A stretch of DNA of 41,003 nt. It comes from Nitratireductor sp. ZSWI3. Its GTDB lineage: Bacteria > Pseudomonadota > Alphaproteobacteria > Rhizobiales > Rhizobiaceae. The translations under genes were made by a program, and so were the position numbers. Of the stretch, positions 1-41,003 are shown piece after piece. Under the pieces are notes generated by a model, which worked only from the letters and a program-made list of their open reading frames with translations, ran no database searches and was not told where the DNA came from. The stretch is taken from the NCBI RefSeq assembly GCF_024655565.1, contig NZ_JANKOF010000036.1, positions 1-41,003 on the forward strand, given 5' to 3'. Each line of letters begins with the position of its first letter. Positions within the stretch are counted from its first letter, which is position 1.

Positions 1-22
1 AGGCCGGCAGATGCCCTTGCGG

Positions 23-949
23 CTACCGGGCCACGAGCACGTCGTGCCATTCCGGATGACGGCGGAACTGGGCGGCGGCGAACGGGCAGAGCGGACGGAT
101 CTTCACGCCGCTCTTGCGAGCGTCCTCGACGGCACGCGAGACGAGCGCCACGCCGACGCCCTGGCCGCGAAAGGCATCCGGCACGTCCGTATGATCGATG
201 ATGATCTGGCTGGTGCCGATCTTGGAGAAGGTCATCTCCGCCTCGTGCCCGCCGGACCGGTAGACATAGCGGCCCTTGCTGCCGGTTTCCTCCACGGTGA
301 TCGCTGTTTCGTCGCTCATGAATTGCCCTTTCTGGCGTTGCAGGAGCGGCGCGAGGAAACGCGCCGCCGCGGTGACTTCGTTCGGGCGCAGCTCGTGCCC
401 GCCATCGTGCCATTCGATCTCACTCTCCGCACCCGTCTCCTCGAGATAGCTCAAGAGACGGTTGGTAAGCGGCAGAGGGCAGATCGGGTCGTGCCGTCCC
501 GCCGTGACGAGAAGCCGCGTCTTCACCGCCCCGTCCCCCCAGCGCGGCTGGAACGGAATCAGCGGATGCATCAGCACCGCCGCGTCGAACAGCGAGGGTG
601 CGTCGAAAACGACGGAGGCGAGGATGTTGGCACCGTTGGAGTAACCCAGCCCCAGAACGGCGCTCGGCTTCTCGACCGCCACATGCGCCCTGACGAACGC
701 CGTCATCTTGGCGGTGGCGCGCGCCAGGTCGTCCATGTCGTAGACGCCCTCGCCCGTGCGGCGGAAGAAGCGCGCCGCGCCGTGCTCGCTGACATCGCCG
801 CGCGGAGCGACGAGGCCGGCGCCCGGCGCCAGCTCCGCACCGAGGTGCAGGAGCTGCTCCTCCGTACCGCCCGTTCCGTGAAACAGGAAGAGCAGCGGCT
901 TGCCGGGACCGGCGGAGGTGAGGTGGTAGGGATAGGATTCCGTCGCCAT
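23..949 (-). CDS. Alpha/beta hydrolase (MhqD-like) fused to a GNAT/NATD1-type acetyltransferase domain
   Basis: 308 aa with two domains. Residues 1 to about 208 are a phospholipase/carboxylesterase-type alpha/beta hydrolase: oxyanion segment LFHGTGG, nucleophile elbow GLGYSNG (Ser), acid in AGRHDPICP, catalytic His in DGGHEL. From about residue 212 the sequence MSDETAITVEE starts a small Gcn5-like domain (VPDAFRGQGVG acetyl-CoA loop, PLCPFAAAQFRRHPEW end) typical of stand-alone NATD1/YjdJ-like proteins. The junction codes QRQKGQFMSD, and the DNA there still holds an AGAAAGGG ribosome-site-like stretch before the internal ATG, so this looks like two genes joined by loss of a stop. Three bases separate it from the dioxygenase gene upstream, so they should be one operon. 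The substrate is unknown; by analogy with Bacillus MhqO/MhqD a role in quinone or electrophile detoxification is inferred. Confidence 0.85.
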   Translation of the reverse strand: MATESYPYHLTSAGPGKPLLFLFHGTGGTEEQLLHLGAELAPGAGLVAPRGDVSEHGAARFFRRTGEGVYDMDDLARATAKMTAFVRAHVAVEKPSAVLGLGYSNGANILASVVFDAPSLFDAAVLMHPLIPFQPRWGDGAVKTRLLVTAGRHDPICPLPLTNRLLSYLEETGAESEIEWHDGGHELRPNEVTAAARFLAPLLQRQKGQFMSDETAITVEETGSKGRYVYRSGGHEAEMTFSKIGTSQIIIDHTDVPDAFRGQGVGVALVSRAVEDARKSGVKIRPLCPFAAAQFRRHPEWHDVLVAR

Positions 950-951
950 GC

Positions 952-1884
952 CTATGCTCCGATCTCCGGCAGCGTCCGCTCGAGCCGCTCGCGCAGATGC
1001 GCGTGCTGCCTCGGCAGCTTCAACGCCTCGCCCAGATGCGCCATGTCCTCGTCATTGGCAAAGCCGGGCTGGTTCGTGGCGATCTCGAACAGCACGCCGC
1101 CGGGAGAGCGGAAATAGATCGAGTGGAAGTAATCCCGGTCGATCACCGGGGTGATCTGGAACCCTTCCTCGATCAGCCTCTGGCGAACGGCGAGCTGGGC
1201 GGCATCGTCCGCCACCGCGAAGGCGATGTGATGAACGGATCCCGCCCCCTGCCGCGCCATCGGCGCGTCGGGCCGCGTTTCCAGGTCGATGACACCGGCG
1301 CCGTTGGCATCCGCGCGCGACAGGCGCAGCACGCCGTCTTCCTCGGCATCCGGGCGATAGCCCATCAGCTCGAGAAGCGCCTGGGTGCCGCCGCGGTCGT
1401 GCAGCACCAGCGAAGCCGAATGGAAGCCGCGGATCGCCGCCTCCGGCGCGACATCCGCGCTATCCCACGGCGCGCGGGGATCGCCCTTGGTTTCCACCAG
1501 CGCGAAACCGTCGCCGTCGGCACCGTCGAAACGCAGGCGCTGCTCGCCGAAACGCGCCTCCGGCTTCAGCCCGCCGACGCCCTGATCCTCGAGCCGCTTC
1601 GCCCAATAGCCGAGGCTGCCTTCGGGCACGGAAAAGACCGTCGTGCCCACCTCCCCGGCACCCCGTCTGCCGGGAACGATCTGAGGGAAGGGAAAATAGG
1701 TCATCACCGTGCCGGGCTGGCCGATGCCGTTGGCATAGTAGAGATGGTAGACGTCCGGCGCGTCGAAATTGACCGTCTTCTTGACACGCCTCAAGCCGAG
1801 CGTGCCGGTGATGAATCGGTCAGTGACCTGCGCGTCGCGCGCCATCGACGTGACGTGATGAATGCCTTCGATCTGGGTAAGCAT
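952..1884 (-). CDS. Ring-cleaving dioxygenase of the VOC/glyoxalase superfamily (MhqO-like)
   Basis: 310 aa with two tandem VOC half-domains. Putative metal ligands are His in IEGIHHVT near the N-terminus, His in SVHHIAF (about 215) and Glu in VLFEIATN (about 265). The PDVYHLYYAN and GTVMTYFPFP motifs are typical of the MhqO/LinE-like ring-cleaving group. The family opens aromatic diols or hydroquinones with Fe(II) and O2; the actual substrate cannot be read here. The start is the ATG after GAAAGGGG. It is first gene of a two-gene operon with the hydrolase-GNAT fusion, and two large palindromes lie in its upstream region, so control by a dimeric repressor is likely. Confidence 0.85.
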   Translation of the reverse strand: MLTQIEGIHHVTSMARDAQVTDRFITGTLGLRRVKKTVNFDAPDVYHLYYANGIGQPGTVMTYFPFPQIVPGRRGAGEVGTTVFSVPEGSLGYWAKRLEDQGVGGLKPEARFGEQRLRFDGADGDGFALVETKGDPRAPWDSADVAPEAAIRGFHSASLVLHDRGGTQALLELMGYRPDAEEDGVLRLSRADANGAGVIDLETRPDAPMARQGAGSVHHIAFAVADDAAQLAVRQRLIEEGFQITPVIDRDYFHSIYFRSPGGVLFEIATNQPGFANDEDMAHLGEALKLPRQHAHLRERLERTLPEIGA

Positions 1885-1940
1885 GACGTGCCCCTTTCTC
1901 GGTTGCGCGACTTTTCAGCCGCCGAAACCAGTGGTCTGAC

Positions 1941-1966
1941 CGAAACAGATGGTACCATCTGTTTCG
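1941..1966. promoter_or_regulatory. Perfect 26-bp palindrome, probable repressor operator 1
   Basis: The left half CGAAACAGATGGT is followed directly by its exact reverse complement, with no spacer. It lies 57 bp upstream of the dioxygenase start and shares the core AACAGATGGTACC with a second palindrome 43 bp further upstream. Operator function is inferred from symmetry, position and duplication. Confidence 0.7.
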
Positions 1967-2008
1967 ACAAGTCAGCCCACAAGGTATTGCTCTGGTGGGG
2001 CGATTTTT

Positions 2009-2035
2009 CCCAACAGATGGTACCCATCTGTTGGG
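2009..2035. promoter_or_regulatory. 27-bp inverted repeat, probable repressor operator 2
   Basis: Two perfect 12-bp arms (CCCAACAGATGG and its complement) are separated by TAC. The inner sequence matches operator 1 almost exactly. Centre-to-centre distance to operator 1 is about 68 bp, six to seven helical turns. The cognate regulator (MarR or TetR family expected) is not visible in the window. Confidence 0.65.
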
Positions 2036-2121
2036 ATCGCACCACTAGCACGGAAAATGGCAGCGATCCTTCGTCAATGAAAGTCTGCCAAGGAAGACAT
2101 ATTGTAAACAAATAATGCACA

Positions 2122-2151
2122 ATAAAAGACCCCGCGTCCGAAGACGCGGGG
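2122..2151 (-). terminator. Rho-independent terminator of the PRC-barrel gene
   Basis: Nine-bp stem CCCCGCGTC with loop CGAA, followed on the minus strand by TCTTTTAT. It lies 28 bp beyond the stop codon of the PRC-barrel gene. Confidence 0.8.
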
Positions 2152-2178
2152 CCCTTCTCACAACGTCAGCAGTACAAG

Positions 2179-3255
2179 CTATTCCACCTGCATCCGCATT
2201 TCGTCGCGATTCTCGGAGTAGGTCGCCTCGTCATAAGCGGGCTGCTGCTCCAGCTCCTCCTTGGAGAAGTTGGTGTACAGATACAGCGAGCCTTCGCCGT
2301 CGGTCATGAACGCCAGATTGTCCATGCCGATCGCGACCTCTTTCTCGCCGATGCCGAGGAAACCGCCGACATCGACCAGCACGGCATCGACCTGGCCTTC
2401 AGGCGTCAGGATGATGTCGCCGATCTCGCCGATGTTTTCGTCATTGGCGCCGTAGACGGTCGTTCCCGTCATATCCTCGGCACGGATCTGATCGGCCGGC
2501 ATCTCTTCGAGGGTCGAGCGGTCGATGGCCGATGTCGTGGTATCGTCCGTCATCGGCGCCTCGTCGGCGGGAGCCTGAGCGGTCTCGCTGTCGGACGGTG
2601 CCGGTGCCGCGGTCTCTGCACTCTGCTCGTCCGTAGCAGGGGTCTCGGCGTCTGCGGCCTGCTGATCTGTCTCAGGAGCAGGTGCGGTGGCCGTGTCGCC
2701 TGCAGCGCCCGTTCCGTCAGCGCCCGGAGCCGGGGCCATGGCGGTGGTGTCATCGCCATTCTCGGTCGGAGCTGGAGCACTGGCGAGGTCGTCCTTCGTC
2801 GCCGGCTTGGTTTCCGTCACGTCGGCATCGGCCGGCATCGGACGATAGGCCGAGCGGTCGAAGTCTTGCTGTGCCTTCAAGGCATCGGCCGTGGTCGCGA
2901 TCACGAGCCAACGGTCGCCGTCCTGTTCGGCCCATTCGGCCAGGTCGTATTCAAGCGCGACCTCTTTCTGGCCGACGCCCAGGAAGCCTCCGACACCGAC
3001 GACGAGGGCAACGACATCGCCCGATTCGTCGAGCACGAGGTCGGTCACCTTGCCGATGTTCTCGGCGTCCTCGCCGGTCCCGTTATAAACGGACTTGCCG
3101 ATCAGATCGGTCGCCAGGTGGCCTTCGGCGCGAATGACCATGGGCTGTTCGGGAGCCGCGGCGGGTGCGCCAGTGGGTGCGGTGCCCGATTGTGCGACCG
3201 CACCGGTGGCCACGAGCGTTGCGATCGCGGTGGTCGCCAAAAGGTTGCGGATCAT
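2179..3255 (-). CDS. Secreted or periplasmic protein with two PRC-barrel domains
   Basis: 358 aa. The start at MIRNLL is set by GGAGAG six bases upstream; the open frame continues further upstream but only as antisense of the lipid kinase gene. Residues 1 to about 22 form a signal peptide (LLATTAIATLVATGAVAQ). PRC-barrel 1 spans about 45-130 (IGKSVYNGTGEDAENIGKV, GVGGFLGVGQKEVAL) and PRC-barrel 2 about 265-340 (MTGTTVYGANDENIGEIGDI, DVGGFLGIGEKEVAI). They are joined by about 110 residues rich in Ala, Pro, Thr and Asp/Glu. The GGFLGxGxKEVA motif in both copies points to an internal duplication. A perfect EcfG-type promoter lies upstream, so stress induction is likely. The molecular role is unknown. 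Confidence 0.85.
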   Translation of the reverse strand: MIRNLLATTAIATLVATGAVAQSGTAPTGAPAAAPEQPMVIRAEGHLATDLIGKSVYNGTGEDAENIGKVTDLVLDESGDVVALVVGVGGFLGVGQKEVALEYDLAEWAEQDGDRWLVIATTADALKAQQDFDRSAYRPMPADADVTETKPATKDDLASAPAPTENGDDTTAMAPAPGADGTGAAGDTATAPAPETDQQAADAETPATDEQSAETAAPAPSDSETAQAPADEAPMTDDTTTSAIDRSTLEEMPADQIRAEDMTGTTVYGANDENIGEIGDIILTPEGQVDAVLVDVGGFLGIGEKEVAIGMDNLAFMTDGEGSLYLYTNFSKEELEQQPAYDEATYSENRDEMRMQVE

Positions 3256-3347
3256 GATAAGCTCTCCATGTGCAGTGTTTCTGTACAGGCCGCGTACCGA
3301 ACCGAACTTGCCAGAGAGGATCGGTGCGCGGCTGCTTGCACCAATGA

Positions 3348-3372
3348 AACGATTCTCTGCGGTTGTGGTTCC
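3348..3372 (-). promoter_or_regulatory. EcfG-type promoter for the PRC-barrel gene
   Basis: Minus-strand GGAAC, 16 bases, CGTT. This matches the consensus of alphaproteobacterial general-stress sigma factors, and an EcfG gene lies 5 kb away. The -10 element is about 93 bp from the start codon. Confidence 0.75.
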
Positions 3373-3469
3373 GCGCAATCGGACATTGATGCGTGCTGTT
3401 TTGAGGGAACCTTTTTGCCCGTTCCTTCTTGAGAGCGGACCGCAACCCCGTCTCCAGAAAGGATTTCCG

Positions 3470-4375
3470 ATGCGCGTCGCGGCCGTCCTGAACCGCAACG
3501 GTGGCGCTTTGCGCGGTCTCGACACCGCGGCGCTCGCCGGCCAGCTCGAAGCGGTTTTCCGTTCCGCGGGACATTCGATCGACGTCAAACTGGCCGACGG
3601 TGGCGATCTGGTTCCCCTGATGCGCGCCGCCGCCGCAGATCCGGCCGCCGACGTGCTGCTTGCCGGCGGCGGGGACGGCACGATCTCCCTGGCCGCGGGC
3701 CTGGTGGCCGGCACGGACAAGGCGCTCGGCGTGCTGCCTGCCGGAACGATGAATCTTTTCGCGCGCAGCCTCGACATTCCGCTGCAGATCGACGCCGCGA
3801 TAGCGGCGCTGTCCACTGGACGGATCCGCCGGGTCGACATCGCCCGCGCCAACGGCCGCTGTTTCGTGCACCAGTTTTCGATCGGCATGCACTCGAAGCT
3901 GATCGGCCTGCGCGACCGCATGGAATTCCACTCGCGGATCGGCAAGATGGTGGCATCGACACGCGCCGCACTTGCGATGCTGATCCGGCCTCCATCGCTG
4001 CACGTGCGCCTCGACATGGGCGAAGCGCAGGTGCGGGCCGTCACGTCGAACCTTGCCGTCACCAACAATCTTTATGGCGAGGGCAGGACCCTGCCCTTCG
4101 CCGACCGGCCGGACGGCGGACAGCTCGGCATCTACATCACCCGCGCCCGCAAGCGGCGGGACCTGATCTGGCATTTCCTGAACATGGGCATCGGCCGTTG
4201 GCAGGCGAACGACCAGGTCGAGATCCACCAGGCCACCGAGGTCACGGTCACGGTGGGCATCGAGCGGCGCCGGTTTCGCTGCGCTATTGACGGGGAACTG
4301 TGCCCGCTCGCCACCGAGACGCGGATCGAGCTGCTCCCCGGGGCGCTGGCGGTGCTGGTGCCGGACGACCGGTGA
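3470..4375 (+). CDS. Diacylglycerol/sphingosine kinase-family lipid kinase
   Basis: 301 aa. It belongs to the DAGK catalytic family (YegS/BmrU-like): the nucleotide-binding LLAGGGDGTISLAAG lies near residue 65, followed by LGVLPAGTMNLFARSL, the conserved substrate-site segment. The C-terminal half carries the usual beta-rich domain ending in CAIDGELCPL. The ATG is preceded by AGAAAGGA. The gene is divergent from the PRC-barrel gene. The family phosphorylates lipid substrates with ATP at the membrane; the lipid used here is unknown. Confidence 0.85.
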   Translation: MRVAAVLNRNGGALRGLDTAALAGQLEAVFRSAGHSIDVKLADGGDLVPLMRAAAADPAADVLLAGGGDGTISLAAGLVAGTDKALGVLPAGTMNLFARSLDIPLQIDAAIAALSTGRIRRVDIARANGRCFVHQFSIGMHSKLIGLRDRMEFHSRIGKMVASTRAALAMLIRPPSLHVRLDMGEAQVRAVTSNLAVTNNLYGEGRTLPFADRPDGGQLGIYITRARKRRDLIWHFLNMGIGRWQANDQVEIHQATEVTVTVGIERRRFRCAIDGELCPLATETRIELLPGALAVLVPDDR

Positions 4376-4429
4376 CCCGGGTAGGCAATCACATTTGGGG
4401 CGGGTTCAGCCTCCGCAGGCGATCACCGC

Positions 4430-4939
4430 TCAATCGACGATGATCGCACGCAGCATCCACAAGGCCTTCTCATGGAACGTCAGCCGCTCGGTCAGCATGT
4501 CCGTGGTGACCAGATCGCCCTTCTCGTCAGCGGTGGTGCCCACGTCGCGCATCTTGCGCACCGCCTCCTCGTGGTCGCCGATCAGGTCGCGCACCATCTC
4601 GAGCGCCGAACGACCGGAAGCCTTGAGCTCGATCGAGGTGTCGACGCCCGTTCCCGACAGGATCGGAGCATGGTGGCCCAGTGCCCGAACCCGCTCGGCG
4701 ATGATGTCCGTTGCCTCGAACAGCGCCTTGTATTGCTCTTCCGTGAGCACGTGGATGGAATGGAACAGCGGCCCGACCACATTCCAGTGATAGATGTGCG
4801 TCTTGATGAGCAGGCGGTAGGTTCCGACGAGGATTTCCGACAGGCCGGCGGCAATCTCCTTGCGGTCGGCATCGGAAAGGCCGATGTTCATCTTGTCGGC
4901 ATGGATCTTCGGCTTCAGGACTTCAGCAGCATTGCTCAT
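4430..4939 (-). CDS. dps: Dps-family ferritin-like DNA-protection protein
   Basis: 169 aa, the usual Dps length. The ferroxidase signature is present: THIYHWNVVGPLFHSIHVLTEE (His near 48 and 59) followed by the Asp/Glu pair in LFEATDIIAERVRALG. These ligands lie at the dimer interface of the dodecamer, which oxidises Fe(II) with H2O2 and binds DNA. An AAGGAGAAACCC ribosome site precedes the ATG. The small membrane-protein gene 37 bp upstream is probably co-transcribed. Its position within the EcfG island fits a stress-defence role. Confidence 0.92.
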   Translation of the reverse strand: MSNAAEVLKPKIHADKMNIGLSDADRKEIAAGLSEILVGTYRLLIKTHIYHWNVVGPLFHSIHVLTEEQYKALFEATDIIAERVRALGHHAPILSGTGVDTSIELKASGRSALEMVRDLIGDHEEAVRKMRDVGTTADEKGDLVTTDMLTERLTFHEKALWMLRAIIVD

Positions 4940-4976
4940 GGGTTTCTCCTTGGGCTCGCTATGGATTGATCCGGCG

Positions 4977-5162
4977 TCAGCCGCCCGGCGTGTCGCGTGA
5001 GGCCTGCGTCTCGACGGTCTGCTGGTTGTCCAGCATCAGCCCGTAGACCTCGACACCCCACCAGACGACCGCGGCCAGCAGCAGGCCGAAGACGAGCACC
5101 AGCAGGACCGGCAATCCGCGCCTTCCCTGCCGCGCCTTCTTGGGGGTCGTCTTCAACGGCAT
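4977..5162 (-). CDS. Small single-pass membrane protein, unknown function
   Basis: 61 aa: a basic N-terminus (KTTPKKARQGRRG), one hydrophobic helix (LPVLLVLVFGLLLAAVVWWGVEVYG, about residues 17-41) and a polar tail. The topology suggests the N-terminus stays in the cytoplasm. It lies between the YqjE-like gene and dps on the same strand. A near-match EcfG promoter sits 36 bp upstream. I do not recognise a family. Confidence 0.65.
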   Translation of the reverse strand: MPLKTTPKKARQGRRGLPVLLVLVFGLLLAAVVWWGVEVYGLMLDNQQTVETQASRDTPGG

Positions 5163-5197
5163 GATGACTGCTCCTCGTGTTTCCGGTTTTACCGGGA

Positions 5198-5222
5198 AAG
5201 CGTGAAGCCCGGCCGGAGTTCC
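5198..5222 (-). promoter_or_regulatory. Possible EcfG-type promoter for the small membrane gene and dps
   Basis: Minus-strand GGAAC, 16 bases, GCTT. The -35 is perfect and the -10 deviates from CGTT at its first two bases. Its distance to the next start (36 bp) resembles that of the perfect promoter of the DUF883 gene (31 bp). Confidence 0.4.
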
Positions 5223-5264
5223 ATCTGAAACGGAAAGTGACCGTCCTTCGCCTTGCCGGCGGGA

Positions 5265-5708
5265 TCAGTCCTTGTCCGGATCCTCGGTTCGCGCATTCTC
5301 GCGGTAGATCGCATAGCCTGCGGCCGCCAGCAGCGGCAGCAGAAGCGTGCCGAGCCCGCCCGAGCGGGCGAGCAGGGTCGGCAGCAGCGTCAGGGCCGCT
5401 GTGCCCGCCAGAACGCCGGCATCCGACATGCGCCTGCGGCGGGCGCGGCGCGCCTCCACCCTGCTCCATATCCTGAGGGAAGCGATGACGATGCCCGCCG
5501 CCGCGAGAAATGCGATGCCGAAACCGAGCGCCGCCGTCACGACGCCCCAGCGGTCGACCGCCACGACAAAGGCGGCGAACACCAGGAAGCCGATGCCGAA
5601 CAGCCCGAGCACCGCCGCCAGGAGATAAAGCGCCGCCGAGACTCGCAAGCGTTTCAGCACGTCCGACACCTCGCCCGTCGCCACGGAGGCAAGCAGCCTT
5701 GCCAACAT
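5265..5708 (-). CDS. Integral membrane protein, YqjE / holin-3_6-like
   Basis: 147 aa. Two N-terminal hydrophobic helices (about 25-50 and 52-80), a basic stretch RIWSRVEARRARRRRM, then two shorter hydrophobic segments (about 100-135). The arrangement after a DUF883 gene mirrors the enterobacterial yqjD-yqjE pair, of which YqjE is a small membrane protein of unknown role. A 101-bp dispersed repeat separates the two genes here. Assignment rests on topology and context rather than on a diagnostic motif. Confidence 0.65.
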   Translation of the reverse strand: MLARLLASVATGEVSDVLKRLRVSAALYLLAAVLGLFGIGFLVFAAFVVAVDRWGVVTAALGFGIAFLAAAGIVIASLRIWSRVEARRARRRRMSDAGVLAGTAALTLLPTLLARSGGLGTLLLPLLAAAGYAIYRENARTEDPDKD

Positions 5709-5722
5709 TTCAGGTTCCTATA

Positions 5723-5823
5723 GCATTTTGCAGTCAGGTGGCATCACCCGACGTCCGCATGAATGCGGAAAACCAAAGGGAAGAGCGTCCTTGGTGCGTC
5801 CGGAAGGACGCATGGCGCTCTAG
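5723..5823. repeat. Dispersed intergenic palindromic repeat, family A copy 1
   Basis: It begins GCATTTTGCAGTCAGGTGG and ends GGCGCTCTAG. It aligns end to end with the copy near 30.9 kb. Internal hairpins are GTCAGGTG/CACCcGAC, CGCAT/ATGCG and GTGCGTCC/GGACGCAt. The terminal CTAG contains the stop codon of the DUF883 gene read on the minus strand. It resembles the RIME-type mosaic elements known in rhizobia. Confidence 0.8.
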
Positions 5824-6158
5824 CGACGGGTGGCCAGGGCCAGCAGGAATCCCGCTCCGACGGCCAGGGCAAGGGAAGTGATCGGGCGGTTGCGGATCGC
5901 CTGGGCCAGCTCACGCTCGACCTCCTGGGCGTTGCCCTTGACATTCCTCAGCGCCGCTTCGCCCTGTTCGAACAGATGGTCCACGCTCTCGCCGGCCGCC
6001 TTGCGTGCGGCCTCGCCGGTCTGGCCGCCCATGGCCTTCAGGTGGCTCGCGAGCTGGGCCATGTCGGCACGCAGCTGGCGGATGTCCTCCTCGAGATCGC
6101 TTCCACGAACCTCATCGGTTTTGCGCGCATTCGTCGTCTTCGCCCCCGTGGTGGCCAT
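5820..6158 (-). CDS. DUF883 (ElaB/YqjD-like) membrane-anchored protein
   Basis: 112 aa. A polar, helical N-terminal part (SDLEEDIRQLRADMAQLASHLKAMG, predicted coiled coil) is followed by a C-terminal hydrophobic anchor (PITSLALAVGAGFLLALATRR). This layout is typical of DUF883 proteins; the E. coli members tether ribosomes to the inner membrane in stationary phase. The start is supported by AAGGAG. A perfect EcfG promoter lies 31 bp upstream. The stop TAG is contributed by the end of a dispersed repeat. Confidence 0.85.
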   Translation of the reverse strand: MATTGAKTTNARKTDEVRGSDLEEDIRQLRADMAQLASHLKAMGGQTGEAARKAAGESVDHLFEQGEAALRNVKGNAQEVERELAQAIRNRPITSLALAVGAGFLLALATRR

Positions 6159-6188
6159 GGCAGGTCTCCTTTGCTGCAATGCGCAACC

Positions 6189-6213
6189 AACGCGCAAATG
6201 CGAATGCAGTTCC
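6189..6213 (-). promoter_or_regulatory. EcfG-type promoter for the DUF883 gene
   Basis: Minus-strand GGAAC, exactly 16 bases, CGTT, placed 31 bp before the start codon. Confidence 0.75.
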
Positions 6214-6275
6214 ACTCTGCGAGGAACAAAAATTGCGGCGGCGTCTTCTTCTTTCTGTCTCACCGGAACGGCCGA

Positions 6276-7460
6276 ATGGATTCGCCAGAACAATCGCAAC
6301 AAGCTCGCGCGGCGCCCATAACGGATCTGTCGACGGCGCTCACGCTGGCAGCGCGCGTTTCCATCATCTTCCTCGGCCTGTTGGCCTTCATCGCGGCCCT
6401 GCACCATGCCCGGTTCCTGCTTGCGCCCATCAGCCTTGCCGTCTTCATCGGCCTGATGCTGGGGCCGCTCGCCACCAGGCTGGAGGCGCGCGGCATAGCG
6501 CCGTCTCTTTCGGCGATCACCGTCGTGCTGGTCTTCATCGTCCTGGTGGGCGTGTTCCTGATCGCCATCGCGACGCCGCTCACCGCCTGGACCGAAAGGC
6601 TTCCGCAGATCTGGAACGAGCTGCAGCTGCAGCTCTCCAGCCTGCGCCAGCCGCTCGAAACGGTGAGGAACCTGCAGGAGGAGATCCGCGCCGTCACCGG
6701 CGGATCGAACGTCAGGGTTTCCGTCGACGAAGGCTCCACCGTTCAGGATGTCGCGGTGCTCGCGCCGACGCTGCTGGCGCAGTTGCTGGTGTTCTTCGCC
6801 AGCCTCTATTTCTTCGTCGCCACCCGGCACCAGACGCGCATCGCAATCCTCAAGCTGTGCTTCGACCGCCGCCTGCGCTGGCGCGTGGCCCATATCTTCC
6901 GCGACGTCGAAAACGCCGTGTCGGAATATCTCCTGTCGATCAGCATCATCAATGTCGGGCTGGGCGTCGCCGTGACGGTGGCGCTATGGCTTCTCGGCGT
7001 GCCCTCCGCCCCGCTCTGGGGCGCGATGGCGGCGCTCCTCAACTTCGTCATCTACATCGGCCCGGCCCTGATGGCCGTCGTCCTTCTTGCCGTCGGGCTT
7101 GCGACATTCGACACGCTCACGGCGAGCTTCATGCCGCCGCTGGTCTATCTGTGCCTCAACGCCCTGGAAGCCCAGTTCGTGACGCCGACGGTGATCGGCC
7201 GCCGCATGACGCTCAACCCGTTCATCGTTTTTCTGGCGATTGCCTTCTGGCTCTGGTTCTGGGGGCCGATCGGCGGTTTCATCGCCATTCCCGCCCTGCT
7301 GACCATATATGCGATTGCCGGCAACATCCTGCCCGGCATCGAGCCTCCGGCGAGCGCCAGGTCGCGCCGCCGGCCGCAGCGCCGGCTGCTCATCGAAACG
7401 GCCGCTTCGCCGCTTTCCCGGCGTTCCAACCCGCCGATCCGCCCGAACCCGCCGGATTGA
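6276..7460 (+). CDS. AI-2E family (PerM/TqsA-like) membrane transporter
   Basis: 394 aa. The family pattern is clear: two N-terminal helix pairs (about 20-100), a central amphipathic region (WNELQLQLSSLRQPLE), then the conserved C-terminal block with LLNFVIYIGP and LNALEAQFVTPTVIGRRMTLNPFIVFLAIAFW split across several helices. The tail is Arg/Pro-rich. An upstream extension of the open frame overlaps the divergent DUF883 gene and is rejected; the ATG chosen begins MDSPEQSQQ. Transport substrates in this family vary (AI-2, ions, unknown), so none is assigned. Confidence 0.88.
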   Translation: MDSPEQSQQARAAPITDLSTALTLAARVSIIFLGLLAFIAALHHARFLLAPISLAVFIGLMLGPLATRLEARGIAPSLSAITVVLVFIVLVGVFLIAIATPLTAWTERLPQIWNELQLQLSSLRQPLETVRNLQEEIRAVTGGSNVRVSVDEGSTVQDVAVLAPTLLAQLLVFFASLYFFVATRHQTRIAILKLCFDRRLRWRVAHIFRDVENAVSEYLLSISIINVGLGVAVTVALWLLGVPSAPLWGAMAALLNFVIYIGPALMAVVLLAVGLATFDTLTASFMPPLVYLCLNALEAQFVTPTVIGRRMTLNPFIVFLAIAFWLWFWGPIGGFIAIPALLTIYAIAGNILPGIEPPASARSRRRPQRRLLIETAASPLSRRSNPPIRPNPPD

Positions 7461-7612
7461 CGCGGAGCCGCCCTCTTCCCGCTGCAGGCCCCCTTGTCGA
7501 CGAACCCGCTCGCACCGCCCTGAAATGCGGCGGCCTGTCGTTTTCTGGATGACAAATGTCTCGTGCAATGAGATTCAGAAACAAAAAATCGCAGGCTTCG
7601 AAAGGAGGCCGT

Positions 7613-8011
7613 TTGAACAAGCCGCTAAAGGGTGCCCGCGTCCTTCTTGTCGAAGACGAAGCCATGATCGCCATGAACATTGAAGCGCTGTGCCGGGAGC
7701 AGGGCGCAGTCGAGGTGGTGACCGTCGGTTCCTTCGAAGCGCTGGAGCCGACAATTCTCGACACGCACAAGATCTCGAGCGCGATTCTCGACATCAAGGT
7801 ATCGGACCGATCGACGGAGGCGTTCGCACGTCTCCTCCAGGCGCGGCGGATCCCGTTCATCTTCGCCACGGGCTACCCGTCGACGCATCATGTGTTCGAG
7901 CCCTTCCCGGACGTCAGGGTCGTCGAGAAGCCCTATGACGAGCGCGACCTCATCGAAGCGCTGGCACAGGCCATGGCGCTGCATCCGACAGCGCGCGACA
8001 GAGCGGGATGA
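7613..8011 (+). CDS. Single-domain response regulator (CheY-like receiver)
   Basis: 132 aa from a TTG start chosen because AAAGGAGG lies four to five bases before it and homologous receivers begin just before VLLVEDE. ATG codons upstream (7556, 7568) lack a comparable site. Receiver landmarks are the acidic pair in VEDE, phospho-acceptor Asp in AILDIKV, Thr in FATGYP and Lys in VVEKPYD. There is no output domain. The gene sits next to ecfG-nepR-phyR, so it may act in the same stress phosphorelay, as single-domain regulators do in some relatives; this is inference. The stop codon lies inside a family B repeat. Confidence 0.85.
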   Translation: MNKPLKGARVLLVEDEAMIAMNIEALCREQGAVEVVTVGSFEALEPTILDTHKISSAILDIKVSDRSTEAFARLLQARRIPFIFATGYPSTHHVFEPFPDVRVVEKPYDERDLIEALAQAMALHPTARDRAG

Positions 8012-8046
8012 GGATAAGTGTGAAGCGGTTTTCCTCATCCCGCTCT
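8000..8046. repeat. Dispersed intergenic repeat, family B copy 1
   Basis: The ends are inverted repeats AGAGCGGGATG / CATCCCGCTCT enclosing AAGTGTGAAGCGGTTTTCC. The same core is present in inverse orientation near 31.0 kb. It supplies the stop codon TGA of the receiver gene and can form a long hairpin between convergent genes. A weaker match (TTGAACGCGATC) continues to about 8064. Confidence 0.8.
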
Positions 8047-8077
8047 GATTCTTGAACGCGATCCAGCAGAAGCCTTC

Positions 8078-8629
8078 TCAGGCGAGGAATGCGGTGTTGG
8101 TGATCTGCGCCGAGATCGGATCGGGTCCGAAATCGTTCTCGCCGGAGATGCCCAGAATGTCCTGCAGCCGGGCCCGGGCACGGCTGACGCGGCTCTTGAT
8201 GGTGCCGACGGCGCAACCGCAGATCTCGGCCGCCTCCTCGTAGGAAAAACCGGACGCACCGATCAGTATGATCGCCTCGCGCTGGTCCTCGGGCAGTTGC
8301 TCCAGCGCCTTGCGGAAATCCTTGAGATCGACGGAGCCCTCTTGCGCCGGATGGACTGAAAGATGGCCGGTGATGACGCCGTCGCCGTCCTCGACCTCAC
8401 GCTTGCGCTTGCGCATCTGCGAGTAGAACTCGTTGCGCAGGATGGTGAAGAGCCATGCCTTCAGGTTGGTCCCCGGCTGGAAGCTCTTCTGCTTGTCCCA
8501 CGCCTTGACCAGGGTCTCCTGGACCAGATCGTCGGCGCGGTCAGCGTTTTTAGCCAGGGAAACGGCAAAGGCCCGCAGGCTGGGCACGGTCGCGAGCAAG
8601 TCGTCGCGAAAGCCCGTGTAGACACTCAT
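8078..8629 (-). CDS. ecfG: EcfG-type sigma factor of the general stress response
   Basis: 183 aa. Sigma region 2 includes DRADDLVQETLVKAWDK and the -10 recognition stretch KAWLFTILRNEFYSQMRKRKRE. Region 4 has LEQLPEDQREAIILIGASGFSYEEAAEICGC in pieces and the helix GTIKSRVSRARARL. The ATG at MSVYTGFRDDLL is preferred to an in-frame TTG three codons upstream, which would sit directly on the AGAGGA ribosome site. It lies 5 bp after nepR, so the two are coupled. NepR holds this sigma factor inactive until phosphorylated PhyR removes NepR. It recognises GGAAC-N16-CGTT promoters, several of which are present in this window. Confidence 0.93.
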   Translation of the reverse strand: MSVYTGFRDDLLATVPSLRAFAVSLAKNADRADDLVQETLVKAWDKQKSFQPGTNLKAWLFTILRNEFYSQMRKRKREVEDGDGVITGHLSVHPAQEGSVDLKDFRKALEQLPEDQREAIILIGASGFSYEEAAEICGCAVGTIKSRVSRARARLQDILGISGENDFGPDPISAQITNTAFLA

Positions 8630-8634
8630 GCGGA

Positions 8635-8841
8635 TCAATCCTCTTGTTCGGCCTTTTCTGACCGGTCACTTTGTTCCAACTGACTGAGAAGCTCGGCAAA
8701 CCGGTCCGGAATCTCTTCGGTCACCAGATCCTCGTAATATTGCTTGAGTTTGCGGCCGATTTCGGAATTGACGCCCAACAGATCGTCTCCGCCGTCGCGC
8801 CGGCCCGATGTCCGCCGGTTGGTTGATTTGCCGTAACTCAT
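8635..8841 (-). CDS. nepR: NepR anti-sigma factor
   Basis: 68 aa. The conserved NepR core is visible as IGRKLKQYYEDLV followed by PDRFAELLSQLE, the two helices that clamp the EcfG sigma factor or the PhyR sigma-like domain. The N-terminus is basic and low-complexity (STNRRTSGRRDGG) and the C-terminus acidic, as usual. It starts at MSYGKS and is the first gene of the nepR-ecfG operon, transcribed from a perfect EcfG promoter, giving autoregulation. Confidence 0.93.
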   Translation of the reverse strand: MSYGKSTNRRTSGRRDGGDDLLGVNSEIGRKLKQYYEDLVTEEIPDRFAELLSQLEQSDRSEKAEQED

Positions 8842-8937
8842 ACCTGCTCTTCGCCCATGATTGCCTTTAGCCCCCTTTGTGCGACACGCTCGCAGACGCC
8901 CTTGCGGGGCACTGCGGCCGCCAAGAATCCGTGTCCC

Positions 8938-8962
8938 AACGTCTTCCGGGCGTTTTCGTTCC
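8938..8962 (-). promoter_or_regulatory. EcfG-type promoter of nepR-ecfG
   Basis: Minus-strand GGAAC, 16 bases, CGTT. It lies back to back with the phyR promoter, seven bases apart, and indicates positive autoregulation of the stress sigma operon. Confidence 0.85.
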
Positions 8963-8968
8963 ATTGGT

Positions 8969-8993
8969 GGAACATTTTGCGGCCTTGGGCGTT
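8969..8993 (+). promoter_or_regulatory. EcfG-type promoter of phyR
   Basis: Plus-strand GGAAC, 16 bases, CGTT, located 62 bp before the phyR start codon. Confidence 0.85.
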
Positions 8994-9054
8994 AAAAAGT
9001 CTACTCATGTGACTGCTTGTTGAAATTGCATACTTCTCAGGGAGACAGGATTCC

Positions 9055-9849
9055 ATGAATTTGTCAGCGCGAATTGCTCCGCACCTACCTTATCTGCGGC
9101 GCTTCTCTAGGGCCGTTTCGGGTTCCCAGACCGGCGGCGATGCGCTGGTGGCGGCGGTGCTGGAGGCATTGATCGCCGACACCGGCATCTTCCCCGCCGC
9201 CTCGACCGACAAAATCGCCTTGTTCAAGCTCTATGCCACCCTTTTCGAGACGCTCGACATCCGGGTGCCGGAGACGTCCTCGATGTCGGCGTGGGAAAGG
9301 CATGCGCTGAACAATCTGTCCGCCCTCGCCCGGCGCCCGCGCCAGGCCTTCCTGCTGGTCGCCGTCGAGGGCTTCAGCCCCCCGGAGGCTGCGGAAATCC
9401 TCGACACCGACCTCGACGCGCTGGGCACCATGCTGCGCGAAGCCAGCGAGGAGATTTCCCGCCAGGTGGCGACGGACATCCTCATCATCGAGGACGAGCC
9501 GCTGATCGCCATGGATATCGAGGAGATGGTCGAAAGCCTCGGCCACCGCGTCGTCGGCAACGCACGGACGCACGATGAGGCCGTCAGCATGTTCGCCGGG
9601 ACCCAGCCGAAGATGGTTCTGGCCGACATCCAGCTCGCCGACGGCAGCTCGGGCCTCGACGCCGTCAACGAGATCCTCACCACCTCTCCGGTCCCGGTGA
9701 TCTTCATAACCGCGTTCCCCGAGCGCCTGCTCACCGGCGAGCGCCCCGAACCGACCTTCCTGGTTACCAAGCCATTCAGCCCAGACATGGTCAAGGCCCT
9801 GATCAGCCAGGCACTTTTCTTCGATCATCAGGCCCGCGCAGCGGCTTGA
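9055..9849 (+). CDS. phyR: PhyR, anti-anti-sigma response regulator
   Basis: 264 aa. Residues 1 to about 130 form the EcfG-like domain (sigma region 2-like LPYLRRFSRAVSGSQTGGD, region 4-like LSALARRPRQAFLLVAVEGF), which lacks DNA-binding function and binds NepR. Residues about 140-260 are the receiver: acidic residues in IEDEP, phospho-acceptor Asp in VLADIQL, Thr in FITAFP, Lys in VTKPFS. On phosphorylation the domains part and NepR is captured, freeing EcfG. It is divergent from nepR-ecfG. The cognate PhyK/HWE-type kinase is not in the window. Confidence 0.95.
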   Translation: MNLSARIAPHLPYLRRFSRAVSGSQTGGDALVAAVLEALIADTGIFPAASTDKIALFKLYATLFETLDIRVPETSSMSAWERHALNNLSALARRPRQAFLLVAVEGFSPPEAAEILDTDLDALGTMLREASEEISRQVATDILIIEDEPLIAMDIEEMVESLGHRVVGNARTHDEAVSMFAGTQPKMVLADIQLADGSSGLDAVNEILTTSPVPVIFITAFPERLLTGERPEPTFLVTKPFSPDMVKALISQALFFDHQARAAA

Positions 9850-9875
9850 AGCCCACTCGTTGCGCATCCTGCCGG

Positions 9876-9905
9876 AAGGCCGCCCCCGAGGCGGCCTTTC
9901 TTTTT
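9876..9905 (+). terminator. Rho-independent terminator of phyR
   Basis: Nine-bp stem AAGGCCGCC / GGCGGCCTT with loop CCCGA, then TTCTTTTT. It lies 26 bp after the phyR stop. Confidence 0.85.
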
Positions 9906-9921
9906 GCCAGGCACCGCCGCC

Positions 9922-9947
9922 GGAACCAACCGCGCGGGTTTCGCGTT
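9922..9947 (+). promoter_or_regulatory. EcfG-type promoter of the DUF1328 gene
   Basis: GGAAC, 17 bases, CGTT, 33 bp before the start codon. It lies between the phyR terminator and the small gene, so that gene is an independent stress-regulated unit. Confidence 0.7.
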
Positions 9948-9980
9948 TGTCTCTGACAGTTCTCGAGAGGAGTGAAATCG

Positions 9981-10148
9981 ATGCTCTATTGGGCTCTGAT
10001 CTTTCTCGTGGTCGCGTTGGTGGCCGGCGCGCTCGGCTTCGGCGGCATCGCCGGCGCCTCTGCAGGCATAGCGCAGATCCTCTTCTACATCTTCCTCATT
10101 CTGCTGGCGGTTTCGTTGGTGATGGGGCTGCTGCGCCGCGGCAGTTAA
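9981..10148 (+). CDS. DUF1328 (YtjA-like) small membrane protein
   Basis: 55 aa with two hydrophobic helices: [20 protein letters not shown], then [20 protein letters not shown] preceded by a Gly/Ala turn. This is the diagnostic pattern of the DUF1328 family. An AGAGGAG ribosome site lies upstream. Function is unknown; the EcfG promoter places it in the general stress response. Confidence 0.85.
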
Positions 10149-10231
10149 GCCGGCATTCGAGGCCCGGCCCAAACATCCGATGAAGCAACAATCCCGGCAA
10201 TCGGTCGCCCGGTCGCCGGAAGGAGAAGGCC

Positions 10232-10558
10232 ATGGAACACATTGCTGCGCTTCTGTTGATCGTCGGCTGCTCCGGCAACCTCGGAGAATGCCGCGAGCTT
10301 CCCGCGCCCACACCCGTTTACGAGACCTTCGAGGAATGCGAGGCCGAAAAACCCGTCTCGCTGCGCGAGCTTTCGAGCGAGGCGCCGCATGTGGTCGCCA
10401 CCTGCGTCTATGTCGATCCCGCCCTGGAATATGACGACGCGACCATCGAATGGGACGTCACCCCCGACGGCAAGCTGGTCGCTTCCATCGAGCCGGTCAC
10501 CGACGACCTGACGGTCGCCATGCAGGTCGAGCGCGACCGTCACACGCACGGAGAATAA
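10232..10558 (+). CDS. Small conserved protein of unknown function, probably exported
   Basis: 108 aa. A short hydrophobic start (HIAALLLIVGCSG) is followed by a polar domain with four cysteines (GCSG, GECREL, FEECEAE, VATCVY), suggesting disulfides in the periplasm. It is unclear whether the leader is a true signal peptide. GGAAGGAG precedes the ATG. A bidirectional terminator follows. I do not recognise a named family. Confidence 0.7.
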   Translation: MEHIAALLLIVGCSGNLGECRELPAPTPVYETFEECEAEKPVSLRELSSEAPHVVATCVYVDPALEYDDATIEWDVTPDGKLVASIEPVTDDLTVAMQVERDRHTHGE

Positions 10559-10572
10559 AGGGCAAAAAAACA

Positions 10573-10599
10573 AAGCCCCGGTCGAGCCGGGGCTTTTTT
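10573..10599. terminator. Bidirectional terminator between the small exported-protein gene and phoB
   Basis: Ten-bp stem AAAGCCCCGG / CCGGGGCTTT with loop TCGAG. A T-run follows on the plus strand, and an A-run upstream serves as T-run for the minus strand, so it can end both convergent units. Confidence 0.85.
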
Positions 10600-10616
10600 C
10601 TTTCCGCAAGGCGCCG

Positions 10617-11306
10617 TCACGCCTCCCGAATGGCGTATCCCGCACCGCGGATCGTGCGGATGACATCTGGCATGCGGCCCTGATTGACCGCCTTGCGCAG
10701 GCGCCCGACATGCACATCGACCGTGCGCTCGTCAATGTAGATCGTCTCGCCCCAGACATTGTCGAGCAACTGGCTGCGCGAGAAGACGCGGCCGGGATGC
10801 TGCATCATGAACTCCAGAAGGCGGAACTCGGTCGGCCCGAGGCGGATCTCGTTCTTGCGCCGGTAGACGCGGTGCGATTCCCGGTCGAGGACGATGTCGC
10901 CGACCGACAGCACCGTCGACAGCACCTCCGGCTTGGCACGCCTCAGCAGGGCCCGCACGCGGGCGACGAATTCCGGCGTCGAGAAGGGCTTCACCAGATA
11001 ATCGTCGGCGCCCGTCGACAGGCCGCGCACCCGGTCGCTCTCCTCGCCGCGCGCCGTCAGCATGATGATCGGCAGGCGCTCGGTCTCCGGGCGCATGCGC
11101 AGCCGGCGGCACAGTTCGATGCCGGACACGGCCGGGACCATCCAGTCGAGCACCAGAATGTCCGGAACGTTTTCCTGAAGCCGAACCTCGGCTTCGTCGC
11201 CGCGTGAAACGACCTCCACCTGGTAGCCCTCGGCTTCCAGGTTGTATTTCAGGAGGACACACAGGGGTTCGTCGTCTTCAACGACCATGACCTTGGGAGC
11301 AATCAT
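10617..11306 (-). CDS. phoB: Phosphate regulon response regulator PhoB
   Basis: 229 aa. Receiver domain: VVEDDEP, phospho-acceptor Asp in LVLDWMVP, Thr in MLTARG, Lys in LVKPFS. OmpR-type winged helix: LGPTEFRLLEFMMQHPGRVF, then DERTVDVHVGRLRKAV and a YAIREA end. The ATG at MIAPKVM has GGAGAG eight bases upstream; an in-frame GTG three codons earlier is less well placed. It is the last gene of the pst operon. PhoB binds Pho boxes when phosphorylated by PhoR, which is absent from this window. Confidence 0.95.
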   Translation of the reverse strand: MIAPKVMVVEDDEPLCVLLKYNLEAEGYQVEVVSRGDEAEVRLQENVPDILVLDWMVPAVSGIELCRRLRMRPETERLPIIMLTARGEESDRVRGLSTGADDYLVKPFSTPEFVARVRALLRRAKPEVLSTVLSVGDIVLDRESHRVYRRKNEIRLGPTEFRLLEFMMQHPGRVFSRSQLLDNVWGETIYIDERTVDVHVGRLRKAVNQGRMPDVIRTIRGAGYAIREA

Positions 11307-11341
11307 GGCATGCACTCTCCTACGGCAGTCTCAACGGTCGA

Positions 11342-12052
11342 TCACTGATCGGCATCGACCGTCATTTGCGTTTCGTCGAGCTTCGGCCTCTGCACGGGAA
11401 GCTGCGAACCGGTCATCACATAATAGGCATTCTCGGCGATGTTGGTCACGTGATCGCCGATGCGCTCGAGGTTCTTGGCACAGAACAGAAGATGGGTGCA
11501 GGCGGTGATGTTGCGCGGATCCTCCATCATGTAGGTCAGGAGCTCGCGGAACACCGCCGTGTATTGGATGTCGATCTTCTCGTCTTCGTCGCGCAAATGA
11601 ACCAGCGCCTCGGCGTCGCGCTTCACGTAGCGGTCGACCACTGCGTCGACCTGCTTCAGGACAAGCCCCGCCATGGCGTCGATGGAATGAGCCAGCGACC
11701 GCGGCGTGGCGCTTTCGCCGACGGCGCCGACACGCTTGGCGATGTTCTTGGCCAGATCGCCGATGCGCTCTAGGTCGGAGGCCATGCGGATGGCGCCGAC
11801 GACGCTGCGCAGGTCTTGCGCCATGGGCTGGCGCTTGGCGATCAGCGTGATGGCGCGCTCGTCGAGCTCGCGCTGCTTGGCGTCCATGATGGCATCGTCG
11901 GAGATCACCCGCTGCGCCAGGGCATTGTCGGAATCGAGCAATGCGTTGGTGGATGCACGCGTCATCGCGCCGGACAGATCGCCCATGTCACGGATCAGGC
12001 GATCGATGTATTCGAGTTCCTCGTCGAAAGAGCTGACGGTATGCTCGCCCAT
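11342..12052 (-). CDS. phoU: Phosphate transport regulator PhoU
   Basis: 236 aa with two PhoU helical-bundle repeats (about 15-105 and 120-205). Metal-binding-type motifs ERIGDLAKNIAKR in the first and ERIGDHVTNIAENAYY in the second are typical. PhoU couples the Pst transporter to PhoR and restrains the Pho regulon when phosphate is plentiful. It lies between pstB and phoB. Confidence 0.95.
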   Translation of the reverse strand: MGEHTVSSFDEELEYIDRLIRDMGDLSGAMTRASTNALLDSDNALAQRVISDDAIMDAKQRELDERAITLIAKRQPMAQDLRSVVGAIRMASDLERIGDLAKNIAKRVGAVGESATPRSLAHSIDAMAGLVLKQVDAVVDRYVKRDAEALVHLRDEDEKIDIQYTAVFRELLTYMMEDPRNITACTHLLFCAKNLERIGDHVTNIAENAYYVMTGSQLPVQRPKLDETQMTVDADQ

Positions 12053-12092
12053 GGTCTTGTCCCTCGTTGAATGGGCTCCGGCGTCGCCGCCG

Positions 12093-12908
12093 TCAGCCGA
12101 AGCGCCCTGTGATGTAATCCTGGGTCCGCTTGTCGTCAGGATTGGTGAACATCTTGTCCGTCGGTCCCTCCTCGACGAGGTTGCCGAGGTGGAACATGGC
12201 CGTGCGCTGCGAGACGCGGGCGGCCTGCTGCATCGAATGCGTCACGATGACGATCGTGTAGTTCTCGCGCAACTCGTCGATCAGCTCCTCCACCTTGGCG
12301 GTGGCGATGGGATCGAGCGCCGAGCAAGGCTCGTCCATGAGGATCACCTCGGGCGAGACCGCAATTGCACGGGCGATGCATAAGCGCTGCTGCTGGCCGC
12401 CGGAGAGGCCGGTGCCGGGCTCGTGCAGGCGATCCTTCACCTCGTTGAAGAGGCCGGCCTTCTGCAGGCTCTGCTCGACGACCTCGTCGAACTCCGACTT
12501 CTTCGAAGCGAGCCCGTGAATGCGCGGCCCGTAGGCGACGTTCTCGTAGATCGACTTCGGGAACGGGTTGGGTTTCTGGAAGACCATGCCCACCCTGGCG
12601 CGCAGCTCCACCACGTCGATCCTCGGATCGTAGATGTCTTCGCCGTCGAGCATGATCGAGCCGCCGACGCGGCAGATCTCAATCGTGTCGTTCATCCGGT
12701 TGAGGCACCGCAGGAAGGTCGACTTGCCGCAGCCCGACGGGCCGATCAGGGCCATCACCTGCTTCTCCGGCACCTCCAGATCGACACCGAAGAGGGCCTG
12801 CTTCTCGCCGTAGTGAACGGTCACGGCCTTTCCCACCATCTTGCTGGCGGTCGGCTTCGACGCGGATTGCAGCTTCTCTTCGACGGCAGCGTCTGTAAGC
12901 ATGTTCAT
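12093..12908 (-). CDS. pstB: Phosphate ABC transporter ATPase PstB
   Basis: 271 aa. Walker [11 protein letters not shown]-loop [11 protein letters not shown] signature [10 protein letters not shown], Walker [14 protein letters not shown], switch His in [21 protein letters not shown] after Walker A is specific to PstB. About 20 extra residues precede the ATPase core. It powers high-affinity phosphate import with PstC and PstA. Confidence 0.97.
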
Positions 12909-12923
12909 GGTCCTTCTACTCCG

Positions 12924-14276
12924 TTACCAGCGGCGCTCGAAGCGGCGACGCAGGAAGATGGCACCCAGGTTCATAATCACCAGAAAGACCAGCAGCACAA
13001 TGATCGCGCCGGACGCCCGCTCGATGAATGCCGGGTCGCCACGCTGTGTCCAGTTGTACACCTGAACCGGCAGGGCGGATGCGGGATCGAAAAAGCCTCC
13101 CGGCGGCGCCGCCGGAAACTCGCGCACAAAGGCCACCATGCCGATGAGCAGAAGCGGCGCCGTTTCGCCGAGCGCCTGGGCGAGACCGATGATCGTGCCG
13201 GTGAGGATGCCCGGCGCGGCAAGTGGCAGGACGTGGTGGAAGATGGACTGCATCTTCGACGCGCCGACACCCAGCGCCGCCTCGCGGATCGAAGGCGGCA
13301 CAGCCTTCAGGGCCGCGCGCGTCGCGATGATGATGGTGGGCAGCGTCATCAGCGTCAGCACCAGCCCGCCCACGATCGGCGCGGACTGGGGCAGTCCCGC
13401 ATAATTGATGAAGACCGCCAGCCCGAGGATGCCGAACACGATCGAGGGCACTGCCGCCAGATTGGCGATGTTGACCTCGATGATGTCGGTCAGCCTGTTC
13501 CTCGGCGCGAATTCTTCCAGATAGATCGAGGCTGCGACGCCGATCGGCAGCGACAGGACCAGAACGATCAGCATCATATAGGCCGAGCCGAGGATGGCGA
13601 CACCGAGGCCCGCCGCTTCCGGCCGCGTGTCGGATGCATCCGGCGCGGTGAGAAAGGCCCAGTTGAACCGGGTCGACAGCGCACCCGCTGTCTTCAGCTT
13701 GTCGGCCAGCATCAGCTGCTCTGGCGAGACGTTGCGGTCCAGCTTCGCCGTCTCCATCGTCACCCGGCCCTTGTAGTAGCCGTCGATGCGCCCGTCGGCG
13801 AGAAGCTCGAACCTGACGGCCTCCCCGATCTTCGAAGGATTGGCGAGCACGAAATGCCGCAGCGTCGCCGGTGCCTCCTTCGATATGATCCCTTCCGCAT
13901 CCTTGGCGCCGAGCCCTTCGACGCTGATGCCCTTTTCTTCGATCAGCGTCTCCAGGGCCGTCTTGATCAGCGGCTGGTAGGTGAAGGTCGTCAGCTTCCG
14001 CAACGCCTCCGGGTCGCGATCGCCCGTCTTGTCCAGCTTTGCGGGATCAAGATAGACGTCGAGCGCCACATAGGTCTGCCGGAAGGACGAGACGCCGTTC
14101 GAAAGAATCGAACCGAGCAGACCGACCAGCGCGAGAATTCCGAAGATGACCGCCGCCAGGCCGATTGCGCGGAAGCGCCTTTCCGTCGCATGGCGCCGCC
14201 GCGTACGCTCACCGCGCTTGAAAAGCGAACGGTTCTGCGCGTCGGCGAGCGCAGGCGTTGCTGTCAGGTCGGTCAT
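12924..14276 (-). CDS. pstA: Phosphate ABC transporter permease PstA
   Basis: 450 aa, longer than the enterobacterial protein because an alphaproteobacterial N-terminal extension (about residues 35-230) precedes the core. One helix near 35-60 (AIGLAAVIFGILALVGLLGS) leads into a large, likely periplasmic domain. The permease core has about five helices and the cytoplasmic EAA loop EAALGVGASKMQSIFHHVLP. It overlaps pstC by four bases (ATGA). Confidence 0.95.
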   Translation of the reverse strand: MTDLTATPALADAQNRSLFKRGERTRRRHATERRFRAIGLAAVIFGILALVGLLGSILSNGVSSFRQTYVALDVYLDPAKLDKTGDRDPEALRKLTTFTYQPLIKTALETLIEEKGISVEGLGAKDAEGIISKEAPATLRHFVLANPSKIGEAVRFELLADGRIDGYYKGRVTMETAKLDRNVSPEQLMLADKLKTAGALSTRFNWAFLTAPDASDTRPEAAGLGVAILGSAYMMLIVLVLSLPIGVAASIYLEEFAPRNRLTDIIEVNIANLAAVPSIVFGILGLAVFINYAGLPQSAPIVGGLVLTLMTLPTIIIATRAALKAVPPSIREAALGVGASKMQSIFHHVLPLAAPGILTGTIIGLAQALGETAPLLLIGMVAFVREFPAAPPGGFFDPASALPVQVYNWTQRGDPAFIERASGAIIVLLVFLVIMNLGAIFLRRRFERRW

Positions 14277-15733
14277 TCATACTGCTCCCGGTATTTGCGC
14301 ACGATGTAGAGCGCAAGGATGTTGAGGCCCAGCGTGAAGACGAAAAGCGTCAGGCCGAGCGCAAAGGCGACCAGCGTTTCCGGACTGGCGAACTCGGTGT
14401 CGCCCGTCAACTGACTGACGATCTTGACCGTCACCGTGGTCATCGCTTCCAGGGGATTGAGGCCGAGGCGAGCCGCCGCGCCGGCCCCCATGACGACGAT
14501 CATGGTTTCGCCGATGGCACGGCTCGCGGCGAGCAGGATCGCGCCGACGACGCCCGGAAGGGCGGCCGGTATGATCACCTTCCGGATCGTCTCCGACTGC
14601 GTGGCGCCAAGGCCGTAGGAGCCGTCGCGCATCGCCTGCGGCACCGCATTGATGACGTCGTCGGACAGTGAGGAGACGAACGGGATCAGCATGATTCCCA
14701 TGACCAGCCCGGCCGTCAGGACGGATGACGACGAGCTTCCCAACCCGAAAGGCTGCGCAATCCAGTCGCGCAGGAAAGGCCCGACGGTGATCAGCGCGAA
14801 CAGGCCGTAGACGATGGTCGGGATGCCGGCGAGGATCTCGATGGCGGGCTTGGCGAAGCTGCGCAGCGCCTTGCCCGAATATTCGGCCAGATAGATCGCG
14901 ATCATCAGGCCGATCGGCACGGCCAGCAGCAACGCGACGAACGAAACGTAGAACGTGCCCCAGAGCAGCGGAAGAATGCCGAGCTCGGAGCCCCCGCGGA
15001 ACTGGGGGTTCCACACCGTCGAGAAGAAGAACTCCCTGGCCGGATAGATCCGGAAGAAGTGGATCGTCTCGAACAGGAGGGAGGCGACGATTCCGAATGT
15101 CGTCAGGATGGCGACGAGCGACGATCCGATCAACAGGGCGCGAATGAATGTTTCGCTGACGTTGCGGGCGCGCATCGCCGGCCGGATTCGCCTCCATGCC
15201 AGGAAGCCGAGGCCGAGCGCCGTGGCGAGAACCGCGACGTTTCGCAAGACCGAACTGGTGCCGGCGATGGCGCGGTAGGACTTGGCCGCCTCGAGCACGG
15301 CCGGCGCCACATTGGAGCCGAGCGCCACGCCGACCCCGGCAAGGCGACCACGGATGTCGGAAAAGTCCGCGCGCATCGATGACAAATCGTCCTCGCCGAT
15401 GCTGCCGGCTTTGACGAGACGGTCGAGGCCGTCGGCGATGCGGCGGACATCGGCCATGACGAGGCTTCGCGCGCCGCCTTCCGGAATAACGCTGTCCGGA
15501 ATCTGCGACCTGATCTGGCTTTCGATGAGGAGCGGCTGCAGGAACAGCCAGGCGCCCATCAGCAACAGGGCGGGAACCGCCGTGAACAGCGCGACGGCCT
15601 GGCCGTAATGGCCGGGCAGGGAGTGAAGGCGCACACCGTCCCGCTTGGCCAGGGCCAGCGCGCGTTGCCGGCCGAGAACATAGCCGGCCACGGTGAGCAC
15701 CAGCACGATGATTGCGAGTATGCCTGGGGTCAT
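14273..15733 (-). CDS. pstC: Phosphate ABC transporter permease PstC
   Basis: 486 aa, also with the long alphaproteobacterial N-terminal region: helices about 2-20 and 50-72, then a soluble stretch with VMADVRRIADGLDRL. The permease core (about 230-485) carries the EAA-type loop GLGATQSETIRKVIIPAALP. It pairs with PstA to form the membrane channel. It lies 66 bp after pstS. Confidence 0.95.
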   Translation of the reverse strand: MTPGILAIIVLVLTVAGYVLGRQRALALAKRDGVRLHSLPGHYGQAVALFTAVPALLLMGAWLFLQPLLIESQIRSQIPDSVIPEGGARSLVMADVRRIADGLDRLVKAGSIGEDDLSSMRADFSDIRGRLAGVGVALGSNVAPAVLEAAKSYRAIAGTSSVLRNVAVLATALGLGFLAWRRIRPAMRARNVSETFIRALLIGSSLVAILTTFGIVASLLFETIHFFRIYPAREFFFSTVWNPQFRGGSELGILPLLWGTFYVSFVALLLAVPIGLMIAIYLAEYSGKALRSFAKPAIEILAGIPTIVYGLFALITVGPFLRDWIAQPFGLGSSSSSVLTAGLVMGIMLIPFVSSLSDDVINAVPQAMRDGSYGLGATQSETIRKVIIPAALPGVVGAILLAASRAIGETMIVVMGAGAAARLGLNPLEAMTTVTVKIVSQLTGDTEFASPETLVAFALGLTLFVFTLGLNILALYIVRKYREQYE

Positions 15734-15799
15734 GCCTGCATCCGCCCTGATCGAAAATGAGGCGGCGCCCGGCGGCGCCGCCCCTGTCTCATGAAATGA

Positions 15800-16843
15800 T
15801 CAGTTCAGCGCGCCCATCGGGACGCGGTTCTTGACCTTTTCCTGGGTCTTGGCGAGCTCCGGGTCGGAGACGAGGCCATAGGCCGCCAGCGGGCCGTCCG
15901 GGCCGGCGATCTCGTCGGAGACGAAGAACTCGATGTACTCCTGCATGCCCGGGATCACGTCCAGGTGCGCGTTCTTCACGTAGAAGTAAAGCGGGCGGGA
16001 GACCGGATACTCGCCGGATGCGATCGTCTCGACCGAGGGAACGACGCCGCCCATCGTGCCGACGCGCAGCTTGTCGGTGTTGTTCTGGTAGAAGGAGAGA
16101 CCGAACACCCCGATGCCGTTCTTGTTGGCGTCGACCCGGGCCAGCGTCTCGGTGTAGTCGCCGTCGATGTCGACCGACACACCATCGGTGCGCAGCGCCA
16201 TGCAGGCCTTTTCGGCGGCTTTCCCGTCGCCGGCATTGGCGGCCTTGAGGGCCTCAAGGGCACCGTTTTCCTCGCAACCGTCGACGAGCACCTTCTCGTC
16301 GAACACTTCGCGCGTGCCGTGCTTCGTGCCCGGAATGAAGGCCAGGATGGCCTGGTCCGGCAGGTCGGCGCGGATCTCGTTCCACTTCTTGTAGGGATTG
16401 TCGACCAGCTCGCCGTCCTTCAGCACCTTGGCGGCGAGCGCGTTGTGCCAGTCCGCCGGCGTGAAGGCGTATTCGGGGCCGTTGATGTCCGAGGCAAAGA
16501 CGATGCCGTCGTAGCCGATCCGCACTTCCTGGATTTCCTTCACGCCGTTCTGCGCGCAAAGGTCGATGTCCGACTGCTTGATGCGCGAGGACGAATTGGC
16601 GATGTCGATGGTGTTCTCGCCAACCCCTTCGCAAAGCTTCTTGCGGCCGGCACCCGAGCCGCCGGATTCGACGACCGGCGTCGGAAACTCGGTATTCTCG
16701 CCAAAGGCCTCGGCGACGATCGACGCATAGGGAAGGACGGTCGACGAGCCGGCGATCTGGATCTGATCACGGGCGGCAGCCGTGCCGGCCGCACCAGTAA
16801 GGGCGATCGCGGCCGCCGAAGCGGTAAGAAGGAATTTTTTCAT
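15800..16843 (-). CDS. pstS: Periplasmic phosphate-binding protein PstS
   Basis: 347 aa. Signal peptide MKKFLLTASAAAIALTGAA with probable cleavage after TAAA. Phosphate-binding loop residues are in IAGSSTVLPY, and ESGGSGAGRK and GTKHGTREVF contribute further ligands. The start at MKKFLL is chosen because a signal peptide begins there; 20 upstream codons in frame lack one. It is first gene of the operon, 67 bp behind the Pho-box array. It delivers phosphate to PstCA. Confidence 0.95.
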   Translation of the reverse strand: MKKFLLTASAAAIALTGAAGTAAARDQIQIAGSSTVLPYASIVAEAFGENTEFPTPVVESGGSGAGRKKLCEGVGENTIDIANSSSRIKQSDIDLCAQNGVKEIQEVRIGYDGIVFASDINGPEYAFTPADWHNALAAKVLKDGELVDNPYKKWNEIRADLPDQAILAFIPGTKHGTREVFDEKVLVDGCEENGALEALKAANAGDGKAAEKACMALRTDGVSVDIDGDYTETLARVDANKNGIGVFGLSFYQNNTDKLRVGTMGGVVPSVETIASGEYPVSRPLYFYVKNAHLDVIPGMQEYIEFFVSDEIAGPDGPLAAYGLVSDPELAKTQEKVKNRVPMGALN

Positions 16844-16910
16844 TGGAGACGGCTCCCTGTTCCAAATTCGATCAGACGCCGTTAGAGCGTCGGGGAGCGG
16901 CATAACAACT

Positions 16911-16943
16911 CTGTGTAACAGTTCCGTGACACTTTCATGTCAG
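16911..16943 (-). promoter_or_regulatory. Pho-box array upstream of pstS
   Basis: Read on the minus strand there are three 11-bp direct repeats: CTGACATGAAA, GTGTCACGGAA, CTGTTACACAG. The PhoB half-site consensus is CTGTCAT with 11-bp spacing, so this is one array able to bind more than one PhoB dimer. Confidence 0.75.
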
Positions 16944-17521
16944 GCCCGTTACGAAACCCGTCGAGCGGCATCGCCTTGCCGGAAAGGGCTTTGGGCCCGG
17001 CCGGAGCATGCCGGCCGCTGGGGTAATTTCGTCGGCTCAACGATTTTGCGCGGCCTCAAACGCCGCACCGCCCCCCGAGGCGGCCCGGATGCGATGCTGT
17101 AAAGCGGGTGAAGCAAAAAGCCGGACGGGGGAAAGCCATCTGGAACGGCTCGATCGGCTGGCTGGGCATATACCCGGATAGGTCCTGTTGGGGCTCGTTG
17201 GGACCCCCCATGACCAGTCGATTTCCGCCCGTCCGGAAATGTTTCATGGCCGATATGATTACCACAATAGATGACTTTAGTGAGACGGTCGCAGAGCAAA
17301 TATGGTGCGATCACACCATATGGACCGGCGCAGTATCACCTTTTCGGCAGATTCGTCATGCAACGGCCCGTATGGATGCCGCCAAAGCGGCTGTAAGGCC
17401 GCTGTTTCGGGCTACGCCGGAGGCTGAAACCAAAGAATGAAAGAAAATGAATGCCACCGAAGCCTGCACCAAAAAAAGCCGGGCCGGCGTATGATCGTTC
17501 GATGCGGTGAAAAAGGAAGAA
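16944..17521. other. Intergenic region between the pst promoter and the left attachment site
   Basis: No gene could be supported here. A 110-codon open frame on the plus strand (17108-17440) has no clear ribosome site or recognisable motif and is treated as chance. Before the element inserted, this flank would have joined directly to the tRNA-Glu region. Confidence 0.5.
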
Positions 17522-17536
17522 TGGCACTCCCAAGGG
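17522..17536. repeat. Left attachment site of the integrated element (15-bp core)
   Basis: TGGCACTCCCAAGGG is identical to the 3' end (CCA and acceptor stem) of the tRNA-Glu gene at the other end of the element. The flanking bases differ at once on both sides, so the duplication is exactly 15 bp. Confidence 0.85.
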
Positions 17537-17623
17537 AAGTCCACTTATCCTGAAAAATCAAAGCACTTAGCCCGTCCAACCTCCAAAAATCGGGCCTCTG
17601 AAAACATTGACGTTTCTTCGCCA

Positions 17624-17785
17624 ATGTCCAACTGCGACGAAGCGGCACTCTGGTATGCAGTGAACCGCGAGGTTTGTACCCGCCCAATTGTGCCTACGCT
17701 GCGCAAGCAATTCTGTCTGACCACACTTGAAACCATCAAGGTGATCCAGGCTGCCGATGCCATTCGAGCGGAAGCGGGTCGCTGA
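17624..17785 (+). CDS. Small protein of unknown function at the left end of the element
   Basis: 53 aa from the ATG at MSNCDEAALWYAVNRE. The sequence contains RPIVPTLRKQFCLTTLETIKVIQAA, here split as RPIVPTLRKQF and LTTLETIKVIQAA, which looks like a short helix-turn-helix-type segment. Its TGA overlaps the ATG of the next gene by one base, so they are translationally coupled. It begins 87 bp inside the left att site, with no evident promoter between. Confidence 0.6.
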   Translation: MSNCDEAALWYAVNREVCTRPIVPTLRKQFCLTTLETIKVIQAADAIRAEAGR

Positions 17786-18612
17786 TGTCTGCTGTCATTG
17801 ACAAAGGCGACATGATGAACGCGCACGTCGCGCTCAATCTCGCGCCAGGTCTTTCCGGGAACACGCGCCGTGTAGCCGGCGCTCTGCTCGAGCATTTCAA
17901 CCAGAAGACGGGGCGGTGCGATCCCAGCGTCGAGCGCTTGGCGCGGCTGCTGGGAATCGGCCGCGCGACCATCTTCCGAGCGCTTGATGAGATCTGCAAA
18001 GGCGACGGTGCCCTTTTCGAGATAGTGAGCGGCGGCGGTCGTGCGAACTGCAATTTCTATCGCCCTCGCTGGGACCGCTTTCGCGCACTTGTTGTCGATT
18101 GGAACGCCCGAATGAAGACGGGGGCAGCTCCAAGTGAAGCGAAGGAAACGGTCTCAGAAGTGAGACAAAAACAGTCTCAGAACTGCGACAGAAACGGTCT
18201 CAAAGATGAGACACAAACCCTCCGAAGGAACCCTCCGAAAGAACCCATAGCACTGACGGAGCAGGTTGAGGGGGGCAAAGTCTCTCCTAGCGAAAACTCA
18301 TTACCCTCCCCGCAACGGAACCGTCGCAACGGCTCTGGAAAGGGGCGTGAGCCGGACCCGCAGCGCTTCCTGATCCACGCCTTACGAGGTGGGAAGGCAA
18401 TTTCCCATGCGGAGGCTGCGCGCAACGCAGCTGAGAGACGTTTCACCCGCGATCTGAACGCCGCCCTGAACAGCGAGGCGGTGATGCTGGCGCTCATGGA
18501 TGCACCGGCGATCTACGACAAGGCGATCAACGCCGAGCTGGCGCAGCGGGGTGCCGGGCTGCCGCACGCATTGGCGGCTCTGAACGGAGAAAGGGCAAGG
18601 CAATGGGCCTGA
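17785..18612 (+). CDS. Helix-turn-helix replication initiator-like protein
   Basis: 275 aa. An N-terminal winged-helix/HTH_36-type domain (about 25-95) includes TRRVAGALLEHFNQKTGRCDPS and, separately, RLARLLGIGRATIFRALDEI, as in phage and plasmid initiators. A low-complexity linker (about 110-185) is encoded by an iteron array. The C-terminal part (about 195-275) is helical and unassigned. Initiators of lambda-O type likewise carry their origin inside the gene. The stop overlaps the connector gene by 10 bp. A purely regulatory role is possible, but the iterons favour replication. Confidence 0.7.
   Translation: MSAVIDKGDMMNAHVALNLAPGLSGNTRRVAGALLEHFNQKTGRCDPSVERLARLLGIGRATIFRALDEICKGDGALFEIVSGGGRANCNFYRPRWDRFRALVVDWNARMKTGAAPSEAKETVSEVRQKQSQNCDRNGLKDETQTLRRNPPKEPIALTEQVEGGKVSPSENSLPSPQRNRRNGSGKGREPDPQRFLIHALRGGKAISHAEAARNAAERRFTRDLNAALNSEAVMLALMDAPAIYDKAINAELAQRGAGLPHALAALNGERARQWA
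18144..18242. repeat. Iteron array inside the initiator gene, candidate replication origin
   Basis: Three 23-bp units start at 18144, 18167 and 18190. Each is a 7-bp spacer of type RRAAACG plus a 16-bp dyad: GTCTCAGAAGTGAGAC, GTCTCAGAACTGCGAC, GTCTCAAAGATGAGAC. Units 1 and 3 have perfect 6-bp arms. Two 13-bp direct repeats follow (ACCCTCCGAAGGA, ACCCTCCGAAAGA). Because 23 is not a multiple of three, each unit is read in a different frame and the encoded residues do not repeat, so selection acts on the DNA. Confidence 0.75.
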
Positions 18613-19172
18613 AACTGATCACGCCGCCGGACGGTGAACCGGTGACGTTGGAGGAATTGAAGCATTGGAGCCGCGTCGATTTCGACGACGACGATGCGCT
18701 GATAGCAGCGAATGGCGCGGCGGCTCGTGAGTTCTGCGAGACCGCGACCGGCAAGCAGTTCGTCGCGGCGACGTGGGAGCTTACGACGCGCAGCCTTGGC
18801 CGTGGGCCGTTCGTGCTCCCGAAACCGCCGCTGCGATCCGTTGAGAGCATCGCCTATCGCGATATGTCAGGCGCATTGCAGGTGCTTGACCCTTCCGAGT
18901 ACCTGGTCGCGCCGGGCGAGCCCGGGACGGTCGAGCCGGTCTCGTCCTGGCCTGCAACCGCCAATCGCCCGGATGCCGTCGTGATCACGTTCGAGGCCGG
19001 CTATGGCGATGCAGCAGCGGTCCCGGATAAGATCAAGGTCGCGATCAAGGGGCTGGCCGCACACTGGTACGACCAACGCGAAGGCGTGACCAACGCCGAG
19101 GGCTTCACCCGACGCGTGCCAATGCATGTCCGGTCGCTGATCCTCCAGGCGAAAGACTGGAGGGCGGCATGA
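18603..19172 (+). CDS. Phage head-tail connector protein (gp6-like)
   Basis: 189 aa. The N-terminal LKLITPPDGEPVTLEELKHW and the pattern VDFDDDDALIAANGAAAREFCETATGK, here split as VDFDDDDALIAA and AAREFCETATGK, are typical of gp6-like / phiE125 gp8 connectors. So are the RSLGRGPFVLPKPPLRSVE motif and the C-terminal helix IKVAIKGLAAHWYDQRE. Such proteins form a ring below the portal and provide the tail docking surface. In a satellite lacking tail genes this would be the point of attachment for a helper tail. It overlaps its neighbours on both sides. Confidence 0.85.
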   Translation: MGLKLITPPDGEPVTLEELKHWSRVDFDDDDALIAANGAAAREFCETATGKQFVAATWELTTRSLGRGPFVLPKPPLRSVESIAYRDMSGALQVLDPSEYLVAPGEPGTVEPVSSWPATANRPDAVVITFEAGYGDAAAVPDKIKVAIKGLAAHWYDQREGVTNAEGFTRRVPMHVRSLILQAKDWRAA

Positions 19173-19486
19173 GCAACCGGTTCTATGGCACCGCCAATTG
19201 GCAGAGGATTGCAGCGCGCCAGCTCGCACGTAAGCCGATCTGCGAGGGCTGCGAGACCGCACCGGCCACCCTCGCAGACCACATCGTGCCGATCCGGCAG
19301 GGCGGTGCGATGCGCGACGCCGCGAACCTCCAGTCCCTTTGCCGGCAGTGCCACGCCGAGAAGACGGGCGCCGAGAAGGCAGGGCGATCGTGGACGCCGC
19401 CCAAGCATCGGGGCGCCTATAGCGACGGCTCGCCGCGCGATCCCAATCACCCATGGTTCACAGGGCCACCGCCAGGGGAGCGATGA
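19169..19486 (+). CDS. HNH endonuclease of the head-packaging module
   Basis: 105 aa. HNH core: CEGCE zinc pair, ADHIVPIRQGG (catalytic His), NLQSLCRQCHAEKT (Asn, second zinc pair and His). The C-terminal DPNHPWFTGPP is common in phage HNH proteins. In HK97-type cos phages the HNH protein sits next to terminase and assists cos cleavage by TerL. It overlaps the connector gene by four bases (ATGA). Confidence 0.88.
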   Translation: MSNRFYGTANWQRIAARQLARKPICEGCETAPATLADHIVPIRQGGAMRDAANLQSLCRQCHAEKTGAEKAGRSWTPPKHRGAYSDGSPRDPNHPWFTGPPPGER

Positions 19487-19489
19487 CGG

Positions 19490-19540
19490 GAGGGGGCGTT
19501 CAATCACCAAAACGCCCTTTTCCCAGACCGACGCCCCCTC
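19490..19540 (+). promoter_or_regulatory. Competing hairpins in the leader between HNH and large terminase genes
   Basis: GGGCGTT (19494-19500) pairs with AACGCCC (19511-19517), followed by TTTT, a terminator-like hairpin. The overlapping GAGGGGGCGT (19490-19499) pairs instead with ACGCCCCCTC (19531-19540). The two structures exclude each other. This could be an attenuator of terminase expression or part of a packaging site. Confidence 0.45.
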
Positions 19541-19584
19541 TCAATTCACAGTTAGTTTCAGGATTTTCAAAGGCTTAGGACGAA

Positions 19585-21231
19585 ATGGGCAAGCGAGGAC
19601 CGAAAGGACATACCGAGATCGCGGCCAGCCGGGCGACCGCCGAGGTGAAGAAGCCGCGCCGCCGGCCTAGCTGGCAGCGCAAAGGCCTATCGCGGGCCGG
19701 GCGCGTCATCGCCTTCATCGAGAGCCTGAAAATCACGGCCGGCGTCCATGCCGGCAAGCCGTTCAAGCTGCGCCAGTGGCAACGCGAAATCATCGAGGCG
19801 ATCTATGCGACCGGCGAGGACGGCCGGCGGACGATCCGCCAGGCGCTGATTACGATTCCTCGCAAGAACGGCAAGACGGCTCTCGCCGCCGCCCTGGCGC
19901 TGGCGCACCTCGTCGGCCCGGAAGCCGAGGCGCGCGGGCAAGTCTACAGTGCCGCCAGCGACCGCGACCAGGCCGCAATCATCTTTCGCGAGATGGTCGC
20001 CATGATCATGGCCGACCAGGCGCTTGCCGATCGCATCGTCATCCGGGAGCACAACAAGACGCTGGCCGACAACGAGACGGGCAGCGTCTACCAGGCTATG
20101 AGCTCCGACGCTCGCAAGGCGCACGGTCTCAGCCCGTCATTCGTGGTCTGCGACGAGCTCGCGCAATGGCACGGCCGCGACCTCTACGACAACCTGATCA
20201 CTGGCACAGGCGCGCGCGCCGAACCGCTCGTCGTCATCATTTCCACGAAATCCGCCGCCTCGTCGCACGTGATGTCCGAGTTGGTGCTTTACGGCGAGAA
20301 GGTGCGCGACGGGGTTGTCGAGGATCCTGCATTCCTGCCGGTCATCTACGGCGCGGCCGAGGACGCCGACCCGTGGGACGAGGCGACCTGGTTTGCCTGC
20401 AATCCAGCGCTGGGCGACTTTCGCAGCCTGGAGGAAATGCGCGCGGCCGCAGCTCAGGCGCAACGCCTGCCGGCGCGTGAGCCGAGCTTTCGCCTGCTCT
20501 ACCTAAATCAGCCGGTCGATCCCGCGAGCCGCTTCCTGAATGGCCCGGACTGGCGCGCATGCGCCGGCGACGTAACGCCCTACATGCTGGCCGGGCATCG
20601 CTGCTTTCTCGGCCTTGACCTGTCCAGCACAACGGACCTGACCGCGCTTGCCGCCTGGTTCCCGGAAACAGGCGACCTGCTCACCTGGTTCTGGACGCCG
20701 GCCGAGACGCTGGAGGAAGCCGAACGCCGCGACCACGTGCCCTATCAGCTCTGGGCGCGGCAAGGCTTGCTGGAGACGACGCCCGGGCGGGCGATCGACA
20801 AGAGCTTTGTCGTGCACCGAATCGCCAAGCTCGTCGCCGACTTCAAGGTCGAGGGCTGCGCCTATGACCGCTGGGGAATCCACGAGGTGCGCCGGCTGAT
20901 CGCCGACGCCGGCATCAAGATCGAGATGATCGAGTGGGGGCAGGGCTTCAAGGACGCCGCCCCGGCGCTCTCGGCGATCGAGACGGCCGTGCTGCAGAAG
21001 AAGCTGCGCCATGCCGGTCATCCCGTCATGGATATGTGCGTGGCCAACGCCGTCGCCATCACCGACCCGGCCGGCAACCGCAAGCTGGTGAAGGACCGCG
21101 CCAACGGCCGCATTGATGGCCTGGTCGCCGCTTCCATGGCGCTCGGGCTGGCCTCGCGCACCACGCCCAAGAAACCGTCCGTCTACCAGACCAGAGGGGT
21201 TTTCGGCCTCGATCTGGCGCAAAGCGCATGA
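19585..21231 (+). CDS. terL: Phage terminase large subunit
   Basis: 548 aa. ATPase domain: adenine-binding FKLRQWQREIIEAIY, Walker A-type IPRKNGKTALAA (about 90), Walker B VVCDELAQW (about 188), coupling motif IISTKSA. RNase H-like nuclease domain: first Asp in FLGLDLSSTTDLTA (about 345), further acidic residues near YDRWGIHEV and late in the chain. The first residues, MGKRGPKG, resemble the start of a P27-type small terminase instead of a large one. No separate small subunit gene is present. It packages DNA into proheads through the portal. Confidence 0.93.
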   Translation: MGKRGPKGHTEIAASRATAEVKKPRRRPSWQRKGLSRAGRVIAFIESLKITAGVHAGKPFKLRQWQREIIEAIYATGEDGRRTIRQALITIPRKNGKTALAAALALAHLVGPEAEARGQVYSAASDRDQAAIIFREMVAMIMADQALADRIVIREHNKTLADNETGSVYQAMSSDARKAHGLSPSFVVCDELAQWHGRDLYDNLITGTGARAEPLVVIISTKSAASSHVMSELVLYGEKVRDGVVEDPAFLPVIYGAAEDADPWDEATWFACNPALGDFRSLEEMRAAAAQAQRLPAREPSFRLLYLNQPVDPASRFLNGPDWRACAGDVTPYMLAGHRCFLGLDLSSTTDLTALAAWFPETGDLLTWFWTPAETLEEAERRDHVPYQLWARQGLLETTPGRAIDKSFVVHRIAKLVADFKVEGCAYDRWGIHEVRRLIADAGIKIEMIEWGQGFKDAAPALSAIETAVLQKKLRHAGHPVMDMCVANAVAITDPAGNRKLVKDRANGRIDGLVAASMALGLASRTTPKKPSVYQTRGVFGLDLAQSA

Positions 21232-21247
21232 GTACCTGCGTAGCACG

Positions 21248-21275
21248 GGAGGGTCTGCAAATTTGCACACCCTCC
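21248..21275 (+). promoter_or_regulatory. Hairpin between terminase and major capsid genes
   Basis: GGAGGGT (21248-21254) pairs with ACCCTCC (21269-21275), continuing after one mismatch as TGCAA / TTGCA. There is no T-run, so it is more likely an mRNA processing or stabilising element than a terminator. It sits 23 bp before the capsid ribosome site. Confidence 0.5.
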
Positions 21276-21310
21276 AGCAACCTCCCAAGCAACCAACGGA
21301 GAATATGAGA

Positions 21311-22576
21311 ATGCCGAAACTTCACGAACTGCAAGAACAGCGCAGCACCGCCGTCGCGGCCATGCGCGCCATCGCCGACAAGGCGGAGAAGGAAAGCCGC
21401 GACTACAGCGACGACGAGAACAAGCGGCACAAGACGCTCAAGGCCGAAATCACCGACCTTGACGCGAAGATCGAGCGCGCCCGCGACCTGGCGGATGCCG
21501 AGCGCCATGCGCCGGCCATCGTCCAGGGCAACGGCAAGGATGGCCAGTTCGAGGAACGGGCGCGATCCTTCTCGATCACCAAGGCGATTTCGGCCCGCCT
21601 GGGCGATGACGTCGATGCGGGCTTCGAGCGGGAAATCAGCCAGGAGGTCGCGAAGCGATCGGGCCGCAAGTTCGAGGGCATCGCCGTGCCCGACGAGGTG
21701 TTCTTCTCCGAGAGGCGCACGCTTCTGGCCGGCTCCAGCGCTGCGGACCTGATTCCGAACGTGCATCGTCCCGACCTGTTCATCGATCGCCTGCGCTCCG
21801 CGCTGATCACCGGCCGCCTGGGCGCTACGGTGCTCGACAATCTGGTGGGCGACGTGGACATTCCACGCCAGACGGGCAGCTCCACCGCGCAATGGGTTGC
21901 CGAAGATGGCTCGCTCGCCGAGACCGACGCGGCGTTCGATGACGTGAAGCTGACGCCGAAGACGGTCGGCGCCATGACCAGCTTTTCGCGCCGCACCATG
22001 ATCAACGCCGTTCCGGCGATCGAACAGCTCGTGCGCCGCGATCTGTCCGCCGTCATCGCCAATGCGATCGACGCCGCTGCCCTCCTGGGTGATGGCACCG
22101 GCAATACGCCGACCGGCGTGGCGAACACGGCCGGCGTCTTTGCCGGCACGCTGGCAACGCCGGCTTGGGCGGAAGTCTTGGCCATGATTGCCGGTATCCA
22201 GATGGACGATGCCGACATCGGTTCGATGGGCTGGGCGATGAACGCCAATGCCGTCGCCAAGCTGCGCAGCACCAACAAGGTTTCTGGCGAGCCCGAGCAC
22301 GGCTTCCTGATGATGGAGCCGGGCAACCTGGCGGGCTATGCCGTCGCCACCTCGACGGCTCTCCCTGGCGATGCCACGCCGACGCCGGCAACCGTGCTGT
22401 TCGGTGCGTTCTCCCAGCTCCTGATCGGCTATTGGAGCGGCACCGACATTCTGGTGAACCCCTACGCGGAAACCGCGTATGCCAAGGGCCGCGTCATGGT
22501 GCGCGTCATGCGGGACTGCGATGTGCAGGTGCGCCATGCCGAATCGTTCGCCGTCGCCGAAGACCTGGCGGTGTAA
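21311..22576 (+). CDS. HK97-type major capsid protein
   Basis: 421 aa. An N-terminal helical scaffold-like delta domain (about 1-110, MPKLHELQEQRSTAV... rich in Lys/Glu) precedes the HK97 fold, as expected for a protein trimmed by its prohead protease. Fold landmarks are RSALITGRLGATVLDN, IPRQTGSSTAQWVAEDG, AAALLGDGTGNTPTGV and a late GYWSGTDILVNPY. The ATG at 21311 is favoured since GGAG lies nine bases upstream; an ATG at 21305 is only three bases from it. It builds the icosahedral shell. Confidence 0.93.
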   Translation: MPKLHELQEQRSTAVAAMRAIADKAEKESRDYSDDENKRHKTLKAEITDLDAKIERARDLADAERHAPAIVQGNGKDGQFEERARSFSITKAISARLGDDVDAGFEREISQEVAKRSGRKFEGIAVPDEVFFSERRTLLAGSSAADLIPNVHRPDLFIDRLRSALITGRLGATVLDNLVGDVDIPRQTGSSTAQWVAEDGSLAETDAAFDDVKLTPKTVGAMTSFSRRTMINAVPAIEQLVRRDLSAVIANAIDAAALLGDGTGNTPTGVANTAGVFAGTLATPAWAEVLAMIAGIQMDDADIGSMGWAMNANAVAKLRSTNKVSGEPEHGFLMMEPGNLAGYAVATSTALPGDATPTPATVLFGAFSQLLIGYWSGTDILVNPYAETAYAKGRVMVRVMRDCDVQVRHAESFAVAEDLAV

Positions 22577-22579
22577 GCG

Positions 22580-23107
22580 ATGACGCGCGAGCAAAGAGCG
22601 CTCGTCGCGGAAATTCGGGCCAAGGGGCGGCGGCTGGAAGGCTACGCCGCCACCTTCGGCACCGAAGCCCGGATCGAGGATTTTTCCGAGATCATCGCAC
22701 CGGGCGCGTTCCGTGACAGCATCGACCGGGGCCGGGATGTCCTCGCCCTGGTCGATCACGACGCCAGGCGCGTGCTAGCCCGCACCAGGTCGGGCACGCT
22801 TCGGCTTTCGGAAGACAGCCGGGGCCTCGCCTTCGACCTCGATCTTCCGGACACGAGCTATGGCCGGGACGTGTTGGCCCTGGCCGAACGCGGTGACGTT
22901 GGCGGCATGTCGTTTGCCTTCACGGTCGATCCGTCCGGCGAGGAATGGCGCGGCGATCGGCGTGAGCTGCGCAGCGTCACGCTCCACGAAATCAGCGTCG
23001 TGTCGGCCTGGCCTGCCTATGACGGCACGATCGTTCACGCGCGCCACCGCGGGCTTGCGCTGCCGCCGCGGCTGGCGGCCGCCCGGAAATGGATGGAGAG
23101 CCTTTAA
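22580..23107 (+). CDS. HK97-family prohead protease
   Basis: 175 aa. LEGYAATFGTE and IAPGAFRDSI are family motifs. The catalytic His lies in ALVDHDARRVLART, Ser in GDVGGMSFAF and the third residue probably in SVTLHEISVVS. It cleaves the delta domain of the capsid protein during maturation. It starts three bases after the capsid gene, and its stop overlaps the portal start by one base. The order capsid, protease, portal is the reverse of the usual portal, protease, capsid. Confidence 0.92.
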   Translation: MTREQRALVAEIRAKGRRLEGYAATFGTEARIEDFSEIIAPGAFRDSIDRGRDVLALVDHDARRVLARTRSGTLRLSEDSRGLAFDLDLPDTSYGRDVLALAERGDVGGMSFAFTVDPSGEEWRGDRRELRSVTLHEISVVSAWPAYDGTIVHARHRGLALPPRLAAARKWMESL

Positions 23108-24324
23108 TGGGTATCTGGTCACGCTTCATTGGCCGGAAGGGCGAAAGCAGGTCTCAGCCGACGAGCTGGGACTTGCTGGGCACCTTCGGTCTGCCGACGC
23201 TCACCGGTCAGATGGTGAGCCCTGCCGTGGTCGAGGGCAACGCCGCCGCCTTTGCGGCCATCACGGTCATCTCCGAGGCGGTCGGCTCTCTGCCCCTGGT
23301 GATCTACAAACGGGACGGCGACGGCGTGCGCCAGGCCGAAACCTCGCATCCTGTCGCCAGGCTCTTTGCCGAGGCTCCGAACGATCTGCAAACGCCGGCC
23401 GAGCTCGTCACCATGATGATGGCGAATTGCCTGATGCACGGCGCGGCCTATGCGGAGATCGTCCGCGACGGCAACGGCCGGCCGACGGCACTATGGCCGA
23501 TCCATCCCGGCCAGATCGCCATTGAGAGGATCCTCGGAACCCGCCGCGTCCGCTACCAGGTGAGCGACGAGGTTGGCAGCCGTCGCCTTCTGCCGGGCGA
23601 AATCTTCACGATCCGCGATCGCTTCGATGACCCCTTCACGCCGCGCTCGCGGCTCGATCGCGCCCGCGAGGCGCTGGGCGGGGCCGTGGCGACGGAGCGC
23701 TTTGCCGCCTCGATATGGCGCAACGGGGCGCGTCTGAGCGGCGTCGTGCAGCATCCCGAGCAGATCGGCCCGGAAGCTGCCAAGACGCTGCGCGAGAGCC
23801 TCCAGGCGCTCTATGGCGGTTCGGAGAATGCCGGCCGCATCGCCGTCATCGAGGAAGGCTCGACCTGGAAGGAAATCTCGTCGTCTCCGGTTGACGCCGA
23901 ACTGAGCGAAGCGCGGCGGCTGGCCGTGCTCGAGGTGGCCCGCATCTTCAACGTTCCGGCCCCACTGCTCAACGAACTCACCAACGCGAATTATTCCAAC
24001 GTGGTCGAGCTGCGCCGCCAGTTCGCGGCCGGGACCATACAGCCGTGGCTGGTGCGCTGGGAGCAGGCAATCATGCGCGACCTGTTCTCCGAAGCCGGCA
24101 GGCGCTCGCACGAAGCCGAGTTCGACATGGACCTGCTGGTGCGCGCCGACTTCCTGCAACGGCTCCAGGGCTACCGCATCGGCCGCGAGGTCGGCCTCTA
24201 CAGCGCCAACGAGCTGCGCCGGTTCGAGAACCTCAATCCGCGTGACGATGCCGAAGCGAACGCCTATCTGAGCCCGCTTAATATGCAGCGCGAACAGAAG
24301 GGCGAGATGAAGGACGACGCATAA
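23107..24324 (+). CDS. Phage portal protein (HK97 family)
   Basis: 405 aa. Start MGIWSRFIGRK; family motifs are VSPAVVEGNAAAFAAITVISEAVGSLPL (here split, VEGNAAAFAAITVIS), the MMANCLMHGAAYAEIVRDGNG region, LRESLQALYGGSENAGR and FNVPAPLLNELTNANYSNV. The stem helix ends with WLVRWEQAIMRDLF. It forms the dodecameric DNA channel at one capsid vertex. It is the last gene of the rightward head operon; no tail gene follows. Confidence 0.93.
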   Translation: MGIWSRFIGRKGESRSQPTSWDLLGTFGLPTLTGQMVSPAVVEGNAAAFAAITVISEAVGSLPLVIYKRDGDGVRQAETSHPVARLFAEAPNDLQTPAELVTMMMANCLMHGAAYAEIVRDGNGRPTALWPIHPGQIAIERILGTRRVRYQVSDEVGSRRLLPGEIFTIRDRFDDPFTPRSRLDRAREALGGAVATERFAASIWRNGARLSGVVQHPEQIGPEAAKTLRESLQALYGGSENAGRIAVIEEGSTWKEISSSPVDAELSEARRLAVLEVARIFNVPAPLLNELTNANYSNVVELRRQFAAGTIQPWLVRWEQAIMRDLFSEAGRRSHEAEFDMDLLVRADFLQRLQGYRIGREVGLYSANELRRFENLNPRDDAEANAYLSPLNMQREQKGEMKDDA

Positions 24325-24526
24325 GGGTGCGGATATTCCGCACGAGAACGGCATAGGGTTGGCCGCCCAGGGGTGTTTTTCAGCCACCCCGAAAGGCTGG
24401 GATCGGACGGACAGTGCCCGGTAGGCTCATGCCGAAAACCCCGTCAGCTCGTGGCCGAGCTCCTTTCTCCCGGCGCGACGAGAGCCAGCGGCCGGGTTGA
24501 CCACCCGGCGTGGCTGGCATGACCTT
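24325..24526. other. Hairpin-rich noncoding stretch after the portal gene
   Basis: About 200 bp without a gene, holding at least four inverted repeats: GTGCGGA/TCCGCAC (24327-24343), GGGGTG/CACCCC (24370-24390), AGCTCG/CGAGCT near 24447-24462, and CCGGGT/ACCCGG near 24493-24509. It lies between convergent units. Candidates are a terminator region, a structured RNA or a packaging site; none is proven. Confidence 0.55.
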
Positions 24527-24775
24527 CTATGCAGTTGGGTGGTCTTCGTTCGTCGTATCGAGTTTGTTCAACTCCTTCCGAGCTATCGAATGCAGCTCCC
24601 AGCTCGACATTCCGCCAGCTAGCAGAAAGAACAGAGCAATAGCCAAGCTCCGTGTTTCAAGCGTCTGCATCGCCGTATAAACCGGCCCTAGACCACCAAG
24701 TCCCATGAAGATGAGCGATAATCCATTGAGGTAATTCGCCCTCAGTTTGATTTTTTCTTTTTCGCCTTCAGTCAT
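24527..24775 (-). CDS. Small two-helix membrane protein of the element
   Basis: 82 aa. Two hydrophobic helices: GLSLIFMGLGGLGPVYTAM (about 19-37) and SLAIALFFLLAGGMSSWEL (about 43-61), with charged ends. Two-helix small proteins next to phage repressors can be holin-like or superinfection-related; neither is established. It overlaps the repressor gene by four bases and is the second gene of that unit. A/T content is visibly higher than in the capsid operon. Confidence 0.65.
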   Translation of the reverse strand: MTEGEKEKIKLRANYLNGLSLIFMGLGGLGPVYTAMQTLETRSLAIALFFLLAGGMSSWELHSIARKELNKLDTTNEDHPTA

Positions 24776-25002
24776 TTTCTGAGCCTGACGCCTGCACCGC
24801 CACCGTTCTCGGGAATGAATTCGATACCAGCATTCTCCAGCGTGGAGCGGAGATCGGCAAGCGTCCTATCATAGGGCGCGCGGCGGTTTGCCTCAAAATT
24901 AGCGATCGTGGCTTTCGCCACTTTCGATTCAGCTGCCAGTCGTTCCTGTGACCAACCGATGAGCGCGCGTGCGGCTCGACACTGCGCAGGCGAGAGTGAC
25001 AT
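24772..25002 (-). CDS. XRE-family (Cro/CI-type) repressor
   Basis: 76 aa, essentially one helix-turn-helix domain: ARALIGWSQERLAAESKVAK, then ATIANFEANRRAP, with a short tail FIPENGGGAGVRLRK often seen in rhizobial phage-like regulators. It lacks a dimerisation or autoproteolysis domain, so it is unlikely to respond to RecA cleavage directly. A 22-bp operator overlapping the divergent promoter lies immediately upstream. It probably controls the right arm genes and integrase, and its own expression. Confidence 0.85.
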   Translation of the reverse strand: MSLSPAQCRAARALIGWSQERLAAESKVAKATIANFEANRRAPYDRTLADLRSTLENAGIEFIPENGGGAGVRLRK

Positions 25003-25029
25003 TTTTTGACTTACCTTGCACTAATAATG

Positions 25030-25062
25030 TTGACTTGCCAAATGGTATGACCTTATACCATT
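25030..25062 (+). promoter_or_regulatory. Rightward promoter with overlapping repressor operator
   Basis: TTGACT, 17 bases, TTATAC gives a good housekeeping promoter at 25030-25058. An inverted repeat AATGGTAT / ATACCATT with 6-bp spacer (25041-25062) covers the spacer and -10. The adjacent XRE protein is the obvious ligand. Confidence 0.75.
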
Positions 25063-25093
25063 AATGCAACATTACCACAACGGAGAAGCTTCG

Positions 25094-25351
25094 ATGCCGA
25101 ACGACGCCACGCGGGCGACCGCTGAACATTATTCAATGATTACGCTGCCGGAACTCCTTGTCTTTCCGGCCGACCTTCTGGATATCGCCCTCGACAGGTT
25201 GAGGACAATTAATCTGGCACTGTCGCCGGATAATACCGGATGGCACGACGATAAAGCTCTCAGGGCTGTGTGGGGCGCACTGAACGGAGTGATTGACGAT
25301 CTGGAGCATCTACGGAAATCACTCAACGATGTGAAAGGCGGTGCGGAATGA
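25094..25351 (+). CDS. Unknown small protein, first gene of the element's right arm
   Basis: 85 aa from the ATG after GGAGAA (MPNDATRATAEHYS). A mostly helical, acidic protein with ITLPELLVFPADLLDIALDR and VIDDLEHLRKSL. An in-frame ATG 30 bases earlier lies too close to the promoter's start site and is not used. The stop overlaps the next start (ATGA). No family is recognised. It is expressed from the repressor-controlled promoter. Confidence 0.6.
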   Translation: MPNDATRATAEHYSMITLPELLVFPADLLDIALDRLRTINLALSPDNTGWHDDKALRAVWGALNGVIDDLEHLRKSLNDVKGGAE

Positions 25352-25626
25352 GCGTGAATCTGTACGAGACTGGCCCGTTCCGGCATGTCGTTGATATGGA
25401 GGAACCGCTGACCGCCATTCGAGATCTGCTGATGGCCCTATCGATGATCTCGGAGACGCTGGGGAATACACAAGGTATGGTCGTTCAGCGCCTTGCTATG
25501 ATGGGGTTGAATAGCCTCGATGACGCTGAGGAACTCAGGGGCGAGCTTTTCGATCTCACACATCCAAACCGTGAGAACCTGGAGAGGGAAAGGGAGAAAC
25601 CCACAGTTGCTGATGGAGCCATTTGA
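25348..25626 (+). CDS. Unknown small protein, second gene of the right arm
   Basis: 92 aa. Helical, with PLTAIRDLLMALSMISETLG and a charged C-terminus (REREKPTVADG). It is coupled to the preceding gene by a four-base overlap, so the two may form a complex. No motif gives a function. Moderate A/T richness sets it apart from the capsid genes. Confidence 0.6.
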   Translation: MSVNLYETGPFRHVVDMEEPLTAIRDLLMALSMISETLGNTQGMVVQRLAMMGLNSLDDAEELRGELFDLTHPNRENLEREREKPTVADGAI

Positions 25627-25689
25627 GCAGCAGGTTGACGTCACTTGGAATTTTGATTTAGAAATGCAAATTGAAAAACGAGGGACGTC

Positions 25690-26235
25690 ATGCCACACTC
25701 AATTCTCCAGGCCGCTAAGATCGTTGCTGATGCAGCCCAATTGCCGTGGGCACGAGTGCAGAAAGTCTATCGGGAACTTCAGGAGGGTGGGGAGCCCCAC
25801 CCTTGGCTTCCTAAAAGCTCTGGCCGCAGTGTCTGGGCGGCGCACCCGAATCTCATTGCACACCTGCTAATTGGCCTAGCTTCAGGCAATCTCACTCCAC
25901 GTGCTGCCTGCGAGGGATTTGCGTATGCAACACTGGTTGGTTCCGACTTCGGAGAGCGGTTTAAAGATCGGCTCGGTGTTCTTGTCAGCACTCCTAACCT
26001 GGCCGGGACAATCAAGAAGATCGAGTTTCGACCAGACCTTGAGGATGTTGTTGTTGAGACTCGCGACGGCAAGAGCATTCGATATACTCTTGAGAGCGGA
26101 CTGCCAGTGCCGATGATTACTACCCGCACCGTGATTGATGGTCAGATGCTGAAGCTCCTTTCGGAGCGAATACAGTTCTCGTCACCAGGTTCTAGTCCGA
26201 TGATGTTGGCCGACATGAACGTGGGTGAAGAATGA
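25690..26235 (+). CDS. Unknown cargo protein of the element
   Basis: 181 aa. A helical N-terminal half (QAAKIVADAAQLPWARVQKV, then LIAHLLIGLASGNLTPRAA) and a beta-rich C-terminal part (IEFRPDLEDVVVETRDGKSI). GAGGG precedes the ATG. It is the largest gene between repressor and integrase, the place where satellites often carry interference or immunity genes, but no known defence motif is visible. Function not assigned. Confidence 0.6.
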   Translation: MPHSILQAAKIVADAAQLPWARVQKVYRELQEGGEPHPWLPKSSGRSVWAAHPNLIAHLLIGLASGNLTPRAACEGFAYATLVGSDFGERFKDRLGVLVSTPNLAGTIKKIEFRPDLEDVVVETRDGKSIRYTLESGLPVPMITTRTVIDGQMLKLLSERIQFSSPGSSPMMLADMNVGEE

Positions 26236-26357
26236 TTTTCCACACCCAATTTTCCCCCACCTCTCATGCCCGGCATTGTCCTGGGGACACGGTGATTCTC
26301 GCCGCGAGCCCAAGATCCTATCTCCATCGCGCCTCATTGTGGGCGCAGGGGTAGGCC

Positions 26358-26534
26358 ATGGCGAACCGTCCTGCACCGTATACCCAGGCTGACGTGACAC
26401 GAGCCGTTAAGGGCGCGGTGGCGGCCGGCCTGACGGTGCGGGAAGTAATCGCGACGGTCCAAGGTGTGCGCGTGATCTGCAGCGACGAGAAACCGCGCAA
26501 GCCTCAGAATGAATGGGATGAGGTGTGCGAATGA
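26358..26534 (+). CDS. Small DNA-binding-like protein preceding the integrase
   Basis: 58 aa: MANRPAPYTQADVTRAVKGA, then AAGLTVREVIATVQGVRV and an acidic tail. The pattern PAPYTQADVTRAVKGAxAAG recurs directly upstream of integrases in alphaproteobacterial prophages. A role as excision factor is possible but not shown. It overlaps the integrase ATG by four bases. Confidence 0.65.
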   Translation: MANRPAPYTQADVTRAVKGAVAAGLTVREVIATVQGVRVICSDEKPRKPQNEWDEVCE

Positions 26535-27616
26535 AGCGCCGCAATCCCTACCCCGGTCTCACCCGCGTCGTCGATCGCCATGGAAAGGTGCGCTGGCGGT
26601 TTCGCATGAAGGGCAAGCCATCCTGCTACATTCCCGGCGAATATGGCTCAAAGGCGTTCGATGTCGCTTACGAGAGCGCCCGCAAGGGCGAGACGCCAGC
26701 GCCTGAACACTCCCTCCGCGCCGACCACGGCACCTTTTCCTGGTTGATCGAGCAATATATGCGCGCGCCGGAATACGAGCGCCTGAACCAGCCCTTCAAG
26801 CGCAATCTCCAAGGTGAGATAGAGCGGTTCCGGCGCGAACATGGCGATAAGACCCTTGCCAACCTCCGCCCTCGCCACGTCGAGGGCCTCATCGCCCGAA
26901 AGGCCGCAACGCCGGCAGCCGCAAACAAGCTCCTGAAACTCATCCGCCGACTGTGCGTCTTTGCCGTCAAGCGGGAATACATCGCCATCGATCCGACCTA
27001 CGGTGTCAAGGGCTACAAGGCCAGCGGAGACGGCTACCATACGTGGGACGATGCCGAGATAGCCAAGTTCGAGGGGCACCATGGGACTGCTTCCAAGGCA
27101 GTGCTTGCGCTTCGCCTGATGCTCTACACTGGCGCGGCGCGACAGGACGCAGCCGCCATGGGCCGGCAGAATATCAAGAACGGTCGTATCGCGTACCGCC
27201 GCCACAAGACCGGTGGCGAGGTTGACTTACCTATCCATCCAGAGCTTGCTGCCGTTCTGGCTGGCGTGCCGGCCGACCGGATGCTGTTCATCACCCATGG
27301 AAAGGGTCGAAGCTACAACGCCGCGACCTTCGGCAACTGGTTTCACGACATGTGCGTTGCCGCCGGCCTGACCCATTGCTCACCGCACGGACTCCGCAAG
27401 GCCGGGGCAACGAGGCTCGCCAATGCCGGGTGTTCCGAATTTGAGATAATGGCCTTCCTGGGCCACCGGACACCCGCCGAAGCGAAGACGTACACGAAGC
27501 GCGCCAACCGGGCCAAGCTCGGCGACTCCGGCATGGCAAAGCTCCTCGGTGTGTCCAACCCCGTCACAAGGTTGGACAATCGCCGCGCCAAGAGGTTGAA
27601 ACCCAATGGAAAATAA
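26531..27616 (+). CDS. int: Tyrosine-type site-specific integrase
   Basis: 361 aa from the ATG overlapping the preceding gene (a GTG two codons earlier is also possible). An N-terminal arm-binding part (NPYPGLTRVVDRHGKVRWRF) is followed by a core-binding SAM-like domain (about 70-160). The catalytic domain has Arg in MLYTGAARQDAAAM, the HGLRKAGATRLA box (His, Arg), a second His in LGHRTPAEA and the nucleophile Tyr in AKTYTKRA. The stop is 8 bp from the tRNA-Glu 3' end used as att site, and no terminator intervenes. Confidence 0.93.
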   Translation: MKRRNPYPGLTRVVDRHGKVRWRFRMKGKPSCYIPGEYGSKAFDVAYESARKGETPAPEHSLRADHGTFSWLIEQYMRAPEYERLNQPFKRNLQGEIERFRREHGDKTLANLRPRHVEGLIARKAATPAAANKLLKLIRRLCVFAVKREYIAIDPTYGVKGYKASGDGYHTWDDAEIAKFEGHHGTASKAVLALRLMLYTGAARQDAAAMGRQNIKNGRIAYRRHKTGGEVDLPIHPELAAVLAGVPADRMLFITHGKGRSYNAATFGNWFHDMCVAAGLTHCSPHGLRKAGATRLANAGCSEFEIMAFLGHRTPAEAKTYTKRANRAKLGDSGMAKLLGVSNPVTRLDNRRAKRLKPNGK

Positions 27617-27623
27617 AAATCGC

Positions 27624-27638
27624 TGGCACTCCCAAGGG
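27624..27638. repeat. Right attachment site, 15-bp core within tRNA-Glu
   Basis: TGGCACTCCCAAGGG, identical to the left copy 10,102 bp away. It covers the CCA end, acceptor stem and start of the T arm of the tRNA gene, which remains intact. Confidence 0.85.
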
Positions 27639-27699
27639 GACTCGAACCCCTGTTTCCGCCGTGAGAGGGCGGCGTCCTAGACCGCTAGACGATGGGAGC
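27624..27699 (-). tRNA. tRNA-Glu (anticodon CTC)
   Basis: 76 nt with encoded CCA. Acceptor strands GCTCCCA / TGGGAGT, anticodon stem CCGCC / GGCGG around the loop CTCTCAC (anticodon at 27663-27665), T-arm GGGGTTCGAGTCCCC. It is the integration target of the satellite element. Confidence 0.95.
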
Positions 27700-27759
27700 G
27701 CATCAAGAGCCGCGATATAGTCGGCTTCTCGGGCAATTGCAACAACCCTTTTCAACCGA

Positions 27760-28155
27760 TCATGCGATTGGCTGCAAAAGATCCCAGCGGTTGCCGTAAA
27801 GATCGCGGAACACGGCGACGATGCCGTAACTTTCCTCGCGCGGCGCCTCGTCAAAAACGACGCCTGCGGCCAGCATGGCACGATGATCGCGCCAGAAATC
27901 GTCGGTGTTGAGGAACAGGAAGACGCGGCCACCGGTCTGGTTGCCGACGCTCGCCTGCTGCGCCGGGCCGTCGGCACGCGCCAGGAGCAGGCCATGCCCC
28001 GCCTCCCCCGGCGGGGCGACCACCACCCAGCGCTTGCCGCCGCCGAGCGGCGTGTCCTCGACCACCCGGAAGCCGAGCTTGTCGCGGTACCAGGCGAACG
28101 CCTCGTCATAATCGGCGACGACGAGCGTCGTCAGGGCGATGCGCCGGCCTGGCAT
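27760..28155 (-). CDS. VOC-superfamily (glyoxalase/bleomycin-resistance-like) protein
   Basis: 131 aa, a single VOC domain: TTLVVADYDEAFAWYRDKLGFRV at the start, FLFLNTDDF in the middle and VFRDLYGNRWDLLQP at the end. Metal-ligand positions are degenerate (no clear His near residue 8; Asp at the end in place of Glu), so it may bind a ligand without glyoxalase-type catalysis. Two bases separate it from the membrane-protein gene upstream. Confidence 0.82.
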   Translation of the reverse strand: MPGRRIALTTLVVADYDEAFAWYRDKLGFRVVEDTPLGGGKRWVVVAPPGEAGHGLLLARADGPAQQASVGNQTGGRVFLFLNTDDFWRDHRAMLAAGVVFDEAPREESYGIVAVFRDLYGNRWDLLQPIA

Positions 28156-28157
28156 GG

Positions 28158-28529
28158 CTATCGGCTAATGGCGTAGCGGGCGGCGAGTTGCCCGTTGCGC
28201 AGGTCGTAGACGTGGATTTCCTCGCGGCCGCCGGCAAGCTGCAGATGCAGCGAGACGCGCGTCCCGTCGAGCGCCTGCGAGACGATGCGCGCGCCCTGCG
28301 GCACGTGGAGCGTGCCCGTCGGTCCGTCGCCCGGCAGCAGGATCGCCTGTTCGGGCTGACCGGCGGGCGATACGGATTTGTAGACAAAAGCGAGCACCAC
28401 GGCCATAACCGCGGCGAACAATATGGCCAGGTTGATGCCCATAAAGCGGACCAGCTTGCGGCGCACGCGCTCGGCGGCTGGATCCAGCGCCTCCCGGGGC
28501 TCGTCTTCCTGTTGCATTGGCTTGGCCAT
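28158..28529 (-). CDS. Small membrane-anchored protein (DUF6476-like)
   Basis: 123 aa. A charged N-terminus (PAAERVRRKLVRFMG) leads into one helix INLAILFAAVMAVVLAFVYK, then a beta-rich domain with GARIVSQALDGTRVSLHLQ and IHVYDLRNGQLAARY. The pattern agrees with DUF6476 proteins of alphaproteobacteria, which lie next to an RluA-type synthase. Function unknown. Confidence 0.65.
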   Translation of the reverse strand: MAKPMQQEDEPREALDPAAERVRRKLVRFMGINLAILFAAVMAVVLAFVYKSVSPAGQPEQAILLPGDGPTGTLHVPQGARIVSQALDGTRVSLHLQLAGGREEIHVYDLRNGQLAARYAISR

Positions 28530-28553
28530 GTCTCACCGTTTGAAAGCAGTCTG

Positions 28554-29621
28554 ATGGGCGATCCTGATAGCGAAGACCTGGAGCAAAGGGAAGGCTTGGG
28601 CCAGTGGGAACAGGCCGGCGGCTGGCAAGAGCTGACCGTCGACGAGGCCGCCGCCGGCGAGCGGCTCGACCGCTGGCTGTCGCAGGCCCTGGGCGAGGCG
28701 GTGTCGCGCAGCCGCGTGCAGGCACTGATCCGGGCCGGCGCCGTCCGCTGCGGCGATGCGCCGGTGACGGAGCCGAAGCACAAGGTCGCCGCCGGCGAAC
28801 GCTATGCCCTGGAGGTGCCGGAGGCGGCGCCCGCCGAGCCGCTGCCCGAGCCCATCCCGCTCGACATCCTTTACGAGGACCGGGATCTGGTGGTCGTCAA
28901 CAAGCCGGCCGGGCTGGTGGTCCACCCGGCGCCCGGCAACTGGTCGGGCACGCTGGTCAACGCGCTGCTGCATCACTGCGGCGAAACGCTGTCGGGAATC
29001 GGCGGCGTGCGCCGGCCGGGCATCGTGCACCGGCTCGACCGCGACACCAGCGGCGTGATGGTGGTCGCCAAGACGGATCTGGCGCACCGTGCCCTCTCGG
29101 AAGCCTTTGCCGACCATGGCCGCAGCGGCGATCTGGAGCGCGCTTACGACGCGCTGGTGTGGGGAGCGCCCGACCGTCTTTCCGGAACCATCGACGCCCC
29201 TCTCGGCCGGCACGCGCAGAGCCGCACGCTGCGGGCCGTCGTGCCCGAGGGGCGCAGCGATGCCCGGCACGCGGTGACGCGCTATCAGGTGAAGAAGCGC
29301 TTCGGCTCCGACGGCAGGGGCGGCGCGTTCGCCGCATTGGTCGAGTGCCGCCTGGAAACCGGGCGCACGCATCAGATTCGCGTCCACATGGCCCATATCG
29401 GCCATCCGCTGATCGGCGACCAGGACTATGGCCGTGCCTTCCGCACCAAGGTCAATCGCCTGCCCGACGAGGTTCGCCCAACAGTGGCCGCTTTTCACCG
29501 TCAGGCTCTGCATGCGCGCCTTCTGGCATTCCGCCATCCGGTGAGCGGGGAATTGATGCGTTTCGAGGCTCCGCCGCCCGCCGATATGAAGGCATTGACA
29601 AGGGCGCTTGATATTTTGTAA
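28554..29621 (+). CDS. RluA-family 23S rRNA pseudouridine synthase (RluD-like)
   Basis: 355 aa. S4 RNA-binding domain at about 25-85 (GERLDRWLSQAL, RSRVQALIRAGAV). The synthase domain has DLVVVNKPAGLVVHPAPGN and the catalytic loop HRLDRDTSGVMVVAK with its Asp, then LETGRTHQIRVHMAHIGHP. RluD-type enzymes modify positions in helix 69 of 23S rRNA. The exact target is not provable from sequence. It is divergent from the DUF6476-like gene and lies upstream of rpoH. Confidence 0.9.
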   Translation: MGDPDSEDLEQREGLGQWEQAGGWQELTVDEAAAGERLDRWLSQALGEAVSRSRVQALIRAGAVRCGDAPVTEPKHKVAAGERYALEVPEAAPAEPLPEPIPLDILYEDRDLVVVNKPAGLVVHPAPGNWSGTLVNALLHHCGETLSGIGGVRRPGIVHRLDRDTSGVMVVAKTDLAHRALSEAFADHGRSGDLERAYDALVWGAPDRLSGTIDAPLGRHAQSRTLRAVVPEGRSDARHAVTRYQVKKRFGSDGRGGAFAALVECRLETGRTHQIRVHMAHIGHPLIGDQDYGRAFRTKVNRLPDEVRPTVAAFHRQALHARLLAFRHPVSGELMRFEAPPPADMKALTRALDIL

Positions 29622-29818
29622 TTATCGGTACAGTAATATCGTTCACTCAATCGTGACGATATGTTGACCTTCTAGAGAAGCTTTAACCGTCGGAAAAAGT
29701 TCCTATATGGGATATGGTGCGGTGCATCATTGGATTGGCCGTACTGTCTTCCATCTGCGCAAACGCCAGTTTCAAGGCGTCCCCGCATGAGGGCATATCC
29801 GGCAAAGGAGGGTGCTTA

Positions 29819-30742
29819 ATGGCCCAGACATTACCCAGCATCGCTTCGGGCGAAGGCGGGCTGACCCGCTATCTGGAGGAAATCCGCCGTTTCCCCATGC
29901 TGCAGCCTGAAGAGGAGTACATGCTCGCGAAGCGCTATTCGGAGCATGACGACACAGAGGCCGCGCACAAGCTCGTCACCAGCCATCTGCGGCTCGTGGC
30001 CAAGATCGCCATGGGCTATCGAGGCTATGGCCTGCCGATCGGCGAAGTCATTTCCGAAGGCAATGTCGGCCTGATGCAGGCCGTCAAGAAATTCGAGCCG
30101 GAGCGTGGCTTTCGCCTCGCCACCTACGCCATGTGGTGGATCAAGGCCTCGATCCAGGAATACATCCTGCGCTCGTGGAGCCTCGTCAAGATGGGCACGA
30201 CGGCCAACCAGAAGCGGCTGTTCTTCAACCTGCGCAAGGTGAAGAGCAAGATCCAGGCGCTCGACGACGGCGACCTCAATCCCGAGCAGGTCTCGGAGAT
30301 CGCCACCCGGCTCAACGTGAGCGAGGAAGAGGTGGTGTCGATGAACCGGCGCCTGTCGGGCGATGCCTCGCTCAACGCCCCGATCCGCGCGACCGAAGGC
30401 GAATCGGGCGAATGGCAGGATTGGCTCGTCGACGATTCGGAGAGCCAGGAGGACATGCTCATCGAGCAGGACGAGCTGGAAACCCGCCGCCGCATGCTCG
30501 GCGACGCCCTGTCCGTCCTCAACGATCGCGAGAAGCGCATCTTCCAGGCCCGCCGGCTTGCCGAAGACCCGCTGACGCTCGAGGAACTTTCGAGCGAGTT
30601 CGACATCAGCCGGGAGCGCGTCCGGCAGATCGAGGTGCGGGCCTTCGAAAAGGTTCAGGAAGCGGTGCAGAATTCGGCACGCGAGCAGGCGCTCGCCGCC
30701 AGGGCGATGGCCGCCGAAGCGCATCGGCAGGCCGGCGTCTGA
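29819..30742 (+). CDS. rpoH: Heat-shock sigma factor RpoH (sigma-32)
   Basis: 307 aa. Region 2: LVTSHLRLVAKIAMGYRGYG, then EGNVGLMQAVKKFEPERGFRL and the YAMWWIKASIQEYILRSW -10 recognition helix. The RpoH box is visible as NQKRLFFNLRKVK. Region 4: LTLEELSSEFDISRERVRQIE. The ATG is set by AAAGGAGG eight bases upstream; 35 upstream codons in frame do not resemble the family. It directs transcription of chaperone and protease genes after heat shock. It is followed by a strong terminator. Confidence 0.96.
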   Translation: MAQTLPSIASGEGGLTRYLEEIRRFPMLQPEEEYMLAKRYSEHDDTEAAHKLVTSHLRLVAKIAMGYRGYGLPIGEVISEGNVGLMQAVKKFEPERGFRLATYAMWWIKASIQEYILRSWSLVKMGTTANQKRLFFNLRKVKSKIQALDDGDLNPEQVSEIATRLNVSEEEVVSMNRRLSGDASLNAPIRATEGESGEWQDWLVDDSESQEDMLIEQDELETRRRMLGDALSVLNDREKRIFQARRLAEDPLTLEELSSEFDISRERVRQIEVRAFEKVQEAVQNSAREQALAARAMAAEAHRQAGV

Positions 30743-30804
30743 CACGGGGTCGGCGCATCGGCACGATGCGCCGCTTCAACGGCTGACAAGCCGCAGCAAT
30801 CGAT

Positions 30805-30840
30805 AAGCCCGCCGCGGGAAACCCCGGGGCGGGCTTTTTT
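30805..30840 (+). terminator. Rho-independent terminator of rpoH
   Basis: Nine-bp stem AAGCCCGCC / GGCGGGCTT followed by TTTT. Confidence 0.85.
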
Positions 30841-30851
30841 CATCGCTTGTC

Positions 30852-30951
30852 GCATTTTGCAGTCAGGTGGAAACACCTGACGCCCGCATAAATGCGAAAC
30901 TAAAGAGATAGAGCCTCCTTAGTGCGTCCCGAAAGACGCACGGCGCTCTAG
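30852..30951. repeat. Dispersed intergenic palindromic repeat, family A copy 2
   Basis: It aligns end to end with the copy near 5.7 kb in the same orientation. Hairpins here are perfect: GTCAGGTG/CACCTGAC, CGCAT/ATGCG and GTGCGTC/GACGCAC. It ends GGCGCTCTAG and is directly joined to a family B element. Confidence 0.8.
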
Positions 30952-31064
30952 ATCGCGATGATTTTGGATTGAATCAATCCAAAATCATAAACGCGATCGT
31001 TTTCAAGGAGTTAGAGCGGGATGCGGGCGGAAAACCGCTTCACACTTTTCCTCATCCCGCTCTA
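30952..31064. repeat. Dispersed intergenic repeat, family B copy 2, with a long palindrome
   Basis: 30958-30988 is a near-perfect palindrome with 14-bp arms ATGATTTTGGATTG around AAT. 31013-31063 is bounded by AGAGCGGGATG / CATCCCGCTCT and contains, on the minus strand, AAGTGTGAAGCGGTTTTCC as in the copy at 8.0 kb. The final CTA is the minus-strand stop codon of the next gene. Confidence 0.8.
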
Positions 31065-32564
31065 GCCGCTGGAAGCGTTCTGCCAGGCGCTCAGGACGTC
31101 GCTGAAGATCTTGTCGCCGGGAATGCCCTTTTCGATGGTGATCAGCGCCCGGCGGCCCGATTTGTAGACCACGGGGATGTCGATCCAGCTTTGCCGGCGC
31201 AGCAGCAGCGTGTTGGTCTCCGTGTCGGCCCTGCTGTCGCTCAGCGCGACGAGGAAGAAGCCGTCGGCGATCTTCGCCGGAATGCCGAGCAGCGGATTGC
31301 CGGTGTCCTGCTCCGAACGCTTCATCGACACGCGCAGCACGTTGTCGATGCCGCCGCCGTCGAAATCGTCGGGCGTCAGGAAGATGATCTCGACGATGTG
31401 GCTGGCCGGCAGCGACTGGTCCGCGTTGCGGCGGATCGTCATCTTCATCTGCAGGTTCTTTTCCGGAACCGTAGCCTCGGCCCGGATGGCGGGCTCCGGC
31501 GGCAGGTCGTTGCCGGGCGATTCCTGCACCACCGACCAGACGACGGAGCCCGGATCGGCCGAGCCCTGCGAGACGTTGGTGCGTTCCTCGTAATAGATTG
31601 CCTTCTGCCCCACCGGCAGCGCCTGCTCGGTCGAGCCGCCTGCCACCGGAGCCGCGCCGTTTCCGGCTGCCGGCGTATCGCTCGCCGGCGCCTGATTGGA
31701 CCCCGGGACGGTCGCCTGGGCCACCGATGTGCCCTCGCCGAGCCCGGGTTCGCCGTCCGCCGGTCCCTCGTCGACCTCCTGGCCGTCCGGCAGCAGGCGC
31801 TGGGTGAACTTGCGCTGCGGCTCCGGCTCGGTCGCCGTCTGCGCGGCACCGCTTTCGCCGGCATCCGGCGGCGTGCCGCCGGCCGGTGTCTCCGCCGGCT
31901 GGCCGTTGCCCGTTTCCGTGGCCGTCTGCGGAGGCTTCTCGAAATTGGCGACGCGGACGAGCTCGTCCCAGAAGAACCAGACGCCGGCCGCCGCCAGCGC
32001 GACGAGCGCGACGACGATGATGGGCGCGGTCCTGCGGGGCGCCTTCGTGCTGCGCCGGCGGATCGTCCGCGGCGGAGGGGCCGCGTCCGCACCCGGGTCC
32101 GCTTCGTCGTCGGCCGCCTCCGGAGCATCCTCATGGGGAAGATGCCCAAAGGACGTCTCGTTGGTCGCGAATGCCGGCTCGTCCTGCCGGTCGCCGTTCT
32201 CCTCGTCACCCGTCTCGGCGGGATCGGAGCCCGCGAAGGAAGCGGGCTGGACCGGCTCGGGCGAAGCCGCGGGCTGCGGTGGCGTCACGGGATCGACATC
32301 GAGCTCTGCGAAGATGTGCTCGAGTTCGTCTTCTTGGGCGACCTCCGCCTCGGGCTCGGCATAGTCGGCCTCGACGGCAGCGATGGCGTCTTCGAGCAGC
32401 TTACGCTGGCGCTCGGCTGCGGCGGCCGGCGGCGGCGGATTGATCGCGGCCAGCTTCGCCTCGATCGTCGCCCGGGCCTTCTGATAGATCTTCTCGCGCG
32501 CTTCGGGCGTGTTCTCCTTCAGCGCGTCGATCGTCTTCTTCAGAACCGCAGAAAAATCCGCCAT
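31062..32564 (-). CDS. Membrane-anchored protein with acidic cytoplasmic and large periplasmic part, unknown function
   Basis: 500 aa. Start at MADFSAVLKKTIDAL. Residues about 1-80 form charged helices, about 80-170 an acidic low-complexity region, then a basic patch (RRRSTKAPRR), a single membrane helix TAPIIVVALVALAAAGVWFFW (about 180-200), a Pro/Ala/Gly-rich linker, and a folded C-terminal domain from about 330 (KAIYYEERTN, RAEATVPEKNLQMKMTIRR, IPVVYKSGRRALITIEKG). It precedes... on the same strand downstream of purA by 74 bp. I recognise it only as a conserved rhizobial hypothetical. Its stop codon is provided by the adjacent repeat. Confidence 0.75.
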   Translation of the reverse strand: MADFSAVLKKTIDALKENTPEAREKIYQKARATIEAKLAAINPPPPAAAAERQRKLLEDAIAAVEADYAEPEAEVAQEDELEHIFAELDVDPVTPPQPAASPEPVQPASFAGSDPAETGDEENGDRQDEPAFATNETSFGHLPHEDAPEAADDEADPGADAAPPPRTIRRRSTKAPRRTAPIIVVALVALAAAGVWFFWDELVRVANFEKPPQTATETGNGQPAETPAGGTPPDAGESGAAQTATEPEPQRKFTQRLLPDGQEVDEGPADGEPGLGEGTSVAQATVPGSNQAPASDTPAAGNGAAPVAGGSTEQALPVGQKAIYYEERTNVSQGSADPGSVVWSVVQESPGNDLPPEPAIRAEATVPEKNLQMKMTIRRNADQSLPASHIVEIIFLTPDDFDGGGIDNVLRVSMKRSEQDTGNPLLGIPAKIADGFFLVALSDSRADTETNTLLLRRQSWIDIPVVYKSGRRALITIEKGIPGDKIFSDVLSAWQNASSG

Positions 32565-32638
32565 GCCTTGTCTAACCCGTTCCACTCAATTTTACGCGCA
32601 GCCGCCCGACGGATACGCAAAGCAGTCAGTCCGCGAAA

Positions 32639-33937
<1,299 letters not shown>

Positions 33938-34092
33938 GAAAACTTCCTTCCCGGCACAACGTCCGGCGGGTGCTCCGCCAGGATGACTGTGAAAACGAAA
34001 CGCCTCTATAGAGCCTGAAGCGCCGCGAGGGAACCATGCGCGGCACACGGTCGCGCGAAAACCGCCCGTCTTCCCGCCGCGCGGCCTTGACT

Positions 34093-34170
34093 GGCGGCCC
34101 GCGAAGGCGTAACGCCGTCCGTGGGCCACCTCTCCCCACCGAGAGGCGTGCTATCTGAGAGGATAGGAAC
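34093..34170 (+). ncRNA. serC leader RNA motif
   Basis: Three consecutive hairpins end at the serC start. The first has outer stem GGCCC/GGGCC and inner stem GGCG/CGCC. The second is CCTCTC/GAGAGG with loop CCCACC. The third is CTATC/GATAG with loop TGAGAG. The third overlaps the ribosome site AGGA at 34165-34168. This arrangement before serC-serA matches the conserved alphaproteobacterial serC motif. Its ligand or regulator is not known to me. Confidence 0.75.
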
Positions 34171-34173
34171 ATC

Positions 34174-35349
34174 ATGACCACACTGCCGAAGCCGGACAAG
34201 CGTCCGGCCAATCCCCAATTCTCATCCGGTCCCTGCACCAAGCGTCCCGGCTGGACGCTCGAAGCGCTTTCCGACGCCGCACTCGGCCGTTCGCATCGCG
34301 CCGCCATCGGCAAGGAAAAGCTTGCCCGGGCCATCGATCTCACCCGTGAAGTGCTCGAAGTGCCGGCCGATTACCGCATCGGCATCGTGCCGGCTTCCGA
34401 CACCGGCGCCGTCGAAATGGCGCTGTGGTCGCTGCTCGGCGAACGCGGCGTCGACATGGTTGCCTGGGAGTCCTTCGGCGCCGGCTGGGTGACCGACGTG
34501 CTCAAGCAGCTGAAGCTGGCCGACATGCGCCGCTTCGAGGCAGGCTACGGCGATCTTCCGGATCTCGCCCAGGTCGATTTCGACCGTGACGTGGTCTTCA
34601 CCTGGAACGGCACCACCTCCGGCGTGCGTGTCCCGAACGGCGATTTCATCCCTGCCGACCGCAAGGGCCTGACGATCTGCGACGCCACCTCGGCGGCATT
34701 CGCACAGAAGCTGGCCTTCGACAAGCTCGACGTCGTCACCTTCTCCTGGCAGAAGGTGCTGGGCGGCGAGGCCGCGCACGGCATGATCATCCTGTCGCCG
34801 CGCGCCGTTGCGCGCCTCGAGAGCTACACGCCGGCCTGGCCGCTGCCGAAGATCTTCCGCATGACCAAGGGCGGCAAGCTCATCGAGGGCATCTTCAAGG
34901 GCGAGACGATCAACACCCCCTCGATGCTGTGCGTCGAGGATTACATCGACGCGCTGGAATGGGCCCGGTCCGTGGGCGGGCTGCAAGGGCTGATCGGCCG
35001 CGCCGACGCCAATTTCGCCGTCATCGACCACTTCGTCGGCGAGAGCAAGTGGCTCGACCATCTGGCCAAGGTGCCCGAGACCCGCTCCAACACCTCCGTC
35101 TGCCTGTCGATCGTCGATCCCGACGTGACGGCGCTCGATGCCGCCGGCCAGGCCGCCTTCGCCAAGGGCATGGTCTCGCTGCTCGCCAAGGAGGGTGTGG
35201 CGCAAGACATCGGCCACTACCGCGATGCGCCTCCCGGATTGCGCATCTGGGCCGGCGCCACGGTCGAGGCCGCGGATCTCGAAGCGCTCATGCCTTGGCT
35301 CGACTGGGCCTTCGAGGCGCAGAAATCGGCGCTCAAGGCAGCCGCCTAG
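34174..35349 (+). CDS. serC: Phosphoserine aminotransferase
   Basis: 391 aa, the longer alphaproteobacterial form. Landmarks: [71 protein letters not shown] and the PLP lysine in [14 protein letters not shown]. It converts 3-phosphohydroxypyruvate plus glutamate to phosphoserine, the second step of serine synthesis. It shares a unit with serA 76 bp downstream; a hairpin lies between. Confidence 0.96.
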
Positions 35350-35367
35350 GCTTTTTTCACGCAACAT

Positions 35368-35395
35368 GCGGCTCCGTTCGCCGGAGCCGCCGTCT
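35368..35395 (+). terminator. Weak hairpin between serC and serA
   Basis: Nine-bp stem GCGGCTCCG / CGGAGCCGC (loop TTCGC) followed by CGTCTTTCC. The T-run is poor, so partial termination or an mRNA stability element is more likely than a full stop. Confidence 0.45.
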
Positions 35396-35425
35396 TTCCC
35401 ATTTCACCGATCAAAGGAGGCTCCC

Positions 35426-37024
35426 ATGGCGCCCCGCGTACTCGTATCCGACAAACTGTCGCCCACCGCCGTCGAAATCTTCAGGGACCGCGGCGTCGAG
35501 GTCGACTATCTGCCCGACCTCGGCAAGGACAAGGAAAAGCTGCTTTCCGTCATCGACCAGTATGACGGCCTCGCCATCCGCTCGGCGACCAAGGTCACCG
35601 AGAAGCTGATCGCCGCCGCCACCAACCTGAAGGTGATCGGCCGCGCCGGCATCGGTGTCGACAATGTCGACATCCCGGCCGCCTCGCGGCGCGGCATCAT
35701 CGTCATGAACACGCCGTTCGGCAATTCCATCACCACCGCCGAGCATGCCATCGCCATGCTGTTCGCGGTGGCGCGCCAGATCCCCGAGGCCAATGCGTCC
35801 ACGCATGCCGGCAAGTGGGAGAAGAACCGCTTCATGGGCGTCGAGATCACCGGCAAGACGCTCGGCGTGATCGGCTGCGGCAACATCGGCTCCGTCGTCG
35901 CCATGCGCGCCATCGGGCTGAAGATGCACGTCATCGCCTTCGACCCGTTCCTTTCGGTCGAGCGCGCCGGCGAGCTCGGCGTCGAGAAGGTGGAGCTCGA
36001 CGAGCTCTTCGCCCGTGCCGACTTCATCACCCTGCACACGCCGCTGACCGACAAGACGCGCGGCGTCATCAACAAGGACGCGATCGCCAGGATGAAGGAC
36101 GGCGTGCGCATCATCAACTGCGCGCGCGGCGGCCTGATCGTCGAGGCCGACCTTGTGGAAGCGCTGAAGGCCGGCAAGGTCGCCGGCGCCGGCATCGACG
36201 TGTTCGAGGTCGAGCCGGCGACGCAGAACGAGCTGTTCGATCTGCCCAACGTGGTCTGCACGCCGCATCTCGGCGCCTCCACCACCGAGGCTCAGGAGAA
36301 CGTCGCCCTGCAGGTCGCCGAGCAGATGGCTGATTATCTGGTCAAGGGCGCCGTCACCAACGCCATCAACATGCCTTCGATCACGGCCGAGGAAGCGCCG
36401 CGCCTGAAGCCGTTCATCAAGCTTGCCGAAGTGCTCGGCGCTTTCGTCGGCCAGGTGACGGACGAGCCCATCGAGGAAGTCGAGATCCTGTTCGACGGCG
36501 CCACCGCCGACATGAACCGGCGCGCGCTCATCAGCGCCGCCCTTGCCGGCCTGATCCGCCCGCAGGTCTCCGACGTCAACATGGTGTCGGCGCCGATCAT
36601 GGCCAAGGAACGCGGCATCATCCTGTCGGAGATCAAGCGCGACAAGACCGGCGTCTTCGACGGCTACATCAAGCTGACGGTGAAGACCTCGGCCAAGACG
36701 CGGACGATCGCCGGCACCTGCTTCTCCGACGGCAAGCCGCGCTTCATCCAGATCAAGGGCATCAATCTCGACGCCGAGGTGGGCGAGCACATGCTCTACA
36801 CCACCAATTACGACGTGCCCGGCATCATCGGCATTCTCGGCGGCATATGCGCCAAGCACGAGGTCAACATCGCCAACTTCCAGCTCGGCCGCAACCGGCC
36901 GGGCGGCGACGCGATCGCCCTGCTCTATCTCGATGCTCCGTTCCCGCCGCAGGTGCTCGAGGAGCTGCGCTCCAACCAGGCGATCTTGTCCGCCAAGCCG
37001 CTGCGTTTCGACGTCACGATCTGA
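35426..37024 (+). CDS. serA: D-3-phosphoglycerate dehydrogenase, long (ACT-domain) form
   Basis: 532 aa. Catalytic/NAD domain: GRAGIGVDNVDIPAAS (Arg region), NAD loop GVIGCGNIGSVVAMRA, catalytic Arg in NCARGGLI, Glu in VFEVEPA, His in CTPHLGASTTEAQ. An intervening substrate-binding (ASB) domain spans about 325-450, and an ACT domain the C-terminal 80 residues (YTTNYDVPGIIGILG). The ACT domain usually gives serine feedback control. AAAGGAGG precedes the ATG. It oxidises 3-phosphoglycerate, the first step of serine synthesis. Confidence 0.97.
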   Translation: MAPRVLVSDKLSPTAVEIFRDRGVEVDYLPDLGKDKEKLLSVIDQYDGLAIRSATKVTEKLIAAATNLKVIGRAGIGVDNVDIPAASRRGIIVMNTPFGNSITTAEHAIAMLFAVARQIPEANASTHAGKWEKNRFMGVEITGKTLGVIGCGNIGSVVAMRAIGLKMHVIAFDPFLSVERAGELGVEKVELDELFARADFITLHTPLTDKTRGVINKDAIARMKDGVRIINCARGGLIVEADLVEALKAGKVAGAGIDVFEVEPATQNELFDLPNVVCTPHLGASTTEAQENVALQVAEQMADYLVKGAVTNAINMPSITAEEAPRLKPFIKLAEVLGAFVGQVTDEPIEEVEILFDGATADMNRRALISAALAGLIRPQVSDVNMVSAPIMAKERGIILSEIKRDKTGVFDGYIKLTVKTSAKTRTIAGTCFSDGKPRFIQIKGINLDAEVGEHMLYTTNYDVPGIIGILGGICAKHEVNIANFQLGRNRPGGDAIALLYLDAPFPPQVLEELRSNQAILSAKPLRFDVTI

Positions 37025-37059
37025 CGGAAACCCCGTTCGGGAAAACGACGATGCCGGCG

Positions 37060-37980
37060 CTACGCGCCGGCACGCGTGTTGAGGGCCGCCATCTTGCGCC
37101 CGCTGTGCTCGGCGATCCAGATGCCGCCGAGGACCAGCGTCAGCGCCAGCGCATGGTAGAGGTAGAACGCCTCGCCCAGGATGACGATCGACAGCAGCGT
37201 GCCGAAGATCGGCACGAGGTTGATGAACAGGCCTGCGCGGTTTCCGCCGATCATCTCGTTGCTGCGGATGTAGAGCGCCTGCGCGAGGACCGAGGGGAAG
37301 AGAGCCGCATAGAAAAGCACCAGCCAGCCCTGGAGGTCCGGCAGGATCAGCCGGTCGGTCGCCGTCTCCCAGGCCAGCAGCGGCAGCGAGGCGAACAGCG
37401 CGGAAAGCGACAGGATGAACATCAGGCTGAGCCAGTGGATGTTCGGCTTGAGCCTCAATCCCACCGTATAGCCCGCATAGAGCAGCACGGCGACGAGCAT
37501 CAGCGCGTCGCCGAAATTGACGTCCAGGTCCCGGAGCCGGGTGATGTCGCCATGGCTCGCCACCAGCGCGACGCCGACCAGCGACAGCATGAAGCCGAGG
37601 ATCTGCAGCGGCGTCACATGCACGCGGAACAGGATGAAATTGGCCACGAAGATGACCATCGGGATGGCGCCCTGCTCGATCGCGATGTTGATGGCCGATG
37701 TGTACTGCGCCGAACTGTAGAACAGCGCGTTGAACCCCGTGAAACCGAGAGCCCCGAGCGCCGCCAGCAGCGGCAGGTTCGCCCGGATGGCCGGCCAGTC
37801 GCGCTTGAGATGCGGATGGGCGAAACCGTAGATCAGCACAACGCCGATGACCCAGCGCAGCGTCGTCAGCATCATCGGCGAGATATGCCCCACCGCAAGG
37901 CGGCCTGCGACCGCGTTGCCGCCCCAGAAGAGCATGGTCAGGCAAAGAAGTGTGTAGGCGTTGCGATACATCGATCCCAA
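37060..37980 (-). CDS. EamA/DMT-family transporter
   Basis: 306 aa with about ten hydrophobic helices in two EamA repeats (about 8-140 and 155-290). Typical motifs are LFWGGNAVAGRLAV near the N-terminus, GFTGFNALFYSSAQYTSA, and LYIRSNEMIGGNRAGLFINLVP, here split as YIRSNEMIGGNRAG, in the second repeat. Exports metabolites or amino acids in related proteins; the substrate is unknown. It is convergent with serA. Confidence 0.88.
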   Translation of the reverse strand: MGSMYRNAYTLLCLTMLFWGGNAVAGRLAVGHISPMMLTTLRWVIGVVLIYGFAHPHLKRDWPAIRANLPLLAALGALGFTGFNALFYSSAQYTSAINIAIEQGAIPMVIFVANFILFRVHVTPLQILGFMLSLVGVALVASHGDITRLRDLDVNFGDALMLVAVLLYAGYTVGLRLKPNIHWLSLMFILSLSALFASLPLLAWETATDRLILPDLQGWLVLFYAALFPSVLAQALYIRSNEMIGGNRAGLFINLVPIFGTLLSIVILGEAFYLYHALALTLVLGGIWIAEHSGRKMAALNTRAGA

Positions 37981-38184
37981 ATGAAACTATCCGGAGCCGG
38001 CCCGATAGAGCCTTTTGCACGAATCGTAAATGCCAGCCGCTTTAAATTGACGTCACGACTGTTGCTTTTTGTCGAAAGCTCCGGTTTCCATCACTTTGGA
38101 CGATCACGAATCACGGTCATCATCCGGTTTCGAACACTTTGTCTCTGCGGGCCAGAAAAACATGTTGCACTACGCGGAGGAATT

Positions 38185-38211
38185 ATGAATCTGGAAACTA
38201 AAAGGTTGTGA
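38185..38211 (+). CDS. Possible 8-residue leader peptide
   Basis: ATG AAT CTG to TGA encodes MNLETKRL, preceded by GGAGGAATT, a better ribosome site than that of the following glycosyltransferase. The last codons lie inside the first arm of a hairpin. It may be a translated upstream ORF; too short for any homology argument. Confidence 0.4.
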   Translation: MNLETKRL

Positions 38212-38232
38212 TAACACCGGAACTCAACCTTT
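38201..38232 (+). promoter_or_regulatory. Leader hairpin upstream of the sugar transferase gene
   Basis: AAAGGTTG (38201-38208) pairs with CAACCTTT (38225-38232) around a 16-nt loop. It begins inside the leader peptide ORF and ends 15 bp before the likely start of the transferase, so ribosome movement on the ORF would melt it. Confidence 0.45.
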
Positions 38233-38247
38233 AAGTGAAGACCCGGA

Positions 38248-39639
38248 TTGCTTGTGGTCAGGACCCGAACCGCATTGAAGCACACCCCCAGGAACGCAAG
38301 GAAAAAGCAGGAAGGCGGATCGGCCGCTCGAAAGAGCGCCGGCGAACGCGCCGACCGCACCGAATCCAGCCCCAACCTCGGCGATCTGCTTGGTCAGGGG
38401 GCTTCGGTGCGCCGCTATCGGTCGTTGCGTTATCTCAAGCCGATGCTTCCGGAAATCCTCGTCGCCGGCGTCCTGCAGTCGCTGGCCTATACCGCATTTA
38501 TTCTCGATGCCGGCCGGAACGATTGGGACAACCTCGCCATCGTCTGCACGGTCCTGTTCCTGCTGCCGGTGGTGATCGCGCTGGCGCTTCTGGGCCTGCG
38601 CAGGCAGCAATATCCCTTCACGGTCGCCGTCTTCGTCACCCTGGTGTTCTTCAACGCCGCCGTGGCGATGCTGTCGGCGGCGCGCATCCCCATCAGCTAC
38701 AAGGGGCTCCTGTGCGCCTACCCGATCATCACCATCGCGATGGTCTTCGCCAATCTGCGGCTGCGGCGCTCCCTTGAAGACCGCGTCGCGCTCCTGCAGT
38801 TTCCCGACGTGCAGCGGGCCAGCATGCTGCTCGGCGGAAACGTCGTCATCATCCGCGACAAGGACACCGACCTCAGCCTGTTCGATCGCATCCTGATCGA
38901 CAGCGAGACCCATCACCATCCCGAGTGGTCCGCCTTTCTGACCCGCGCCTATATGGTGGGTGCCGAGATCACGCCATGGATCAGCTTCCTCGAGATGCGG
39001 CGCGGGCGGGTGGATGTCGAGGCGTTCGACGTCTCGCATCTGGCCTACAGCCCGAGCCAGATCTACTACTCCAAGGCCAAGCGCGTCCTCGACATCTTCG
39101 CCGTGCTGGTCACCGCGCCTCTGACGGTGCCTCTGGCGATCCTGATCTGGTTCTACATCCGGGCACTCGACGGAGGCCCCGCCCTGTTCGTGCAGTCGCG
39201 CCGCGGCTATGCCGGCCGGTCTTTCAACATGTTGAAGTTCCGCACCATGCACCACGGCCGCCACACGGGCACGACGCGCGAGAACGACGATCGGATCATC
39301 AGGGGATGCGGCTTCCTGCGGCGCCTTCGCCTCGACGAACTGCCGCAGCTTCTCAACATCTGGCGTGGCGAGATGAGTCTTGTCGGCCCGCGGCCCGTGG
39401 CCGAATATGTGGCGCAGGCAAGCGAGGCGGCGGAGCCCAAATTCATCCACCGCTCGCTGGTCGTTCCAGGGATCACCGGCTGGGCGCAGGTCAATTCCGG
39501 CTATGCCGAGACCACCCGCGAGGAGATCGACAAGCTCTCCTACGACCTCTACTACATCAAGCATCTTTCGATCGACCTGGACATCCTGATCATCCTCTCG
39601 ACGATCAGCACCGTCCTGTTCGGCCGCGGCGCGCGCTGA
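38248..39639 (+). CDS. Polyprenyl-phosphate glycosyl-1-phosphate transferase (bacterial sugar transferase family)
   Basis: 463 aa from TTG; GTG at 38254 is equally possible, and an in-frame stop at 38236 limits the N-terminus. About 60 charged residues are followed by four hydrophobic helices (about 68-170), then a spacer and the C-terminal catalytic domain: KRVLDIFAVLVTAPL helix, GGPALFVQSRRGYAGRSF, MLKFRTMHH, LRRLRLDELPQLLNI, GEMSLVGPRPV and PGITGWAQVNSGYA. Such enzymes load the first sugar on undecaprenyl phosphate for exopolysaccharide. No other polysaccharide genes are adjacent in the window. Confidence 0.88.
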   Translation: MLVVRTRTALKHTPRNARKKQEGGSAARKSAGERADRTESSPNLGDLLGQGASVRRYRSLRYLKPMLPEILVAGVLQSLAYTAFILDAGRNDWDNLAIVCTVLFLLPVVIALALLGLRRQQYPFTVAVFVTLVFFNAAVAMLSAARIPISYKGLLCAYPIITIAMVFANLRLRRSLEDRVALLQFPDVQRASMLLGGNVVIIRDKDTDLSLFDRILIDSETHHHPEWSAFLTRAYMVGAEITPWISFLEMRRGRVDVEAFDVSHLAYSPSQIYYSKAKRVLDIFAVLVTAPLTVPLAILIWFYIRALDGGPALFVQSRRGYAGRSFNMLKFRTMHHGRHTGTTRENDDRIIRGCGFLRRLRLDELPQLLNIWRGEMSLVGPRPVAEYVAQASEAAEPKFIHRSLVVPGITGWAQVNSGYAETTREEIDKLSYDLYYIKHLSIDLDILIILSTISTVLFGRGAR

Positions 39640-39739
39640 ACGCGGCGGGCGGAAGTGCCCGCACGATCGCCATTCACCAATGGCGCGGGATCGCCTAAAC
39701 AGAAGCCGACGCGGCCGAGCAAGGGAGAGAAGCACAGTC

Positions 39740-40666
39740 ATGTCCGATCCGAAGATCATCTGCATGGGCGAACCGATGGTCGAGTTCAACCAGGTCGACG
39801 ACAGCGGTCGCTATCTCTTCGGCCATGGCGGCGATACGTCGAACACGGCGATCGCCGCCGCCCGCGCCGGCGCTTCCGTCGGCTATTTCACCGCGCTGGG
39901 GGCGGATGAGTTCGGCGACAGCTTCGTTCGGCTATGGACCGAGAACGGCGTCGACGCCTCGCAGGTGATCCGCAACGCCGACGCGCACACCGGCGTCTAC
40001 TTCGTCACGCATGGCGAAAACGGCCATGTCTTCTCCTATCTGCGCAAGGGTTCGGCGGCGAGCCGCGTGACGCCGAGAGACGTGCCGCGCGCCTATATCG
40101 AGCAGGCGGACATCCTGCATGTCTCCGGCATCTCGATGGCGATCGGCGTGGATGCCTGCGATGCCGTGCTGGAAGCGATCGACATCGCGCGGGCGGCCGG
40201 CACGAAGGTCTCCTTCGACACCAATCTGCGCTTGAAGCTGTGGCCGATAGAGCGCGCCCGTGCGCTGACCGAGGCGGCGATGCGCAAGGCCGACATTGCC
40301 CTGCCCGGGCTGGAGGACGCCGAACAGCTGGTCGGCATCAGCGATCCCGACGCCATCGCCGACCACTATCTCGGCCTCGGCGCCGGCGTCGTCGCGCTCA
40401 CCCTCGGCAAGGAAGGCTGCCTGGTGGCGACCGCGGACGAGCGCCGCCGGGTGCCGGGCATCACGGTCGACGCGGTGGACGCCACTGGAGCGGGCGATAC
40501 GTTCGACGGCAATTTCCTCGCCGAGTTCCATCGCCATGGCGACCCGTTCGAGGCGGCGCGCTATGCCAATGCCGCCGCCGCCCTGTCGACCTGCGGCTAT
40601 GGTGCGGTGGCACCGATGCCATGGCGCGAGAAGGTGCTCGAGGCGCTGCTGCGTTCAGGCGGGTAG
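39740..40666 (+). CDS. PfkB-family sugar kinase, probably 2-keto-3-deoxygluconate kinase
   Basis: 308 aa. PfkB motifs: GHGGDTSNTAIAAARAG near residue 30 and the C-terminal signature DATGAGDTFDGNFLAE (about 245-260) with the catalytic Asp in GAGD. SFDTNLRLKLWP is characteristic of KdgK-like members. It phosphorylates KDG to KDPG with ATP in the Entner-Doudoroff/uronate branch; kdgK is likely but the substrate is inferred. GGGAGAG lies upstream. Confidence 0.85.
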   Translation: MSDPKIICMGEPMVEFNQVDDSGRYLFGHGGDTSNTAIAAARAGASVGYFTALGADEFGDSFVRLWTENGVDASQVIRNADAHTGVYFVTHGENGHVFSYLRKGSAASRVTPRDVPRAYIEQADILHVSGISMAIGVDACDAVLEAIDIARAAGTKVSFDTNLRLKLWPIERARALTEAAMRKADIALPGLEDAEQLVGISDPDAIADHYLGLGAGVVALTLGKEGCLVATADERRRVPGITVDAVDATGAGDTFDGNFLAEFHRHGDPFEAARYANAAAALSTCGYGAVAPMPWREKVLEALLRSGG

Positions 40667-40671
40667 GCCGA

Positions 40672-41003
40672 TCACTCTAGGAACACGCGGACGCTCGCCG
40701 TGCGCCCGGCGGCGTCGATGACCGTGAGCGTCGAGGCGCCGCCGCCATCCGGCGTCCAGGAGGCTGTGCGGCGGCGAAAGGCCTCCGGCAGCGGCTCGCC
40801 ATTGGCGAGCCATCGGAACGGCGCCCGCCCTCCGTTGATCTTGAGGGCCAGCGGCATCCTGGCGTCGCCGCCGCGAAGGCCGAGATCGATGCGCGCCCCC
40901 GACGGCGGAAAGACGATCTCCGGCGCCGGCTCGGTCGGCGCGCCGGGCGCACGACCGCCCTCGGACGACGAGAAGCGGCGCAGCGGAAACGGCAGCTCCG
41001 CCG
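40672..41003 (-). CDS. pbpC: Penicillin-binding protein 1C, C-terminal end (partial)
   Basis: Open from the window edge to a TGA, about 110 residues seen. LPFPLRRFSSSEGG and EIVFPPSGARIDLGL lead into LKINGGRAPFRWLANGEPLP and a final TLTVIDAAGRTASVRVFLE. This is the C-terminal BiPBP_C domain of PBP1C, which follows the glycosyltransferase and transpeptidase domains (outside the window). The protein polymerises peptidoglycan in the periplasm. Six bases separate its stop from the convergent kinase. Confidence 0.82.
   Translation of the reverse strand, partial: AELPFPLRRFSSSEGGRAPGAPTEPAPEIVFPPSGARIDLGLRGGDARMPLALKINGGRAPFRWLANGEPLPEAFRRRTASWTPDGGGASTLTVIDAAGRTASVRVFLE

Follow-up and report, generated by a model that had tools for sequence, protein, structure and literature searches.

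Capsid-forming satellites described to date

Capsid-forming PICIs (cf-PICIs; Alqurainy et al. 2023) are among the described systems closest to the locus presented here. Their head and packaging genes are arranged in the order capsid-protease-portal-connector-HNH-TerS-TerL, and the layout of one cf-PICI-like record from Klebsiella (L200) matches this order. The average size reported for these elements is 14 kb (PMC10690885, PMC10803314, PMC11389934), and a small terminase (TerS) is listed among their genes (PMC10690885). The published cf-PICI capsids form three clades, and a set of 900 of them was used in PMC13230959. In the host list given in PMC10803314, most carriers of capsid-forming satellites belong to Enterobacteriaceae or Firmicutes, or to a few other Gammaproteobacteria.

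The passages of PMC13230959 on Vibrio satellite-plasmids (cf-PISPs) describe capsid-forming, tail-less and satellite-like elements that exist as plasmids of 15.8 kb and carry parA and repA. In contrast, the element described below is integrated; some members of its family are circular too. As outlined in PMC10690885, the Streptomyces satellites MulchRoom and MiniFlayer also have their own capsid and packaging genes, but differ from our element in their terminal repeats of ~1 kb, their scaffolding and small terminase genes, and their virulent actinophage helpers.

A tail-less element at a tRNA-Glu gene

As read from its sequence, the window, meaning the whole 41,003-nucleotide stretch of Nitratireductor sp. 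ZSWI3 DNA that was analysed, contains, as a separate unit of 10.1 kb, an integrated element that encodes an integrase, a repressor and an initiator-like protein of its own and has a conserved set of head and packaging genes. The element measures 10,102 bp and is bounded by 15-bp repeats at 17522-17536 (attL core) and 27624-27638 (attR core). The shared core, TGGCACTCCCAAGGG, has only two exact copies in the window (at 17522 and 27624), compared with 0.09 expected when up to 2 mismatches are allowed. The attR core is the 3' end of a tRNA-Glu (ctc) gene found by ARAGORN on the reverse strand (27624-27699), and right-flank homology begins precisely at 27624 in all nine same-genus genomes. Thus, the tRNA and the repeats uphold the integration site proposed by the first-pass annotation. 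The insertion is not a clean one: in 8 of the 9 relatives, 3.2-3.7 kb separate the tRNA from the pstS flank, and this stretch is absent from the window.

The first gene is a small ORF on the forward strand (17624-17785; 53 codons from an inner ATG) with no Pfam or PHROG match. It was listed as 17507-17785 (92 codons from a GTG at 17507), a start that would fall outside the element, and part of it is conserved upstream of the HNH gene in the related element L055. It is followed on the same strand by a gene for a replication initiator-like protein of 275 amino acids with an HTH domain (17785-18612; HTH_36, 4.7e-07). The matches of this protein to replication initiation families (phrog_270, 1.3e-04; phrog_391, 3.3e-04) make for a weaker assignment than those of the head genes. 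Within the gene, a 23-bp unit is repeated 3.2 times in tandem (18146-18218, forward strand; TRF score 95), and these repeats are candidate iterons that possibly mark an origin.

The head and packaging genes come next, all on the forward strand. They encode a gp6-like head-tail adaptor (18603-19172, 189 aa; PF05135, 2e-10; phrog_442, 2.9e-31), an HNH endonuclease (19169-19486, 105 aa; PF01844, 4.6e-08; phrog_589, 1.6e-21), a terminase large subunit, TerL (19585-21231, 548 aa; PF20441, PF03354 and phrog_9, 6.7e-145), an HK97-fold major capsid protein (21305-22576, with its start at 21305 or 21311; PF05065, 1.4e-39; phrog_617, 2.9e-84), an S78 prohead protease (22580-23107, 175 aa; PF04586, 3.2e-39; phrog_80) and a portal protein (23089-24324, 411 aa; PF04860, 1.5e-92; phrog_12). 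The initiator and adaptor, adaptor and HNH, and protease and portal genes overlap, and gaps of 3 bp and 98 bp separate capsid from protease and HNH from TerL. The N-terminal part of the capsid protein is predicted to be helical and may be delta-domain-like; the AlphaFold2 model of this protein has a mean pLDDT of 45, which is too low for a fold comparison. PDB sequence searches returned capsid, portal and terminase chains, none identifiable as a cf-PICI protein among the matches listed, and gave no match for the adaptor.

Downstream of the portal gene, the reverse strand encodes an 82-aa protein (24527-24775; no PHROG match), whose sequence reads as possibly that of a membrane protein, and a 76-aa XRE-type repressor (24772-25002; PF01381, 8.7e-07, from Pfam alone). 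The forward strand then has ORFs for proteins of 95 aa (25064-25351) and 92 aa (25348-25626), with no tail family among the matches listed for either, and of 181 aa (25690-26235; no Pfam or PHROG match). The last gene encodes a 363-aa tyrosine integrase (26525-27616, forward strand; PF00589, 2.3e-14; phrog_1, 7.5e-37) and converges on the 3' end of the tRNA. No Pfam or PHROG profile for tail or lysis functions matched any window protein. A head-closure gene was likewise not found in the window element; several relatives carry one (phrog_25). The integrase, repressor, initiator and HK97-type head set named by the first-pass annotation are all borne out by Pfam or PHROG matches, of which that of the initiator is the weaker.

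A family of elements of nearly equal length

The capsid phylogeny places the element in a large family, the delimited members of which are nearly all equal in length. There are 50 other distinct capsids, 54-77% identical, that together with the window capsid form one clade (51 rows) with an SH-aLRT value of 100. Limits could be assigned to 28 elements, 20 from the group of the window element and 8 from sister group B, and these range from 9,805 to 11,081 bp (mean 10,520, SD 301). Half of them (14) are located at tRNA or tmRNA genes, as recognised with ARAGORN, three are found in the terL gene of the host's gene transfer agent (GTA), six have direct repeats as their only boundary, and the remaining five are circular contigs. 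The anticipated islands of about 10 kb, tail-less and located at tRNA sites, do therefore recur, over a range of 9.8-11.1 kb. Of the circular contigs, three (L050, L059 and L100) have no detectable integrase, and so may be episomes rather than excised islands.

Eighteen elements were gene-called, and their proteins of at least 90 aa were profiled. No tail family is among the matches listed, and tail genes directly after the portal gene, the arrangement that had been named beforehand as the mark of a deletion derivative, were likewise not seen among them. The window element is thus no deletion derivative peculiar to this one genome.

The suggestion of a rhizobial lineage is correct in that rhizobial members exist, but it is too narrow. 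Named hosts also include Caulobacterales, Rhodobacteraceae and Reyranella MAGs, and those of sister group B include Hirschia and Sphingomonadaceae. Cultured carriers include Mesorhizobium sp. WSM3626, Rhizobium sp. GN54 and the strain of the window. The family thus extends the capsid-forming satellite strategy to many Alphaproteobacteria, while remaining sparse in any one sample.

Gene order differs among family members. The window element has the order adaptor-HNH-TerL-capsid-protease-portal, whereas sister elements, L064 and L068 for example, place the adaptor after capsid-protease-portal and have HNH-TerL at another position. The window order had been remarked to be a circular rotation of the cf-PICI order; because gene order varies within the family, it is one arrangement among several. 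In some relatives an HTH-like gene, recognised by reading the sequence, lies upstream of the capsid gene; one such protein was profiled and gave no match.

Small terminase and packaging signals

The HNH protein matches phrog_4581, a family named terminase small subunit, at 2e-13. This match falls on the HNH domain and therefore is not counted as a small terminase. Pfam and PHROG searches found no other TerS candidate in the window element, in line with the first-pass annotation, which had recognised no tail, lysis or small-terminase gene. The small-terminase step may be performed by an unrecognised protein, by an N-terminal extension of TerL, or by a helper. This extension is apparent relative to the TerL of PDB entry 6z6d, which aligns from profile position 29. 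In a search for packaging sites among k-mers common to 18 complete elements, the eight motifs that were mapped reside nearly all within portal, capsid, TerL or other coding sequence, and thus yielded no cos candidate. The CtrA site TTAAN7TTAA is present in one of the 18 elements, and so there is no sign of CtrA control.

A satellite that probably borrows tails

We consider it highly probable that the window element is a capsid-encoding, tail-less phage satellite. The best reading is that it borrows tails only and works like a cf-PICI. Similarities include the integrase with a specific att site, the element's own capsid, protease, portal and connector genes in addition to HNH and TerL, and a capsid-protease-portal run of the kind found in L146 and L200, two cf-PICI-like records. 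Tail and lysis genes were also not found in the window or, among the matches listed for proteins of at least 90 aa, in its relatives. The cf-PICI logic invoked at the outset holds in these respects; the element departs from it in gene order and in having no recognised TerS. We call this a distinct alphaproteobacterial lineage rather than an established cf-PICI member, because no TerS was found, because the adaptor, HNH and TerL genes precede the capsid gene, and because the element, at 10.1 kb, is below the 14-kb average given in the sources cited above. In addition, Alphaproteobacteria are absent from the host list of PMC10803314, and the window capsid falls outside the branch of the Klebsiella record, a placement that involves one record and long branches. 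As regards AlpA/Stl-type regulation, a further point of comparison with cf-PICIs, the window element has an XRE repressor, and some relatives have the HTH-like gene mentioned above.

The XRE repressor would keep the element silent until infection by a helper, or its induction, led to excision at the tRNA-Glu core. The element might then use the 23-bp repeats within the initiator gene as its origin and build its own small head with a capacity of ~10.5 kb. HNH and TerL would cut and package the element DNA, the adaptor would close the head, and filled heads would dock with helper tails and exit via helper lysis. The family can be viewed as a smaller form with a narrow range of genome size. This narrow range points to a dedicated head capacity, and particle size thereby becomes a testable prediction.

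Gene transfer agents as a possible source of tails

To our knowledge, GTAs do not mobilise themselves. The gp6-like adaptor and head-closure proteins of the satellites resemble the neck proteins of RcGTA-like GTAs, and the window adaptor scores 84 bits against the host's own GTA adaptor, part of a separate GTA-like cluster in the host genome. In contrast, the capsid, TerL and portal proteins are nearer to those of phages. The window capsid is not of the GTA type (32 bits against the host's own GTA capsid, from which it is distant in the capsid tree), and no tail genes were found clustered with the window head genes.

In three elements, one integrase subfamily inserts at identical codons of the host GTA terL gene. 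We entertain, as an unlikely proposal, that at least one branch of the family is a satellite of GTAs and not of phages, with its own 10.5-kb head mated to GTA tails. Insertion would remove the ~38 last residues of the GTA terminase while leaving the co-directional GTA portal-to-tail genes in place, and the GTA-like adaptor would join the element's 10.5-kb head to GTA tails. The window element could do likewise from its tRNA site, its host having a GTA-like cluster. If true, a domesticated host system would have become the vehicle of a satellite.

Of 18 satellite-bearing genomes, only 12 gave a GTA-type capsid at E <= 1e-60, the genome of the window being one of the 12; this weakens the case for GTAs as helpers of every family member. 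Among the six genomes in which none was found at this threshold are Mesorhizobium sp. WSM3626 (G433), which is an isolate, and G295, whose genome is 99% complete. GTA tails may serve some members, but not all. The GTA-terL-targeting branch connects satellites and GTAs, which are otherwise treated separately, and offers a tangible route to the question of whether GTAs are exploited or silenced by mobile elements.

Other explanations

An autonomous minimal virus, in which a satellite or episome builds a tail-less or unusually tailed particle and needs no helper tail, seems very improbable to us. The elements have their own replication modules, no integrase was detected in some of the circular members, and sixty unprofiled predicted proteins shorter than 90 aa might include a very small tail or plug protein. 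However, the gp6-like adaptor, accompanied by a closure protein in several members, fits tail joining best, and no lysis family is among the matches listed.

We give equally little credence to a defective prophage that has lost its tail and lysis genes and whose head genes are intact by chance. Its head genes are of the ordinary HK97 type, and relatives hold prophage-like loci with a distantly related TerL, several of them with a portal gene directly after it (their tail content was not checked). This explanation was rejected because the same unit, unchanged in length, is present in many divergent elements, including circular copies, and at varied integration sites. Moreover, the reading frames of the head genes are open and, in comparison with their nearest relatives, show purifying selection. 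The dN/dS values for TerL, HNH, capsid, protease and portal are ~0.07-0.13, and that of the adaptor is 0.29 for the part compared; all are rough because synonymous sites are near saturation. Recurrence and selection together favour a functional element over a decayed prophage, as had been argued from the intact and tightly packed head genes, neighbours among which overlap or nearly touch.

A second GTA or GTA-derived locus, which the GTA-like adaptor and closure proteins might bring to mind, is hardly credible given the integrase, att sites, repressor and initiator-like gene of the element, the distance of its capsid from that of the host's GTA in the tree, and the separate GTA-like cluster that the host already has.

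Finally, the satellite family described here can be compared with the insert of the Acinetobacter plasmid pHZE33-1-1 and the related circular elements L146, L179, L182, L183 and L184, which are of the same size (9.8-10.1 kb). No tail gene is among the entries listed for the annotated stretch of the plasmid (L178-L186 were not gene-called). Unlike in the window element, a RepM replication gene adjoins the insert, and the gene order is capsid-protease-portal-HNH-hypothetical-TerL-connector-closure. The capsids of these elements are 36-37% identical to that of the window.

A family of compact capsid-encoding elements

There are 16 relatives of the window element, with capsids 60-77% identical, in a scan of IMG/VR with the window capsid. 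A capsid profile scan yielded 92 relatives, of which 80 were retained (identity gap, 54% versus 39%), and 18 loci from named genomes. Ten duplicate capsid rows were dropped before grouping. Group A, defined by our own cut of at least 50% identity to the window's capsid, comprises 51 capsids including that one. Its sister, group B, comprises 17 capsids that are 32-40% identical to the window's and were hand-listed by neighbouring genes. In the capsid tree, which drew a long-branch warning from the tool, a branch with SH-aLRT support of 100 separates group A from all other rows. Support for group B by itself is weak (11-33), and that for groups A and B plus an Acinetobacter group (10 rows) against other capsids is 87-91, under the program's mark of 95. 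Elements of the latter group (loci L146 and L178-L186) encode a capsid and are relatives of an insert that Acinetobacter plasmid pHZE33-1-1 carries. Four members of the group are circular contigs of 9.8-10.1 kb (L179, L182, L183, L184), and thus these elements may be satellite-plasmids.

There are 28 delimited elements (20 of group A and 8 of group B) measuring 9,805-11,081 bp (mean 10,520, SD 301), a narrow spread that is partly conditioned, since sizes were taken where ends were findable and the repeat search had spacing limits of 7-20 kb or 8.5-13.5 kb. Loci ended by contig edges or lacking a clear repeat were left out of this set. The spread is free of spacing limits for five circular contigs (L050, L059, L100, L106, L119; end repeats of 19-141 bp) and for three elements inserted in the terL gene of a host gene transfer agent (GTA). 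ARAGORN identified a tRNA or tmRNA gene at the site of fourteen of the 28: Glu, Pro (two), Gly (two), Asn, Thr, Leu, Ser, tmRNA (two), Gln and Phe (two). Both tmRNA assignments are 14-bp matches with one mismatch, and that for Ser is 14 bp. The remaining six, which are less certain, have a direct repeat alone of 16-51 bp (L049, L085, L149, L150, L151, L153).

Among 397 genomes sampled from the order, 12 have a capsid match at E <= 1e-20. These are the window's genome, which is the sole group A carrier in the sample; seven genomes whose elements belong to group B (L149-L154, L159); and four in which the capsid match stands alone, no second satellite gene being detected nearby. Among named genomes, carriers of group A include the isolate Mesorhizobium sp. 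WSM3626 as well as MAGs of Pseudolabrys, Caulobacterales, Reyranella, Rhodoplanes and Rhodobacteraceae. Those of group B include a Sphingomonadaceae genome, Hirschia and Porphyrobacter MAGs and Rhizobium sp. GN54.

The window element and its insertion site

The host genome of the window (G000) is a draft of 5.2 Mb. The element occupies 17522-27638 and is flanked by two exact TGGCACTCCCAAGGG copies, the right one being the 3' end of tRNA-Glu. Its 5' part, on the plus strand, carries a small ORF, an initiator-like gene with three internal 23-bp repeats, and the genes for adaptor, HNH, TerL, capsid, protease and portal. After the portal gene come two genes on the minus strand, the first for a small protein and the second for an XRE repressor. 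The 3' part holds three small genes with no assigned function, then an integrase gene directed toward the tRNA.

Homology to the right flank starts precisely at 27624 in all nine same-genus genomes. In eight of these, the closest left-flank (pstS) segment is on the same contig as tRNA-Glu, 3.2-3.7 kb away. G007 is the exception: here the two are on separate contigs, and the same tRNA-Glu is adjoined by a different integrase gene (L197, 18046-19125) that has 34% identity to that of the window. In G008, the relative examined, a 970-codon gene named from its sequence as a hybrid histidine kinase separates tRNA-Glu from pstS (L198, 738-3650). This stretch is absent from the window, where left-flank homology ends near 17239 and the 280 bp to the left of attL (17240-17521) have no match at the corresponding place in relatives. 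The insertion point thus has good support at its right edge, but the left side is rearranged; a clean empty site is not claimed.

Satellites inserted in a GTA terL gene

The host GTA terL gene is interrupted by a satellite in contig L055 and in L056, a nearly identical contig from another metagenome. To the left of the L055 satellite are GTA TerL residues 30-415 and to the right residues 410-452, followed by the GTA portal, protease, capsid and tail tube genes and a 1,300-codon gene taken for the GTA tail-tip gene. The L055 insert is 10,664 bp and its exact repeat just 8 bp, while L089 and L095 have the same type of insertion with inserts of 10,436 and 10,752 bp and a repeat matching at 14 of 16 bp. 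The left half of such an insertion is visible in L097. Integrases of these satellites are 81-93% identical, and a scan with this integrase added L204, L206 and L207, in which satellite genes adjoin the right half of GTA terL; the L204 element is apparently degraded. In L211, from the same scan, and L220, from a genome search (G112), an integrase gene is all that is visible beside the left half of GTA terL, on the opposite strand. Seven integrases of the wider family (46-58% identical; L210, L212-L217) have no GTA gene in the contig stretch examined.

The insertions share codons ~409-416 (EDEMCDF), near the 3' end of GTA terL, in L055/L056, L089, L095, L097, L204, L206 and L207 and, as judged by the integrase gene only, in L211 and L220. 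The reading frame resumes at DEMCDF in all six elements whose right half was examined. The shared codons and related integrases indicate that GTA terL is the target of this tyrosine-integrase subfamily, which several satellites use. Insertion removes ~38 C-terminal residues from GTA TerL, a truncation that would presumably halt GTA packaging.

Gene content

Genes were called on 18 of the 28 elements with a simple purpose-made caller, and the window's curated genes were substituted for its poor calls there. Portal clusters are present in all 18 and TerL clusters in 17 (the exception is L076). Capsid clusters occur in 17 and protease clusters in 16, the missing ones being detected by tblastn. 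Integrase clusters occur in 13, and a later search added L049 (split in two) and L085. No integrase was found in L050, L059 and L100, which are circular group A elements of 9.8-10.4 kb that share genes of their own (clusters C13, C14) and are possibly an episomal branch. Among the neck proteins, which join head to tail, gp6-like adaptors form cluster C5 in eight elements and C10 in three, and a head-closure protein (C8, phrog_25) is found in four. Replication genes differ among elements and include O-like initiators, a primase, a family A DNA polymerase, an NrS-1-like primase/helicase and an AAA ATPase. A satellite at tRNA-Pro (L057) has a gene at 9603-10205 that matches phrog_4603, annotated as a sialyltransferase, and is possible cargo.

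For the tail search, 82 non-core proteins of at least 90 aa from 17 relatives were compared with PHROGs (best 25 of 66 families). With the set cut to 61 proteins, 56 from the 82 plus five from the window, 30 families matched, of which the best 25 reach down to E = 0.006. The 26 proteins outside the reduced set were scanned separately (10 + 8) or, for eight, assigned by cluster alone. There are no tail families among the PHROG matches listed for the 18 elements, a result for proteins of at least 90 aa (60 predicted proteins are shorter).

A GTA as possible helper

A GTA is a possible helper of these satellites, which we consider a secondary and not a main claim. In four family searches, HK97-type head and tail genes of G000 were found only in the satellite and in RcGTA-like genes, which lie on two contigs (L164 and G000:C135) taken for one split cluster; the TerL frame there is open and 453 codons long. 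Against the host's GTA adaptor the window adaptor scores 84 bits, compared with 74 for the best of the 13 matching phage records (of 50,697). The L100 adaptor likewise scores 114 bits against GTA and 100 against phage (best 12 of 42 matches), and for the closure protein of L050 the scores are 59 and 55 bits (best 12 of 20 matches). The core head proteins are phage-like, unlike these neck proteins: among the matches listed, GTA and phage scores are 76 versus up to 219 bits for portal, 32 versus 172 for capsid and 27 versus 295 for TerL. However, the adaptor margins are slim, the phage collection may be poor in alphaproteobacterial siphophages, and the phage comparison covers just three of the 15 neck proteins in clusters C5, C8 and C10. 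GTA matches are weak for the L057 adaptor (38 bits) and the L087 closure protein (28 bits), and some other neck proteins have no match to GTA. In addition, a GTA-type capsid was found in just 12 of 18 satellite-bearing genomes, and 14 of the 28 delimited elements are at tRNA or tmRNA genes versus three in GTA terL.

Relation to capsid-forming PICIs

The window element is, by its logic, a capsid-forming satellite that would borrow nothing but tails. Capsid-forming PICIs (cf-PICIs) are reported to carry genes for both terminase subunits (large and small), an HNH protein, capsid, protease, portal and connectors, to average 14 kb, to form three capsid clades, and to occur mainly in Enterobacteriaceae, Pasteurella, Morganellaceae and several Firmicutes groups (PMC10690885, PMC10803314, PMC11389934, PMC13230959). 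The window element is not filed as a cf-PICI because it has no recognisable small terminase, a different gene order and a smaller size. Compared with the TerL of PDB entry 6z6d, which we take to be that of HK97, its TerL is extended at the N terminus, and Met-Gly-x-Arg-Gly stands at the start of TerL in 11 of 11 aligned. Conceivably, this extension or motif substitutes for a small terminase.

The capsid of an E. coli cf-PICI is described as clustering structurally with a GTA capsid (PMC12846349). In our capsid tree, which has long branches, the cf-PICI-like Klebsiella locus L200 is near GTA and apart from the window element's family, and this suggests that the two kinds of satellite may have separate origins. 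L200 is LR881103.1 (vB_KppS-Ant, 16.5 kb), which PMC8006926 calls a filamentous prophage. Its annotated genes are capsid, protease-like, portal, connectors, HNH-like, small and large terminase, integrase and primase, and one gene bears a tape measure protein annotation; by this layout it looks like an isolated cf-PICI. Among the literature matches listed, which cover few subscription papers, neither alphaproteobacterial capsid-forming satellites nor satellites in GTA genes occur in any title or opening abstract.

Selection and module exchange

Protein identities between the window element and its nearest relatives (L045, L046) are 87% for TerL, 88% for protease, 85% for portal, 78% for HNH, 75% for capsid and 55% for the part of the adaptor compared. 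With synonymous sites near saturation, dN/dS is ~0.07-0.13 for TerL, protease, portal, HNH and capsid, and 0.29 for that part of the adaptor. In other relatives, either TerL or portal is close while the other of the two is distant, and thus head modules seem to have been swapped between elements.
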